The notes under the pieces: model-generated
Seen by the model: only the letters and a program-made list of their open reading frames with translations
Database searches by the model: none
What the model was told of the DNA's origin: nothing
Assembly (NCBI GenBank): GCA_005799525.1
Contig: SYGN01000290.1
Coordinates: forward strand, 1-64,000
From: Opitutaceae bacterium
Lineage (GTDB): Bacteria; Verrucomicrobiota; Verrucomicrobiia; Opitutales; Opitutaceae
DNA: 64,000 nucleotides
Direction of reading: 5' to 3'
Part shown: piece after piece, positions 1-64,000 of the stretch
Position numbering within the stretch: the stretch's first letter is position 1
Layout: every line of letters starts with the position of its first letter
Made by a program: the position numbers and the translations under genes

Positions 1-2
1 AC

Positions 3-128
3 GAGTTCACCTTCCGCTTCAATCGCCGAAACTCCGCCTCGCGCGGCAAACTCTTCTATCGCCTCGTGCAACAGGCCGTGCAGGTGTCGCCGGCGACGTT
101 CAATTCTATCACTGCACCCAACCCATAG
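3..128 (+). mobile_element. C-terminal fragment of an IS1595-family transposase (truncated by window edge)
   Basis: Frame 3 reads EFTFRFNRRNSASRGKLFYRLVQQAVQVSPATFNSITAPNP*; the (L)DEFxFRFNRR..R..LF.RL signature resembles IS1595-family transposase C-termini. Confidence 0.7.
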
Positions 129-362
129 GGGTTGGTTGAGTCACGTAAATACTCAGAATTACAGATGGATACAGCGCATGGGAATTGTTTGGTGAGAGGC
201 ATGGGGGCCAGGCAAAGTACCGCGGAGGATTCCGGGAAGGCCGAGCTGGATACATGCAGTGGAGTGTAGGGCCGCTGCTTGCCGACGGGCCGCTGCGCGA
301 CGAAAAAATACGGCGTGGCGGCAAGCGCCAGCCCTCCCTCGATCAGTTTCCGTGAGCTCACA

Positions 363-1769
363 TTAGCTGCCCGGGTAGAGCGCAGCGAGGTGGTGCCAGG
401 TTTCGTGAAGCGCGCCGTTGACAGCGATGGGCGGGCGCACGCGGTCGCGCGTGAAGTAGCGGAGGCGGACGGTGGCGGCGCGAAGATTGGGGAAGGACGG
501 AATTTTCGTCGCGAGCTCGGCGCGGAGAGCGGCAGGGGAACGAACCGCGCCCCATTTGCACTCGCCCAATTCGATCACGCCATCGTCGCGGAGGGCGACA
601 GTGTCGATCTGCACATCCTTCGCCCAAAATTCGCCGATGGTGGTGGTGGTGGTGATTGTTTCCGCAGCGTGGAGCAGCGGAATCGCTTCGCGGCAGAGAC
701 GTTCGAAGGCTTCGCCGCAGAAGGCGTCGAAGTGCGGACGGACGAGTTCGCGCACCGAGTGCTCGGGGCCGAGGACGGGGATGCGGCTGAGGTTGGGATA
801 GACAAAACGAAACCAGAAACGGAGGAGCGGATCGGCGATGGCGTAACGGGTCTCGCGCGCGGTGTTGGCGGCACCGTGGAGCGGATGGCGGCGGCGCACG
901 TAACCGAGCTCCATGAGCGTGCCGAGGTAGTAGGGGAGGGCGCGGTCGCCGAGGCCGGCGGCGCGGGCGATGCCGCCGTTGGTGGTTTCGCCAAGCGCGG
1001 CCATGGCGTGGAGGACGCCGTGGTAGTTGGCGACATCCCGGAGTTCCTCGCGGAGGAGAAACTCAGGTTCCCGGGCCAGCGCGGCGCTGTCGCGGAAAAA
1101 ATTGGCAGCGAGGTTTTGCTCGATCGAGCGGTCGCGGTCGAAGCACTCCAGGTAAGCGGGGAGGCCGCCGCAGACGAAGTAGGCTTGGGCATGATCGGCG
1201 TGAGACCAGCCCGGGTGAAACGCAGCCGACCCGCGGAAGCCGAAGGGGCGCAGGAGGAGCTGGGCGGTGCGGCGGCCGAAGAGTGGGCTTTTTTTGCCGA
1301 GGACCTCGCGCTCCATGAACCCGAGGTAGGAGCCGCAGAGGATGAGCATGATCTTGCCGGACTTTTGCCAACGGCGATCCCACGCCTCTTGAATGACACT
1401 GGGTAATTCGGGACTGCTCTCGGTGGTCCACTGGAATTCGTCGAGCGCGATGAGGAGTTTACCCGGGCCTTTCCAGCGTTCGTCGACGAGGCGGAAGGCT
1501 TCGGCCCAGGTCTCGACGGGGACTTGGGCGAGGAGCGGTTCGTCGAGGGTGACGGCGGCGAGCTGGAGAAACTCCCGGCGCTGGAGCAGTGCGGGCCCTT
1601 GCTTGCCCACGTGGTAGATGGCGGGCTTGCCGACAGCGAACTCGACAATGAGGCGGCTCTTGCCGGTGCGCCGCCGACCGTAAATGGGGATGAAGGCGGA
1701 ACGTGGGCCGGTCCACGCCGCGGCGAGCTCGGCGAGCTCGGTGGCGCGACCGAAGAAGGACGGGGCCAT
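363..1769 (-). CDS. Archaeal-type AAA ATPase with DUF234-like C-terminal region
   Basis: FFGRATELAELAAAW, Walker A-like YGRRRTGKSRLIVEF, LIALDEFQW Walker B, C-terminal nuclease-like segment (DVQIDTVALRDDGVIELGECKW). Confidence 0.85.
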   Translation of the reverse strand: MAPSFFGRATELAELAAAWTGPRSAFIPIYGRRRTGKSRLIVEFAVGKPAIYHVGKQGPALLQRREFLQLAAVTLDEPLLAQVPVETWAEAFRLVDERWKGPGKLLIALDEFQWTTESSPELPSVIQEAWDRRWQKSGKIMLILCGSYLGFMEREVLGKKSPLFGRRTAQLLLRPFGFRGSAAFHPGWSHADHAQAYFVCGGLPAYLECFDRDRSIEQNLAANFFRDSAALAREPEFLLREELRDVANYHGVLHAMAALGETTNGGIARAAGLGDRALPYYLGTLMELGYVRRRHPLHGAANTARETRYAIADPLLRFWFRFVYPNLSRIPVLGPEHSVRELVRPHFDAFCGEAFERLCREAIPLLHAAETITTTTTIGEFWAKDVQIDTVALRDDGVIELGECKWGAVRSPAALRAELATKIPSFPNLRAATVRLRYFTRDRVRPPIAVNGALHETWHHLAALYPGS

Positions 1770-1795
1770 GAAAGGAAGAATTTAATCAAACGGTG

Positions 1796-1821
1796 ACTTG
1801 TCAAGTCACGACTTGACAAGT
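1796..1821. promoter_or_regulatory. Two adjacent odd-centred palindromes ACTTGTCAAGT-cacg-ACTTGACAAGT, putative operator
   Basis: Direct reading: each arm is a palindrome (ACTTG-N-CAAGT) and the arms are exact reverse complements; lies ~27 bp upstream of the minus-strand ATPase start. Confidence 0.6.
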
Positions 1822-1874
1822 GGTGATGAGCGAAGCGAGGACGTTACAATGAGCGCGCGGTGGCTGGGCCGGAA

Positions 1875-3812
1875 TTACGGCGCGGCCAGTTTGGCGGGGA
1901 CTGCGGAGGTTTGCACGCGCGCCTGAGCGGCGGCGATCAGGCGGCCGAGGAGTTCCGCGTAGCTCCAGTCGGCGAGTCCGGCCATGATGGCGGGATCGTC
2001 GTCCCAACGCCAACTGGGGTTCGGATTAACTTCGAGGAGCTTCAACGTGCCGTCGGCGGTAGCGCGGAAATCGATACGCGCAAAATCGCGGCAACCGAGG
2101 CGTTCGAAGAGTCGCTTTGAGTAATCATGGAGCAGGCCGAGTCGGTGTTTGTCGAGCCGGGCGGAGACGTAGCGGATGTCGGTCCAGTAGGGGGAATCGA
2201 GCCGGAATTTGGAATCGTAGGCGAGGATGTGGGGCAACGTGGCCGGCAACCGGGAATAATCCGCTTCGATGACGGGGAGCAGTTGGAAACCTTGCGCGGG
2301 GTTGCCGATGAGTCCGACGGTATATTCGGGGCCGGTGAGGAGTTCCTGCACCAGCAAGGCACGGCCGGGGAGCTCGGCGCGGAGCCGGGCGAGCGTGGCG
2401 ACGAGTTCAGCGCGGTTTTGCGCGATACTCTCGGCGGTGATGCCGACGCTGCCGTCGCCGCAGGCCGGTTTTACGATGACCGGGAAACTCGCGGGGGCGG
2501 GTAGCTCGGTATCGCGGGGACCGACGTAGAGTTCAAGCGGCACGGGGATGCCCATCGTAGCGGCGGCGGCGTTGACGACGGATTTGTCGAAGCAGATAGC
2601 GAGCGATGCGGGGCCGGAACCGGAGCACGGGACGCTCAGCATCTCGAGGAGTGCGGGAATGTGGAGCTCGTGGAGGGGCTCGTTGACGAAGCCTTCGTCG
2701 CAGAGATTGAGGGCGAAGGCGGGCGGGTGGGCGCGGAGATCAGCGGCGAGGGTGGCGTGGTTGTCGAGGAAGCGGAAACGGTAGCCGGGCAGTTCGGCGA
2801 GGGCCGTTTTGAGGTGCTGCACGGCGGTCAGATCTTCGGGCTGAAATTTACCGTCGAGTTTCACGGCATCGGCGAGGCGTGGGTCGCCGAGGATGACGGC
2901 CACGTCGGAAATATCTGGGCGGCGGGAGACGGTGTGGGATGCGCGGGTGGGGAGTTTGCTGGGGGTGTGTGCGGTGACGAAGACGCGGTGCGCCATCATG
3001 CCGAGATCTTGATTGCGGTCGGATCCGCTCAAAATGGTGCCGTGATCGCAGGGGCGGACGAAACCGCCGGCAAGGAGGAGGGTGTGGAGTTGTTCGCGCG
3101 CGTAAAGACGTTCGGCGTAGAATTGATCGACGAGGACGCCGCGCTCGGTGTGGGTGACGACTTCACGGCAGACGAGGCGCGTGCCATCGGCGGAGAGCAT
3201 GCGTTCGCGGCAGACGAAGTGGTGCCGGTCGATCCATTCCCACGACCGAGGCTCAAAATTTTTCCGCACCCAATCTCCGTCGGAAATATCCATCGCGAGG
3301 ATACCACCGGGACGCAGCGCGGCGCGGACGGCGGCGAGCACGGCGAGATCCTCGGCTTGGCAATCGAAGTAACCGAAGGAGTTGCCCAGAATGGCGACGC
3401 CGTCGAAGGGGGTGTCGGTGGCGGGAAGCGAGCGGGCGTCACCCTCGAGGAAATTGACGGTGAGGCGTGCGGCGCGGGCGCGGCGGCGCGCGAGTTGGAT
3501 GAGGTAGTGCGAGCGGTCGAGGCCGGTGAGGTGGCCGAAGCCGCGGCCGGCGAGTTCGAGACTGTGGCGGCCTTGACCGCAGCACAGGTCGAGCACGCGG
3601 GCGCTGGGCTTGAGGCCGGTGGCGGCGAGGAGGAGGTCGACGTCGGCGGTGGTGTTGGCGGCGTTTTCCACGACGTCGCCGTCGGTCTTGACGTAGGTGG
3701 CGTTGAAGAGCGTGCGCCACCAGTCGGCGGGGAGATGGCGTTCGAGGTCGGCGACGGGGCCGAGGGTGCGGGATTTTTTTGACAGAAGACGGGGTGAGGA
3801 GGGGGCGACCAT
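1875..3812 (-). CDS. Fusion protein: N-terminal class I SAM methyltransferase and C-terminal ATP-grasp (D-Ala-D-Ala ligase-like)
   Basis: N-term VLDLCCGQGRHSLELAGRG SAM motif; C-term PVIVKPACGDGSVGI, LLVQELLTGPEYTVGLIGN, DFARIDFRATADGTLKLLEVNPNPS ATP-grasp motifs; single uninterrupted ORF. Confidence 0.85.
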   Translation of the reverse strand: MVAPSSPRLLSKKSRTLGPVADLERHLPADWWRTLFNATYVKTDGDVVENAANTTADVDLLLAATGLKPSARVLDLCCGQGRHSLELAGRGFGHLTGLDRSHYLIQLARRRARAARLTVNFLEGDARSLPATDTPFDGVAILGNSFGYFDCQAEDLAVLAAVRAALRPGGILAMDISDGDWVRKNFEPRSWEWIDRHHFVCRERMLSADGTRLVCREVVTHTERGVLVDQFYAERLYAREQLHTLLLAGGFVRPCDHGTILSGSDRNQDLGMMAHRVFVTAHTPSKLPTRASHTVSRRPDISDVAVILGDPRLADAVKLDGKFQPEDLTAVQHLKTALAELPGYRFRFLDNHATLAADLRAHPPAFALNLCDEGFVNEPLHELHIPALLEMLSVPCSGSGPASLAICFDKSVVNAAAATMGIPVPLELYVGPRDTELPAPASFPVIVKPACGDGSVGITAESIAQNRAELVATLARLRAELPGRALLVQELLTGPEYTVGLIGNPAQGFQLLPVIEADYSRLPATLPHILAYDSKFRLDSPYWTDIRYVSARLDKHRLGLLHDYSKRLFERLGCRDFARIDFRATADGTLKLLEVNPNPSWRWDDDPAIMAGLADWSYAELLGRLIAAAQARVQTSAVPAKLAAP

Positions 3813-3822
3813 ACGTCAGGGG

Positions 3823-4719
3823 TTATTTCAATTCGAACCAAACGGGGGTGAGGTCAGTGGGCTCGCCATTGTAGTTCATGACGATTTCTTCGCCGGCGGC
3901 GATGTCGCGGAGGGCGACGAAATGGATGAGGTGCTCGTCGAGCTGAAGCCGGTAGCGGGCGCTGGGGGTGAAGGAGTGGTTGTAGAGAGAGGCGTAGCCG
4001 AGGGCGATCGCGGTGTGGGCGTGCTCCGGCCCCCACTCAAAACAGTAGTGGTAGAGCTGGGTTTTTTCGAGGTTGGGCCACTCGGTATCGGGGCTGATGA
4101 TGACTGGGGCGCGTTCAAAAAGCTCGCCGGCGGCGATGGGCGCGGTGGCGAAGACGCCGCGGCCTTTGCCGGGTACGGGGCCGAGGCGGAGTTTGGTGCC
4201 GGGCGCGACGGGGGTCGGATTTTCGTAGCCGCGCACCCGGTAACGATCCACGCGGCCGACGCAGGCGGGCGCGCCGCAGCGGCATTTAAAGGTCCAGCGA
4301 GCGTCCCAGAAAAATGAGGACGGGGCGGCGAGCCACTCGGCCATGGTGACGGAGTCGTAGCTGAACGTGAGTTCTTCGCCCTCGGCGATGGCGCGCGTGG
4401 TGATGACGGCGAGCGTATCATCGACGGTGCAGTTGGGCGCACAGGAGTGGTTGATGAAACGGGCGGCGGTCGTGGGGACCATCCACTCTTTGCCCTCGAG
4501 GAGAATCGCGTGGCACACCTCGGAAACGGGCACGTCGCGCCACAAAACGGTGGGACCGGCGAAGCGCTCTACGGTGGTGCCGCCAGCAAGGGCGGTGGTG
4601 GCAAAGAGCCCTTGGTCAGGTCCGGTGACGGAGGATACGCGGCTGGGGAAGGGGTGAGAAGAAGTGGCCAAAGGTGAACGGAGGAAGCGCGAGACAATCG
4701 GGGCTACGGCGCAAATCAA
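3823..4719 (-). CDS. Tandem SET-domain protein (two SET-like repeats)
   Basis: First SET: GLFATTALAGG...FINHSCAPNC...AIAEGEELTFSYDS then CRCGAPACVG post-SET-like cysteines; second: GRGVFATAPIAAGELFE...LYNHSFTPSARY...DIAAGEEIVMNYN. Start uncertain (TTG in track). Confidence 0.8.
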   Translation of the reverse strand: MICAVAPIVSRFLRSPLATSSHPFPSRVSSVTGPDQGLFATTALAGGTTVERFAGPTVLWRDVPVSEVCHAILLEGKEWMVPTTAARFINHSCAPNCTVDDTLAVITTRAIAEGEELTFSYDSVTMAEWLAAPSSFFWDARWTFKCRCGAPACVGRVDRYRVRGYENPTPVAPGTKLRLGPVPGKGRGVFATAPIAAGELFERAPVIISPDTEWPNLEKTQLYHYCFEWGPEHAHTAIALGYASLYNHSFTPSARYRLQLDEHLIHFVALRDIAAGEEIVMNYNGEPTDLTPVWFELK

Positions 4720-4839
4720 GCCGCACGTGGCGGGCGGGCACGTGGCGGGGGCGGGGCCGAAAGGAGGAGGGGATCGAGAAAAACCTCACGGCTTCTAGCG
4801 CGCCGTCGCCGCCGGTGAGGGTGCGACGGTGAGCCCGAC

Positions 4840-7218
4840 TCAACGTTTCTTGTTCAACGCGGCGGCGAACCAGTCGTTGTTCACTGCGGCCGGTGGGCGA
4901 GGTGCGGCCGGTGCGCCGCCACCGGGGCGGGGGCCGCTGCCGGGTGAGCGCTGGCCGCCGGGGCTGCCGGTATTCGCGGTTTTGGGACCGAGGGTGGGAT
5001 TGCTGCGCATCGAGAGTGCGATGCGGTTGCGCGGGAGATCGATTTCCGTGACGGTGACCTGAACTTTTTGGCCGGGCTTCACGACGGTCGAGGGTTCTTT
5101 CACAAAGGAGTCGGCGAGCTGGCTGACGTGTACGAGGCCGTCTTGATGGACGCCGCTGTCGACGAAGGCACCGAACGCGGTGACTTTGGTCACTATGCCG
5201 GGGAGTTTCATGCCGGGTTTGAGATCCTCGGGCCGGTGCACCTCGGCGGAGAAGGCGAAGACTTCGAATTTCTCGCGCGGATCACGGCCTGGTTTCGCGA
5301 GCTCGACCATGATGTCGGTAAGCGTCGGGAGACCGACTTCGGGCGTGACGTAGGTTTCGAGTTTGATTTTCGCGCGGAGTTTTCCGTCGCTGATCAGCTC
5401 GGGGACTGTGGTGCCGAGGTCGGCGGCCATTTTTTCGACGAGCGGGTAACGCTCCGGATGAACGGAGCTCGCGTCGAGTGGGTGCGCGGCATCGCGGATC
5501 CGCAGGAAGCCGGCCGCTTGCTCGTAGGCCTTGGGGCCGAGGCGCGGGACGTCCCTAAGGTCGGCGCGGGATTTGAAGGGGCCCTTTTCGTTGCGGCGCG
5601 CGACAATCGCGGCAGCGGTCGCGGCGTTGAGACCGGAGACGTAGCTGAGGAGTTGTTTCGAAGCGGTGTTAAGCTCGACGCCGACGCCGTTAACGGAGCT
5701 GACGACGGTATCGTCGAGGGAACGTTTGAGTGCGGCTTGGTCGACGTCGTGTTGGTATTGGCCGACGCCGATAGATTTTGGGTCGAGCTTTACGAGCTCG
5801 GCGAGCGGATCCATGAGACGGCGGCCGATGGAGACAGCGCCGCGCACCGTGAGATCGTGGTCGGGGAATTCTTCGCGGGCGACATCGCTAGCGGAGTAAA
5901 TCGAGGCGCCGGACTCGTTGACCATGACGATGGGAATCGCGCCGGAGAGGCCGAGCGTTCGGACGAAGGCTTCGGTCTCGCGCCCCGCGGTGCCGTTGCC
6001 GATGGCGACGGCCTCGACGTGGAAGAACTTCACGAAGCCGGTGAGCTTTTCCTTCGCCTCGACCTCCATGCGGTCGGGAAAAACGACGTCGTTGTGGAGG
6101 AGTTTTCCCTGACGATCGAGGATGACGACTTTGCAGCCGGTGCGGATGCCGGGGTCGATGGCCATCACGGCTTTTTGCCCGAGTGGGGCGGCGAGGAGGA
6201 GTTCGCGGAGATTGTCGGCGAAGACTTTGATGCCGGCTTCGTCCGCGCGCTTCTTGGATTCGAGACGCATCTCGGTTTCCATCGAGGGGCAGAGGAGACG
6301 TTTGCAGGAATCCTGCACGGCGAGGACGACCTGGGTGGCGCAGGAGTTGAGCGTTGAGGGTTGAGAGCCCAGAGTCGTTTTGACGAAGAACTGCTGCACT
6401 TCGGCGAAGGCGGTGGCCTCGTCGGGGAGTTGCACGCGCATCATGAGGAAAAGTTCTTTCTCGCCACGGCGCATGGCGAGGACGCGGTGGGAAGGGGCTT
6501 TGTTCAGCGGCTCGCTCCACTCGAAATAGTCTTTGAACTTCGAAGCTTCGACGGAGCTGTCTTTGCCAGTGAGGACTTTCGAGGAGATGATCGCGTCTTT
6601 TTGGTAAACGGCGCGGAGCTTGGCGCGGGCGTCTTTGTCGTCGCTTACGCGCTCGGCGATGATGTCGCGGGCACCGGCGAAGGCTTCGTCGGTGGAGGCG
6701 ATTTTGGAAACGACGTTTTTGCCGTCGTCAGCGGTGTAGTCCCGGCCGACGTAGGCCTGCGCGGCGGCGAGGGCGTCGGTGGTCGGGTCTTGGGCCCAGA
6801 GCAGTTCGGACAGGGGTTCGAGGCCTTTTTCTTTCGCGATGGTGGCGCGAGTGCGTTTCTTCGGACGGAAGGGGAGGTAAATGTCCTCGAGGACCGCGAG
6901 GGTGTCGGCGGCGTTGATGGATTTTTCGAGCGCGGGCGTGAGGAGGTTGCGCTCTTTGAGTGACGAGAGAATGGCGGCGCGGCGCTCGTCGATGGCCTTC
7001 ATCTGCTCGAGGCGGTCGCGGATGGCGAGCACCTGGACCTCGTCGAGTTCGCCGGTGACCTCTTTGCGGTAGCGGGCGATGAAGGGCACGGTCGCGCCTT
7101 CGGCGAAGAGTTGGGCGGTGGCCGCGACTTGATAGACCTTGATGTTCAGCTCGGCCGCGAGGCGGAGGACATGGTCGGGATTGGGTTGAGTGGAGGCCGG
7201 GGAGGCGACAGCGGACAT
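4840..7218 (-). CDS. tex: Tex-family RNA-binding transcriptional accessory protein (S1 domain)
   Basis: Tex N-terminal motifs, FIARYRKEVTGELDEVQVLAIRDRLEQ, YqgF-like MAIDPGIRTGCKVVILD, S1 domain LPGIVTKVTAFGAFVDSGVHQDGLVHVSQL; start chosen at MSAVASP. Confidence 0.93.
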   Translation of the reverse strand: MSAVASPASTQPNPDHVLRLAAELNIKVYQVAATAQLFAEGATVPFIARYRKEVTGELDEVQVLAIRDRLEQMKAIDERRAAILSSLKERNLLTPALEKSINAADTLAVLEDIYLPFRPKKRTRATIAKEKGLEPLSELLWAQDPTTDALAAAQAYVGRDYTADDGKNVVSKIASTDEAFAGARDIIAERVSDDKDARAKLRAVYQKDAIISSKVLTGKDSSVEASKFKDYFEWSEPLNKAPSHRVLAMRRGEKELFLMMRVQLPDEATAFAEVQQFFVKTTLGSQPSTLNSCATQVVLAVQDSCKRLLCPSMETEMRLESKKRADEAGIKVFADNLRELLLAAPLGQKAVMAIDPGIRTGCKVVILDRQGKLLHNDVVFPDRMEVEAKEKLTGFVKFFHVEAVAIGNGTAGRETEAFVRTLGLSGAIPIVMVNESGASIYSASDVAREEFPDHDLTVRGAVSIGRRLMDPLAELVKLDPKSIGVGQYQHDVDQAALKRSLDDTVVSSVNGVGVELNTASKQLLSYVSGLNAATAAAIVARRNEKGPFKSRADLRDVPRLGPKAYEQAAGFLRIRDAAHPLDASSVHPERYPLVEKMAADLGTTVPELISDGKLRAKIKLETYVTPEVGLPTLTDIMVELAKPGRDPREKFEVFAFSAEVHRPEDLKPGMKLPGIVTKVTAFGAFVDSGVHQDGLVHVSQLADSFVKEPSTVVKPGQKVQVTVTEIDLPRNRIALSMRSNPTLGPKTANTGSPGGQRSPGSGPRPGGGAPAAPRPPAAVNNDWFAAALNKKR

Positions 7219-7435
7219 GCGTGGAAACGGCCGAGCAGAGCGCGCGGCGGGGCGTGCGCAATCTCCAAAATGACTGCGGACGCCGTTGCCTCTGAAAAAA
7301 AGGAAGCGACCTGCTGGCGGCCTTTGAACCGCAGAAGACGGACAGTCTGACCGAGAGGGAGCCGGAATAAACAACCAAAACTTGTCTCGACCCTGGGTGT
7401 GTGCGCCTCTTTTTTTCATCGGTCCTTTTTCAACG

Positions 7436-9289
7436 ATGTCCGCCATCAATCGCTTCCTCCTCGAAAACAAACTTCGTATCGCGACGAATCCCTGCGTGTC
7501 GCCCGACTTTTGTCTCGATTGGTCGGCGCTGCGCGACGAGCTCCGCGCCGGCAAGGCGATGAAGGTTTACGCGAAGAGCCGATTTGGGACGGCCGCGGGC
7601 GCGTTCACTCTGGTGGAAAACGTCCAAGGCGACTGCGCGTGGCGACTGCAGGGCGATGCGGGGAAGGCGGATACGTTGCACGACGCGGTGGCACTCACGG
7701 ATGGCACGACGGTGTTTCCCGCGACCTTTGCGAACCTGCTGCAACTGAAGAACCTCATCCAGGCGCACCACGCGGCCTCGACGATTTTCCCCACCGCCAC
7801 CGAACAGCTCGGGCGCAGCACGCTCGGGATCGGCGCACGTTTCACGACCCTGCACTGGCCAGCCGTCGAGTGGGCGATGAGCGCGTTGAGTCTCGGCGTG
7901 ACGGCGAACCAGAATTCGATTCCGCGTGAGCTCGTCTACGACACCGATGTCATGCTCGCGGGCAAGCTCGACACGGTGCCGTTTCCGTTCATCGGCACCC
8001 ACGTGCCCGAGGGCCACCAAGGTCAGAGCGTCGAAGGCATGAGCCACGGTTGCGTGCTCTCGAAACTGAAAACCGGTTTTCACCGCCGCGGGATTGCGTG
8101 GAGCTTCAACGCGGACCACCAACCCATCGGCGGAAAATTTGACTCGCGTGAAGACGCGCTCGTCACCGGGTGTGTGCTCGCGAGCTACATCACGTTCGAT
8201 CTCTCGCCCGAACTCGCGCAGACGACCGTCGCCGATGACGCCGGCGGGTGGGTCGCAGCCCATGTCCCGGCCGCGCTCGTCGCGACGGTGAAGGCACGGG
8301 TGGCGAAAGCTGGCCTCACTTTGAATGAAGCCGAATTCGCTAGGCTCCTCGCCCACGTCTGGCCGTCGCTGCAAAAGATGAAAGTCCGCGACGAGAAATA
8401 CGCCGCCGCGCGCGCCAAGCTTTTCACGACCGCCGCCGGCCGGGCCTACTTGCGCGAACTCTCGATCGACGAACTGCCCGGCCTCACCACTGCCGAGACC
8501 ACGGCTATTATGCTCGCGCTCTGTGAGGCTTTGGGGATGAAGATCCACTTCGTCGCGCCTGCGTTCGGCTTCCAGAAAAACATGCCCTATCCCGACAACG
8601 CCGCGCTGCGCTCGCTGATCGAGAAGCAGTGGGCGGTGTGTCAGAATTTCGGTGCGAGCATCGGTTTCCACTCGGGCTCCGGAAAATCGGCCGAGAATTA
8701 TCAAGTCATGGGCCAAGTCACGGGCAGCCGGCTCGAAATCAAGACGAGCGGCCGTTACACCTACGAGATGGGTCGAGCGCTGTTTACCTCGAAGAATGCG
8801 GCCGATCAGGCCCTGTGGCGCGATTGGTACAAGTTCACCCTCGAGCTTGCGCTGCTCGGTGCTTTCAGCGCCGACGCCACGGAACGGAAGATGGCGCGGA
8901 TGTTCGTCACCGATGCGCTCGCGAAGTCCGGCCAGTCGACCGACGTGTTCGCCGACCCGACCGCCACGCGCGGTGCGCTCGCAGCGCTGGCGGCCAGCCC
9001 CGAGCACATGTTTTGGTTTGAATATAATTTCCTCCACGTGCTCGCCGCCGGCGGTCGCGCGGAGAAGGCTGCGCTGGGCGACCACACGCCGGCGGGTTAT
9101 CAGCAACGAGCCCGTTTCTATGCGATCAGCGACGAAGGCCGGCTCAATTTTTCAAAAAACATCGCGAGCTACATCGTGTTTCTCGCCGAAAACACCGGCC
9201 TCGCGCCCGCCGTGACCTGCGTCGCTGCGCACAAGCTCCTCGCTGGCTACACGTCGCTCGACGCGATGCTGAACGATATTTCCAGGTAA
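7436..9289 (+). CDS. Tagaturonate epimerase (UxaE)-like protein
   Basis: Segment SIGFHSGSGKSAENYQVMGQVTGSRLEIKTSGRYTYEMGRAL resembles UxaE family; adjacent to uxaC. Confidence 0.7.
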   Translation: MSAINRFLLENKLRIATNPCVSPDFCLDWSALRDELRAGKAMKVYAKSRFGTAAGAFTLVENVQGDCAWRLQGDAGKADTLHDAVALTDGTTVFPATFANLLQLKNLIQAHHAASTIFPTATEQLGRSTLGIGARFTTLHWPAVEWAMSALSLGVTANQNSIPRELVYDTDVMLAGKLDTVPFPFIGTHVPEGHQGQSVEGMSHGCVLSKLKTGFHRRGIAWSFNADHQPIGGKFDSREDALVTGCVLASYITFDLSPELAQTTVADDAGGWVAAHVPAALVATVKARVAKAGLTLNEAEFARLLAHVWPSLQKMKVRDEKYAAARAKLFTTAAGRAYLRELSIDELPGLTTAETTAIMLALCEALGMKIHFVAPAFGFQKNMPYPDNAALRSLIEKQWAVCQNFGASIGFHSGSGKSAENYQVMGQVTGSRLEIKTSGRYTYEMGRALFTSKNAADQALWRDWYKFTLELALLGAFSADATERKMARMFVTDALAKSGQSTDVFADPTATRGALAALAASPEHMFWFEYNFLHVLAAGGRAEKAALGDHTPAGYQQRARFYAISDEGRLNFSKNIASYIVFLAENTGLAPAVTCVAAHKLLAGYTSLDAMLNDISR

Positions 9290-9292
9290 TGC

Positions 9293-9350
9293 GTGGCACG
9301 GGCGTCTCGCCCGTGATTACCACGATTCACGGGCGAGACGCCCGTGCCAC
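9293..9350. repeat. Perfect 23-bp inverted repeat GTGGCACGGGCGTCTCGCCCGTG ... CACGGGCGAGACGCCCGTGCCAC
   Basis: Direct reading, 12-nt loop attaccacgatt, between uxaE and uxaC. Confidence 0.9.
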
Positions 9351-9361
9351 CTTCTCTCCCG

Positions 9362-10807
9362 ATGACCAAGACTTCTCTCATTCACGACGATTTTCTTCTG
9401 ACCACTCAGCAGGCCCGTGAGCTTTACCACCGCCACGCGAAGAGCGAACCGATCTACGATTATCACTGTCACCTGCCGCCCGACCTCATCGCGAGCAACC
9501 ATCAGTTTGCTGATCTCGCTGAACTCTGGCTCGGCGGCGACCACTACAAGTGGCGCGCGCTCCGTACGAACGGCGTTAACGAACGCTTCGTCACCGGCGA
9601 CGCCACGCCACGCGAGAAATTTCAGGCCTGGGCCGAGACCGTGCCGCACACGCTGCGCAATCCGCTCTACCACTGGTCGCACCTCGAGTTGAAACGCTAT
9701 TTTGGTTTCGACGGTCTGCTCGACGGCAAGACTGCGGAGAAAGTCTGGAAGCAGGCCAATGCCAAGCTCGCCAAAACCCGCGTGCACGACCTCATCAACG
9801 AATCGAAGGTCGCCGTCATCTGCACCACGGATTGCCCGGCCGATCCACTCGACCACCACGCGAAGATCCGCGCGAATCCCGGCAAGTTGAAGGCGCGCGT
9901 CTATCCCGCGTTTCGCCCCGACAAGGCCCTCGCCGTCGGCAATCCGAAGGGGTTCAACGTGTGGCTCGAAAAACTCGCGGTTACAGCGGGCGGTGCATTC
10001 GCGGCTGGTGGCATTAGGACTTTCGACGACCTCATGGGTGCCTTGAAGCAGCGCCATGATGATTTTCACGCTGCCGGCTGCCGCATCTCCGACCATGGTC
10101 TTGAGCACGCGCTAGGGGAGCCCTGTACGCACGCGCAGGCGAAGAGGGTCTTCGACGCGGCGCGGGCCGGCCGCGTTTCGACCGCTCAGGAAACCGTCCG
10201 CTATGGCTCGTATTTGATGTTTGAATTCGGTCGTTGGGACGCCGCGCGCGGTTGGACGAAGCAGCTCCACCTCGGGGCGCTGCGCAACAACAACGCCCGT
10301 CTGCTCGGCAAGCTCGGGCCTGACACCGGCTTCGATTCCATCGGCGATTTCCCGCAGGCCGTCGCGCTGTCGCGTTACCTCAATACGCTCGACTCCACCG
10401 ACCAGCTCCCGCGCACGATCCTCTATAACAACAACCCGAACGACAATTATGTCCTCGGTGCGATGATCGGAAATTTCCAGGACGGCTCGATTGTGGGCAA
10501 GGTCCAGTTCGGCAGCGGCTGGTGGTTCCTTGACCAAAAAGAAGGCATGGAGTGGCAGATCAACGCGCTCTCCAATCTCGGGCTGCTCTCGCGCTTCGTC
10601 GGTATGATCACGGACTCGCGCAGCTTTGTGAGCTACCCGCGCCACGAATATTTCCGTCGCACGCTCTGCAATCTCCTCGGTGGCGACATGGCGCGCGGTG
10701 AAATCCCGGGCGACTACAAGCTCGTCGGCGGCATGGTCAAAAATATCTGCTTCGGCAACGCCCGCGATTACTTCGGCCTCGCATTGGCGCCGGAGTTTTC
10801 GAGGTAA
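9362..10807 (+). CDS. uxaC: Glucuronate isomerase
   Basis: IYDYHCHLPPDLIA, AVICTTDCPADPLDHH, LGMITDSRSFVSYPRHEYFRRTLCNLLG motifs of UxaC. Confidence 0.93.
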   Translation: MTKTSLIHDDFLLTTQQARELYHRHAKSEPIYDYHCHLPPDLIASNHQFADLAELWLGGDHYKWRALRTNGVNERFVTGDATPREKFQAWAETVPHTLRNPLYHWSHLELKRYFGFDGLLDGKTAEKVWKQANAKLAKTRVHDLINESKVAVICTTDCPADPLDHHAKIRANPGKLKARVYPAFRPDKALAVGNPKGFNVWLEKLAVTAGGAFAAGGIRTFDDLMGALKQRHDDFHAAGCRISDHGLEHALGEPCTHAQAKRVFDAARAGRVSTAQETVRYGSYLMFEFGRWDAARGWTKQLHLGALRNNNARLLGKLGPDTGFDSIGDFPQAVALSRYLNTLDSTDQLPRTILYNNNPNDNYVLGAMIGNFQDGSIVGKVQFGSGWWFLDQKEGMEWQINALSNLGLLSRFVGMITDSRSFVSYPRHEYFRRTLCNLLGGDMARGEIPGDYKLVGGMVKNICFGNARDYFGLALAPEFSR

Positions 10808-10848
10808 GGCGGGCGACGTGGGGCGCGGTCTTCGATCCGCCCTCCTTT

Positions 10849-12141
10849 TTAAAAGCCGAGGGCCTTTGGGAACGCGAGGGAGAGTGCGGGCCAGAAGGTC
10901 ACGGCGAGCAGCACGACAAACATCGCGAAGAAGAACGGGAGCAGCGGGCGCCAGACTTTGGCGATCGTCGTGCCGGCGACCCCGCAGCCGACGAAGAGGC
11001 AGCTGCCCACCGGCGGCGTGCAGAGGCCGATACAGAGATTGAAGATCAACATCAGGCCGAAGTGGAGCGGGCTCATGCCGAATTTCACCACCACGGGCAG
11101 CAGGATCGGCGTGAAGATCAGGACGGCTGGCGTCATGTCCATGAAGCAGCCCACCACGAGGAGCAGCAGGTTGATGATGAGGAGGAGCACGAGCTTGTTA
11201 TCCGTCAGCGAGAGGAGCGCCTCGGTGATGGTCTGGGGGATGTTGGCCGACGACATGACCCACGACATGCCCATCGAGGTGCCGACGAGGAGGAGGACGA
11301 TGGCGGTCGTCGCGGCGGAGTCGGTGAGCAGGCGGGGCAGCTCGGCCCATTTGATTTCGCGATACACGAGGACGGAGAGCACGAAGGTGTAGGCGACGGC
11401 GATGGCGCTGGCCTCGGTGGGGGTGAACCAGCCGAGGATGATGCCGCCCATCACGATGGCGACGAGCACGAGGCTCGGGAGGGAGGCGAAGAAGATCCGC
11501 ACGGCCTCGGCGAGGCGGACTTTCTCGCCGACGGGATAGTTGCGGCGTTTGGCGAGCACGGCGACGACGGCCATCAGCGCGAAGCCGAGCAAGATGCCGG
11601 GCACGTAGCCGGCGAGAAAGAGCGCGGCGATCGAGACGCCGCCGCTGGCGAGCGAGTAGACGACCATGATGTTGCTCGGCGGGATGAGGAGGCCGATCGG
11701 GGCGGAGGAGATGTTGACGGCGGCGCTGAACTCGCGGTCGTAGCCCTCGCGTTTCATCATCGGTACCATGGTGCCGCCGATGGCGGCGGCGGCGGCGACG
11801 GCCGAGCCGGAGATGGAGCCGAAGAGCATGCTCCCGAGGATATTGACGTAGGCGAGGCCGCCGGGGAGGCGGCCGACGATGACTTTGGCGAGGTCGATCA
11901 GGCGGCGCGCGATGCCGCCGCGGTTCATGAGCTGGCCAGAGAGGATGAAGAAGGGGATGGCGAGCAGCGCGAAGCTGTCGAGGCCGGTGGCCATGCGCTG
12001 GGCGATGACGGTGGTGGCCGCCGCCGGGTCGAGCGACATGAGGAGCGCGGCGACGGCCGCGGAGCCGATGGCAAACGAGATGGGCACGCCGGCGAAGAGC
12101 AGCACGGCGAAAACGAGGGAGAGGGCGATGGCTTCGTTCAT
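10849..12141 (-). CDS. dctM: TRAP transporter large permease (DctM)
   Basis: Hydrophobic 430-aa DctM-like protein, LFGSISGSAVAAAAAIG, TPPVGSCLFVGCGVAG. Confidence 0.92.
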   Translation of the reverse strand: MNEAIALSLVFAVLLFAGVPISFAIGSAAVAALLMSLDPAAATTVIAQRMATGLDSFALLAIPFFILSGQLMNRGGIARRLIDLAKVIVGRLPGGLAYVNILGSMLFGSISGSAVAAAAAIGGTMVPMMKREGYDREFSAAVNISSAPIGLLIPPSNIMVVYSLASGGVSIAALFLAGYVPGILLGFALMAVVAVLAKRRNYPVGEKVRLAEAVRIFFASLPSLVLVAIVMGGIILGWFTPTEASAIAVAYTFVLSVLVYREIKWAELPRLLTDSAATTAIVLLLVGTSMGMSWVMSSANIPQTITEALLSLTDNKLVLLLIINLLLLVVGCFMDMTPAVLIFTPILLPVVVKFGMSPLHFGLMLIFNLCIGLCTPPVGSCLFVGCGVAGTTIAKVWRPLLPFFFAMFVVLLAVTFWPALSLAFPKALGF

Positions 12142-12142
12142 G

Positions 12143-12649
12143 TCAGTTTAGTCCCGAGGATTGCTCGCCGGTCGGGGTCTCGCCGCGCACGGTGTCGAGG
12201 AGGGCCATCACGCTGTAGAAAACGATGAACGCGCCGGCGAGCGGCACGGCGAGGTAAACGTAGCCGAGCTTCACTTGCAGCGCGGCGGACTGCTGGCCGA
12301 GGGAGAGCTGGATGTAAACGAGGCGACCGCCGCCGGCCACGAGGACGGCGAACGAGAAGAGCAGCACGCAGGTGTGAATGATGAATTCGGAGGTGCGCCG
12401 GCGGGTGCCCTGGAGGCGGGCGGTGAGGAGGTCGAGGGCGAGGTGGGATTTTTTGCCGGCGGCATAGGCCGAGCCGAGGAGGCCGACCCAGATCATCATG
12501 CAGCGGGCGAGTTCCTCGGTGAAACTGGACGGTTGGCCGAGCACGAAGCGCGTGAAGACTTGCCAGAGGACGTTGAGGACCATCCCGGCCATGAGGACGC
12601 AGATGACGGAGCCGAGGAGGCGGTCGAGGGCAAGGCGGAGCGCTTTCAT
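12143..12649 (-). CDS. dctQ: TRAP transporter small permease (DctQ)
   Basis: 4-TM protein MKALRLALDRLLGSVICVLMAGMVLNVLWQVFTRFVLGQPSSFTEELARCMMIWVGLLGSAYA, typical DctQ; lies between dctP and dctM. Confidence 0.9.
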   Translation of the reverse strand: MKALRLALDRLLGSVICVLMAGMVLNVLWQVFTRFVLGQPSSFTEELARCMMIWVGLLGSAYAAGKKSHLALDLLTARLQGTRRRTSEFIIHTCVLLFSFAVLVAGGGRLVYIQLSLGQQSAALQVKLGYVYLAVPLAGAFIVFYSVMALLDTVRGETPTGEQSSGLN

Positions 12650-13644
12650 GGTGTCACCTCCGCGATGCGGCGATCGAGCGGGCCGATGACCGGGTCCTGG
12701 CGGGCCGTGGCATGCAAGGCGGCGACGCGCGCGGCGAAGAGGGCCTTGTCGGGGCGGATGATTTCGACGCCGGCCTGCACGACGGCGGCGAGGGACTCCG
12801 CAGTGGAGGCGGACCAGAGTTTTTGTTGAAAGACGGCGGACTCGTCCGCGGCCTCCTGCATCCACTGCTGCTGCTGTTTGGTGAGACTGTTCCAGAAGTG
12901 GGTGCCGATGATCACCACGTCGGGGACGCTCGTGTGCTCGTCGAGCGAGTAGAATTTGCAGACCTCGTAGTGGCGGGCGAGGTGGAAGCTGGGCGGATTG
13001 TTTTCCGCGCCATCGACCACGCCCTGCTGGAGCGCGGTGTAGAGTTCGCCGAAGGAGATCGGTGTGGCCGAGGCACCGAAGGCGCGGATTAGCGCAAACG
13101 CCATCGGGCTCTCCTGGACGCGGATTTTCATCCCCTTGAGGTCGTCGGGCGAGCGCACGGGGCGCTTCGTGTAGAAGCTGCGGGAGCCGGAGTCGTAGTA
13201 GCAGAGGCCGCGCATGAACTTCGACTGGGGCGCGGCGAGGATTTCCTGGCCGATGGGACCAGCGAGCACGGCGGTTTTGTGCGCCTCGTCGCGAAAGAGG
13301 TAGGGCAGGCCGAAGACCTTGAACTCCGGGGCGAAGCCCTCGAGCACGCTGGCGGAGACCTTGGTCATCGCGATGCCGCCGAGCTGCACGAGTTCGAGGC
13401 ACTCGCGTTCGCTGCCGAGCTGCCCGCTCGGGTAAACTTCGACGCGCAGCGTGCCACCGCTCTTGGCGGCGAGGCGCTCCGCGAGGTGGAGCATGCCCTG
13501 GTGGACGCTGTGTTTCGCGTCGAGGCCGTGGGCGAGTTTGATGACTTTGACATCGCCCGGCCGGCCGCAGCCGGTGGCGAGGGCGAGCAGCGCGAGCGAT
13601 AGGCAGGCGAAGAACGCGCGGCGGGTCGGCGGAAGGTGATTCAT
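12646..13644 (-). CDS. dctP: TRAP transporter substrate-binding protein (DctP), lipoprotein
   Basis: Lipobox LATGC; LAERLAAKSGGTLRVEVYPSGQLGSERECLELVQLG; MKIRVQESPM DctP motifs. Confidence 0.9.
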   Translation of the reverse strand: MNHLPPTRRAFFACLSLALLALATGCGRPGDVKVIKLAHGLDAKHSVHQGMLHLAERLAAKSGGTLRVEVYPSGQLGSERECLELVQLGGIAMTKVSASVLEGFAPEFKVFGLPYLFRDEAHKTAVLAGPIGQEILAAPQSKFMRGLCYYDSGSRSFYTKRPVRSPDDLKGMKIRVQESPMAFALIRAFGASATPISFGELYTALQQGVVDGAENNPPSFHLARHYEVCKFYSLDEHTSVPDVVIIGTHFWNSLTKQQQQWMQEAADESAVFQQKLWSASTAESLAAVVQAGVEIIRPDKALFAARVAALHATARQDPVIGPLDRRIAEVTP

Positions 13645-13809
13645 GCGGGCGGGCAGAAGTGAAGAGGCGGCGGCGCGAAGGGGAAGAATTTTCGAGCCGA
13701 ACGATGCGCGGAACGTCGGGACGGTGTCGAGCGTGCGCCACGCGGAAAACCGGCCCGCGGCGCATCTCACTTTCTCGCAGCTCCTGAAGTGAGCGCGGCA
13801 TTTGTTGGT

Positions 13810-13862
13810 AGTTCCGGCTTTGGCCGGTCCGAAAACCGCCCGGACCGGCTGAAGCCGGAACT
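13810..13862. repeat. Imperfect inverted repeat AGTTCCGGCTTTGGCCGGTCCG...CGGACCGGCTGAAGCCGGAACT
   Basis: Direct reading. Confidence 0.85.
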
Positions 13863-13981
13863 AAGAACTCGAACACTGCAATAAACTGAGATGCGCCCAC
13901 GGGCCCGCGGAAAAAGAGCCCTTCTGTTTTCCTCTGATTTGGATAGCCGAAACGTCTTCCTTCGACTCAGTCTTCCCCACC

Positions 13982-14863
13982 ATGAAACTTTCTACGTTCC
14001 GCCCGCTGGTTACCGTCACGCTGGCCCTCGCCCTCGTCGCCGGCCTCGCCGCGCAAGCTCCCGTCGCCCCCAAGCTCGAGTTTCCCGCCGCCAGCCCCAC
14101 CGCCACGCTGAAGCAACGCGTCGGCGTCACCGACATCGAGATCGTTTACTCGCGCCCGAGCCTCAAGGGCCGCGTCGCCTTCGGCGGGCTCGAGCCGTAT
14201 GGCGCCGTCTGGCGCACCGGCGCGAACAACGCCACGCGCATCACCTTCGGCACCGAGGTGAAGGTCCAGGGCTCCGCGCTCGCCGCGGGCACTTATGAAC
14301 TGTTCTCCATCCCGGGCAAAACCGACTGGACCGTGATCTTCCAGAAAGCCGGCAAACAGTGGGGCGCCTACGCCTACAAGCCCGAGAACGACACGCTCCG
14401 CGTCCCCACGAAGTCCGTCGCGCTCGCCGCACCCGTCGAGACGCTCACGATCGATCTCAACGACGTGCGCGACAGCTCGGCGACGCTCAACCTCTCGTGG
14501 GAAAAAACCCGCGTGCCGGTGAAGATCGACGTCGATATCGTCGCGGCCCTCGTCCCGCAGATCGAGGCCGCGATGGCCGCTCCCGGTGATAAAAAACCCC
14601 ACGCGCAGGCCGCGATGTTCTACCTCGACAACAACCTCGACCTGAAAAAAGCCGCGGCCTGGATGGATGCCGCGATCGCCGCGCAGCCCGACGCCTTTTA
14701 CCTCGTTTTCCGCAAGGGCCTGATCCTCGAAAAACTGGGTGACAAAGCCGGTGCCCTCGCCGTCGCGAAAGCCTCGCTGGCCGGCGCCGAAAAGGCCCCG
14801 AGCCCGCTCCTCAAGGAGGAATACGTCCGCCGCAATAACGAGCTCATCGCCCGCCTCAAGTGA
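13982..14863 (+). CDS. DUF2911-family secreted protein
   Basis: Signal peptide; VTDIEIVYSRPSLKGRVAFGGLEPYGAVWRTGANNATRITF...AAGTYELFSIPGKTDWTVIFQK typical DUF2911. Confidence 0.85.
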   Translation: MKLSTFRPLVTVTLALALVAGLAAQAPVAPKLEFPAASPTATLKQRVGVTDIEIVYSRPSLKGRVAFGGLEPYGAVWRTGANNATRITFGTEVKVQGSALAAGTYELFSIPGKTDWTVIFQKAGKQWGAYAYKPENDTLRVPTKSVALAAPVETLTIDLNDVRDSSATLNLSWEKTRVPVKIDVDIVAALVPQIEAAMAAPGDKKPHAQAAMFYLDNNLDLKKAAAWMDAAIAAQPDAFYLVFRKGLILEKLGDKAGALAVAKASLAGAEKAPSPLLKEEYVRRNNELIARLK

Positions 14864-17388
14864 TGCGCGCTGCGACCGACTCGTCCCGCTGCGGCTCGCT
14901 CGCATGGAGCCGCGGCGCCCTCGCTGTGGCGCTGGCCGCGGCGGCTGTTTTCACCACCGCGCGCACGACCGCCGGGGAGCCACCGGCTGGCATCGCGATC
15001 CAGCAGGATCTCCGCAGCTTCGGGACCTACGCCACGGTGCTCCACGTTGCCGCCCACCCTGACGATGAAAACCGCGGCCTCCTCGCGTATCTCTCGCGTA
15101 TCCGTGGCTTCCGCACGGGCTATCTGTCGGTCACACGCGGCGACGGGGGACAGAACGAGATCGGCCCCGAGTTTGGTGAAAAGCTCGGCCTCGCCCGCAC
15201 GCAGGAACTGCTCGCCGGCCGGGCGATTGATGGGGTGCGGCAATTTTTCACGCGCGCCCTCGATTTCGGTTACTCGAAGAGCATCACCGAAACGCTCTCG
15301 GTTTGGGATCGTCAGCAAGTCCTCGGCGACGTGGTGCGCGTCATCCGGACTTTCCGCCCCGACGTGATCATCACCCGTTTTTCCCCTCAGGCGCAGGCCG
15401 GCAATCACGGTCACCACAACGCGTCCGCGCTGCTCGCGCTCGAGGCCTTCAAGATCTCGGGTGATCCTCAGGCATTTCCGGAGCAGATCGCCGAAGGTCT
15501 CACGCCTTGGCAGCCGACCCGGATTCTGCAAAACGGCGGCGGCGGATTCAGCATCGCAGCCGGTGGCACTGATCCGGTGACTCGCGACAGTGTTCAAACG
15601 ATCGCGGCGCAGACCAGCGCCCAACACAAGACCCAGTTCGGACCGGGCGGCGGCGGCCGGGGTGGTCGCGGCGGCGCGAGTGGGGACGAGCGCACGGAAA
15701 CATTTTCACTCCTCGCCGGCGCCCCCGCCAAGGCGGATATCATGGAGGGCCTCGACCTCACCTGGGCCCGCGTGCCGGGTGGTGCCGAGCTTGGCCGTCT
15801 GGCGGCTGCCGCTCTCGCAAGTTTCAAGCCCGGCGACCCGGCCGCGAGCGTGCCCTCCCTCCTCGCGCTGCGCGCGCAGCTCGCGAAACTCCCTGCTGAT
15901 TCCCTCGTCGACGACAAGCGCCAGCAACTTGATCGCATCCTCCAAGACTGTCTCGGAATCACCGTTGCAACGACCGCGCCTGCCGCCGAAGTCGTGCCCG
16001 GCGAGAAACTCACTCTCGCGGCCAGTGTCGTCGTGCGCTCCAAATTTCCGGTGCGCTGGACCTCGACCCACGTCAGCTACCCAGGTGGGGGCCTTTCAGT
16101 CGATGGATTTGAATCTAGCCGCATGTCGACCGAATTGGTCCTCGACCTTCCGGCCAACGTCCCGGTGTCGCATCCGTATTGGCTCCGGGAGGAGGCCACG
16201 GCCGGGATGTTTCGCGTCGCTGATCCGAAACTCATCGGCCAGCCGGAAAACTCGCCGCCCTTCATGGTCGATTGCACGTTCGACGTGGGAGACCAAAAAC
16301 TGGTCGTGAGCAGCGAGCCGCTGGCACCGACGAAGCCGGGCAAGCCCGGCCGCCGTCTCGTCGTGATTTCGCCCATCTCCCTGCGTTTCAGTTCCGGCGT
16401 CGCCCTCTTCACCCCCGGCGAGCGAAAGAAAATCGAAGTCGAGGTCACCGCCGCTCGTGCGGGCGAACGCGGCTCACTGCGTCTCGAAACCCCGGCCGGC
16501 TGGACCGTTTCCCCCTCGAGTCAGCCCTTCCAGCTCGGCAAGAACGGTGAGCAAACACGCCTCGCGTTTACCGTCACCGCCCCGGAGAAATCGGCGGCCG
16601 GCACCGTGCTCGCCGTCGCCGAAGTCGGTGGCGTGAAGTTCAGCCACCAACGCACCGAGATTCGCTATGACCATATTCCGCTGCAAATCCTGCAAGCGCC
16701 GGCGCGGCTCAAAGTCGCGGCCTTCGACTACGCGACCCGCGGCAAAAACGTCGGCTACCTGCCCGGTGCCGGCGACGACACCGTTGAGGCGCTCTCACAG
16801 CTCGGCTATGGGGTGACCATGCTCACCGGTCTCGGTCTCACCGCCGAAAAACTCCGCGGCCTCGATGCCGTTGTCATTGGCGTGCGCGCCTTCAATGAGC
16901 GCTCCGACCTCGCCGCCAATTTCCCCGGGCTCCTCGCCTACGTCGAAGCCGGTGGCACGGTCATCGCGCAATACAACCGGCCCAACGGGCTCAAGGCCCA
17001 GCAACTCGGACCCTACGCACTCTCGATTGCGGAGAGTGCCCGGAGTGCGCCCAAATGGCGTGTCACCGAGGAAAATGCCCCCGTACTATTCCTCGCGCCC
17101 GACCACGCCGCACTGACGCGTCCGAATCGCCTCGGGCCGGCGGATTTCGTGGGCTGGGTGCAGGAGCGCGGCGCGTATTTCCCGAACAGCTGGGACGAGA
17201 AACATTACACACCGGTGCTCACGATGAACGATACCGACGAGCGGCCGTTGACGGGTAGCCTGCTCATTGCGAAACACGGCAAGGGATATTACGTTTACAC
17301 CGGTCTGGCGTTTTTCCGCCAGCTGCCCGCGGGCGTTCCCGGCGGCTACCGACTTTTCGCCAACCTGCTTGCGCTCGGCCGAGAATGA
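14860..17388 (+). CDS. Secreted PIG-L (LmbE) family deacetylase with large C-terminal extension
   Basis: HPDDENRGLLAYLSRIRGFRTGYLSVTRGDGGQNEIG, NHGHHNASALLALEAF PIG-L motifs; N-terminal signal peptide; ATGA overlap with upstream gene. Confidence 0.88.
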   Translation: MMRAATDSSRCGSLAWSRGALAVALAAAAVFTTARTTAGEPPAGIAIQQDLRSFGTYATVLHVAAHPDDENRGLLAYLSRIRGFRTGYLSVTRGDGGQNEIGPEFGEKLGLARTQELLAGRAIDGVRQFFTRALDFGYSKSITETLSVWDRQQVLGDVVRVIRTFRPDVIITRFSPQAQAGNHGHHNASALLALEAFKISGDPQAFPEQIAEGLTPWQPTRILQNGGGGFSIAAGGTDPVTRDSVQTIAAQTSAQHKTQFGPGGGGRGGRGGASGDERTETFSLLAGAPAKADIMEGLDLTWARVPGGAELGRLAAAALASFKPGDPAASVPSLLALRAQLAKLPADSLVDDKRQQLDRILQDCLGITVATTAPAAEVVPGEKLTLAASVVVRSKFPVRWTSTHVSYPGGGLSVDGFESSRMSTELVLDLPANVPVSHPYWLREEATAGMFRVADPKLIGQPENSPPFMVDCTFDVGDQKLVVSSEPLAPTKPGKPGRRLVVISPISLRFSSGVALFTPGERKKIEVEVTAARAGERGSLRLETPAGWTVSPSSQPFQLGKNGEQTRLAFTVTAPEKSAAGTVLAVAEVGGVKFSHQRTEIRYDHIPLQILQAPARLKVAAFDYATRGKNVGYLPGAGDDTVEALSQLGYGVTMLTGLGLTAEKLRGLDAVVIGVRAFNERSDLAANFPGLLAYVEAGGTVIAQYNRPNGLKAQQLGPYALSIAESARSAPKWRVTEENAPVLFLAPDHAALTRPNRLGPADFVGWVQERGAYFPNSWDEKHYTPVLTMNDTDERPLTGSLLIAKHGKGYYVYTGLAFFRQLPAGVPGGYRLFANLLALGRE

Positions 17389-17600
17389 AACCTCACGACG
17401 ATCATGCTGAAAAAGTCGGGCGGGCTGCCGTCCGCCCCGCGCCCGCGGAAGGCGGACTGAAGACCGCCCTACCCGAAGCGTCCGACGAGGCTCCCGATGT
17501 GCCCGGCTTCCGCACGTGGGGTGGCGTATATTGGTTCGCGTTCGCCTGCTTCCTCGGGGTCGTGGGTGCGCTGACACTTTTCACCCGCGCCTTCGCATGA
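17385..17600 (+). CDS. Small single-TM protein preceding the sodium:solute symporter
   Basis: ATGA overlaps on both sides (17385-17388 and 17597-17600); C-terminal hydrophobic segment VYWFAFACFLGVVGALTLF. Confidence 0.6.
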   Translation: MKPHDDHAEKVGRAAVRPAPAEGGLKTALPEASDEAPDVPGFRTWGGVYWFAFACFLGVVGALTLFTRAFA

Positions 17601-19324
17601 ACGCCATCGACTGGCTCGTGCTCCTCGGGACCATCCTCGGCATCGTGGCCTACGGCACGTGGCGTACGCGGCATACCGATAACCTCAGTACCTATCTGAA
17701 GGGCAATAGCACGACGAAGTGGGGCACGATCGGCCTCTCCGTCATGGCGACCCAAGCGAGCACCATCACCTACCTCTCCTTACCCGGCGTCGCCTCCGAA
17801 AACGGCATCGCCTTCATCCAGAATTATTTTGGCCTGCCGCTCGCCCTCATCGTCGTGTGTGCCGTCTTTCTCCCGATCTATCGGAAGCTCGGGGTGTATA
17901 CGGCCTACGAATACCTCGGCCAACGTTTCGACCAAAAGACCCGCCTCCTCGGTGCGGGTCTCTTTGTGCTGCAACGCGGTTTGCAGGCGGGCATCACGAT
18001 CTACGCGCCCGCCATCATTCTCGCGACCGTCCTCGGTTGGCGGCTCGACGTCACCATCGTCTGCACGGGCCTGCTGGCCATTATTTACACTGTCACCGGT
18101 GGCAGCGCGGCGGTCCACCTCACGCAGAAATGGCAAATGGCCGTGATCTTCGGCGGCATGGTCACCGCGTTCGTGGTGTTGCTTACGAAGCTTCCTGCGG
18201 ACGCGCTCCACATTGCCGGTGCGATGGGCAAGCTCAACGCCGTCGATTTCACGCCCGATCCCAAGCTCCGCTACACGGTGTGGACCGGTATCCTCGGTGG
18301 CTTTTTCCTCTCGTTGTCCTACTTCGGCACCGACCAATCCCAGGTGCAGCGCTACATTGGTGGTGCGCGCCTGCGCGAGGGTCGCCTCGGTCTGATGTTC
18401 AACGCGGTCCTGAAGATCCCGATGCAGTTCTTCATCGTGATCCTCGGTGCGCTGCTTTTCGTGTTTTACCAGCTCCAGCCCGGCACGCCCGTCCTCTTCA
18501 ACCAAACCGTGTGGCAACAGCAGATCAACGGTCCGCAAGGCGCCGCGTTCCGTGCCATCGAGGAGAAACACGCCGTGCTGCACGCCGACAAACAGACGAA
18601 AATCCGCGCGTGGGTGGCGGCTCACGAGAGCGGCGATGCTCCGGCGGAAGCCGCCGCGCGCGCCGCTCTGACGGCTGCGCAAAAAGCCTCGCTCGCTGTG
18701 CGCAACGAAGCGCGCGACACGTTGCAGGCGGCCGACCCCGCAGCCAAGAAGACGAAGGATTCCGACTACGTCTTCATCTCGTTTATCCTGACGCAGCTCC
18801 CGCACGGCCTGATCGGACTCCTCCTCGCCGTGATGTTTTCCTCCGCGCTCTCGTCGAAAGCCGGCGAACTCAACGCCCTCGGCACGACCTCGACAATCGA
18901 CCTTTGGCGTCATTTTCGCCCGCTCGCCGCGCACGACGAGGTGCGCAACGTCCGCGTCGCCAAGTGGCTCACCGCCCTTTGGGGATTTTTCGCCATCGGC
19001 TTCGCGCTGTTCGTGAGTTTCGCGGAAAATCTCATCGAAGCACTGAACATCGTCGCCTCGATTTTCTATCCGGCGCTGCTCGGTGTATTCGTCGTGGCGT
19101 TCTTCCTAAAACACGTAAAGGGCTCCGCAGTTTTCTGGGCCGCCATCGCTGCGCAGAGTGTGGTCCTGGTGATTTTCTTTTTCGGCAAAGCCTACCCCGC
19201 TTGGGAAATCGGCTATCTGTGGCTCAATCCCATCGGCTGTGCGGCGTGTGTGGTGCTCAGTCTTGGCCTGCAGATCATGATCGATGAGGAGCCCAGAAAT
19301 TTAACCACGGATGAACACGGATAG
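17597..19324 (+). CDS. Sodium:solute symporter (SSS family)
   Basis: MNAIDWLVLLGTILGIVAYGTW, TKWGTIGLSVMATQASTITYLSLPG, SLSYFGTDQSQVQRYI SSS motifs. Confidence 0.92.
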   Translation: MNAIDWLVLLGTILGIVAYGTWRTRHTDNLSTYLKGNSTTKWGTIGLSVMATQASTITYLSLPGVASENGIAFIQNYFGLPLALIVVCAVFLPIYRKLGVYTAYEYLGQRFDQKTRLLGAGLFVLQRGLQAGITIYAPAIILATVLGWRLDVTIVCTGLLAIIYTVTGGSAAVHLTQKWQMAVIFGGMVTAFVVLLTKLPADALHIAGAMGKLNAVDFTPDPKLRYTVWTGILGGFFLSLSYFGTDQSQVQRYIGGARLREGRLGLMFNAVLKIPMQFFIVILGALLFVFYQLQPGTPVLFNQTVWQQQINGPQGAAFRAIEEKHAVLHADKQTKIRAWVAAHESGDAPAEAAARAALTAAQKASLAVRNEARDTLQAADPAAKKTKDSDYVFISFILTQLPHGLIGLLLAVMFSSALSSKAGELNALGTTSTIDLWRHFRPLAAHDEVRNVRVAKWLTALWGFFAIGFALFVSFAENLIEALNIVASIFYPALLGVFVVAFFLKHVKGSAVFWAAIAAQSVVLVIFFFGKAYPAWEIGYLWLNPIGCAACVVLSLGLQIMIDEEPRNLTTDEHG

Positions 19325-19412
19325 ACACGGATTCGATTCTGCTGGAAGGAATTTGTTTTTCACGAGATCGCGGTGTTCTAGCCGTGCGCATCCGTGTCCA
19401 TCTGTGGTTAAA
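19291..19412. repeat. Inverted repeat TTTAACCACGGATGAACACGGATAGACACGG ... CCGTGCGCATCCGTGTCCATCTGTGGTTAAAA
   Basis: Direct reading; left arm overlaps the 3' end of the symporter CDS. Confidence 0.8.
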
Positions 19413-19426
19413 AATCATTATCACGC

Positions 19427-20206
19427 ATGAGTGCCGCGCCCGTCCTCTGCTTCGGCCAGCAGCCTTGTGGATTTTTCCCGCGACGCTTTCTCTATGCGAA
19501 ATTCGTGACCGCGCGGAAACTCCAGGCTAAGCTGGGTGGCGAAATCGTTTTCTTCTGTCACGACAGCGACCACGATCCGCGGGAAACCCAGACTACGCTG
19601 CGCCATCGCAAGACGGATGTGCCGCTCGCGATGAACTTCGCGTTTGAGCACAAGCTGCAGCGGAAATTTTCTCCGCTGCACCTCAAGCGCATTCCCGCCG
19701 GTTGGCGTGAGAATACCGCCCGCCAACTCGGTGCCTACGTCGCGCCGCCCTTGGTTGAAGCGTTCAAGACGAATCCCGCCACGACTGCGGGGGACTTCTG
19801 CCTCGAGATGTATCGCCGCATGGGACTGCTCGAAGGCATTCGGGTCGTGCGTTCGAGCGACCCCGCGGTGCGCATGACGGCGTGCGCTATCACCGAGTGT
19901 TTCGTGGATGTACCGCATCAGGGTGAAATCGTCCGCGCGCGGCTGCTCGACGGCGCGTTGAAGCTCCACGAAGGTGGCGATGCCTACACGACGCTTCCGT
20001 GGGTGCCGTTTACGAAGGCGCAGGTGAGCCCCACGCGCGATTCGCGCCTCGGCTGGATGCAGTCGGTGATCCACTGCACCCACTACATTGCCGGAATGGG
20101 CGAACAGGCTTACTTGAACAAAGCGGATTCACCGGACATTACGTTCGTCCCCCGCGACCCCATTGACCGCTCCGATGAAGCCTACGCCGAAATCTCCTCC
20201 CTCTGA
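19427..20206 (+). CDS. Compact BshC-like protein (candidate bacillithiol cysteine-adding enzyme)
   Basis: GQQPCGFFPRRFLYAKFVTARKLQAKLGGEIVFFCHDSDHDPRE resembles the BshC GQQ...Y.K....A.KL...PVFW...DHD..E region; YIAGMGEQAYL resembles BshC YvgGPgEiaY; immediately upstream of bshB1-bshA. Confidence 0.65.
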   Translation: MSAAPVLCFGQQPCGFFPRRFLYAKFVTARKLQAKLGGEIVFFCHDSDHDPRETQTTLRHRKTDVPLAMNFAFEHKLQRKFSPLHLKRIPAGWRENTARQLGAYVAPPLVEAFKTNPATTAGDFCLEMYRRMGLLEGIRVVRSSDPAVRMTACAITECFVDVPHQGEIVRARLLDGALKLHEGGDAYTTLPWVPFTKAQVSPTRDSRLGWMQSVIHCTHYIAGMGEQAYLNKADSPDITFVPRDPIDRSDEAYAEISSL

Positions 20207-20915
20207 CAGTCCCCTCCTCCTCGCCTTTGGCGCGCATCCCGACGACCTCGAATTTGGTTGTGGTGGGGTGATCGCCCGCGAGACGCAGGCAGGGCACGCC
20301 GCGCACTTTATTGTCTGCTCACGTGGTGAAGCGGGGACGCATGGCACCCCGGCGCAACGCACGGCCGAGGCGAAAAAATCGGCCGCGCTCCTCGGTGCCA
20401 CGCTTGAGTTCGTCGAACTGGGCGGCGATGCGCACATGGAGTATCGGCTCGCCCATGTGCTGACATTTGCCGCGATCATTCGCCGGGTGCGGCCGCGTAT
20501 GGTGCTGGCACCGACGATCGTTGAAAACCAACACCCCGACCACGTCGTCGTCGGCCGCATGGTGCGGGACGCCGCGCGTCTCGCCCGCTATGGCGGCGTC
20601 GCGGAGGTCATTAAGATCAAGCCGCACGCCATCGAGCAGTTGATGTTTTACGCGGTGACGGTCGAAGCCGAACCCGCCGATCGTTCGGCGATGTTGATGG
20701 ATGTATCCGACCCCGACGTGATCGCGGCCTGGACGGCGTCGATGGACGCCCACGCCTCGCAGGCGAAGACGCGGCGCTACGTCGGCTTGCACCTTGCGCG
20801 CGCCAAGATGCATGGCGTGCGTGGCGGTGCCGGCCACGCGATCCAGCTTTTCCCTAACGACCCGCTCGTGTGCAGTTCGCTCGCGTCGCTCGGTCGCGGG
20901 GCGCGGCAATTCTGA
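20175..20915 (+). CDS. bshB1: Bacillithiol biosynthesis deacetylase BshB1
   Basis: LLLAFGAHPDDLEFGCGGVIARE, IVCSRGEAGTHGTPAQRTAEAKKSAALLGA, MVLAPTIVENQHPDHVVVGRMVRDAARLARYG. Confidence 0.9.
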   Translation: MKPTPKSPPSDSPLLLAFGAHPDDLEFGCGGVIARETQAGHAAHFIVCSRGEAGTHGTPAQRTAEAKKSAALLGATLEFVELGGDAHMEYRLAHVLTFAAIIRRVRPRMVLAPTIVENQHPDHVVVGRMVRDAARLARYGGVAEVIKIKPHAIEQLMFYAVTVEAEPADRSAMLMDVSDPDVIAAWTASMDAHASQAKTRRYVGLHLARAKMHGVRGGAGHAIQLFPNDPLVCSSLASLGRGARQF

Positions 20916-20916
20916 C

Positions 20917-22068
20917 ATGGCCGCCCACCGCCCGCTGAAGATCGGCATCACCTGCTACCCCTCGGTCGGCGGCAGCGGAATCTTGGCCTCGGCCCTCGGT
21001 GTGGAACTTGCGGAGCGCGGCCACGAGGTGCACTTCATCAGTTATGGCCGGCCGTTTCGCCTCCCCGCGAAGGCGCCGCGGTTATTTTTCCATCCGGTCG
21101 TGATCAACGACTACGGCCTCTTCAAATACCCCGACTACACGCTGCCGCTCTCCGTGAAGATGGCCGAGGTCAGCCGCGACTACGGGCTCGACGTATTGCA
21201 CGTCCATTACGCGGTGCCACACGCTACGGCGGCGATCCTCGCGCGCTCGATGCTGCCGGCGGGCAAGAAGCCGCGGGTGGTCACGACCCTCCACGGCACC
21301 GACACCACGCTGCTTGGCCGCGACGCTGGTTACGGTCCGGCGATCAGCCATGCGCTCGCGCAGTCCGACGCGGTGACGACGGTTTCGGAATTTTTGCGCC
21401 GCGAAACCGAGCGACTGCTGAGTGTGAAGCGTCCAATCGACGTCATCCATAATTTCTTCGACCCGAAGAAACCCACGCGTTCGCGCGCCGTCGTGCGGCG
21501 CGAACTTGGGCTCGGCAAAAAGACGATGATCTTGCACGCCTCCAATTTGCGTGCACCCAAACGCATCGATCTGCTGCTGGAGGCAGTCGCGCGGGTGCGT
21601 CCGGCCGAGGCATTCAAGCTGGTGATCCTCGCGGGCGGAGATTTCGCGCCATTCGAAGACGACGTGCGGCGGCTGGGTCTGGGTGACCGGATTGTTTTGC
21701 GGCAAAACGTGGCGGAGATTGAGGACTACTTTCAGGCGGCCGACGTCGGCTTGTTCACGTCGGAGTCGGAGAGTTTTTGCCTGAGTATTTTGGAAGCGAT
21801 GAACTTTGGTTGCCCCAGTGTGGCGACCGCCGTGGGTGGCATTCCCGAAGTCGTCGAGACCGGCAAGTCCGGTCTGCTCGTGCCCTTCGGTGACGCGGAC
21901 GGCCTCGCCCGCGCGCTGGAGTCATTGATCGCCAATCCCGCGCGCCGGCGTGCCATGGGCCAGGCCGCGAAGCAGCGCGCCCGCGCGCTGTTTTCCGCGG
22001 CCAAGATCGTGCCGCGCTACGAAGCGCTCTACCGCCGCGTGTGCTCGGTGCGGGGTTGCTGCGAGTGA
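20917..22068 (+). CDS. bshA: N-acetyl-alpha-D-glucosaminyl L-malate synthase BshA
   Basis: KIGITCYPSVGGSGILASALGVELAERGHEVHFISYGRPFRL, VLHVHYAVPHATAAILA, SESESFCLSILEAMNFGCPSVATAVGGIPEVV. Confidence 0.93.
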   Translation: MAAHRPLKIGITCYPSVGGSGILASALGVELAERGHEVHFISYGRPFRLPAKAPRLFFHPVVINDYGLFKYPDYTLPLSVKMAEVSRDYGLDVLHVHYAVPHATAAILARSMLPAGKKPRVVTTLHGTDTTLLGRDAGYGPAISHALAQSDAVTTVSEFLRRETERLLSVKRPIDVIHNFFDPKKPTRSRAVVRRELGLGKKTMILHASNLRAPKRIDLLLEAVARVRPAEAFKLVILAGGDFAPFEDDVRRLGLGDRIVLRQNVAEIEDYFQAADVGLFTSESESFCLSILEAMNFGCPSVATAVGGIPEVVETGKSGLLVPFGDADGLARALESLIANPARRRAMGQAAKQRARALFSAAKIVPRYEALYRRVCSVRGCCE

Positions 22069-22189
22069 CGACGAGTGCGGATGGGTGGAGCGCGTTGCCC
22101 CATTCTGCGGTCCGCATCGATTACGATGCGCGCGAGCTCGGAGTGTAGCCGTGCCGGCACGACAGCGACCGGAAGTCGCTCGCGACGTG

Positions 22190-22224
22190 CGAAAACGAAA
22201 AAGGGCCGGTCAGAGACCGGCCCT
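22190..22224 (-). terminator. Rho-independent terminator downstream of the phosphofructokinase gene
   Basis: Minus strand AGGGCCGGTCTCTGACCGGCCCTTTTTCGTTTTC. Confidence 0.85.
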
Positions 22225-22253
22225 GCTGCAAACCAGAATCAGGTTTGCTTGGC

Positions 22254-23510
22254 TCAGACCTCGTAGGCTGGGAGCACCTTGTCCACCCGTACTTTTTCGA
22301 GGCGGGCGAAGACGGGCACGCCGCCATCGTGAGGCAACACGATTTCACCCTGGATCAGGGGCTGGGCGTAGCGGAGGAACTGGAAGTTCATGCTGGTGCC
22401 GTCCTCATTGATCCACTCGCGGGGGAGTTTCTTGATCGAGTTGGCCACCTCGCTGAGGGGCGTGAGGCCGGTCTCGCAGGAGTAGGCTTCTTTGTCGCCG
22501 CGCAGGAGGGTGACCATCTTGTCGGTCTCACCGGCGATGGCGGCTTCCACGGCGGCTTCGCCGGCCATGAAGGCTTCGTCGGCATCGGTCTTGGAGGCGG
22601 AGTGGGCGGCGCAGCGTTGGAGCAGGCCGGGTTTCGCGACGCGGACCTTGGCGCCCGGGACATTGGCGCCGATGATTTCGGCGAGGGCGTCGCCGGCACC
22701 ACCGAGCTGGGCGTGACCAAAGGCGTCCGTGGCGGCGTTGGCGGCCACGTAGTTGCCGTTCTCATCGACGAGGCCCTCGGCGACGACGATGAGACAGAAC
22801 TTCTCGCGCTTGAGGATGCGCTTTACGTCTTCGATGCACTTGGCCTGATCGAACGGGATCTCGGGAAGGTAGATGAGGTGGGGCGGATCTTGCGGGTGAT
22901 CCTTACGCTTGGCGAGGGCGGCTCCAGCGGCGATCCAGCCGGCGCTGCGACCCATGACCTCGATGATGGAGACGAGGTCGCCCTGACCCATGGCCTCGTT
23001 GTCGGCGGCGACTTCGCGGACGCTGGTGGCGATGTATTTGATGGCGCTGGCGTAGCCGGGGCAGTGGTCGGTGCCGGGCAGGTCGTTATCGATGGTCTTC
23101 GGCACGCCGATCACGCGGAGCTCGTAGCCCTGGGCCTGGGCGAGCTTGGAGATTTTGTCGGCGGTGTCTTGGGAGTCGTTGCCACCGATATAGAAGAAGT
23201 AGCGGATGTTGTGGGCCTTGAAGACCTCGAGGACGCGATCGAAGTCGGCCGGTTTCTTGAGTTTAAAACGGCAGGTGCCGAGGGCGGCGCCGGGCGTGTA
23301 TTTGAGCGCGCGGATTTGCTGTTGAGACTCCGCAGCGAGATCGATCAGGTCCTCTTGGAGGATGCCGAGCACGCCGTTGAGCGTGCCGTAGATCTCTTCG
23401 ATGCATTCATGGTTCAACGCTTCCGCGATGAGGCCCGCGACGCTGGCGTTGATAACAGAGGTGGGGCCGCCGGACTGGCCTACCAAGACATTTCCTACGA
23501 GTTCAGCCAT
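22254..23510 (-). CDS. 6-phosphofructokinase, probably PPi-dependent
   Basis: GNVLVGQSGGPTSVINASVAGL, FYIGGNDSQDTADKIS, GVPKTIDNDLPGTDHCPGYASAIK, MGRSAGWIAAGAAL. Confidence 0.92.
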   Translation of the reverse strand: MAELVGNVLVGQSGGPTSVINASVAGLIAEALNHECIEEIYGTLNGVLGILQEDLIDLAAESQQQIRALKYTPGAALGTCRFKLKKPADFDRVLEVFKAHNIRYFFYIGGNDSQDTADKISKLAQAQGYELRVIGVPKTIDNDLPGTDHCPGYASAIKYIATSVREVAADNEAMGQGDLVSIIEVMGRSAGWIAAGAALAKRKDHPQDPPHLIYLPEIPFDQAKCIEDVKRILKREKFCLIVVAEGLVDENGNYVAANAATDAFGHAQLGGAGDALAEIIGANVPGAKVRVAKPGLLQRCAAHSASKTDADEAFMAGEAAVEAAIAGETDKMVTLLRGDKEAYSCETGLTPLSEVANSIKKLPREWINEDGTSMNFQFLRYAQPLIQGEIVLPHDGGVPVFARLEKVRVDKVLPAYEV

Positions 23511-23705
23511 GACAGTTATTGATAAAGGATTAAAGAGAACGTGAGCGGCCAAGAAAGCGTGGCGGCTCGGGGGGATGCAAACTCAAATTTCCCGATGACG
23601 GGAACCGGACGGATTTTAGGACCGTGAGGGCCACCGGTGGACGCGGCGTCTTTTAGCGGGAAAAAAATGCGGGCACCGGGGACGTGCCGGCGCACCGCTG
23701 GATGG

Positions 23706-23849
23706 GCTAAGCCGTGGCGATGCCGTTGAGGGCTAAGCGTTGAGTGCTGAGAGATCGCTCATCAGAGCGGAAATGCGCGCGACCACGCGTGGATGCCCCA
23801 TTCACCGTGGGTAGTGCTCTCTGCTCTCGACGGAGTCTCTGCGGCTTAG
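23706..23849. repeat. ~145-bp intergenic repeat copy 1 (GCTAAGCCG...CGGCTTAG ends)
   Basis: Shares blocks GCTAAGCCGT..CGATGCCGTTGAG and GAAATGCGCGCGACCACGCGTGGAT..ATTCACCG with 43856-44007. Confidence 0.85.
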
Positions 23850-25297
23850 AGCAACCGGCCTGGTCGATAGTCCGCCGCGCCCTTGTGTTTGCGGGCGAGT
23901 GGTTTCACATCGTCGACGAAGGCATCGACTTGATGAGGTGCGGCGCCGACGAAACGGGCGTTTTCCGAGAGAATGGCGACGAGGGCTTTCTTGCCGAGGC
24001 CGAGACGTTTGTCGCCGGCGAGACGGGAGAGCAGATCGGCGTCGCCCCCGGAGCGCAGCGCCTTGGCGGCGGCGAGGGCGTGTTCCTTGATGGCTTCGTG
24101 GGTGGTTTCGCGACCGGCGCCACGCTTGACTGCTTCCATGAGAATCGTGGTCGTCGCGAGGAACGGGAGGTTGCGTTCGTTTTCGACGGCGATGGCGGCC
24201 GGGAAGGCCTCCATTTGGCGCAGCACGGTGAGGTAAGTTTCTAGCAGGCCGTCGATCGCGAAAAACGCGTCCGGCAGCGCAATCCGCCGCACGACGGAGC
24301 AGGATACGTCGCCCTCGTTCCATTGGTGGCCGGCGAGTGCGCCGGTCATCGTCACGTAACCAGAGAGGATCGTGGAAAATCCGCAGATGCGCTCGCAGTT
24401 GCGGGCGTTGACCTTGTGCGGCATCGCCGACGACCCGACCTGGCCGGGCTGAAACCCTTCGGTGACCAAGCCTGCGCCCGCCATGAGGCGGAGGGTCGTG
24501 GCGAAACTCGCGGCCGCGGCGCCGAGCTGGTGCAGCGCCGTGACGACTTCAAAGTCGAGGCTGCGCGGGTAGACTTGGCCGACTGCGCCGAGCGAGGCGT
24601 GGAAACCGAGATGTTTGATCACGCGCGACTCCAGCTGGTCGACCTTGGCGGTGTCGTTGCCGAGCAGAGTGAGCTGATCGAGCTGCGTGCCCACGGCGCC
24701 CTTGAGGCCGCGGACGGGGTAACGTTCGAGGAGTTCCTCGATGCGCGCGAAGGCAATCTGCAGCTCTTGACCGAACATCGCGAGGCGTTTGCCGAGCGTG
24801 GTGGGCTGGGCCGGGACGTTGTGGGTGCGCCCGGTGATCATCAGGTCGCGGTGCGCCTCGGCCTGGGTGGCGAGCGCGAGGAGCGCGGCGGCGGCCTTAA
24901 AGCGGACGAGTTTGAGGGCGCTGAAAATCTGGAGTTGCTCGACGTTTTCCGTGAGGTCGCGGCTGGTGAGTCCGAGGTGGATAAACTGGCGTTTCGCGAG
25001 TTCGGAAAATTCTTCGATGCGCGCTTTCACGTCGTGGAGGGTGATGCGTTCGCGTTTCGCGATGGCGACGAGATCGATGGCGGATTTGACGCGCTCGTAG
25101 TCCTTGATGGCGTCGGCGGGGATCGGCACGCCCAGATCGCGCTGGGCCTTCATTACAGCGATCCAGAAATCGCGCTCGAGGGCGACGCGGCCGTGCTGCG
25201 ACCAGATGGCCTTCATGGCGCCCGAGGCGTAGCGTTCGGCGAGGACGTTGGGGATGGCGGCGGAGGCGGAGGATGCGGATTCGTTGGAAGCGTTCAC
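23846..25297 (-). CDS. purB: Adenylosuccinate lyase
   Basis: LTSRDLTENVEQLQIFSALKLVRFKAAAALLALATQAEAHRDLMITGRTHNVPAQPTTLGKR; GSSAMPHKVNARNCERICGFS. Confidence 0.93.
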   Translation of the reverse strand: MNASNESASSASAAIPNVLAERYASGAMKAIWSQHGRVALERDFWIAVMKAQRDLGVPIPADAIKDYERVKSAIDLVAIAKRERITLHDVKARIEEFSELAKRQFIHLGLTSRDLTENVEQLQIFSALKLVRFKAAAALLALATQAEAHRDLMITGRTHNVPAQPTTLGKRLAMFGQELQIAFARIEELLERYPVRGLKGAVGTQLDQLTLLGNDTAKVDQLESRVIKHLGFHASLGAVGQVYPRSLDFEVVTALHQLGAAAASFATTLRLMAGAGLVTEGFQPGQVGSSAMPHKVNARNCERICGFSTILSGYVTMTGALAGHQWNEGDVSCSVVRRIALPDAFFAIDGLLETYLTVLRQMEAFPAAIAVENERNLPFLATTTILMEAVKRGAGRETTHEAIKEHALAAAKALRSGGDADLLSRLAGDKRLGLGKKALVAILSENARFVGAAPHQVDAFVDDVKPLARKHKGAADYRPGRLL

Positions 25298-25369
25298 GGG
25301 AAAAAGGTTTGAGTAAGCGGTCGCGTGGAGGGTTGGCGACGGGAAAAACGGGCGGCGCGCGGCATGGGT

Positions 25370-25530
25370 GGGGCAGTGTCAAAGTCGTTCCGCCAATCAT
25401 TCCTCTTTCTCTTTATCTTTCTCATTCGTCCGGGCTCCGGCTCGGAGAGGCTTGTCGGCCGGAGAGAGAGATTACGAGAAAGAGGAAAGAGAACGATTAC
25501 TGGGCGCGCGACCGACTTTGACGCCGCCCC
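25370..25530. repeat. Large imperfect palindromic element containing TTTCTC/GAGAAA tracts
   Basis: GGGGCAGTGTCAAAGTCG...CCTCTTTCTCTTTATCTTTCTC mirrored by GAGAAAGAGGAAAGAG...CGACTTTGACGCCGCCCC. Confidence 0.8.
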
Positions 25531-25567
25531 AGCGGCATGGGTTGGGGCGGAGTTTTTACCGGCCAAG

Positions 25568-25667
25568 TAATTCCAATGCGCGTCCGAGATTGAACGAACA
25601 CCGGTTTTTGGGCGCCTGCTTGCAGGCGATTCAAGATGTGAAAATCGCCCGCAAGCAGGCTCCTACC
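25568..25667 (+). repeat. Dispersed composite repeat copy 1 (AATTCCAAT...GAACACCG flank plus GCCTGCTTGCAGGCGATT hairpin)
   Basis: Same order of blocks as the reverse complement of 53661-53780. Confidence 0.8.
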
Positions 25668-25771
25668 CTCAAGCCCGGCTAAGCTAATCTTGAACGTAAC
25701 GTGGAACAAGGTGCGAACACGATCTTGCCCGTTACACGCGGTTAAAGAAGTGGCCCCACGTTTCAACGCCG

Positions 25772-26869
25772 CTACGCCGCCAGGCAGCGGACGGCCAACT
25801 CACGGAGGACTTCTTCCTGCTCGTGGGGGCGCTGGACGATTGCTTCGAAGGCGAAGAGGAAATCCTGCTGGTTGTCGATCAGGCGTCGCAGGTTCGGGAG
25901 CTTGGCACCGCTGGCGAGTTTGCCGACATACCACGCGTTTTGGCTGAAGAGATTGTAGGAACTCTTTTCCGTCGCTCCGACGAACTTCGCGGCGTGGCTC
26001 GCTTGGGCTTTCGGCATGCCGTCGAGGCCGCGTGGGCCCAGACGGCAATCGCCGGAGTCGATCAGCGCGCGGACTTGGAGTAAGATGCGGTTGCGATTTT
26101 GCAGGGCGCTGATGACCGGGCGCGCGTCCCCGCCCGTGAAAAAATGGCGGCGCAGCGCGGCGAGCGTCCACTGCAGATCGCCGCTGAAAAATGCTTCCGC
26201 CGCTTCGAAGAAATCGCCCTCGGCGGTGTTGGCGGTGAGCTCAGCGACGTCGATTTCTTCGATGGCCGCGCCTTCTTTGGCGTGGGTGGCGAGCTTTCGG
26301 GTTTCCTCGACGAGGAGGCGGGTGTTGGCGCCGACTTTGGCGAGGAGCAATTCAATGGCGCCGAGAGCGAATGTTGCGTCGAGCGAGCGCGCCTCGGCGA
26401 GCACGACCCCGGCGAGGGCGGCGGCGGCGTTGTCACCATCGCCACCGGCGAGGGCGTAGTCGGCGTTTTTCTCGCACCACTTGGGAAACGAGCGGCGTTT
26501 GTCGATGGGCGCGGCGGTGATCAGGACGGCGGTTTCTTCGGGATTCAGCGACTCGAGGATCTGTTGCAGATCCTCGACGAGTCTGAGGGTGCTCTCAGCG
26601 CGGCCGGTGCCGGTGTCGGCCAGAAAATTGATATCCTTGAACCACACGACGCGCTTGCCGCCGAACATCGAGACCGTCTGCACGCTCTCGCGGAAACGAT
26701 TCACCGCGGCCTCGACTTCGCCGACGTTGCCGGAGAAACCGCTGATGACTTCGCGGGCATACTCGTCGGTGACCTCGGCGGCCAAGGCGTCGAAACGTTC
26801 CTTGCCGAGGCGGCCGACGAGAAAATCGTCGGAGCCGCCGACAAAGGTAAATTTTTTCGCGGGCGTCAT
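25772..26869 (-). CDS. holA: DNA polymerase III subunit delta
   Basis: FTFVGGSDDFLVGR..., VQTVSMFGGKRVVWFKDINFLAD, LLVEETRKLATHA; HolA-like layout. Confidence 0.85.
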   Translation of the reverse strand: MTPAKKFTFVGGSDDFLVGRLGKERFDALAAEVTDEYAREVISGFSGNVGEVEAAVNRFRESVQTVSMFGGKRVVWFKDINFLADTGTGRAESTLRLVEDLQQILESLNPEETAVLITAAPIDKRRSFPKWCEKNADYALAGGDGDNAAAALAGVVLAEARSLDATFALGAIELLLAKVGANTRLLVEETRKLATHAKEGAAIEEIDVAELTANTAEGDFFEAAEAFFSGDLQWTLAALRRHFFTGGDARPVISALQNRNRILLQVRALIDSGDCRLGPRGLDGMPKAQASHAAKFVGATEKSSYNLFSQNAWYVGKLASGAKLPNLRRLIDNQQDFLFAFEAIVQRPHEQEEVLRELAVRCLAA

Positions 26870-26961
26870 GGATCGGGGGATTTGGTCGAGAAGCGGCGGC
26901 GGGCGCACGAAAAAAATCGCCACGCGCCGGGCCCGGCCCGAAGCTCCGACTCGAATTCGTG

Positions 26962-28668
26962 ATGGTTTCTCCTGAAAACTCCGACCTCTGCGCCGCCGAC
27001 TCACCCTCGTGGACCCGAGATTTACTGCTCCTGACGCTCGCGTTTGGCGCCCTGTTTTTCTTTCGCTTGGGGAGTTATCCGTTGAGCAATCCCGACGAAG
27101 GGCGCTATGCGGAGATCCCGCGCGAGATGGTGGCGAGCGGCGACTATGTGACGCCGCGGCTCAATGGCGTGGTTTATTTCGAGAAGCCGCCGCTGGTGTA
27201 TTGGACGACGGCGGTGTGCCTGAAACTCTTCGGGCCGAGCGAATGGTCGATGCGGGCGACGCCGGCGTTGTTTGCGCTCGCGGGGGTGTTGCTCACCTAT
27301 GCGGCGGGGCGACGGTTGCATGGGCGCGAGGCGGGGTTGCTGGCGGCGGTGGTACTCGGGACGTCGATCCTTTGGTTCGCCATCGCGAGGATAATGCTGC
27401 TCGACATGGCGGTGTCGGTGTTGATGAGCGCGACGCTGTTTTGTTTTATTCTGGGCGTGCGCGAAGCCCCGGGTGTGCGGCGGCGGTGGTGGTTCTACGG
27501 GCTCTACGCGAGTGCGGCGTTGGCCACGCTGACGAAAGGGCTCATCGGGTTTCTCGTCACGGGTGCGGTGATGTTCTTGTGGTTGCTGATTTTCAACCAG
27601 TGGAAACGGCTGCGGCCGCTGCATCTGCCGAGTGGAATCGCGCTGTTTCTTTTGATCGTGGCACCGTGGCACCTCTTGGCGGCGCAGGCTAACGAGACGT
27701 GGGCGCACCGCTATTTTGTCTACGAACACTGGGAGCGCTTTACTACGCCGGCGGCATCGCGCCCGGGTGCGTGGCATTATTTTATCTGGATTGTGCTCGC
27801 GGGGCTGATCCCGTGGACGGGTTTTTTGTGGTCGGCGGTGCGCGCCGCGGTGCGCGGCGGTTGGGCGAAGAAAAATGAAAATGCCGATGCGTGGTTCTTC
27901 GTGGTCTGGATCGCGTTCATCTTTTTGTTTTTCTCCAAGTCGCACTCTAAGCTCGCGCCCTACATCGTGCCGATTTTTCCGGCGCTCGCAGTGGTGATCG
28001 GCGGTTGGCTGGCACCGGCGTTGCGGGCCGAAGACGGTGCGAAGCGGATGCGGGTCGGGCTCGGCGGGTTTGCCTTTTTCTGCGGCTTGTTGGCGCTCGC
28101 GTTGTGTGTGGTGGTGATGCATCCGGCGCTCGTGCGGATGTCCGGCGAGCAGGCGCTCGCGCTGCAGATCCCCGCGTTCACGATGGCGGGGGTGCTGCTG
28201 ATCGGGGGGATTATCACGCCGTGGTTGGCGAAGGTGCGCGGGGTGCGCGTGGCGGTGACGGGGCTCGTGACGACCATGGCGCTGTTTTTTCTGATCCTGA
28301 CATTTGCCGCGCCCCATATCGCTAAGCCCGGCACCCGGGCGCTCGCGGAGATGGTCACGGCGCGGGCGAAACCCGGTGACCGCGTGCTGCACTACCACGA
28401 GTTTTTCCACGACTTCACGTTTTACGCGCGGCGCGTGGTGGATGTGGTGGCGTTTAAGGGTGAACTCGAACTGGAGGAAGATGCCGTGGCGCGGGCGAGT
28501 GGGCGCTTTATGGAAGAGCCGAAATTTCGCGAGCTTTGGGCGGGTAGTGGTCGGGTGTGGGCTGTCGCGCGGAAGAAAGATCTCAAACTCCTCTTCGGCG
28601 ATACGACGTTCCGTTATCATTTGATCGGGGAAACCCGGGATCACAGCTTGTTGAGCAATCAACCCTAG
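26962..28668 (+). CDS. arnT: ArnT-like glycosyltransferase (GT83/GT39-like, L-Ara4N transferase family)
   Basis: FFFRLGSYPLSNPDEGRYAEIPREMVASGDYVTPRLNGVVYFEKPPLVYW typical ArnT N-terminus; arn gene context. Confidence 0.85.
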   Translation: MVSPENSDLCAADSPSWTRDLLLLTLAFGALFFFRLGSYPLSNPDEGRYAEIPREMVASGDYVTPRLNGVVYFEKPPLVYWTTAVCLKLFGPSEWSMRATPALFALAGVLLTYAAGRRLHGREAGLLAAVVLGTSILWFAIARIMLLDMAVSVLMSATLFCFILGVREAPGVRRRWWFYGLYASAALATLTKGLIGFLVTGAVMFLWLLIFNQWKRLRPLHLPSGIALFLLIVAPWHLLAAQANETWAHRYFVYEHWERFTTPAASRPGAWHYFIWIVLAGLIPWTGFLWSAVRAAVRGGWAKKNENADAWFFVVWIAFIFLFFSKSHSKLAPYIVPIFPALAVVIGGWLAPALRAEDGAKRMRVGLGGFAFFCGLLALALCVVVMHPALVRMSGEQALALQIPAFTMAGVLLIGGIITPWLAKVRGVRVAVTGLVTTMALFFLILTFAAPHIAKPGTRALAEMVTARAKPGDRVLHYHEFFHDFTFYARRVVDVVAFKGELELEEDAVARASGRFMEEPKFRELWAGSGRVWAVARKKDLKLLFGDTTFRYHLIGETRDHSLLSNQP

Positions 28669-28669
28669 T

Positions 28670-29836
28670 ATGTCCGCCTTTGCTGCCACTGCCGCCACAC
28701 CCCACCTGCCGCTCACGCGCCCGACGATCGACGAGGAGACGATCGCGGGCGTCGCCGACGTGCTACGTTCCGGCTGGATTACGTCGGGGCCGAATGTGAA
28801 GGCGTTGGAGGCGAAACTTTCCGAGTATTGCAGCGGGCGGCCGGTGCGCGTTTTTAACTCGGGAACCTGCACGATGGAAATCGCGCTGCGCATCGCGGGG
28901 GTCGGCCCGGGTCACGAGGTCATCACGACGCCGCTCTCGTGGGTGGCGACGAGCAATGTGATCCTCGAAGTCGGCGCGCGACCGGTGTTCGTCGACATCG
29001 ATCCGGTGACGCGGAACATCGATGTGAACCGGATCGAGGCGGCGATCACGCCGGCGACGCGGGCGATCATCCCGGTCGATCTCGCGGGTCTGCCGGTGGA
29101 TCGCGATCCACTCTACGCCATCGCGAAAAAACACCACTTGCGGGTAGTGGAAGACGCCGCGCAGTCCTACGGTACGACATGGAACGGGAAACGTATCGGT
29201 GCCATCGGCGACTTGGTGTCGTTCAGTTTTCATCCCAATAAAAACGTCACGACGATCGAAGGCGGCGCGCTCGTCATGAACACCGAAGTCGAAGCCAAGC
29301 TGGCCGAACAATACCGATTGCAGGGTGTGGTGCGGTCAGGTTTCGACGGCATGGAGGTCGAGATAGTCGGCGGAAAATTTAACCTCACGGATGTCGCCGC
29401 ACGGGTGGGGCTCGGGCAGTTGCCGCGCATTGACGAATTCAACGGGAAACGCCGCGAACTCGCCCGCGCTTATTTTGAGTTGTTCGCGCGGCCGGCGGTG
29501 CGCGCCTTGGGGTGGGGGCTCCCGGTAGCAGATTTTCAGCAAACGAACTGGCACATGTTTCAAGTCGTGCTACCCGAGGCGCGTCTGACAATCAAGCGGG
29601 CGGAGGTGATGGCCAAGCTGCACGCCGCCGGCATCGGCTCGGGCGTGCATTATCCGGCGATCCATCTCTTTGCGGTCTACCGCCGTCTCGGTTGGAAGGA
29701 CGGAGACTTTCCGTTGGCGGAGGCGATCTGTCGTTCGATTCTGACGCTCCCACTTTTCCCGGCGATGACTCGCGCTGATGCGGAACGGGTGGTCGACACG
29801 CTGGCCGAGATTGTGTCGGCTCACTTGCACTCATGA
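28670..29836 (+). CDS. arnB: DegT/DnrJ/EryC1/StrS aminotransferase, ArnB-like
   Basis: LRSGWITSGPNVKALEAKLSEY, VVEDAAQSYGTTWNGKRIGAIGDLVSFSFHPNKNVTTIEGGALVMN, ArnB-type. Confidence 0.88.
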   Translation: MSAFAATAATPHLPLTRPTIDEETIAGVADVLRSGWITSGPNVKALEAKLSEYCSGRPVRVFNSGTCTMEIALRIAGVGPGHEVITTPLSWVATSNVILEVGARPVFVDIDPVTRNIDVNRIEAAITPATRAIIPVDLAGLPVDRDPLYAIAKKHHLRVVEDAAQSYGTTWNGKRIGAIGDLVSFSFHPNKNVTTIEGGALVMNTEVEAKLAEQYRLQGVVRSGFDGMEVEIVGGKFNLTDVAARVGLGQLPRIDEFNGKRRELARAYFELFARPAVRALGWGLPVADFQQTNWHMFQVVLPEARLTIKRAEVMAKLHAAGIGSGVHYPAIHLFAVYRRLGWKDGDFPLAEAICRSILTLPLFPAMTRADAERVVDTLAEIVSAHLHS

Positions 29837-29928
29837 TGGGACCGACCAAGCCAAACTATCCCCTGCAAGCAGGCTCCTCCCACAAGCCCTGAGTGGGCTC
29901 GGCCAGCGACGCCCCTACGCCTTGTTCC

Positions 29929-30888
29929 ATGAGTGCCACCCCGACCATTCCGCTCTCGATTGTCATCCCGATTTACAATGAGGAGTTGAATCTCCCCACG
30001 CTCTTCGCGCGCCTCTATCCGGTGCTCGATGCGCTGGGTCGGCGCTACGAGATCGTCTTCACCAACGACGGTAGCGCGGACCGCTCCTTCGCATTATTGC
30101 AGGCACAACATGCGGCACGACCCGACGTGACGCGGGTGATTGATTTTAACAGCAACTACGGTCAGCACATGGCGATCATGGCGGCGTTTGAGCGGGCGCG
30201 CGGTGAGGTGATCGTGACCTTGGATGCGGATCTGCAGAATCCGCCCGAGGAAATCCCCAAGCTGCTCGAAAAAATCGGTGCGGGGCACGATTACGTGGGA
30301 GGCTTTCGGATCAACCGCCAGGATTCGCTCTTCCGCACCTGCGCTTCGCGCTTGATCAACTTCGTGCGCGAAAAAACCACGAGCATCGAAATGACCGACC
30401 AAGGGTGTATGCTCCGCGCCTACAAACGTGAGATCGTTGAGGCCATCGTGAGGAGCGGTGCGATCAACACGTTTATCCCCGCGCTCGCGTACAGCTTCGC
30501 GGGCAATCCGGCGGAAGTCGGCGTGAAGCACGAAGAGCGGCACGCGGGTGTGTCGAACTATTCGTTCTACAGCCTGATTCGGCTGAACTTCGATTTGATC
30601 ACGGGTTTCTCTTTGGCGCCGCTGCAGTATTTCACGATGTTCGCCGGACTGAGTGCGGCCGGAAGTTTCTTGCTCGTGCTGATTCTGGCCTATCGTCGGC
30701 TTTTCCTCGGGGCGGAAGCGGAAGGCATCTTCACGTTGTTCGGGATTCTGTTCTTCCTGTTGAGCGTGGCGATGATCGGCATCGGACTGATCGGTGAATA
30801 CGTCGGCCGCACCTACCAAGTCGTGCGTGCGCGCCAGCGCTACCACGTGCGGGAAACGTTGGAGACGAAGAGCGAGGGTTCCCAGTGA
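29929..30888 (+). CDS. arnC: ArnC-like undecaprenyl-phosphate glycosyltransferase
   Basis: LSIVIPIYNEELNLPTLFARLYPVL, VTLDADLQNPPEEIPKL, C-terminal TM pair; arn context. Confidence 0.88.
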   Translation: MSATPTIPLSIVIPIYNEELNLPTLFARLYPVLDALGRRYEIVFTNDGSADRSFALLQAQHAARPDVTRVIDFNSNYGQHMAIMAAFERARGEVIVTLDADLQNPPEEIPKLLEKIGAGHDYVGGFRINRQDSLFRTCASRLINFVREKTTSIEMTDQGCMLRAYKREIVEAIVRSGAINTFIPALAYSFAGNPAEVGVKHEERHAGVSNYSFYSLIRLNFDLITGFSLAPLQYFTMFAGLSAAGSFLLVLILAYRRLFLGAEAEGIFTLFGILFFLLSVAMIGIGLIGEYVGRTYQVVRARQRYHVRETLETKSEGSQ

Positions 30889-30892
30889 GATC

Positions 30893-31210
30893 ATGAATTA
30901 TGCCGTCGTTTACACCAAGCAGGCGCAGACCGAGTTGCTTAGGTTTCCCGATAAGATTTAACGGTAACTCGCGACCAAGATTTCGCGTCTGCAGCCCGGC
31001 TTTACTGGCGATATCAAAAAACTGCAGGCCACGGACAACGTCTATCGTCTTCGGTCGGGGGATTTCAGGATTCTGTTTGAAGTCGAAGGATCAACCTTTG
31101 TTATCCGCACCATCCGTGATCGAAAGGAAGCCCATGAACAAGCCCGCCCTAAAAGAAACCCTCTCGCAGATTCAGCGGCAGCGCGGAGCGCTTGCCAAGG
31201 TGCGGGCTGA
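30893..31210 (+). pseudogene. RelE/ParE-family toxin pseudogene with two in-frame stops
   Basis: Single frame reads MNYAVVYTKQAQTELLRFPDKI*R*LATKISRLQPGFTGDIKKLQATDNVYRLRSGDFRILFEVEGSTFVIRTIRDRKEAHE. Confidence 0.85.
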
Positions 31211-31343
31211 AGCTGAGGACTTGGAAGACTGCCTCGCCATTTTGGAGGCCCGTGCGAGAGATACTGGCGAACGGCTGCCGATGGCCGCCGTGCATCGCCG
31301 GGTCGCGGGGGCGCGGCGTTCCGGTGCGGTTGCCGTGAAGTGA
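31134..31343 (+). CDS. Putative antitoxin partner of the RelE-like pseudogene (69 aa)
   Basis: ATG inside the 3' part of the toxin frame; 4-nt GTGA overlap with the arnA formyltransferase start at 31340; charged small protein. Confidence 0.6.
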   Translation: MNKPALKETLSQIQRQRGALAKVRAEAEDLEDCLAILEARARDTGERLPMAAVHRRVAGARRSGAVAVK

Positions 31344-32263
31344 GCGCCAAGCCCCGCATTTTGTTTTTCGGTTATAGCGAAGTCGGCTTTTCGTGTTTGT
31401 CACTGCTCTTGGAGCGCGGAGACAATATCGTGGCGCTCATCACCCACGAAGATAATCCCTTCGAGAAGATCTGGTTCAAGACGCCGGCGGTGGCTGCCCG
31501 CGAAAAAGGGATTCCCGTTTACACGCCGGAGTCGGTCAACACTCCTGAGTGGCGGGAAAAAATCGCGGCGCTCCGGCCCGATCTGATTCTATCGGTTTAC
31601 TACCGGCACATGATCGGGACCAAGCTTCTCACCCTCCCACCGCTCGGAGCTTGGAACCTGCACGGTTCGCTCCTGCCAAAATACCGCGGTCGCGCGCCCA
31701 TCAACTGGGCGGTGCTCCACGGCGAAGCGCGCATGGGCATGACGCTGCACCGCATGGTGAAGTCGGCCGACGCCGGCGCGATCGTCGATCAGGACGGCGC
31801 GGACATCGGTCCGCGCGACACTGCGGAGCAGGCGTTTCGCAAAGTGCTTCCCTGCGCGCGTCGCGTGCTCGCTCGGCAGATCGATGCGCTGCTCGCAGGC
31901 ATGGCGACGGAAACGCCGCAGGACGAGGCTCAGGCGAATTATTTTGGCGGGAGAAAACCTGAGGACGGGCGGATCGTTTGGACGCAGACTTCGCGGCAAA
32001 TTTTCAATTTGATCCGCGCGGTGACTGATCCGTATCCCGGGGCGTTCGCGGAGATCAGCGGGGCGCGGTTGATGGTATGGTGGGCGGAAATGGATACGCC
32101 GGCGACGCACGCGATGGCGGTCCGGCCGGCGGCGGCGGGAGCGGTGTTGTCGCTCGTTCCGCTGGTCGTGGCGACGGGTGATGGAGCGATCGAATTGACG
32201 AAGACGGAGTGGCGGGGCGGGACGGCACCGGCGGACTGGCAAGCCGGACAAAGGCTCGCCTAA
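31340..32263 (+). CDS. ArnA-type formyltransferase (methionyl-tRNA formyltransferase-like), stand-alone
   Basis: NLHGSLLPKYRGRAPINWAVLHGEARMGMTLHRMVKSADAGAIVDQ, GRKPEDGRIVWTQTSRQIFNLIRAVTDPYPGAF. Confidence 0.88.
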   Translation: MSAKPRILFFGYSEVGFSCLSLLLERGDNIVALITHEDNPFEKIWFKTPAVAAREKGIPVYTPESVNTPEWREKIAALRPDLILSVYYRHMIGTKLLTLPPLGAWNLHGSLLPKYRGRAPINWAVLHGEARMGMTLHRMVKSADAGAIVDQDGADIGPRDTAEQAFRKVLPCARRVLARQIDALLAGMATETPQDEAQANYFGGRKPEDGRIVWTQTSRQIFNLIRAVTDPYPGAFAEISGARLMVWWAEMDTPATHAMAVRPAAAGAVLSLVPLVVATGDGAIELTKTEWRGGTAPADWQAGQRLA

Positions 32264-32304
32264 CCGAAACGTTTCCTTCCAAGTTCAGGTTCAAATCATA
32301 CCTC

Positions 32305-33342
32305 ATGCCTCTTAAAATTCTCATTCTCGGCGTCAACGGTTTTATCGGCAGCTCGCTCACGCGGGCCATTCTCAAACAGAAAGATTGGGAGGTCTACGGC
32401 ATGGATATCGGCTCCCATAAATTGGAGGACAGCTTGGGCAATCCGCGCTTCAAGTTCGTCGAGGGCGATATCACGATCAACAAGGAGTATATTGAGTATC
32501 ATGTGAAGAAGTGCGACGCGGTCATCCCGCTCGTTGCGATCGCGAATCCGATCCAATACGTGAAGGATCCGTTGCGCGTTTTCGAACTCGATTTCGAGGC
32601 CAACCTCGCGGTCGTCCGCTACTGCGCAAACTACAAGAAACGCATTATCTTTCCGTCGACGTCCGAAGTCTACGGCATGAGCGCGGACGCCAAGCTCGAC
32701 GAAGCGACGACGAGCCTCGTCTATGGACCGATCGAGCGGCAGCGCTGGATTTATGCGTGCTCGAAGCAGCTGTTGGACCGCGTGATTTATGCCTATGGCG
32801 TGCGCGACAACGTAGATTACACGCTGTTCCGTCCCTTCAACTGGATTGGGCCGCAGCTCGACGATGTGATGGAGCCGAAGGAGGGTAGCTCGCGGTTGTT
32901 CACGCAGTTTATCTCGAACGTGATTTTCAAGAAGCCGCTGCAGCTCGTGGACGGTGGCAAGCAGAGCCGTTCGTTTACCTTCATCGACGACGGCGTCGAC
33001 GCGCTGCTGCGCATTATTGAGAACAAAAATGGCTGTGCTTCACGGCAGATTTTCAACATCGGCAATCCGCGCAACGACGTGAGCGTGGCGGAGCTCGCGA
33101 AGATGATCATCACGGCGTTCAAGGATTATCCGGACTACGCGGAGCATGTGCAGGCGGCCAAGACGGTGGTCGTGCCGTCGGGAAAATATTTCGGGAAATA
33201 TTATCAGGATATCCAGAAGCGCGTGCCGTCGATCGCGGCGGCGAAGAAACACCTCGGGTGGACGCCGAAGGTGGGATTGAAGAAGGCGATCAAGCTGACG
33301 CTCGATTATCACCTCGCGCACAAGGATTATCAGCTGGAGTGA
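32305..33342 (+). CDS. ArnA-type UDP-glucuronate decarboxylase/dehydrogenase domain, stand-alone
   Basis: KILILGVNGFIGSSLTRAIL, IIFPSTSEVYGM, YACSKQLLDRVIYAYG, LFRPFNWIGPQLD. Confidence 0.92.
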   Translation: MPLKILILGVNGFIGSSLTRAILKQKDWEVYGMDIGSHKLEDSLGNPRFKFVEGDITINKEYIEYHVKKCDAVIPLVAIANPIQYVKDPLRVFELDFEANLAVVRYCANYKKRIIFPSTSEVYGMSADAKLDEATTSLVYGPIERQRWIYACSKQLLDRVIYAYGVRDNVDYTLFRPFNWIGPQLDDVMEPKEGSSRLFTQFISNVIFKKPLQLVDGGKQSRSFTFIDDGVDALLRIIENKNGCASRQIFNIGNPRNDVSVAELAKMIITAFKDYPDYAEHVQAAKTVVVPSGKYFGKYYQDIQKRVPSIAAAKKHLGWTPKVGLKKAIKLTLDYHLAHKDYQLE

Positions 33343-33430
33343 GCGAGTCGCGAGGTCGGCGCTCGGTTGCGGGCGATTCGGGTCCAAGTGATTTTCCATC
33401 GCCCGCCAGCGGGCTCCTACTTCCAAACCC

Positions 33431-34333
33431 ATGCGCCTTGTGCTCAAAGTTGATGTCGATACCGACCGCGGCACGCGCGAGGGTGTGCCGAATCTCGTGG
33501 CGGACTGTCGCGAAGCCGGGGCGCCGGCGTGTTTCTTGTTTTCGCTGGGACCGGACCAGACTGGGCGGGCGATCAGCCGCGTGTTTCGGCCCGGTTTTTT
33601 CCAGAAAGTTAGTCGTACGAGTGTCGTGCAGATTTATGGGCTGCGCACGCTGCTCAACGGCACCTTGCTGCCGGCGCCGCAGATCGGACGTCGCAACGCG
33701 GCGGTGATGCGGAGCGTGCGCGACGCGGGTTACGAGGTCGGCATCCACTGTCACAATCACTACCGCTGGCAGGATTATTTGGAGCGGATGTCACTCGCGG
33801 AAGTGCGCGAAGAGCTGGTCGCGGCGCGGGCGGAGTTTTTGCGGATTTTCGGTACGGAAGCGCAGACGGCGGGCGCGCCCGGCTGGCAGAGCAACGCCAA
33901 GAGCCGCGAGGTCTACGACGAGGTGACTCTGCTCTATGCGAGCGACACGCGGGGCGGGGCGCCGTTTTTCCCGCGCATCGGCGGGAAGGTTTTCAGGACG
34001 TTGGAGATTCCGAGCACGCTGCCGACCTTCGACGAGCTGATGGGGCGGCCGGAATATCCGGATAACAAGCTTGTCGCGCACTATCTTGGCCTGATGAAGG
34101 CGGATGCGGCGCGCACGCAGGTGTTTACGTTGCACGCGGAGATCGAGGGCATGGGGCGGAGAGGGTTGTTCCGGGAATTGCTCGGGGCGTGCTCGGTTGA
34201 GGGCGTGGAGTTTATCCGGATGGATGACTATGCGCGCGAACTGCTGGCCAACCGGGCGGCGATCCCGGTGCGCGATCAGGTGATGGCGGAGATCGACGGC
34301 CGCTCGGGCGTTGTCGCGGTGCAGGCGGCGTGA
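33431..34333 (+). CDS. arnD: ArnD-like polysaccharide deacetylase (Ara4FN deformylase)
   Basis: LKVDVDTDRGTREGVPNL, VGIHCHNHYRWQDYLERM, ArnD-like. Confidence 0.88.
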   Translation: MRLVLKVDVDTDRGTREGVPNLVADCREAGAPACFLFSLGPDQTGRAISRVFRPGFFQKVSRTSVVQIYGLRTLLNGTLLPAPQIGRRNAAVMRSVRDAGYEVGIHCHNHYRWQDYLERMSLAEVREELVAARAEFLRIFGTEAQTAGAPGWQSNAKSREVYDEVTLLYASDTRGGAPFFPRIGGKVFRTLEIPSTLPTFDELMGRPEYPDNKLVAHYLGLMKADAARTQVFTLHAEIEGMGRRGLFRELLGACSVEGVEFIRMDDYARELLANRAAIPVRDQVMAEIDGRSGVVAVQAA

Positions 34334-34443
34334 AGCAGGACGGGTGGCGAGCGGTGGGGAGTTCCGCCTTCAGGCGGGTATCGGGCGAAGCTCGGAACCG
34401 CCTAAAAGAGAGACTCCGAACTCGGCGGACGAGAGCGGTGGGA

Positions 34444-35634
34444 TTACTTTTCGATCCGACGGAAGAGCCACACGCCGAGCGAGAGAAAAATCACGTTGGG
34501 TAGCCAGAGCAGGACGTCGGGGTGGTATTCGGGGTGGCGGTCGAGCCAGCCGACCATGACGGTGAGGACATAGTAGCCGAGCGCGAGGCCGACGGCCAAG
34601 CCGAGGTTGGCGCTCGTTTCGCGGCGTGAAACACGAATGCCGAGGGGGACGCCGATGAGCGCGAAGGCGAGGACAGAGAGCGAGAGCGTATATTTTTCCT
34701 GAATTGTCAGGCGGACCTTCATCTCCGCCCGCGCGTGATCCTTTTCTTTGCCCGGCACGATCGGTTCCGCGGCGACCTTGCCGAGTTCAACCTGAAGTTC
34801 GTCGAAGGTCATCCACTTCAATTTTTGACCACGGGCGTTGCCGCGATTGTAGAGTCGGTCGAGGGAAAACCGGATCGGCTCGGTTTCACCGACCAACCCC
34901 AGGCCCGAATCTTCCTCGGTGAATTTCTCCGGGTTTTTCGCGTAACGTTTTTCCACTACAGCTGAGGACAGTCGTGCGACGATTTCGTTCGTCGTTGGGT
35001 CGTAGTCGACCCGACCGGAGGCGGCGCGGACAAACTCGGTGACGCGGCGTTCTCCGTCGAGTTTCCAGATCCAGACGTCGCGCAGAACCGTGCCGTGTTT
35101 CTCTCCGACGTAGATGACCATGCGCGGAAAATCGCGGATGAACGTTTTCGGGACGATGGCGGCGAGCGGGTTGGTGCGGATGGCATCGTCGAGTTCCCGG
35201 TGGTATTGCACGCGGGCGCGTGGCATGGAATCGAAGTTAATGTAGAGGCCGAGGGCGGTGCCGAGGGTGCCGATGATGAAAACAGGCCGGGCGATGCGAA
35301 ACAGACCGAGGCCCGAGGCCCGCATGGCGGTGATCTCGCTGTCAGCGGAGAGGCGACCGAGCGTGAGGAGGACGCCGGTGAGCATGCCCATGGGCAAAGC
35401 GAACGAGACAACGAAGGGCGCCAGCAAGCCGACGAGTCGTGCAAAGGTGCCGAGCGAGAGTTGGTCGGCGAGGACGTAGCCGAGCAGGTCTTTGACGGCG
35501 TTACCCAGAATCATCACGAAGGCGAAGAGGCCGACCGACGCCGCGCAGGTGAACAGCACGCTTTTGAAAATGTGGCGGTCGAGAAGATTCAAGGGAGAGC
35601 GAAAGGTGATCGCAGACGGACCGGCGGCGGACAA
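34444..35634 (-). CDS. LptF/LptG-family permease (YjgP/YjgQ)
   Basis: LLDRHIFKSVLFTCAASVGLFAFVMIL; PMGMLTGVLLTLGRLSADSEITAMRASGLG; FNFDSMPRA-type extracytoplasmic region. Confidence 0.9.
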   Translation of the reverse strand: MSAAGPSAITFRSPLNLLDRHIFKSVLFTCAASVGLFAFVMILGNAVKDLLGYVLADQLSLGTFARLVGLLAPFVVSFALPMGMLTGVLLTLGRLSADSEITAMRASGLGLFRIARPVFIIGTLGTALGLYINFDSMPRARVQYHRELDDAIRTNPLAAIVPKTFIRDFPRMVIYVGEKHGTVLRDVWIWKLDGERRVTEFVRAASGRVDYDPTTNEIVARLSSAVVEKRYAKNPEKFTEEDSGLGLVGETEPIRFSLDRLYNRGNARGQKLKWMTFDELQVELGKVAAEPIVPGKEKDHARAEMKVRLTIQEKYTLSLSVLAFALIGVPLGIRVSRRETSANLGLAVGLALGYYVLTVMVGWLDRHPEYHPDVLLWLPNVIFLSLGVWLFRRIEK

Positions 35635-35650
35635 GGCGGTTCGCCGAAAA

Positions 35651-36370
35651 CTAGAAATCTAGGGAAAGCTGGGGGCTGGAGTCGGCGGCGGCTCGGTCGG
35701 CGGAGGCTGGGGCGAGGCAGTCGGGGCCTTCGTGGCGAACGTTACTGACGTAGGTGCTGACGGCGAATTTCGTGACGGCGTCGGCGGGCGGGATGCCGAG
35801 GAGCGGGGCGAGCTGGGCGGGTTCGCTGATCGCCGGATCAAGCCAGGCTTCGCAGGTGGCGGCGGTGAGGATGACCGGCATGCGATTGTGGATGGGGCGC
35901 ATGAGATCGTTGGGTTCGCCGGTGATGAAGGCGCAGGTCTCGCGCGTCGTGCCGTCGGGAGCGTACCACGTGTCCCAGAGGCCGGCAAAGCCGAACGGGT
36001 CGTGGTCGTTGAGACGGAAGAGCCACGGTTTTTTCGCGCGGCCGATGGTCTCCCATTCGTAAAAACCGGAGGCGGGAATGACGCAGCGCCGCGTGCGGAG
36101 GGCGTCGCGGAAGGAGGGTTTGACGGCGACGGTGTCGGCGCGGGCGTTGACGAGGGGCGGGCCGTCGGCGGATTTCGCCCACGAGGGGACGAGGCCCCAC
36201 CGCAGAAGCGCGGATTCGTTTTTGGTCGAGAGGCGTGCGCGGCGGACAATGGGAATAGCGGTATTGGGCGCGATATTGTAGCGCGAGGCGTAGTCGGCGG
36301 GTACGGCGATCCCGAGGCGCGCGAGGATGTCGCGGTAGTGTTGCTCAAGGAGAACGTAGCGGGTGCACAT
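35651..36370 (-). CDS. SRAP (YedK/HMCES-like) DNA-protein crosslink protein
   Basis: MCTRYVLL (Cys2), SRYNIAPNTAIPIV, RCVIPASGFYEW, HNRMPVIL. Confidence 0.95.
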   Translation of the reverse strand: MCTRYVLLEQHYRDILARLGIAVPADYASRYNIAPNTAIPIVRRARLSTKNESALLRWGLVPSWAKSADGPPLVNARADTVAVKPSFRDALRTRRCVIPASGFYEWETIGRAKKPWLFRLNDHDPFGFAGLWDTWYAPDGTTRETCAFITGEPNDLMRPIHNRMPVILTAATCEAWLDPAISEPAQLAPLLGIPPADAVTKFAVSTYVSNVRHEGPDCLAPASADRAAADSSPQLSLDF

Positions 36371-36385
36371 CGGGGGAAGTTTGCA

Positions 36386-36441
36386 GGGGAAAGGGAAAGT
36401 GAGAGTGAAAGAGAAAGTGAAGGTGAGAGTGAGAGTGAAAG
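36386..36441. repeat. Simple-sequence purine (+)/pyrimidine (-) tract immediately upstream of the SRAP gene
   Basis: ggggaaagggaaagtgagagtgaaagagaaagtgaaggtgagagtgagagtgaaag. Confidence 0.9.
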
Positions 36442-36492
36442 CAGGGCGCTGAGAGCAAAAGCAAATCTCAGACGGGGAGGATACCGCGGGAC

Positions 36493-37593
36493 TCAGAAGA
36501 GACTCAACTGCTCGCCGCCGGGGCAGCGGAAGGCGGCGGTGGAGAGCGGGTGGTGCTCTTGGTTCAAGCCGGCACGGCGCGTGGTGGCGCGGAAGAGAGC
36601 GCGGATTTGGTCGGCGAAGATGCCTTCGCCTTTCAAGCGCGTGCCCCATTCGCTGACGTTGAGCTGGCCGCCGCGCATTTCGCGGATGCGTTCGAGGATG
36701 CGGGCCTTTTTGGTCGGTGCATGGTTGTCGATCCATTGGAGAAACACGTCTTTCACGGCGTGCGGCAGGCGGAGGACGATATAGCCGGCGCGGGTCGCGC
36801 CAGCGGCGGCGGCAGCGCCGAGGATGGCGGGCATTTCGTGGTCGGTGAGGCCGGGGAGTATCGGCGCGACCATGACGCCGGTCGGAATGCCGGCGGCGGT
36901 GAGTTCGCGGATGGCGCGGAGGCGAGCGGCGGGACGGGAGGCGCGGGGTTCGAGTTTGCCGGCGAGCTCGGTGTCGAGGGTCGTGATGGAAACGTAGACG
37001 GCGGTGGCTTGGTGGCGGGCAAGTTCGGCGAGGAGGTCGCGGTCGCGGGTGACGAGGGCGTTTTTGGTGACGATGGAGATGGGCTGGCGAAATTCGACGC
37101 AGACCTCGAGGCAGCTGCGGGTGACGCGAAAGTGGCGTTCGGCGGGTTGATAGCAGTCGGTGACACCGCTCATCGCGATGCTTTGCGGCGCCCAGCGCGG
37201 AGAAGAAAGTTCGGCGCGGAGAAGTTCGGGCGCGCGAGTTTTCACCATGATCTTCGTTTCGAAATCGAGGCCGCTGCTCCAGCCAAGATACTCGTGGTAG
37301 GGGCGGGCGACGCAGTCGGCGCAACCGTGTTCGCAGCCGCGGTAGGGATTGAGACCGACGGTGAACGGGATGTCGGGGCTGTCGTTTTTCGTGAGGAGGG
37401 ATTCGGTGCCGTCGACGAAGAACTGTGTGCGGGGGTGCGGGCGCGCGGCGTCGGTGCCATCAGGGTCGGAGGAGAGCGAGGCGAGATAGTCGGGGTCGGG
37501 CGTGAGGAGGAGCGGCTCGAAACGGTTGGGCGGATTGGTGTGCGCGCCGCGGCCGTGGATGGGGGCGAGGGGATGGGGCGGCGTGGCGGACAT
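36493..37593 (-). CDS. PA0069/SPL-like radical SAM protein
   Basis: FTVGLNPYRGCEHGCADCVARPYHEYLGWSSGLDFETKIMVK (CxxxCxxC), PERHFRVTRSCLEV-like motif. Confidence 0.9.
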   Translation of the reverse strand: MSATPPHPLAPIHGRGAHTNPPNRFEPLLLTPDPDYLASLSSDPDGTDAARPHPRTQFFVDGTESLLTKNDSPDIPFTVGLNPYRGCEHGCADCVARPYHEYLGWSSGLDFETKIMVKTRAPELLRAELSSPRWAPQSIAMSGVTDCYQPAERHFRVTRSCLEVCVEFRQPISIVTKNALVTRDRDLLAELARHQATAVYVSITTLDTELAGKLEPRASRPAARLRAIRELTAAGIPTGVMVAPILPGLTDHEMPAILGAAAAAGATRAGYIVLRLPHAVKDVFLQWIDNHAPTKKARILERIREMRGGQLNVSEWGTRLKGEGIFADQIRALFRATTRRAGLNQEHHPLSTAAFRCPGGEQLSLF

Positions 37594-37649
37594 GGGTGGA
37601 CGTTACTGAAAAACGTGGCTGCGCCAGCGTGATTCGCTTTGTTGAGAGG

Positions 37650-38498
37650 ATGTCGCGCAACCAAGCTATCTCCGTCGTCGGGCTGACTCGTCACGATGGT
37701 GCCGGGGCTGGAGCGTTGGTCGACGATGCTTTGGCGGTGGAGGAGCCGATGGAAATCCGGGTCGGCGGACGCAGTGTGGCCGTCGTGATGCGCACGCCGG
37801 GGCACGATCGGGAATTGGCGGCGGGATTTTTGGTGACGGAAGGGATTTTGCGGAGGAGGGAGGACGTGTTGGATATGGTGTATTGCGCGATGAAGCGGGA
37901 GGGCGGTCCCGCCTGTCACGAGGCGGGCCACGGGGAGGCGCGGGAGAATATCCTCGATGTGTTGTTGGCGCCGGGGGTCGCGGTGGACTGGTCGCGGCTC
38001 ACGCGGAATGTGTTCACTTCGTCGAGCTGCGGGATTTGCAGCAAGGCGAGTATCGAGGCGGTGCGCGGGCAATTTCCGGCGATCACGGAGACGTGGAGAC
38101 CGATGCGCGCGGTGCTGGCGACGCTGCCCGAACGGTTGCGGGTGGCGCAGGCGGGATTTGCGGCGACAGGCGGGCTACATGCGAGCGGGCTGTTTGCGTC
38201 GGGAGGCGAGTTGATCGTGGCGCGGGAGGATGTGGGGCGGCACAACGCGCTCGACAAGGTCGTGGGCCATGAGTTTTTCGCAGAGCGATGGCCGCTCGGC
38301 GGGCGCATCTTGCTCGTGAGCGGTCGGGTGAGTTTCGAGATCATGCAAAAGGCGCTGGCGGCGGGAGTGCCCTGGGTGGCGGCGATCTCGGCGCCGACGA
38401 GTGCGGCGGTCGAATTTGCCCGGGCGAGCGGGCAGGGGCTGGTGGGCTTTCTGCGGGGTGAACGGATGAATGTTTACGCGGGCACCTTGGCGGAGTGA
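37650..38498 (+). CDS. fdhD: Formate dehydrogenase accessory sulfurtransferase FdhD
   Basis: [69 protein letters not shown]. Confidence 0.93.
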
Positions 38499-38557
38499 GG
38501 GTGTCGCAGTCGCCTCGAACGAAACGAAACCCAATTTTTTAACCACAGAGTACACGG

Positions 38558-39457
38558 ATGAAACGGATGCACATTCAGCAATTAGGCGGCGGCTTTGGGG
38601 GCAGGGCAGCAGGGGCGGCCTGGTGGTCCGCGGTATGGTTTTTCGTGGTGGTGGCGGGCGCGGTGCGGGCGGCGGAAAGCGAGACGATGGCTGACCGGAC
38701 GTTGAAGAATATTGCGGAGAAACAGCGGGAGATTTTCGCGGCGGCGGAAAAAAGAGGCGACAAGCTCGATCAGGAAGCGTTTCGCACACAGGTGCAGTCG
38801 CTCACGCATGAGTATGAGCGGCTGTTGCGGGACAATCCGAAGTTCGCGCACGCGGCGGCGGCGTATGGCGGGCTGCTCGGAAAAGTCGGCCTGCGCAAGG
38901 AGGCGGCGGCGATGCTGCTCAAGGCCAACCAACTCGACAGCGACATCCCGTTTGTGAAAAACCAGCTCGGCGGTTACCTCGCGGAAGAGGGCAAGCCGTT
39001 GGAAGCGGCGCCGTATTTTCTCGCGGCGATCAAGCTCGCGCCGGACGAACCCATTTACCACTACCAGCTGGCGACGCTCCTCGTGGAGGCGCGCGACGAT
39101 TTTCTCCGCAGCGGCGAGTGGACGCGGGCGACGCTCGATGAGGCGATGACCCATGGATTCAAACGTGCGGCAGAGTTGGCGCCGGAGCGATTCGAGTTCG
39201 GTTACCGGCACGCGGAGTCGTTCTACGATTTGGCGAAACCCGATTGGCCGGCCGCGCTCAAGGCTTGGGCGGCGCTGGAAGAAAAGGCGCCGACGGCCAT
39301 TGAGCGGCAGACCATGCGGCTCCACGCGGCCAATGTGCTCATGAAACAGGGCAAGCCGGACTACGCGCGGACCTTGCTTGGGACGGTGGACGAGCCCGCG
39401 CTGCAGGGGCAGAAGCAAAAGCTCGTTGCCCAGCTCGTGGAAACTGCGAAGAAGTGA
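38558..39457 (+). CDS. Secreted TPR-like protein
   Basis: Signal peptide and helical TPR-like repeats (MLLKANQLDSDIPFVKNQLGGYLAEEGKPLEAAPYFLAAIKLAPDEPIYHYQLATLL). Confidence 0.75.
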   Translation: MKRMHIQQLGGGFGGRAAGAAWWSAVWFFVVVAGAVRAAESETMADRTLKNIAEKQREIFAAAEKRGDKLDQEAFRTQVQSLTHEYERLLRDNPKFAHAAAAYGGLLGKVGLRKEAAAMLLKANQLDSDIPFVKNQLGGYLAEEGKPLEAAPYFLAAIKLAPDEPIYHYQLATLLVEARDDFLRSGEWTRATLDEAMTHGFKRAAELAPERFEFGYRHAESFYDLAKPDWPAALKAWAALEEKAPTAIERQTMRLHAANVLMKQGKPDYARTLLGTVDEPALQGQKQKLVAQLVETAKK

Positions 39458-39462
39458 GCGCT

Positions 39463-40131
39463 ATGGATTTTGGTATCACACCCGCCGACCTGCGCGCCGG
39501 GCTCATTTTCTACCTTTTGCTCTTCAGCTGTCTCGTGCTGAGGGCTTATTCTCAGGCGTGGCTGGCCGACCGTCTCGGCGACCCTACGCCCCGCGACGAG
39601 GGCCGCGTGACGCTTTATCCTTTGCCGCACCTCGACTTGTTGGGATCGGTAATCTTGCCGTTGATTTGTATTTTTTTCCTCCAGCCCCGGTTGGGTCAGA
39701 TCAATTTCTTCCTCGCGTGGACCAATCCGGTGCCGATCAATCCGGCAAATTTTAAGAACCCCCAGCGGCACTATCTTTTCACGCAGCTGGGCGGCTGCGG
39801 CATGAGCGTGGTGCTCGCGTTGCTCTCGGCGGTGGTCGGAGGAATTTCTTTTCACTACGACCAGCGGTTCGCGGAAATTTTCGGCACGCTCATCGGCATC
39901 AACGCCATGCTCATTGTGCTGGATATGCTGCCGGTTCCGCCGTTGCCCGGGGCGATGCTGCTGCGGCACTGGGGGTTTATGTCCGAAGAACGTTTTTGGC
40001 AGGTGGCGCGTTGGAGTGGCCTCGTGTTCATGATCGCGATCAACATTCCTCCGATCCGCACCGCGTTGGGCATTTTGATTGCGCTGGTGGCTTTGCCCTT
40101 CGGTTGGCTGTTTGAGGTGATTGCGCGATGA
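39463..40131 (+). CDS. Site-2-protease-like (M50 family) membrane protein lacking the HExxH motif
   Basis: LRAYSQAWLADRLGDPTPRDEGRVTLYPLPHLDLLGSVILPL aligns with HExxHAwxAxxLGDPTAxxxGRLTLNPLxHxDPxGTxxLP; HExxH and NxxPxPPLDG catalytic residues absent. Confidence 0.8.
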   Translation: MDFGITPADLRAGLIFYLLLFSCLVLRAYSQAWLADRLGDPTPRDEGRVTLYPLPHLDLLGSVILPLICIFFLQPRLGQINFFLAWTNPVPINPANFKNPQRHYLFTQLGGCGMSVVLALLSAVVGGISFHYDQRFAEIFGTLIGINAMLIVLDMLPVPPLPGAMLLRHWGFMSEERFWQVARWSGLVFMIAINIPPIRTALGILIALVALPFGWLFEVIAR

Positions 40132-41042
40132 GCGCGGTCCGCGGTGCGCGGCCGGTCACGCTGGGTGACTGGGTGACGTTTGCCGAAAAACTCTATGCGC
40201 GTGAAAAGCTGGCGCTCGGCCAGATCGCGACGAATGCGCACGACGAGTCCCTTTATTTGGTGCTCACCGTGCTCAAGCTGCCGCTCGACAGTGAGGCGCG
40301 GGTGTTGAAGAAAACACTGACGGCGGCGCAGGCTGCGGCGGTCAAGGAGATCCTGCACCGCCGGGCGATGGAGCGAGTGCCGGCGGCGTATCTCACGCGC
40401 GAAGCATGGCTGGGTGGGCAACGATTTTACGTCGACGAACGCGTGATCATCCCGCGTAGCTATTTTGTCGAGATCATCGCGCAGCAGCTCGACGCGTGGC
40501 TGCGGGCGCCGGAGAAAGTGCGGCGGGTGGTCGATGTGTGCACGGGGTCGGGATGTCTCGCGATTTTGTTGGCGCAGCATTTTCCGCGGGCGAAAGTGGA
40601 TGCGTTGGATTTGTCGGCGGACGCACTGGAAGTGGCGAAGATCAATATCGCCGCGCACGGCTTGACGAAGCGGGTGAAGTTGTGGGCGAGCGATGTGTTC
40701 GACGGCGTGCCGGAGGTGAAGGGGCGGAAGTATGATGTGATTCTGAGCAATCCGCCCTACGAGCCGAGTGCGCACGTCGACGCGCAGGCGCCGGAGTTCG
40801 CGGCTGAGCCGCGGATGGCGCACGACGGCGGGCGCGATGGCTTGGAGATCATTCGGAAGCTCCTGCGGCAAGCGCGCACGCGGCTGACTCACGAAGGGCT
40901 CGTGCTGATCGAGGTCGGCGGGCTGTGCGCGGCGATGGACAAGGAGTTTGCCGCGTTGGAGCCCCATTGGCTGCACACGGAAGATGGCGCGGATTGCGTG
41001 TGCGTGATCCACGCGGCGCAACTGGCGAAGTGGCGAGGGTGA
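40128..41042 (+). CDS. PrmB-like N5-glutamine methyltransferase (HemK family)
   Basis: RVPAAYLTREAWLGGQRFYVDERVIIPRSYFVEII; VVDVCTGSGCLAILLAQHFP; ILSNPPYEPS. Confidence 0.88.
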   Translation: MSAVRGARPVTLGDWVTFAEKLYAREKLALGQIATNAHDESLYLVLTVLKLPLDSEARVLKKTLTAAQAAAVKEILHRRAMERVPAAYLTREAWLGGQRFYVDERVIIPRSYFVEIIAQQLDAWLRAPEKVRRVVDVCTGSGCLAILLAQHFPRAKVDALDLSADALEVAKINIAAHGLTKRVKLWASDVFDGVPEVKGRKYDVILSNPPYEPSAHVDAQAPEFAAEPRMAHDGGRDGLEIIRKLLRQARTRLTHEGLVLIEVGGLCAAMDKEFAALEPHWLHTEDGADCVCVIHAAQLAKWRG

Positions 41043-41087
41043 GGAGCGAGGGAGTTGCGCGGTGAGCTCGCCTTCGCGGGCAGCGAT

Positions 41088-41492
41088 TTATTTCTTTTCG
41101 TCGGCCTTGCGCGTGGGCAGGCCGGCGGCGGTCCAGTCCTTAAAGCCGCCGACGCTCGACGCTTTGACGCCCTCCTTGTTCAGCGCGGCGGCCACGGTGC
41201 CGGCGCGACCGCCGCTGCGGCAGTAGAGGATCACCTGCTTACCCTGTTGCTTTGCGAGAAATTCTTTCCAGAGCTTTTTGTCGCCGTCGAAATCGCTCTT
41301 GGGGAGCAGCGTGGCGGGCGTGGCAACGCCGGTGTCAGCCCATTCGAAAGCTTCGCGACAGTCGACGAGCACGGCCTTGCCCTCGGCGACGAGTTTCGCG
41401 GCGTCCTGCGGGGCGATCTTGGGCGCTTCCGCAGCGAAGGAACGGGACACGAGGGCGAGCAACAGCGCGAAGGCGGGAAGGATTTTTTTCAT
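41088..41492 (-). CDS. Exported rhodanese-like domain protein
   Basis: Signal peptide MKKILPAFALLLALVSRSFA; VLVDCREAFEWADTGV; VILYCRSGGRAG. Confidence 0.9.
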   Translation of the reverse strand: MKKILPAFALLLALVSRSFAAEAPKIAPQDAAKLVAEGKAVLVDCREAFEWADTGVATPATLLPKSDFDGDKKLWKEFLAKQQGKQVILYCRSGGRAGTVAAALNKEGVKASSVGGFKDWTAAGLPTRKADEKK

Positions 41493-41777
41493 AGGAGGTA
41501 GCAAGAGTGGGCGAGTTTGACCCGAGGGCAAGCCGGCGAGGAGCCAGCGGCGGTAGGTAACTCACCGCGTGGGGTTGGCGAGGCCAGAGGCGGCGAAGAG
41601 CGTGGGGAGCGTGCGGGACGAGACTGACGGGTTGAGTAGGGAGCGATGAGAGGAGCGCGCGCGGGGTCTTCCGCCACGCCTACCTGCGAGCGGGTGCGCC
41701 GCTCAACCGAGCGTAAGGCGAAGTGAGCGAGCCGTGTCGTCATAAATCAAGTACACCGCACTCTGCGGGTTGATGCC

Positions 41778-42383
41778 TCAGCGAGCCAAGTCGTAGAGGG
41801 CGTAGCCCGCGAAGAGGTTCGGAAGCGCACGGCAGGGGGAGTGCCAGTCGCCGGCGAGGTGGGCGCGGCGGGCGATGTGGATTTTCTTCGCGGCGCAAAA
41901 ATGTTCAAAGTCGGCGATCGTCACCGGATTCGCAGGACGGCTCTCGAACCATTCGGTCGTGTAGACGGGGTTCCGCAATTTTCGTCCGCGCAGGAGCATA
42001 TCGACGCGGTTTTTCCAGAAGCCGTGGTTCACGAAGCCGACCGTCAGGGCGCGGCCGACGCGGAGTGCTTCGGTGATGACGGCCGTGGGGTCGCCGAGTT
42101 CGTGGACGGTGCGGGAGCAGATGACGCGGTCGAAATGTTTGTCGGGAAAGGCCGCCATGAATTCCGTCATGTCGCCTTGATAGGCCGCGAGACCGCGGCG
42201 GACACAGGTGGTGATTTTCGCGAGCTCGAGGTCCACTCCGACGGCGGAGACTTTTTTCGTTTGCACGAGGTAGTCGAGGAGTACGCCGGGACCACAGCCG
42301 AGGTCGAGGACGCGGGTGTTGGGCTCCACCCAGTCACCGATGATCTCCATGTCGACCGTGCGTTTTTCGACGAGTTTGGTCAT
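41778..42383 (-). CDS. metW: MetW-like methyltransferase
   Basis: WVEPNTRVLDLGCGPGVLLDYL; downstream of metX; typical MetW length. Confidence 0.88.
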   Translation of the reverse strand: MTKLVEKRTVDMEIIGDWVEPNTRVLDLGCGPGVLLDYLVQTKKVSAVGVDLELAKITTCVRRGLAAYQGDMTEFMAAFPDKHFDRVICSRTVHELGDPTAVITEALRVGRALTVGFVNHGFWKNRVDMLLRGRKLRNPVYTTEWFESRPANPVTIADFEHFCAAKKIHIARRAHLAGDWHSPCRALPNLFAGYALYDLAR

Positions 42384-42524
42384 GGCAGGGAAAACCGGAC
42401 GGAGCAGGGCCCCACGGAACTCACGGGAAAAAATGTGGCGGAGATGGAGGGGGAAACGCGAAAGGGACGAAGGCGGACCACTCGCTGGCGCTCGCGGCTA
42501 CGGGGGACGGCGGGAGGTGTGCGG

Positions 42525-43730
42525 TCAGATCGCATAGTCGAAGACGTAGGGTTGGTCGCGTTCGATCCAGGCGCGGACGAGGCCGTAGAGTTCCTCGGAT
42601 TCGAGCAGGAACGAATCGTGGCCGAGATCAGTGGAGAGTTCGGCGTAACTGGCGCGTTTGCCGGCACGCAGGAGCGCGAGAGTGAGCTGGCGATTTTGCT
42701 CGGGAGGGAAGAGCCAGTCGCTGGTGAAACCGACGATGAGGGTCTCGGCCTCGACGGCAGCGAAGGCCTGCTCGAGCGTGCCGTGGGCGTGGGCGAGATC
42801 GAACTGGTCGAGGGCGCGGGTGATGTAGAGATACGAGTTGGCGTCGAAGCGGTTGATAAAACTCTGGCCCTGGTGGCGCAGGTAGCCCTCGACTTCGAAC
42901 TGAACGTCGAAGGTGTAGGCGTCGCCGTTGGCGGTGTTTTTTTTGCGGCGGCCAAACTTGCGGTCCATCGACGCATCGGAGACGTAGGTGATGTGGGCCA
43001 TCATGCGCGCGATCGCGAGGCCGACGCGCGGGCCGGCGTCTTTGGTGTAGTCGCCGCGGTTCCAGGCGGGATCTTGCATGATGGCCTGGCGGCCGACCTC
43101 GTTGAAGGCGATGGCTTGGGCGCTCTCGCGGCCCGTGGTGGCCATGCCGAGGACGCGGCGCGTGAAGCGCGGGTAATCGGTTGCGAAGCGTAGGGCTAAC
43201 ATGCCGCCCATTGAGCCGCCGATGACGCCGTGGAGTTCGACGATACCGAGGTGGTCGAGGAGGAGTTTCTGGGCGCGAACCATGTCGCCGATGGTGACGA
43301 AGGGAAATAAAATGCCGTAAGGGCGGCCGGTTTCGGGGTTGGACGAGGAAGGGCCGGTGGACCCCTGGCAGCCGCCGAGGACGTTGGCGCAGACGACGAA
43401 GAAGCGGCGGGTGTCGACGGCTTTGCCGGGGCCGATGAGGTTGTTCCACCAGCCGGGTTTTTTGTCGGCAGGAGTGTGCCAACCGGCGCAGTGGTGATCG
43501 CCGCTGAGGGCATGGCAAATGAGGACGGCGTTGTCGCGGGTGGCGTTCAGCGTGCCGTAGGTTTCGTAGCGGAGCTGGAAACCGGAAATGCTTTGGCCGC
43601 TGCGGAAGGAGAACGGTTGCGCGTAGATGAAATCGCGGGGCGATACGAGGCCGACCTCGCCGGGCGCGAGGTGCCGCGGCGTGGTTTCCGCGCCGGGTGC
43701 GGATGGCAACGTGTCGATGTCGTCGGTCAT
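42525..43730 (-). CDS. metX: Homoserine O-acetyltransferase (MetX)
   Basis: FQLRYETYGTLNATRDNAVLICHALSGDHHCAG; VIGGSMGGMLAL; GHDSFLLE. Confidence 0.93.
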   Translation of the reverse strand: MTDDIDTLPSAPGAETTPRHLAPGEVGLVSPRDFIYAQPFSFRSGQSISGFQLRYETYGTLNATRDNAVLICHALSGDHHCAGWHTPADKKPGWWNNLIGPGKAVDTRRFFVVCANVLGGCQGSTGPSSSNPETGRPYGILFPFVTIGDMVRAQKLLLDHLGIVELHGVIGGSMGGMLALRFATDYPRFTRRVLGMATTGRESAQAIAFNEVGRQAIMQDPAWNRGDYTKDAGPRVGLAIARMMAHITYVSDASMDRKFGRRKKNTANGDAYTFDVQFEVEGYLRHQGQSFINRFDANSYLYITRALDQFDLAHAHGTLEQAFAAVEAETLIVGFTSDWLFPPEQNRQLTLALLRAGKRASYAELSTDLGHDSFLLESEELYGLVRAWIERDQPYVFDYAI

Positions 43731-43855
43731 CGGGGGGTGAGAACCAACCCGCAGTAGGTCGGCGACGCAAGGGAGCCGCGGGGTTATGACGCGGGGGGGG
43801 CGGAGGTAAACCGGTGGTTACCCGAACGGGAACAGGGCGCTCGATGGGGTGAGGA

Positions 43856-44007
43856 GCTAAGCCGTATCGATGCCGTTGAGAGCGAAGCGTTGAGAGCTGA
43901 AAGCGCGATCTCCAGCGCTGAAATGCGCGCGACCACGCGTGGATACCAGATTCACCGTTTGGTTTTGCTCTCAGCTCTTGGCTCTCGACTGAATTTCTAC
44001 GGCTGAG
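43856..44007. repeat. ~150-bp intergenic repeat copy 2
   Basis: Homologous to 23706-23849 by direct comparison. Confidence 0.85.
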
Positions 44008-44022
44008 TGGGCTGCGGGGCGA

Positions 44023-44775
44023 TCACGCCTGCGCGGCGGCGCTGAGCGATTCGTCCATCTCTTCGTTGGAGAACACATGCTGGACATCGTCGAGCTCATC
44101 GAGGTCGTCGTGGAGCTGTACGAGGGACCTCGCGAGAGGGAGGTCGGTCACGGGGACGGTCGTCACGGGGATGTAGGCGATTTCGGAGCTGTCGGGCTTG
44201 AGCCTTTGTTGCTCGAGAGCGTGGGCGACCTTATCAAAACTGTGGATACCGCAGCGGATTTCGTAGCCCTGCTCGCTGGTGAGGATGTCGTCGGCGCCGG
44301 CTGCGAGGGCGATTTCCATGAGGGCGTCTTCTCCGATTTTTCCCTGCGCGACGAGAAATTGGCCGGCGTGCAGAAACTGAAACGACACGGCGCCGGTGCT
44401 GGCGAGGTTGCCGTCATGGCGGGCGAAGGCGGCGCGGATATCTTTCGCGGCGCGGGTTTTATTGTCGGTGGTGGCTTGCACGACGAAGGCGACGCCGCCG
44501 GGGCCGTAGCCCTCGGAGGTGATTTCTTCGTAGATGACGCCGGGGATTTCGCCGGTGCCCTTCTTGATGGCGCGGTCGACGTTTTCGGCGGGCATGTTGG
44601 CTTCGCGGGCCTTGAGCATGAGGGTGCGGAGGCGGGCGTTGCCGTCGGGATCGCCGCCGCCAGATTTGGCGGCGAGGGTGAGATCACGGGAGATGCAAGA
44701 GAAGACTTTGCCGCGCCGGGAGTCGGTGACGGCCTTGAGCCGTTTCACCTTGGACCACTTGTTGTGTTTGGCCAC
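44023..44775 (-). CDS. YebC/PmpR-family transcriptional/translation regulator
   Basis: MAKHNKWSKVKRLKAVTDSRRGKVFSCISRDLTLAAKSGGGDPDGNARLRTLMLKAREANMPAENVDRAIKKGTGE. Confidence 0.95.
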   Translation of the reverse strand: MAKHNKWSKVKRLKAVTDSRRGKVFSCISRDLTLAAKSGGGDPDGNARLRTLMLKAREANMPAENVDRAIKKGTGEIPGVIYEEITSEGYGPGGVAFVVQATTDNKTRAAKDIRAAFARHDGNLASTGAVSFQFLHAGQFLVAQGKIGEDALMEIALAAGADDILTSEQGYEIRCGIHSFDKVAHALEQQRLKPDSSEIAYIPVTTVPVTDLPLARSLVQLHDDLDELDDVQHVFSNEEMDESLSAAAQA

Positions 44776-44867
44776 CGGACGACGTTGAGAGCTGAGGGTT
44801 GAGCGTTGAGCGCCGGAGATCGAACGCGACGAAGGTCCGAGAGGCGGCCCGCCGATGAGCAGCGGTC

Positions 44868-46682
44868 CTACTTCTTCTTCGGCGTCACGTTTTTCACGGG
44901 CTTGCCGCCGGGGCTGACCGTGGCAACGTCGGGGGTGAGGGGTTCGTCTTTCATGCGGTTGATCACGAGCTGTTGGATGATCGTGAAGAGGCCGTTGACG
45001 GTGGAGTAGAGGGAGAGGGCGCAGGAGAAGGTGTAGCAGAAGAGCGTGAAGATGATCGGCATGAACTGCATCATCTTGGCTTGGGCGGGGTCCATGGAAG
45101 GCGTCGGGGTGAGACGCATTTGGAAGACCATAGTGGCGCCCATGAGCAGGGGCATGATATTGATCGGCAGGCCGAAGACGTGGCCGATCGTGTCGCTGGC
45201 GGCGAGGTCGGTAGCCCAGAGGAAGGGCGAGAAGCGCAGCTCGGCCGTGCTCTGGAGCATGGTGAAGAAGCCCATGAAAAACGGGATCGTAATGAGAATG
45301 GGGAGACAGCCGCCGACGGGATTTACCTTGTTAGTCTTGAACAGCGCCATGGTGGCTTCCTGCTGCTTGCGAGGGTTGTCTTTGTATTTTTCCCGGACGA
45401 CCTGGAGTTCGGGTTGGAGTTTCGCCATCCGCTTAGCGGACTTGGAGGCGGCGAGAGTGAAGGGCACAAAGATGATCTTGAGCGTGAGCGTGGTGAGGAT
45501 GATCGCGATGCCCCAGTTATCAGAGAGGCCGTGGATCCACGTCATCAGCGTGAGGAGGATTTGGCTGAAATATTTAAAGAAGCCGAAGTCCATGACCTTG
45601 TCTTGGTCGGCCTTGAAAATCCCAGCTTGGGCGAGCCGCGCGTATTCTTTCGGACCGACGTAAAGGCTGGAGGCGAGTTTCACCTCGGCATTGGGCTCGA
45701 GGGCTTTCACGTCGAATTGAGCGTAGCCGGCCACGCCATAGGCGGAGGGATTGTCGTCGGGCAGGTCGGCGAGCAGTTTGACGCGGCGAGTCACCAAGCC
45801 GGCGGCGGGTTCGTCGGGCGTGAGGATGGCGGTGAAGAACTGATTCTTGACGGCGGCCCAAGTGAGCAGACCAGGGCTGGTGACGGAGGACTTGGAGTCG
45901 TGGGAGCCGATCCCGAAAAAGCCGCTGCTCGATTCAAGTTCGGAGCGTAGAATGAAGTGCTGGCTTTCGGCGCTAGAGTAGCCGGTGGAGAGTTGGAGGC
46001 CCGGGTCGTCTTTGCCAGTTGGGGCAGAGGTGCCGAGCGCGAGCGCGATCTTCATGGGCGCGGCGGGCTTGTCGGAGACGTTGCGAATCGTCGTCTCGTG
46101 GCGCAGTTGATACGGGTCGGTCTTGTCGCTCTCGTCCGGAGGCAAGGTGTAACGGCGGGTGACTTCGAGGCGGCCGTCGAGGACGGCGCGGTAGACGACT
46201 TCCGAGGAAGATTGCGAAACACGTTCGAAGCGGGAGCTGCGGTCGAGGCCAGGAAAGTCGACGAACGCGAGCATGGGGTCGGCGTGCAGCTCGTTAAAAA
46301 TGAAGGGAGTGGAGCCGTCCAGCTCGGCGGGGTAGATCAGGCGGTCCTTCGCGTCGCGTTTTTTCAGGGCCACGTCGCGGATGGCGCCACCGGAATCGGT
46401 GAAGTGCACTTCAATGTAGCTGTTGCTCAACGTGGTGACCTTGGCGGTGGAGGAGTCGGCGCGCGCGGCGGCGAACGCGGGGTTGACCGCCGATGCAGGG
46501 GCCGACGTGGGCGCGGTGTTGGCCGCAGACGCGTTGGCGTCGCCGGTGGCTGTGCCGGCTGGGGCGCTGGCGGCGGGCGCCGGGCGCGGTGGGGGCGGAG
46601 GAGCGGATTGCTGCATCCAAAACATGAAGGCGATGGCGGCGGCGATGAGGGCCACGCCGATGACGGTATTCTTTTTGTCCAT
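44868..46682 (-). CDS. yidC: Membrane protein insertase YidC
   Basis: MDKKNTVIGVALIAAAIAFMFW; periplasmic domain; C-terminal SDNWGIAIILTTLTLKIIFVPFTLAASKSAKRMAKLQPELQVVREKYKDNPRKQQEATMALFK. Confidence 0.95.
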   Translation of the reverse strand: MDKKNTVIGVALIAAAIAFMFWMQQSAPPPPPRPAPAASAPAGTATGDANASAANTAPTSAPASAVNPAFAAARADSSTAKVTTLSNSYIEVHFTDSGGAIRDVALKKRDAKDRLIYPAELDGSTPFIFNELHADPMLAFVDFPGLDRSSRFERVSQSSSEVVYRAVLDGRLEVTRRYTLPPDESDKTDPYQLRHETTIRNVSDKPAAPMKIALALGTSAPTGKDDPGLQLSTGYSSAESQHFILRSELESSSGFFGIGSHDSKSSVTSPGLLTWAAVKNQFFTAILTPDEPAAGLVTRRVKLLADLPDDNPSAYGVAGYAQFDVKALEPNAEVKLASSLYVGPKEYARLAQAGIFKADQDKVMDFGFFKYFSQILLTLMTWIHGLSDNWGIAIILTTLTLKIIFVPFTLAASKSAKRMAKLQPELQVVREKYKDNPRKQQEATMALFKTNKVNPVGGCLPILITIPFFMGFFTMLQSTAELRFSPFLWATDLAASDTIGHVFGLPINIMPLLMGATMVFQMRLTPTPSMDPAQAKMMQFMPIIFTLFCYTFSCALSLYSTVNGLFTIIQQLVINRMKDEPLTPDVATVSPGGKPVKNVTPKKK

Positions 46683-46788
46683 TACGAGAAAGTGGTGAAG
46701 GAGGGCGGCGCGTGAGGCGCGGTGCAGGCGAGAGGGAGGAATGGAGAGATCGAGAGACGGAGAGAGGCGGAGCGTCAGCGTGGTCAGC

Positions 46789-47097
46789 TTAGGCCGTGAT
46801 GCGGGTGCAACGGGGAGTGCGCCGGGGTGGCACCGGATCGTGGCCGCCGGGGTGCAACGGGGTGCACTTGAGTAGGCGGACGACGGTGAGCGCGGCGCCG
46901 ATGAGTGCACCGCGTTCGCGCACGGCATCGGCGGCGTAGTGGGAGCAGGTCGGGGAAAACCGACAGCCGAAGGACGGACCAAACAGCACGGGCAACGCGG
47001 GCGAGAGAATGCGTTGGTAAAGTGTGATCAGCAGGAGCAGCGCGTGCTCGGGGAGGCGCACGCAGACACGAAAAAGGGAAAAAATGCGCGCGCTCAT
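46789..47097 (-). CDS. yidD: Membrane protein insertion efficiency factor YidD
   Basis: LITLYQRILSPALPVLFGPSFGCRFSPTCSHYAADAVRERG...RLLKCTPLHPGGHDPVP. Confidence 0.93.
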   Translation of the reverse strand: MSARIFSLFRVCVRLPEHALLLLITLYQRILSPALPVLFGPSFGCRFSPTCSHYAADAVRERGALIGAALTVVRLLKCTPLHPGGHDPVPPRRTPRCTRITA

Positions 47098-47522
47098 GCG
47101 GCGGGCGGGGCGGGCGGGCGGGGCGGGGGGATTTGGGCGCAGGCGTCGGAGAATTTTTTCGCGAGCTCAGGGATTGGCAGGTGTTGGGTTGCCGCGCGGG
47201 CGATGAGCATCAGGTCACAACCCGACGGCACGAGGTGTTGGTGCTGGCGAAACGTCTCTCGGAGGCGTCGTTTGGCGCGGTTGCGGCGGACGGCGTTGCC
47301 GACGGCAGCGGTTGAAGCGATGACACAGACGCGCGGCAAGTCCGGAGCGACCGTGAGGTCAGGCGCAATGTCGCGGTGCTTCCACCACACGGTGAACGCG
47401 CGGCAATCGACACGGCGACCCTGTTCGCGGACGACGCGGATGTCGCTCTGGCGGCGCAGGTGCTGCTCAGGGCGGAAACGCATGAGGGCGTGGCTCGGCG
47501 AGCGCGCGTCACTGGGGCCCAC
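47094..47522 (-). CDS. rnpA: Ribonuclease P protein component
   Basis: RFRPEQHLRRQSDIRVVREQGRRV...VCVIASTAAVGNAVRRNRAKRRLRETFR. Confidence 0.93.
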   Translation of the reverse strand: MGPSDARSPSHALMRFRPEQHLRRQSDIRVVREQGRRVDCRAFTVWWKHRDIAPDLTVAPDLPRVCVIASTAAVGNAVRRNRAKRRLRETFRQHQHLVPSGCDLMLIARAATQHLPIPELAKKFSDACAQIPPPRPPAPPAA

Positions 47523-47561
47523 TCGCTGGGGCGGGTGGCGACGGACGAAAGCCGGCTGGGC

Positions 47562-47699
47562 TTAGACGACCGTCAGGCGCTTGCGACCTTTGAGGCGTCG
47601 GGCGCGGATGACTTTGCGTCCGCCGGGAGTGGCCATGCGGGCGCGATAACCGATCTTGCGGGCGCGTTTCTTACGGTGTGGGCGGAATGTTGGTTGCAT
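47562..47699 (-). CDS. rpmH: 50S ribosomal protein L34
   Basis: [45 protein letters not shown]. Confidence 0.95.
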
Positions 47700-48501
47700 G
47701 GCTTTTGTACAAAAAGAGAGCGGAAACTGTCGGACGCGGCAGGGGGTGTCAAGGGCGGCGTTTGTTTGGTCGCTTTTTTGATCGTTTCCACGGGGTGTCA
47801 AAGTCATCGGAGGGGAGCTTTGGCGCTGGTGAGGTGTCGACGGCAAGCGACTGAGGCGGAGCGGGGCCACGGCGGAGCACGGGGCGAAGGACGCCATCAA
47901 AGGTGCTCGGAGCAACGCGCGGAGCGATTTTGGCGCGGTGCGGCGCACGTGGACAAAGCGCCGTCACGAACGGCGCGGGGCAGCTCCCATGAAACAGCTG
48001 CTTTTTGAAGAGGCTACATGGGATGAAAAAGAGGAGTGGGTTTATGCGTGACGAGAGTGATCCAATCCGCGACGGCCCGAAGGGTGAACAAGGTTGAGTA
48101 AACTCCCATACGGGGTCGGCACGACTGCCTAAATTAGTGTCCATTTTTTCGAGGTAAGCCCAGTTCCGGCTGACCGAGGTGGGGTGGGCTGGGGGCGCGG
48201 AGGGAAGCGTGAGGTGCAGGGATAAGTCTTCCTATCGAAGAGCGGCCGATGCACGTGGCGACCGGTATTTTTTCGGACGGTCATCTTTTGGCCGAAGTGG
48301 GGACGGTCTCACTTAGACCGGACTCTCCGTGCCCGGGGGGAATTCGCACGGATGTCGTCGGGCGGGATGCACCGAAAGTGCGCCGCCAAGCGACGGGAAA
48401 CGGACGACGGGGAGCGAGATTAGGAGCGGCACGCCCGCCGCCCGACGGACGACGGACGCGGGAGATCAGAAACGACACGCCGACGAGCGGCAGCCCTACC
48501 C

Positions 48502-48532
48502 AAAAAATTCACCCCCCGAGGTGAGGGGGGCG
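48502..48532 (-). terminator. Rho-independent terminator downstream of thrS
   Basis: Minus strand GCCCCCCTCACCTCGGGGGGTGAATTTTTTG hairpin plus T-tract. Confidence 0.75.
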
Positions 48533-48545
48533 CACCGGCCCGGTC

Positions 48546-50465
48546 TCACGCGTTTTTCTTGTCCGGCAGAGCGCGGGTCGAAACTTCGGTTTTCAGTTTC
48601 GCAACGAACGCGTCGAGCGAGATCACGCCCTCGTCGCCCCGAGCGCGACTGCGGACGGACACACTTTGCGTCTCAGCTTCCCTATAGCCCATGACGAGTG
48701 TGTAGGGGACCTTGTCGAGTTCGGCGCGGCGGATCTTGCCGCCGAGTTTGTCGGAGTGTTCGTCGATGGTGGCGCGGAAACCCTCGGCCTTGAGGCGAGT
48801 GAGAAACGCGCGCGCGTAGTCGTTGAGATTGTCGCTGATGGGGACGAGGCGCACCTGTTCGGGCGCGAGCCAGGCGGGGAAGTCGCCACCGAAGTGCTCG
48901 ATCAGGACGCCGCAGAAACGCTCCATCGAGCCGAAGGGCGCGCGGTGGATCATGACGGGGCGGTGCTTGGCGTTGTCGGCGCCAATATAGCTGAGGTCGA
49001 AGCGCACCGGGAGTACATAGTCCACCTGCACGGTGCCGAGCTGCCATTCGCGGCCGATCACGTCCTTGATGACGAAGTCGATCTTGGGTCCGTAGAACGC
49101 GGCCTCGCCGGGCTCCTCAGTGAACGGCACGCAGAGGGATTTTGCGGCTTCGCGGCAGGCGGCTTCGGCTTTGTCCCATTGTTCGGGGTTGCCGGCAAAT
49201 TTCTTGCCGTCGGGATCGCGGAGGCCGACGCGCACGCGATAATCGGTCATGCCGAGGGTGGTGAGAACGACCTTGACGAGGGCGAGACAGCCGAGGACTT
49301 CGGCGGCGACCTGTTCCTCGGTGCAGAAGAGATGGGCGTCGTCTTGGGTGAAGCCGCGGACGCGGGTCATGCCGTTGAGCTCGCCGGATTGCTCCCAGCG
49401 ATAAACCGTGCCGAACTCGGCGAGGCGTACGGGGAGGTCTCTGTAACTGTGCGGCTGGGACGCGAAAATTTTGATGTGATGCGGGCAGTTCATCGGTTTC
49501 AGCATGAAACCGTTGAGGAGCTTGTCGTCGGGCAGCACACGGTCGGGTGAGATGGTTTCCTTGCCGGTCCGAGCATTGATCTGCGCGGCTAGTTGGGCGG
49601 ACACGCCATCAAGGCGCGCAAAGGCTTCGGCGCAGGAGCAGCCTTCACTGAGGGCTTTCGCGAGCGACTCGTTTTCGAAAACCGGCGGGAACTGCGACTC
49701 CTTGTAAAAAGGGAAGTGGCCGGAAGTTTTGTAGAGTTCGAGCTTACCGATGTGCGGCGTGAAGACCTGCGAGTAGCCCTGCTTGCGGAGCTCGCCACCG
49801 ATGAAATCCTGCAGCTCCTGGCGGATGATGGAGCCATTGGGCGTCCAGAGGATGAGGCCCTGGCCGACGTCTTCGTCGATGTGAAAAAGTTTTAGTTCCT
49901 TGCCGAGTTTGCGGTGGTCGCGGGCCTTGGCCTGCTCGGTGCGCTCGAGATGTTGGGCGAGTTCGTCCTTCGTCGGAAACGCCGTGCCGTAGATGCGTTG
50001 GAGCTGCTTGTTCTTCTCATCGCCACGGTGATACGCGCCGGCGATGGAAAGGAGTTTGAAGGCTTTTAGCTTGGACGAGTAGCGCACGTGCGTGCCGGCG
50101 CAGAGATCCAAGAACTCGCCGTTTTGGTAAAACGAAATCTTCTCCCCCTCGGGGATGTCGGCGAGACGGCCGAGTTTGTAGCGCTCTTGGCCGCGCGACT
50201 TGATGATCTCGACGGCTTCCTCGCGGGAGACTTCTTTGCGGTCGAAGCGCTGGTTTTCATCGGCGACCTTCTTCATCTCGGCCTCGAGTTTTACGAGGTC
50301 ATCGGCGGTGAGTTTGTGGTCGAGATCGATGTCGTAGTAGAACCCGGCGTCCGTGGGCGGACCGATGTCGAGCTTGGCATCAGGGAAGATGCGGAGAATG
50401 GCGGTCGCGAGGATGTGCGAGGCCGAGTGGCGGAGTTCTTCGAGAGGAGACATGACGTGGGACAT
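48546..50465 (-). CDS. thrS: Threonyl-tRNA synthetase lacking an N-terminal TGS domain
   Basis: ELRHSASHILATAILRIFPDAKLDIGPPTDAGFYYDID; LKPMNCPHHIKIF; VRGFTQDDAHLFC; HRAPFGSMERFCGVLIEHFGGDFPAWLAP. Confidence 0.95.
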   Translation of the reverse strand: MSHVMSPLEELRHSASHILATAILRIFPDAKLDIGPPTDAGFYYDIDLDHKLTADDLVKLEAEMKKVADENQRFDRKEVSREEAVEIIKSRGQERYKLGRLADIPEGEKISFYQNGEFLDLCAGTHVRYSSKLKAFKLLSIAGAYHRGDEKNKQLQRIYGTAFPTKDELAQHLERTEQAKARDHRKLGKELKLFHIDEDVGQGLILWTPNGSIIRQELQDFIGGELRKQGYSQVFTPHIGKLELYKTSGHFPFYKESQFPPVFENESLAKALSEGCSCAEAFARLDGVSAQLAAQINARTGKETISPDRVLPDDKLLNGFMLKPMNCPHHIKIFASQPHSYRDLPVRLAEFGTVYRWEQSGELNGMTRVRGFTQDDAHLFCTEEQVAAEVLGCLALVKVVLTTLGMTDYRVRVGLRDPDGKKFAGNPEQWDKAEAACREAAKSLCVPFTEEPGEAAFYGPKIDFVIKDVIGREWQLGTVQVDYVLPVRFDLSYIGADNAKHRPVMIHRAPFGSMERFCGVLIEHFGGDFPAWLAPEQVRLVPISDNLNDYARAFLTRLKAEGFRATIDEHSDKLGGKIRRAELDKVPYTLVMGYREAETQSVSVRSRARGDEGVISLDAFVAKLKTEVSTRALPDKKNA

Positions 50466-50532
50466 AGCGGGAAGGGGAGGAAAAGTTGAGAGCTGAGAGT
50501 TGAGCGCAGACAATCCAGGAGCGAAAGGCAGA

Positions 50533-51903
50533 TCAGGCTTTTTTGTGAGGTTCCAGTTTGTAATCGGTTTTGCTGTCGAGCATCGACCAGCCGGCGGCGG
50601 TGAGTTCCTTGCGCAGGGCGTCGGCAGTGGCGAAGTCCTTGGCTTGTTTCGCGGCCCAGCGTGTGGTGGCGAGGGCGGTGATGGCGGCGGGAACTTGGGC
50701 TTTCGGCGCGGTGGGAGCGGTGAGGTCGAAACCGAGCGCGAACATCGCTCGATCAAACAGCGCCGCATTTACATCGCTGGGTTTGCGATGATTTATCGCC
50801 GTGAACAGTGCGCCCAACGCGGCGGGCGTGTTGAGGTCGTCGTGGAGTGCTGCGACGACAGAAGCGTAGACATTCACCAACCCGGTTGAGTCAGCCATGG
50901 CGGCGCGAAACGTGCGAAGGGTGGACAGCGCGCTCTCCGCCGCGCGCAGCGAATCGAGCATAAAGTTGAGCTGCTTGCGTGGGTGCCCCATGAGCAACGC
51001 ATAGCGGACGGCCATCGGTGAGTAGCCCTTTTCGACGAGGTCGGTGAGCGTGTAGTAGTTCCCCTTGCTCTTGCTCATTGTGGTGCCCTCAACGAGGAGG
51101 TGCTCGCTGTGATACCAGTGGTGCGCGAAGGTCGTGCCGTTGCAGCATTCGCTCTGGGCGATCTCGTTTTCGTGGTGCGGGAAGAGCAGGTCCACACCGC
51201 CGGAGTGGAGGTCGATAGTGTCGCCAAGGAGCGACTTGCTCATCGCACTACACTCGATGTGCCAGCCGGGGCGGCCTGCACTCGCGCCGCGCGGGCCGGG
51301 CCATTTCACGTCGCCGTCTTCCTCGGGCTTGTAGGCTTTCCAGAGCGCAAAGTCCGACACGGAGTCTTTGTGGTCGGCGTCGGCGACGATGTTGGTGATC
51401 TTGAGCTCGCGCTCTTTGATGCGAGACAGGGCTCCGTAGCCGGGGAACGACTCGAGTTTGAAGTAGACGGAGCCGTCGGCGGCGCGGTAGGCGTTACCTT
51501 TTTCCATCAACACCTCGATCATGTTCACCTGTTCCTTGATGTAGCTGGTGGCGGTGGGTTCGGCGTGGGGGCGCTGGCAATTGAGCGCGTCGCAGTCGGC
51601 GTGGAATTTGTCGGTCCACTTTTTGGTGATCTCGGCAAGCGGCCGTTTTTCATTTTGGGTCTGGCCGATGGTGCGGTCGTCGACGTCGGTGAGGTTGCGG
51701 ACGTGCTTCACTTTATCGGCGCCGAATTCGAGTTCGAGGAGGCGACGAAGTACGTCGTTGACGACGAAAGTGCGGAAGTTGCCGATGTGGGCGGGGGCGT
51801 AGACCGTCGGGCCGCAGTTGTAGAAACGGAAGACGCCGTCGGGGTGAGCCGGGGTGAGCAGCTTAAGGGTGCGCTCTAGAGAATCGAAAAGATGAATAGG
51901 CAT
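50533..51903 (-). CDS. cysS: Cysteinyl-tRNA synthetase
   Basis: [64 protein letters not shown]. Confidence 0.96.
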
Positions 51904-51916
51904 GAACTAGATTTGA

Positions 51917-52006
51917 AACCGCTAATCCTCGCTAATTGGCACGAAGAAAGAAAGGGCTGGCTACATTTTTTTGAAGATTAGCGTGAATTAGCGGGGATTA
52001 GCGGTT
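51917..52006. repeat. Inverted repeat AACCGCTAATCCTCGCTAATT ... AATTAGCGGGGATTAGCGGTT
   Basis: Direct reading, one mismatch in 21 bp arms, between divergent cysS and hemB. Confidence 0.9.
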
Positions 52007-52032
52007 AATTCCATGCCTTCCTTCCACGCACC

Positions 52033-53043
52033 ATGCCCGACCCCTTCAAGCTCGAGTTGTCTCATCGTCCGCGGCGACTGCGTCGCACGGCCAGTTTGCG
52101 CGCGATGGTCGAGGAAACTGTGCTGCGCCCGGCGGATTTTATCGCGCCGCTGTTCGTGGTGGACGGCAAAGGACCGCCCGAGGCGATCGCGTCGATGCCG
52201 GGGGTGTTTCGGCTGAATATCAAGGACCTCGTGAAAGAGTGTCGCGCGCTCGCGAAACTCGGGGTGCCGGCGGTGGCACTGTTTCCGAAACTCGATGCGA
52301 GTTTGAAGGACGATGAGGGCACGGAGGCGCTGAACGAGGAAACGCTCGTGCTGCGAGCGGTCCGGGCGGTGAAGAAGGCGTTGCCGCAGATGACGGTGAT
52401 CACGGATGTCGCCCTCGATCCTTACACGAGCCACGGGCATGACGGCGTGCTCACTGCGGCTCGCGATGACGTCGCGAACGATCGGACCGTCGGCATTTTG
52501 GCGAAAATGGCGGTGCTGCAAGCGCAGGCTGGCGTGGATTTGGTGGCACCGAGCGACATGATGGACGGGCGGGTGGGGGCGATTCGCCGGGCGCTGGATG
52601 CGGCGGACTTCACGGGCGTGGGCATTATGGCGTATTCGGTGAAGTTTGCCTCGGCGTACTACGGTCCGTTTCGCGATGCGGTCGGCAGCGCGAAGGCGGC
52701 GGGCACAAATTTACTGAGCAAGGCGACCTATCAGATGAATCCGGCGAACCGCCGCGAGGCTTTGGTCGAGGCCGCGCTCGATGTGGCCGAAGGTGCGGAC
52801 ATCATTATGGTGAAACCGGCGGGACCCTATCTCGACATCATCCGCGACGTGCGTAACGCGACCCAGAAGCCGATCGCGGCGTATCAGGTTTCCGGAGAAT
52901 ACGCGCAGCTGCACGCGGCGGCAAAAATGGGGTGGTTGGATCTGCCGCGCACGCGCCACGAGTCGTTGCTCGCGATCAAGCGCGCGGGAGCGGATATGAT
53001 TTTGACGTATTTCGCGAAGGCGATGGCGGCGGAACTGCGCTAA
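52033..53043 (+). CDS. hemB: Delta-aminolevulinic acid dehydratase (porphobilinogen synthase)
   Basis: RPRRLRRTASLRAMVEETVLRPADFIAPLFVVDG; VITDVALDPYTSHGHDG; VAPSDMMDGRVGAIR. Confidence 0.95.
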   Translation: MPDPFKLELSHRPRRLRRTASLRAMVEETVLRPADFIAPLFVVDGKGPPEAIASMPGVFRLNIKDLVKECRALAKLGVPAVALFPKLDASLKDDEGTEALNEETLVLRAVRAVKKALPQMTVITDVALDPYTSHGHDGVLTAARDDVANDRTVGILAKMAVLQAQAGVDLVAPSDMMDGRVGAIRRALDAADFTGVGIMAYSVKFASAYYGPFRDAVGSAKAAGTNLLSKATYQMNPANRREALVEAALDVAEGADIIMVKPAGPYLDIIRDVRNATQKPIAAYQVSGEYAQLHAAAKMGWLDLPRTRHESLLAIKRAGADMILTYFAKAMAAELR

Positions 53044-53315
53044 TTGGCACGGGCTTTCCGGCCCCGCTGATGACCATCGCCTTCTCCGGAGGATGCAGAT
53101 TCAGCGAGACAATATCGGCTGCTCTTGCTCCGAACGCTTGGTCGGTGCTCACCACGACGAGCAGTGGCGTTGCCTGTCCGGGGAATCGGCATGGCCAGCA
53201 GGCTTGCCTGATCGAGACGACTCGGGAGACGCGCAGAAGCTGACCGCGAGCAAGGGGACACTCAGTCAGGAATCAGTCAGGGGGATTTCGGAGACGTCTT
53301 GTTGTAGAAATACAC

Positions 53316-53345
53316 AACCCGCTAAGCCCTTCGGCAGAGCGGGTT
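53316..53345 (-). terminator. Hairpin just downstream of tRNA-Phe, possible terminator
   Basis: AACCCGCT...AGCGGGTT inverted repeat; T-tract weak. Confidence 0.5.
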
Positions 53346-53350
53346 AAGGA

Positions 53351-53426
<76 letters not shown>

Positions 53427-53660
53427 CCAAGCGGAAGCGCGAACAAACGCGGAGGTATCCGGCGCGTCAACGGGAATTTCCGGTTGAATGTGCGCCTGAG
53501 TGAGCAGCGAGGGAAACCGAGCTACCTGCTCACGTGACAGGCGCGAAGCTCTGCGCAGCGGCGCGGTTTCCGCAGAGTTTCAATGAAGCAAAATCCACGA
53601 CCGCGAAGCCCTGGGTTGGTTATTCCACTACGCTTCCAATACTAGACTGAGTTGCCTGGA

Positions 53661-53780
53661 GGTAGGAGCCTGCTTGCAGGCGATTCAGGACGTGGTCCGT
53701 CGGTGAAAGTTAAAATCGCCTGCAAGCAGGCTCCGACAAAAAAGCGGTGTTCGTCTCATGTTGAACGCGGATTGGAATTA
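53661..53780 (-). repeat. Dispersed composite repeat copy 2 (opposite orientation to 25568-25667)
   Basis: Reverse complement reads TAATTCCAATCCGCGTTC...GAACACCGCTTTTTT..GGAGCCTGCTTGCAGGCGATTTT...AATCGCCTGCAAGCAGGCTCCTACC. Confidence 0.8.
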
Positions 53781-53786
53781 GCGTGG

Positions 53787-54950
53787 TTATGATGGCACTG
53801 GCACGAAGACGGCGCAGACCGGTTGCGGGACTGCGAGGAGGGGGCCGGTCGGGGTGAGACGGCCGGATTTTGGGTCGATGCGGAAAACGGCGACCGTGTT
53901 GCTGTCTTGATTCTCCGCGAGGAGCCAGGTGCCGGTGGGGTCGAGGGCGAAGTGGCGCGGGGTTTTGCCGAGGGTGGAGTGATGGTCAATCAGCGTGAGT
54001 TTCCCCGAGGTCGCGTCGACGGCATAGGCGACGATGGTGTTGTGGCCGCGGTTGGAGCCGTAGAGGAATTTGCCACTGGGGTGGATTTGGACCTCGGCGG
54101 TGCTGGTGCCTTTCGCGACGGATTCGCCGGGCGGTAGCGTCGAGATGGTTTGGAAATCGGTGAGGGTGCCGAGCGCGGCATCGTAGCGGCAGGCGGTCAT
54201 CGTGCAGAGCATTTCGCTGATGACGTAGGCGAATTTTCCAGTCGGGTGAAACGCGAGGTGGCGCGGGCCCGAGCCAGGTGGGAGCGAGGCGGACGCGGGG
54301 GTGTGCGCGGAGAGTTTTGCGGTGGCGGGGTCGAGGGCATAGAGGAGGACGCGGTCGAGGCCGAGGTCGGGGACGAGGGCGAAGCGGTTGTCGGGGGAGA
54401 CGACGATCTGGTGGGCGTGCGGGGCGGCTTGGCGGGGGAGATTTACACTGGAGCCGGTGTGTTGGCTGACGGACCCGAGGGCACCGAGGCGGCCGTCAGG
54501 TTGTAGGGCGATTCCGGAGACGCCACCACCACCGTAGTTGGCCACCAGCAGCGTACGGCCGGTGGCATCGATGGAGAGGTGGCACGCGCCGGAACTCCCG
54601 TGAGTTTGTTGGTTGACGAGGGTGAGGGCGCCGGTGGCGGCGTTGAGGGCGTAGGCGCTCAGGCCGGTGCCGGGGGTGCGGGTGGAGTCGACGCTTTCGT
54701 CCAGGGCGTAGAGAAATTTTCCGTTCGGGTGGAGCGCGAGAAAGGCCGGGTCTTTAGTTTCGGCGGCGAGTTCGGCGGGCGAGAGGCGTCCGGTGGCGAC
54801 GTCGAGGCAGGAGCGGTAGATGCCTTTGCTCGGGGCTTTGGTGTAGGTGCCGAAGTAGACGAAAAATTCTTTTTCGGCAGCGAGGCTGCTGTTAGCAAAC
54901 GCGAGAGCGGCTAGGCTGGAGGTGAGCGTGCGAGGAAAGCGGAGGGACAT
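53787..54950 (-). CDS. Exported lactonase-family beta-propeller (6-phosphogluconolactonase-like)
   Basis: YFGTYTKAPSKGIYRSCLDVATGRLSPAELAAETKDPAFLALHPNGKFLYAL; GSGPRHLAFHPTGKFAYV. Confidence 0.88.
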   Translation of the reverse strand: MSLRFPRTLTSSLAALAFANSSLAAEKEFFVYFGTYTKAPSKGIYRSCLDVATGRLSPAELAAETKDPAFLALHPNGKFLYALDESVDSTRTPGTGLSAYALNAATGALTLVNQQTHGSSGACHLSIDATGRTLLVANYGGGGVSGIALQPDGRLGALGSVSQHTGSSVNLPRQAAPHAHQIVVSPDNRFALVPDLGLDRVLLYALDPATAKLSAHTPASASLPPGSGPRHLAFHPTGKFAYVISEMLCTMTACRYDAALGTLTDFQTISTLPPGESVAKGTSTAEVQIHPSGKFLYGSNRGHNTIVAYAVDATSGKLTLIDHHSTLGKTPRHFALDPTGTWLLAENQDSNTVAVFRIDPKSGRLTPTGPLLAVPQPVCAVFVPVPS

Positions 54951-55032
54951 GGGAGGGATCGGATTGGGGGAAGCGGGGGCGGGGGAGGGGAAGGGTGGGT
55001 GAAATCTCGTCGGTAATAAATGACGGACCTAC

Positions 55033-56682
55033 TCACCAAGTGAGTTCGAGGATACGGCCGGGGTTCAGCGGGCGGCTGCCGTGTTTACCGACGGGGCGGG
55101 TGTATTCGATGATGTAGAGTTTTTTGCCGGCTTGGAGGAAATCGATGGGGCGGGCGAGGGGAGCGAAGAACGTATTCACCCGGGCTTCGTAGACGCCGGC
55201 CGGATTGCGCTGCAGCTCGACGGCGAGGATGTCGTAGCCGTAGCTGTCGTCTTTGAGGAAATTACCGAAACGGCCGATCAAGAATTTGCCACGGAGGTTG
55301 GCGGGCCACTCGGGGCCGCAGAACACCATGCCGGCGGGGGATGAATGCGCGTCAAATGTGGCGATCGGTTTTTCGGGCGAGCCGCCGGCGGCGGGTCCGA
55401 AGTTGCGGATGGCCGGTGTGACGACGAGCCCGGCCGGAACGTCGGGAGTGTAAGGGTAGGGTTTTTCGGAGGCGGGGGCGTCGGCGTATTGGTAGGGGAA
55501 CCCGTAGTGTTTGCCGCGTTCGACGAAGTCCAGCTCCTCGGGGTAGTGGGCGTCGGGGCCGTTGCTGACGCTGAAGAGTTCTTGCCGGTCGTTCCAGGCG
55601 AAGCTCCAAGCGTTGCGGATGCCGCGGGCGAATACTTCGATCTTGGGCACGTCGATCGTTGGGTCGATGCGCCAGATGGCGGCGGTGTAGTCGGTCTCGC
55701 CGCCTTTCCAGTAGACGGTGTCGTTTTTGAAAATGCCGCCATCCACTTCACCGCCGTCGGTGCGGGCACCGCTACTGACGTAAATCATCCCGTCCGGGCC
55801 CTCGGCAATGTGACAGACCCCGTGGTTGTAATAGCTGAAGCCCCACGGATAGCTGGTGCGGAGCCAGGCGGACATTTTCTGCGGGACGCCGGTCGAATCG
55901 AGTGGCTCAGAGCGGAAAATGACGACGCGGTTTACGTGGTGCGGCTGCTCGGAGATACGCTGATTGGTAACGAGGTAGAGGCGTTTCTTCGAATCGATCG
56001 TCATGCCGAGAACGCTGAGGTTGCCGGCCGCCAGTTCGGCGTAGTCTTTAGCGGCGAGGACGCGGGCGAGGTTTCCGGTGGCGGGTTCGAGGCGGTAAAG
56101 ATCGCCGCTATTGTTGAGCACGAGGATCCAATCCATGCCGGGCACCGTCGCGAGTTTCAACCCGTGGACGGGGAGGCGGACGACCTCCCGGAGTTGATAG
56201 CCTGCGGGCGCATTCGGCAGGGGCGCGAAGGGATCGTTCTGCGCTGAATCGGTGGCAGCGAGAACGGTGCGGACCTTTTTGACTTCGGCCGCGGTGACGG
56301 GTTCGCCGTGATTGCCCCAAGCATTGCGAGCGTAGGTCAGGACGTCGGCGATCTGCTGGTCCTCCATGGCGGCGGGCGCGGGCATCACGCCTTGGTATTC
56401 GGTGCCGTTAACGACGAGGGGGCCGCTGATGCCTTGGATCGCGATGCGAATACTGCGTTCTTTGTCAGCCATCAAAAAATCGGACTTAGCGAGGGGAGGA
56501 AAAATACCCTTGATGCCCTCGCCATTGGCCTGATGGCACGCGGCGCAGTTGACGAGAAAGAGTGCCGCGCCAGCGCCAGCGGGTGCCGCGACAGCGCCAG
56601 CGGGAGGTGCGGCGGAGACGGCGAGTGGGACTGACAGCGAGGCCGAGAGGGCGAAGCCAAGAGCGAGCGTGCGGGGTAGCAT
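55033..56682 (-). CDS. Secreted fusion: N-terminal cytochrome c domain plus sugar-dehydrogenase-like beta-propeller
   Basis: Haem motif CAACHQANGEGIKGIFPPLA; later GLKLATVPGMDWILVLNNSGDLYRLEPATG, RGIRNAWSFAWN. Confidence 0.82.
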   Translation of the reverse strand: MLPRTLALGFALSASLSVPLAVSAAPPAGAVAAPAGAGAALFLVNCAACHQANGEGIKGIFPPLAKSDFLMADKERSIRIAIQGISGPLVVNGTEYQGVMPAPAAMEDQQIADVLTYARNAWGNHGEPVTAAEVKKVRTVLAATDSAQNDPFAPLPNAPAGYQLREVVRLPVHGLKLATVPGMDWILVLNNSGDLYRLEPATGNLARVLAAKDYAELAAGNLSVLGMTIDSKKRLYLVTNQRISEQPHHVNRVVIFRSEPLDSTGVPQKMSAWLRTSYPWGFSYYNHGVCHIAEGPDGMIYVSSGARTDGGEVDGGIFKNDTVYWKGGETDYTAAIWRIDPTIDVPKIEVFARGIRNAWSFAWNDRQELFSVSNGPDAHYPEELDFVERGKHYGFPYQYADAPASEKPYPYTPDVPAGLVVTPAIRNFGPAAGGSPEKPIATFDAHSSPAGMVFCGPEWPANLRGKFLIGRFGNFLKDDSYGYDILAVELQRNPAGVYEARVNTFFAPLARPIDFLQAGKKLYIIEYTRPVGKHGSRPLNPGRILELTW

Positions 56683-56773
56683 GCGTGCGTGGGTAGGGGA
56701 GCGACGGGGTGGGTCAAATCATTACGCGAGATGAGCCTCGTAATACGGAAGCCCTCCCGCTACTTGACTGGAG

Positions 56774-57436
56774 ATGCCCCAAGACCCCAACGCTTATTTC
56801 GACCAAGCCGTCCTTGACCAAATTGAACATAGCCCGATCGGGGCCGTGCCGTTTACGCCGACCTATCAGGACGCGCTGAAGCGCCTCTACGCCTCGCATC
56901 AGGCCTACGCTCACGCCGACCACAAGAACGGCCACGTCACCGCGCGGTCACTCGCCAAGCTGCCGCATTTTCAGGCAAGGAATCTTGAGGAGCTCATCGC
57001 GGGACGGATCGGGGCCGACGCGCTGGAAACCAACGGGAGCATTTATGACCGCTACGTGCAGTCACTGCCCGCAGCCGTGCGGGTGCGGGCGGAAGGCTTC
57101 CGGAAAGCGGTGGCGGGCAAAGTCGCGCATCACCGCACGAAGCATGTCGGTGACGATAAAGTCAGCGTTGCGCACGATCCGATCCACACGCTGTTTCTCG
57201 TGCCGGGGACCGGGCCCCATCCCGGTTTGCCGGGTAATTATCTGCATGGAGCGGCGGTCCAACTGCGCGCGAGCGCGGACAGCCCGTGGTCCGTGCACCT
57301 GCGTGATTCCGACGATGGTGACGCGTTATTTGAGTCAGTGACCATGGCCGAGTGTTTGGCGAAGTTGGTCGAGGTGCTGGAGAGCGCGCCCTTCAACATG
57401 AACGAGCTCGAGGCTTTGGGGTTCACGCTCAAGTGA
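56774..57436 (+). CDS. Hypothetical protein (220 aa), no family recognised
   Basis: Uninterrupted ORF with consistent codon usage, not overlapped by a better-supported gene. Confidence 0.6.
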   Translation: MPQDPNAYFDQAVLDQIEHSPIGAVPFTPTYQDALKRLYASHQAYAHADHKNGHVTARSLAKLPHFQARNLEELIAGRIGADALETNGSIYDRYVQSLPAAVRVRAEGFRKAVAGKVAHHRTKHVGDDKVSVAHDPIHTLFLVPGTGPHPGLPGNYLHGAAVQLRASADSPWSVHLRDSDDGDALFESVTMAECLAKLVEVLESAPFNMNELEALGFTLK

Positions 57437-57466
57437 GGGGTCTCGCGCGCCAAGCCGGGTGAACGT

Positions 57467-58552
57467 ATGACGCTCGCCGAACTTGGGTGGACCGACACCC
57501 TCGCCAACGCCTTTGTGGCTCTCGGGCTCGCGGGGCTCGAGCCCGCGCGCGTGGTGTGCGAACTCCGGAGGAATTTTTATGCCGTCCACACGGCCTCGGG
57601 CGAGGTGCTGGGCGAGTGTGGCGGGGGCTTTTTCCATGTGGCGCGAACCCCGGATCAATTTCCGGCGGTTGGAGATTGGGTGGCCGTGAAGCGGCGCGAG
57701 GGCGAGCAACGGGCCGATATTCACGCGGTGCTGCCGCGGCGGACAAAGTTTTCGCGCCGAGCTTCGGGCTCCGAGGAGATCGAGCAAATTGTCGCGGCGA
57801 ACATCGACACCGTCTTCCTCGTCAGTGGGCTGGACCGGAATTTTAATCCCAAACGTATCCAACGATTTTTGGTTGCGGCGCACGACAGCGGTGCCGCGCC
57901 GGTGATCATTCTGAACAAGTCCGATGTGTGCGACGACGCGGACGCCGTGAAGCGCGAAGTCGAAGTGCTGGCCCCGGGCGTGCCAGTCCTCACCACGAGC
58001 ACGACGACGCGGAAGGGATTGAAGGCGCTCGCCGTGACGTTTGCGAAGCCGGGGCACACGGTGGCGTTTATCGGTTCATCCGGCGTCGGGAAATCCAGTC
58101 TCATCAACGCGCTCGCCCGCGATCCGGATGCGCTGCCGACTGGCGAAGTGCGGGAGAAAGACAGCAAAGGGCGTCACACGACCACTCGGCGTGAACTCAT
58201 GCAGACGCCATCCGGTGCGCTCGTGATCGACACGCCGGGGATGCGCGAACTGCAACTTTGGGGCGTGGAAGAAGGGATCGAGGAAGCGTTCGCGGACATC
58301 AAGGCGCTCGCCCTGACCTGTCGTTTTACTAACTGCGGTCACACCAACGAGCCCGGCTGCGCGGTGCGCGCAGCGCTGGCGGGCGGCGCGTTAGCGGCGG
58401 CGCGTTTCGACGCGTATCGGAAACTCAAAGCCGAGAAAACGGCCGGCGCCCCGAAACCGCGTAAGCCGAGCGCGCTCGCCAGCCGACCGAGTTGGAAACA
58501 GAAAGCCGAAGGGCAAAAACCGTTTCGGCACCGGCAGCATCAAGACGGTTGA
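57467..58552 (+). CDS. rsgA: Ribosome small subunit-dependent GTPase A
   Basis: NIDTVFLVSGLDRNFNPKRIQRFLVAAHDSGAAPVIILNKSDV; GSSGVGKSSLINAL; CRFTNCGHTNEPGCAVRAAL. Confidence 0.95.
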   Translation: MTLAELGWTDTLANAFVALGLAGLEPARVVCELRRNFYAVHTASGEVLGECGGGFFHVARTPDQFPAVGDWVAVKRREGEQRADIHAVLPRRTKFSRRASGSEEIEQIVAANIDTVFLVSGLDRNFNPKRIQRFLVAAHDSGAAPVIILNKSDVCDDADAVKREVEVLAPGVPVLTTSTTTRKGLKALAVTFAKPGHTVAFIGSSGVGKSSLINALARDPDALPTGEVREKDSKGRHTTTRRELMQTPSGALVIDTPGMRELQLWGVEEGIEEAFADIKALALTCRFTNCGHTNEPGCAVRAALAGGALAAARFDAYRKLKAEKTAGAPKPRKPSALASRPSWKQKAEGQKPFRHRQHQDG

Positions 58553-58923
58553 GGCGCTGCCAACGCCGGGGTCGCGGGCGCGGCGGGTGCCGGGCTCGCG
58601 GCGGGCAGGGATGTTTGGTTTGCGACGACGGGAGCAATCACGTATGGAATGCGGTGCGCGGGCTTAGCGGTAATCTCAAGGTAGACCTCCGAGGCGCCCG
58701 CGGTCACGACGAGGTCGATGGCTGCCCCCATCTCGTTTAAAAGCTGCGTTTCCGACGTGGCCGCGCTGGCGCCGACCCGACAAGCGAACTCCCAAAGATC
58801 GAATCCCTCGGGCAGCGTCTTGCGGCGTTCGCGTTTCACGTATTTGCGCACATTGTGTTTGATGGACTCGACAACACGGGCATCCGCTTTGCCGGGCGCG
58901 TGGAGAGAAAATGTCTTTTTCAT
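58540..58923 (-). CDS. DUF6172-like small protein
   Basis: MKKTFSLHAPGKADARVVESIKHNVRKYVKRERRKTLPEGFDLWEFACRVG; 13-bp convergent overlap with rsgA end. Confidence 0.7.
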   Translation of the reverse strand: MKKTFSLHAPGKADARVVESIKHNVRKYVKRERRKTLPEGFDLWEFACRVGASAATSETQLLNEMGAAIDLVVTAGASEVYLEITAKPAHRIPYVIAPVVANQTSLPAASPAPAAPATPALAAPQPS

Positions 58924-59234
58924 TTGAGCCAACGACAGTGAAGAAGGTCGCTGCGGGAGAGGAGCATTAATCGAGGAATATTTTTCCGTGGCCGGATTGT
59001 GGCGGCGGAATCACCCTAGGCGGCGTGTGCGTTGGGCGTTTTGATCGTTACAAGATGCTGCAGGATAACTAGTTATTGGAGCTATACGACGGTGGAAAGA
59101 ATAGGCGTCGTGTTTACAGCACGCGGGCGATTGAATGATTCTCCCATCCAAGAACGAATCAAAAAATCTGACACTGCGCTAAGTCCCGCCACTCCGGTGG
59201 GTGCCCCGCAAGTTCCTTGGGAGGTATTGCAATC

Positions 59235-59459
59235 ATGAGAGACGATTATCTGCAGGCCGCATTGAAAATGATCGATGACCCGAACATTCTCGTGAACGTC
59301 ATCTCGCGCCGAGTGAAGCAGCTGAAACGTGGCAACCGCGCGTTGGTGGAATCGCTCGAAAAACTTTCCCCGGAAGATACCGCACTCCGCGAGATCATGG
59401 AGGGCAAGATCAGCTACGAGCTGGCGACGAAAGAAACGCTCGTCCACGGCGGTCGCTGA
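59235..59459 (+). CDS. rpoZ: DNA-directed RNA polymerase omega subunit
   Basis: MRDDYLQAALKMIDDPNILVNVISRRVKQLKRGNRALVE..., omega-like. Confidence 0.8.
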   Translation: MRDDYLQAALKMIDDPNILVNVISRRVKQLKRGNRALVESLEKLSPEDTALREIMEGKISYELATKETLVHGGR

Positions 59460-59672
59460 GTTTTGGAAATCAATCATGCCAAGGCGATCAAACGGAATAG
59501 CGGTCCGCGCGGATTACGGGTCTGCGCGGATTCCCCCTTGCTCGTTCTTAAGAATCAGAGTGAAGCGACGGGTGTTGCAGGAGGATCAGTCACCAAGTAT
59601 CGCGCCTAGAAGCCGTCGTTCGGACCTGAGGTTCCCGTAGTGAACGACGGTAATTAGTCCCAGATAAATCAT

Positions 59673-59774
59673 ATGGCCAAATCACAAAACTCCAAGAAGC
59701 AGACCGAAAAAGCCCGGGCGAAAACCCCGGCTGAGAAGAAGGCCGTCAAGGCTACCAAGAAGACGAAAGCCTAA
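59673..59774 (+). CDS. Very small Lys/Ala-rich basic protein (33 aa), not in the ORF track
   Basis: MAKSQNSKKQTEKARAKTPAEKKAVKATKKTKA* followed by a strong terminator. Confidence 0.5.
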   Translation: MAKSQNSKKQTEKARAKTPAEKKAVKATKKTKA

Positions 59775-59815
59775 AGAGTTTCGTTTCTTTCGACCGATTA
59801 GTCGGTCCATTACTA

Positions 59816-59848
59816 ACGGCACAGCGAATCGCTGTGCCGTTTTTTTTG
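59816..59848 (+). terminator. Strong rho-independent terminator
   Basis: ACGGCACAGCGAATCGCTGTGCCGTTTTTTTT. Confidence 0.93.
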
Positions 59849-60002
59849 TCGGGTTGAACAGGTCATCGCGTCCCGATGCGATGTGGCTGTATTTGTTTTT
59901 CAGCGACCGGAGAGAAACGCGTTGGTGAATCCCCGTCATCGGCCCAAATTCTGCTTCCCGGGAGGAAGTGCTCTCGCTACAGATATCTCTTTTCAGACCA
60001 AC

Positions 60003-61991
60003 ATGACGCTCCAGACGCTCCTCCTTGCCAAAGCAGCCAACCAAGCACGCGGCCTCGCGATCGACGCCGTGCATGCTTGTTCCTCCGGCCACCTCGGCCT
60101 GCCCCTCGGCTGTGCCGAGATCGGCGCCGTGCTTTTCGGGCACGCGCTTTCGCACAACCCGGCGCGACCACGCTGGCTCAACCGCGATCGTTTTGTCCTC
60201 TCAGGTGGCCACGGCTCGATGTTTCTCTACAGCTGGCTCCACCTCAGCGGTTACGATCTGCCGATCGAGCAGGTGGCAAAATTTCGTGCGCTGCACAGCA
60301 CGACCCCCGGCCACCCGGAGTTTCACGAGACCCCCGGCGTCGAAGCCACCACCGGCCCGCTCGGCCCAGGGATCGGCAACGCGGTCGGCAGGGCGTTGGC
60401 CGGCCAGATGGCCGCAGCGCGTTTCAACACGCCGGAACACGAGATCTTTAATTATCACGTCGTGGCCCTCGCGGGTGACGGTTGTATGCAGGAAGGCGTC
60501 GCGATGGAGGCGTGTGCTTTCGCCGGCCACCAGAAACTCGACAACCTGATCCTGTTTTACGACTCCAACGACGTCACGCTCGATGCGATGGCAAGCAAGA
60601 CGCAGAGCGAGAGTGCGGCGCAGCGCTTCAAGGCGATTGCGTGGGATGTGCAAACCATCGACGGGCACGATCTCGCCGCCATCCTCAAGGCCTTCAACCG
60701 GGCCAAGCGGAGTCGGAGCGGCAAACCTCAGTTCATCATCGCAAAAACCATTATTGGCAAAGGCATCGCCGAAGTGCAGGGCACCGCCAAGGGCCACGGA
60801 GAGGGTGGCGCAAAATTTTCCGCCACCGCCCGCGCGTCGCTCGGCCTCCCCGCCGACCAGCATTTTTTCGTGAGCGACGATGTCCGCGCTTACTTCGCCA
60901 GCCACAAGGACCGCCTCGTGCGCTCCTGCAACAAGTGGCACAAAACTTACAAAGCGTGGGGCGCGGCCAATCCCGAGAAGTCCGCCCTCCTCGACTCGCG
61001 CGACACGACTCCGAGCGCCGCTGTGCTCCTTGAGAAAATCCCACTGTTTCCCGGCGATGCGAAACTCGCGACGCGTGCGGCCGGTCGCGACGTCCTGCAG
61101 CCGCTCGCGGCCGCGCTACCGTTGCTCATCGGCGGAAGCGCGGACCTTTACGGTTCGACGCTCAACTACATCGCAGCCGAGAAGGATTTCGACGACACCA
61201 ATCGCTCCGGTCGCAACATCCGCTTCGGTATCCGCGAACACGGTATGGCGGCCATTGCCAACGGCGTCGCCTACGATGGTCTCTTTCGTCCGAGCATCGC
61301 GACCTTCTTGGTGTTTGCCGATTACTCGCGGCCAGCGATGCGGATCGCGGCGTTGGCGAAGCTCCCGGTTGTCTATATCTACACACATGATTCCGTCGGC
61401 GTCGGCGAAGACGGACCGACGCACCAACCCGTTGAGACCATCTCTGGGCTCCGCGTAATTCCCAATCTCGATGTCATCCGCCCCGGTGATCCCGAAGAAA
61501 CCGCCGGTGCCTTCGCGGCTGCGCTCGCGCGCACCGACGGTCCGACGCTGCTCGCTCTAACCCGCCAGAATCTCCCGACTCTCAACGAAATCCCTGTGAC
61601 CTCCCGTCGCGAGGGCGTGCTCAAGGGCGGCTATGTTGCCGTGCCGGAATCTGCGCCGCTCACTCACATCCTCATCGCGACCGGCAGCGAACTCCAACTC
61701 GCGGTCGCCGCCTCCAAAACCCTCGGTGCCGGCACGCGCGTCGTGTCGCTGCCCTGCACCTCACGCTTCGACCGTCAGTCGGCTCAGTATCGCGAGAGCG
61801 TGCTGCCGTCGTCGTGCCGCAAGCGCATCGCTGTCGAGGCAGGAGTCACCGTACTCTGGCATAAATACGTCGGCTTAGCCGGCAAAGTGGTCGGCATCGA
61901 TCGCTTCGGTCTGAGCGCGCCGGCTCCTACGATCTTTAAGGAACTCGGCATCACGACCGAGGCCGTGGTGACCGCCGCTCAGGCACTCTAG
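60003..61991 (+). CDS. tkt: Transketolase
   Basis: [73 protein letters not shown]. Confidence 0.93.
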
Positions 61992-62229
61992 TGCGCCGGC
62001 TTTTCTGTCGTAATCTCCGGGCCCGCCTTCGCCGGCGGGCCTTTTCCCTGTCTGGTTCGCAGGTATCATCGCAGCGCAGTGCAGCGCGTTACTGCCGACC
62101 AAGCATGTCCCCGGGGGAAGCCGGCAGGGGACGTTTATCCGGAAATCTTGCAGTGAAACGGGACGGTTAGATCAACGCTTGCAATCATCGTTAGCCCCCT
62201 AACTGTTTGCCTCTTTACTTTATTTTCCG

Positions 62230-62826
62230 ATGCCGCTTCTTCTGCTCAAAGACCTTCCTCGTTACGAGTGTTTGCTGAAATCAGCGAAGGAATTTCCGGA
62301 CCTCGATCCGTCGGCGGCTGAGGCCTATCTTCACTTGCTGCGTGCGGGCGACGACGCGTTTGGCGTTTCCCAGCGGAATCTCGATGCCCACGGAATATCC
62401 CAAGGACGATTCTGTGTGTTGATGCTGCTGTGGCGCAGCGTGCATTTGTCGGCGACCGAATTGGCCGGCGCGAAGCCCTGCGGGGATGGTCCGCGGACTC
62501 CAGCCGAGTTGGCCGAAGGAGCGAATGTCACGCGGGCCACGATGACGGGCCTGATCGACACTCTGGAGCGCGACGGCTTCGTGAAACGGGAACCTGACCC
62601 AGTCGACCGTCGAATGCTGTCCGTCCGCCTCACCGCGAAGGCGGAGCGATTTCTCCATGATTTTCTGCCCGGCCATTTCCGAACGACAGCTCGGATCATG
62701 ACCACGTTGAGCGAATCCGAGCGAAAGACGCTCGTCCGGTTGCTCACTAAAATCTCTACCCAAGCCGCTGAAATGGTCGGCGGTCCCGCCCCGGTGGCGG
62801 CCGAACCCTGCCTTACCGCTTTCTGA
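62230..62826 (+). CDS. MarR-family transcriptional regulator
   Basis: TPAELAEGANVTRATMTGLIDTLERDGFVKREPDPVDRRMLSVRLTAKAE. Confidence 0.92.
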   Translation: MPLLLLKDLPRYECLLKSAKEFPDLDPSAAEAYLHLLRAGDDAFGVSQRNLDAHGISQGRFCVLMLLWRSVHLSATELAGAKPCGDGPRTPAELAEGANVTRATMTGLIDTLERDGFVKREPDPVDRRMLSVRLTAKAERFLHDFLPGHFRTTARIMTTLSESERKTLVRLLTKISTQAAEMVGGPAPVAAEPCLTAF

Positions 62827-62851
62827 TTCTTCACCCTCAAACCTATCTGCC

Positions 62852-63991
62852 ATGTTTAAAAAAGTTTTCGTCTACATCGCGACCGTCTTCGGTCTGCTCG
62901 TTGTGATCGTCGCGCTCGGCGGCACCAAGAAACTGCAGTTCGCGGCGATGGGTGCGGCGGGCGCAGCCTTCGATCCTCCGCCCGAAACGGTCACGGCCCA
63001 GGCCGCGACCAAAGAAACGTGGGAGAATGTCCTGACTGCCAACGGCTCCGTGGCTCCGGTGCAGGGCGTGATGGTCGGCGCCGAGGTGCCCGGAAAAGTG
63101 GTCTCGATCAATTTTGAGTCGGGTACCAATGTCGCGGTAGGTGATTTGCTCGTACAGCTGGATGTGAGCACGGAAAATGCCCAGTTGCGCGCAGCCGAGT
63201 CCGTCGCTGACTTGGCGAAAATCAATCTTGGCCGCGCTCGCGAATTGCGCGAGAAGGGCACCAACGCCAGCTCCGATCTCGACGCGGCCGAAGCGCAGGC
63301 GAAGCAAGCCGCCGCCGCTGCGGACAATCTTCGGGCGGTGATCGCCAAGAAGAGTATTCGAGCTCCATTTACCGGACGGCTCGGAATCCGGCTCGTGCAA
63401 CTGGGCCAAATTCTGAGGGACGGTGAGTCCGTCGTCACGCTACAGACGGTCGACCCGATCTATACCAACTTCGCGCTGCCCCAGCAATTCCTCGCGTCGC
63501 TCAAAGTGGGCGAGAACGTGCGCCTCACGACGGATGCTTCGCCGGGTGAGACGTTCGCAGGAAAGATCACGGCGATTGCGCCGGAGATCGATGCGGTCAC
63601 TCGGAATATCCGCATTCAGGCGACGTTTGCCAATCCTGCGGCCAAACTCCGCAGCGGCATGTTCGGTTCGGTGGCGGTGCTCCTGCCGTCAACCGGCTCC
63701 AGCCTCGTCATTCCATCCACGGCGATTCTCCATGCTCCCTACGGTGATTCGGTGTTTGTGATTACCGAGGGGAAAAACGCGAAGACGGGCGCGGCCGAGA
63801 AGTCCATTCGCCAACAGTTCATCCGCGTCGGGACCGCCCGCGGCGATTTTGTCACGGTGGTTGCCGGCCTTAAGCCCGGGGAGTGGGTCGTCACGACCGG
63901 GATCTTCAAGCTCCGTCCCGGTATGTCCGTCATCGTCGATAACGCCCTCGCTCCCAAGGCTGAACTCGCGCCGAAGCCGGCCAATTCTTAA
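62852..63991 (+). CDS. RND efflux transporter periplasmic adaptor subunit
   Basis: ANGSVAPVQGVMVGAEVPGKVVSINFESGTNVAVGDLLVQLDVS; KKSIRAPFTGRLGIRLVQLGQIL; TTGIFKLRPGMSV. Confidence 0.93.
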   Translation: MFKKVFVYIATVFGLLVVIVALGGTKKLQFAAMGAAGAAFDPPPETVTAQAATKETWENVLTANGSVAPVQGVMVGAEVPGKVVSINFESGTNVAVGDLLVQLDVSTENAQLRAAESVADLAKINLGRARELREKGTNASSDLDAAEAQAKQAAAAADNLRAVIAKKSIRAPFTGRLGIRLVQLGQILRDGESVVTLQTVDPIYTNFALPQQFLASLKVGENVRLTTDASPGETFAGKITAIAPEIDAVTRNIRIQATFANPAAKLRSGMFGSVAVLLPSTGSSLVIPSTAILHAPYGDSVFVITEGKNAKTGAAEKSIRQQFIRVGTARGDFVTVVAGLKPGEWVVTTGIFKLRPGMSVIVDNALAPKAELAPKPANS

Positions 63992-64000
63992 GCGAATTCG

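Follow-up and report, generated by a model that had tools for sequence, protein, structure and literature searches.

A compact gene pair on the minus strand of the window (the whole 64,000-nucleotide stretch of Opitutaceae DNA analyzed here) encodes a protein with two SET domains and, directly downstream, a class I SAM methyltransferase fused to a Ddl-like ATP-grasp ligase. In the model put forward below, which we hold with roughly even confidence, the two genes form a compact tailoring unit, specific to their lineage, that would combine amide ligation, N-methylation and SET-dependent side-chain methylation of an amino acid or a short peptide. The domain content of the pair, its spacing, the purifying selection acting on it, the motifs of its ligase and methyltransferase and a recurring neighborhood of the second SET domain with ATP-grasp genes are read directly from the sequences.

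Architecture of the Gene Pair

The tandem SET protein (3823..4719, minus strand; 298 aa, TTG start) matches the Pfam family PF00856 over two stretches, with 102.4 bits and an E-value of 2e-29, which is above the gathering score. The first core, SET1, spans residues 27-123 (4351..4641, minus strand) with the motifs FINHSCAPN and GEELTFSY and is followed by a post-SET-like CxCx4C segment (CRCGAPAC, residues 146-153; 4261..4284, minus strand), while the second core, SET2, spans residues 186-284 (3868..4164, minus strand) with LYNHSFTPSA and GEEIVMNY and is a member of a family of stand-alone SET proteins of ~130 aa. An intergenic spacer of only 10 nt from stop to start (3813..3822, minus strand) leads to the gene of the methyltransferase/ATP-grasp fusion protein (1875..3812, minus strand; 645 aa, ATG start), in which the methyltransferase (MT) domain with its DLCCGQGRH motif (residues 50-282; 2967..3665, minus strand) precedes the ATP-grasp (AG) domain (residues 300-636; 1905..2915, minus strand). 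Pfam profiles place the N-terminal half in the methyltransferase family PF13649 (70 bits, residues 73-170) and the C-terminal half in Dala_Dala_lig_C, PF07478 (66 bits, residues 441-602); only methyltransferase and Ddl/ATP-grasp families match the fusion, and no TTL domain was detected by Pfam. This layout had been claimed by an earlier sequence-only reading, and its minus-strand ORF at 4719-3823 with two SET-like cores, the CxCxxxxC segment in the first SET, and the 645-aa ORF 10 nt downstream (3812-1875) carrying a class I SAM methyltransferase and then a Ddl-like ATP-grasp domain were all recovered, coordinates and motifs included.

The genes on either side are given for context only. A Tex gene lies upstream on the same strand (4840..7554, minus strand), as it also does in three of the related loci (L035-L037), and a gene for an AAA ATPase with a DUF234 domain lies downstream (363..1769, minus strand). 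The latter is intact in locus L034, 5′-truncated in L035 and broken in L036, and since the pair itself is intact in L035 and L036, the AAA gene is placed outside the module. Beside the pair there is no transporter, NRPS or precursor gene, and no conserved target gene is found near it; judged by the gaps, which measure 10 nt within the pair and about 120 nt on its upstream side, there would be little room for a graspetide precursor gene. The interval that separates the AAA-DUF234 gene from the fusion gene contains, at window positions 1796-1821, a near-perfect palindrome, ACTTGTCAAGTC-(GT)-GACTTGACAAGT, which is also present in L034 and L094 but missing from the sequence that follows the pair in L035, and which may be a candidate operator or a weak terminator.

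Conservation within the Opitutaceae

The pair is present in five of the nine genomes of the window's genus, the other four being without the SET protein, and its carriers are a few freshwater bacteria. It is shared with four other MAGs at 91-99% protein identity (95-96% for the SET protein among the pair-carrying genomes of the genus; 91-98% for the fusion, at full length, in the three relatives aligned whole), and near-identical pairs are encoded by records of Opitutus sp. GAS368 / Opitutae bacterium. In all five pair-carrying genomes, including loci L034-L037, the spacer measures 10 nt and the SET gene starts with TTG. Such a recurrence goes beyond chance, and the claim of a genuine two-gene unit holds. 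Relative to these homologs, the omega values are 0.19-0.29 for SET1, 0.07-0.14 for SET2, 0.15-0.22 for MT and 0.17 for AG; by this measure, purifying selection acts on each of the four domains, and between the SET halves the constraint is stronger on SET2. As neighbors, the two genes are confined to one genus. The expectation that the pair would be conserved as neighbors is thus borne out within that genus, in five of nine genomes, but not elsewhere, where the fusion occurs with no SET gene beside it.

The Two SET Domains

SET1 is closest to genes of three planctomycete genomes (G784, G745 and G670), and the cysteines of its CxCx4C segment are invariant in these three closest relatives, in agreement with a post-SET zinc motif. 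The closest relatives of SET2, on the other hand, belong to the widespread stand-alone family (~130 aa) and come from planctomycetes and from Bacillaceae plasmids. By this comparison, the two halves are not a recent duplication, and SET1 and SET2 are of different origins. The NHS and GEE..Y motifs are present in both halves and are conserved in their relatives.

The sequence-only reading had raised the possibility that SET2, which carries NHSF instead of NHSC, is non-catalytic. That suggestion finds no support and is rejected, as the alignment of the stand-alone family shows NHS[Y/F] to be normal, with NHSY in most members, as the solved relatives have NHDR (PfSET7) and NHSK (vSET) at the same position, and as SET2 is the more constrained half; NHSF gives no ground for calling the domain inactive. 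The SET2 family profile matches PfSET7 (E 2e-28) and vSET (E 4e-23) over the whole core, and the SET1 profile matches BurB with 37.7 bits. The predicted structure of the tandem SET protein, built from five near-identical sequences, has a pLDDT of 29.

Two separate observations concern relatives of these domains. In another genome of the class, two adjacent SET1-type matches lie in tandem (G079:C90:54892-55656). On a plasmid of Agrobacterium vitis, a SET2-like gene precedes ectB and an NRPS gene (L137 4857-10340), a further case of a SET gene in an apparent metabolite cluster.

The Methyltransferase and Ligase Halves of the Fusion

In the alignment of 11 fusion members, the AG residues K410, K448, E490, R579, D581, E594 and N596 are invariant throughout, as are the SAM motif DLCCGQGRH (residues 75-83), D99 and D125 of MT. 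In a profile match over about 240-265 residues, the invariant AG positions, which are of the ATP/Mg-binding type, align with VanA and Ddl structures, and catalytic-type residues are kept in both the methyltransferase and the ligase. The fusion nevertheless scores only 88 bits against the Ddl models, the cut-offs of which are 243 (NF002378) and 245.65 (TIGR01205), and the host has a Ddl of its own (G000:C262) that scores 151.6 bits against PF07478 vs 69.3 for the fusion; being far under the Ddl cut-offs and accompanied by a separate genomic Ddl, the fusion is distinct from the housekeeping ligase. Among PDB sequences, the best match of MT is the bacillithiol N-methyltransferase NmbA (9ri2; 105.7 bits, E 1.4e-29). 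In the predicted structure of the fusion (pLDDT 71), the two halves separately match small-molecule/peptide methyltransferases and Ddl; the structural neighbors of MT include CypM, a peptide N-terminal methyltransferase, and the Foldseek comparison with NmbA, which addressed a class I fold with a related cap domain, gives an E-value of 9e-16 with an rmsd of about 9, on a model of medium confidence.

Stand-alone relatives of AG share only about 27-37% identity with the ligase of the window. Among the 20 verrucomicrobial loci around the best stand-alone AG relatives, the ligase is adjoined in 19 by a gene for a zinc-peptidase-like protein (peptidase_Mx-like) with an HExxH motif, and the contig of the 20th ends at that point; this couple of a Ddl-like ligase and a peptidase is conserved across L005-L028 and L046-L065. 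In nine genomes of Planctomycetota (L109, L113, L114, L120 and L127-L131), ATP-grasp genes, often in tandem, are adjoined by radical SAM genes of the lysine-2,3-aminomutase type. These neighbors suggest peptide-bond chemistry for the relatives of AG and, in one group, lysine-like substrates.

The Fusion Family outside the Genus

Full-length fusions at about 47-59% identity were found in 7 of 294 genomes of the Planctomycetota group, a set chosen around a planctomycete center, which brings the 645-aa family to 12 genomes in total here. The seven distant homologs are free of internal stops, and the suspicion that the fusion might be an assembly artefact is thereby removed. Among 286 genomes of the same class, none contains a full-length fusion relative besides the window's own, and a search around G775 gave no further fusions beyond that of G775 itself. 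A mobile origin is likewise rejected, with no fusion relative on viral contigs and no full-length match on plasmids. The Opitutaceae copies are 58, 53 and 53% identical to the nearest three planctomycete-group fusions and 45-47% identical to the other four, pairwise values that hint at a transfer between the Opitutaceae and the planctomycete group.

In none of the seven planctomycete-group genomes does a SET gene stand beside the fusion. A SET relative at E<=0.001 occurs in only two of them (G784 and G745), where it is of the SET1 type (48% and 45%, respectively) and lies on another contig than the fusion, and the other five have none; the SET protein is thus not obligatory for the function of the fusion. 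So close a SET1 is present in just three of the 294 genomes, namely the two above and G670, which has no listed fusion. With 7 genomes holding the fusion and 3 holding SET1 among the 294, a simple hypergeometric calculation puts the probability of an overlap of at least 2 at about 0.0015, to be read with the relatedness of G784 and G745, the fusions of which are 87% identical and which bring the overlap close to one event.

Several features of these loci are recorded as they were seen. In G775, which has the closest fusion of the planctomycete group, about 10 nt separate the fusion from another methyltransferase gene on a 4-kb contig (L101 1-4044) that also contains a glycosyltransferase-like ORF, and one fusion has a HamA gene in its vicinity. 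A metallopeptidase pair, TldD/TldE (PmbA), is located upstream of the fusion in G550 (L124 1599-7954), and such a pair adjoins SET1 in G745 (L162 4865-8512), with TldD also present in G670; this possibly reflects a shared peptide theme.

A Second SET2-Ligase Neighborhood

The pairing of a SET protein with an ATP-grasp ligase, as had been proposed from the window, recurs in a second Opitutaceae lineage. G351 is the only Opitutaceae genome outside the window's genus with a SET2 match at E<=1e-12, and there the gene for SET2, which stands alone, overlaps with a same-strand gene for a Ddl-like ATP-grasp protein, while a second Ddl-like ATP-grasp gene adjoins it in convergent orientation, so that two of the three strong Ddl-type genes of this genome lie at the SET2 locus. 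By a rough estimate, the chance of such an adjacency in the 7.9-Mb genome is of the order of 0.1%. This independent association supports a real link between SET2 and the ligases; in the stretches examined around SET2 genes of planctomycetes and Bacillaceae plasmids, no ATP-grasp neighbor was found.

Proposed Model of Function

In the tailoring model, the Ddl-like ATP-grasp half would turn a carboxylate into an activated acyl phosphate and couple it to an amine through an amide bond, and the fused class I methyltransferase half would N-methylate (O-methylation being less likely) the same building block or the product. The presence of both in one chain would tie methylation to ligation in a 1:1 ratio. 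The double-SET protein would methylate a side chain of that amino acid or short peptide, most likely at a lysine-type amine. We infer that both genes serve one pathway and that its substrate would be an amino acid or peptide, not a cellular protein, and lysine-like; the link to lysine is made because relatives of the ligase, at about 27-37% identity, adjoin lysine-2,3-aminomutase genes. On the question of a small molecule or peptide vs a protein tail as the target, the context leans towards small molecules and peptides. That a SET domain can act on an amino acid is illustrated by BurB, a bacterial SET enzyme that methylates free methionine (PMC12542666).

The original proposal of an operon that methylates and ligates is thus upheld in part: the unit is real, its motifs are kept, it is under purifying selection and the adjacency in G351 speaks for it, but its two genes are neighbors in one genus only. 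A more specific version, in which SET lysine methylation and ATP-grasp chemistry act on one substrate and the methyltransferase/ATP-grasp protein joins an N-methylated block to a SET-methylated lysine or peptide tag, is tentative, and we think it rather improbable. If true, this joining to a SET-methylated lysine or tag would yield methylated conjugates, of peptide or protein, that form a class of their own and a new one.

Alternative Explanations

Most SET domains that have a post-SET motif act as protein lysine methyltransferases, and TTL-family ligases add amino acids to protein tails. An alternative, unlikely in our judgment, is protein modification, in which the SET domains would methylate lysines of a cellular protein and the ATP-grasp half would attach an amino acid or a capped residue to the tail of a protein. 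PfSET7 and PBCV-1 vSET, to which SET2 is most closely related among solved structures, are protein methyltransferases, and human TTLL12 unites a SET-like domain with one of the TTL ATP-grasp type in a single polypeptide; however, TTLL12 itself was without both activities in vitro (PMC3520985), the ligase of the pair is of the Ddl and not of the TTL type, the fused methyltransferase resembles small-molecule N-methyltransferases, and the vicinity of the pair offers no conserved target gene.

The two genes could also be neighbors by coincidence, the fusion being a stand-alone biosynthetic methyltransferase-ligase and the double-SET protein a methyltransferase of a ribosomal or chromosomal protein, which we consider just as doubtful. 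This explanation would account for fusions without SET in planctomycete-group genomes, for SET2 genes without a ligase in many bacteria and for the restriction of the pair to one genus, but it sits poorly with the invariant 10-nt spacer and the co-retention of the genes in five genomes, with the independent SET2/ATP-grasp adjacency in G351, and with the fact that two of the genomes with the closest SET1 genes also have close relatives of the fusion.

Glutathione, too, is made by ATP-grasp ligases, and bacillithiol synthesis ends with the enzyme BshC. A role in the biosynthesis or N-methylation of low-molecular-weight thiols, for which the top PDB match of MT to NmbA would speak, is nonetheless very unlikely, and a bacillithiol/NmbA pathway is rejected, since searches detected no BshC in three pair-carrying Opitutaceae genomes (G000, G384 and G386) or in four of the seven genomes of the planctomycete group that have the fusion, and MT is only about 25% identical to NmbA. 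Hardly any credence is given to a role in defence or conflict together with the AAA-DUF234 ATPase encoded downstream, suggested by the match of this ATPase to the candidate defence family PDC-S27 (177 bits), by the match of MT to PADLOC mad2 and by the HamA gene near one fusion, and rejected because the AAA partner decays where the pair is intact, the mad2 match covers the generic methyltransferase fold only and none of the PADLOC models recognizes the SET protein.

Relation to Known Systems

Each of the domains comes from a known family, and it is their combination that looks undescribed in the open-access literature: no description of a SET protein together with a methyltransferase-ligase was found there, and it may have been mentioned earlier, for example in an overview of bacterial SET genes or ATP-grasp operons. 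AG shares with the Ddl/VanA family (PF07478) the ATP-grasp fold and the ATP/Mg-binding-type residues; it departs from Ddl in its scores far under the cut-offs, in its fusion to a methyltransferase, in the presence of a separate Ddl elsewhere in the genome, and in having NPNPxWxWD after EVN, where Ddl has NTxPG. MT probably shares the class I fold of NmbA, its closest solved sequence (PDB 9ri2; PMC12719100), which differs in its low identity of about 25% and in being a 266-residue chain without a ligase domain; for bshC, a gene of the bacillithiol pathway, the searches of Opitutaceae hosts gave no match.

BurB (PDB 9l4t) is, like the SET protein of the pair, whose SET1 profile matches it, a bacterial SET protein, and one placed in a metabolite pathway; it is a methionine S-methyltransferase with a single SET domain, and the accessible portion of its report mentions no ATP-grasp partner (PMC12542666). 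PBCV-1 vSET and Plasmodium SET7, the closest solved relatives of SET2, share its ALGxGxxxNH core but are single-domain proteins with neither a post-SET-type SET1 nor a ligase partner. TTLL12, the only relevant case of a SET domain with ATP-grasp in the open-access literature, likewise brings together SET-type and ATP-grasp-type domains, but it does so in one chain, with a TTL-type ligase domain, and is reported inactive (PMC3520985), whereas the pair consists of separate genes, is of the Ddl type and conserves active-site-type residues. Predicted ATP-grasp peptide-ligase operons resemble the pair in combining such ligases with peptidases and amino-acid-modifying enzymes; in the portions of these papers available to us, they contain no SET protein and no such MT-Ddl fusion (PMC2922099, PMC8939145).

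The 645-aa family appears to be an undescribed bifunctional enzyme that is directly assayable. Bacterial SET domains have mostly been discussed as histone-directed effectors or as orphan protein methyltransferases. A conserved pair of a two-SET protein and a methylating amide ligase would mark SET enzymes as tools of peptide and amino-acid tailoring in Verrucomicrobiota and Planctomycetota.
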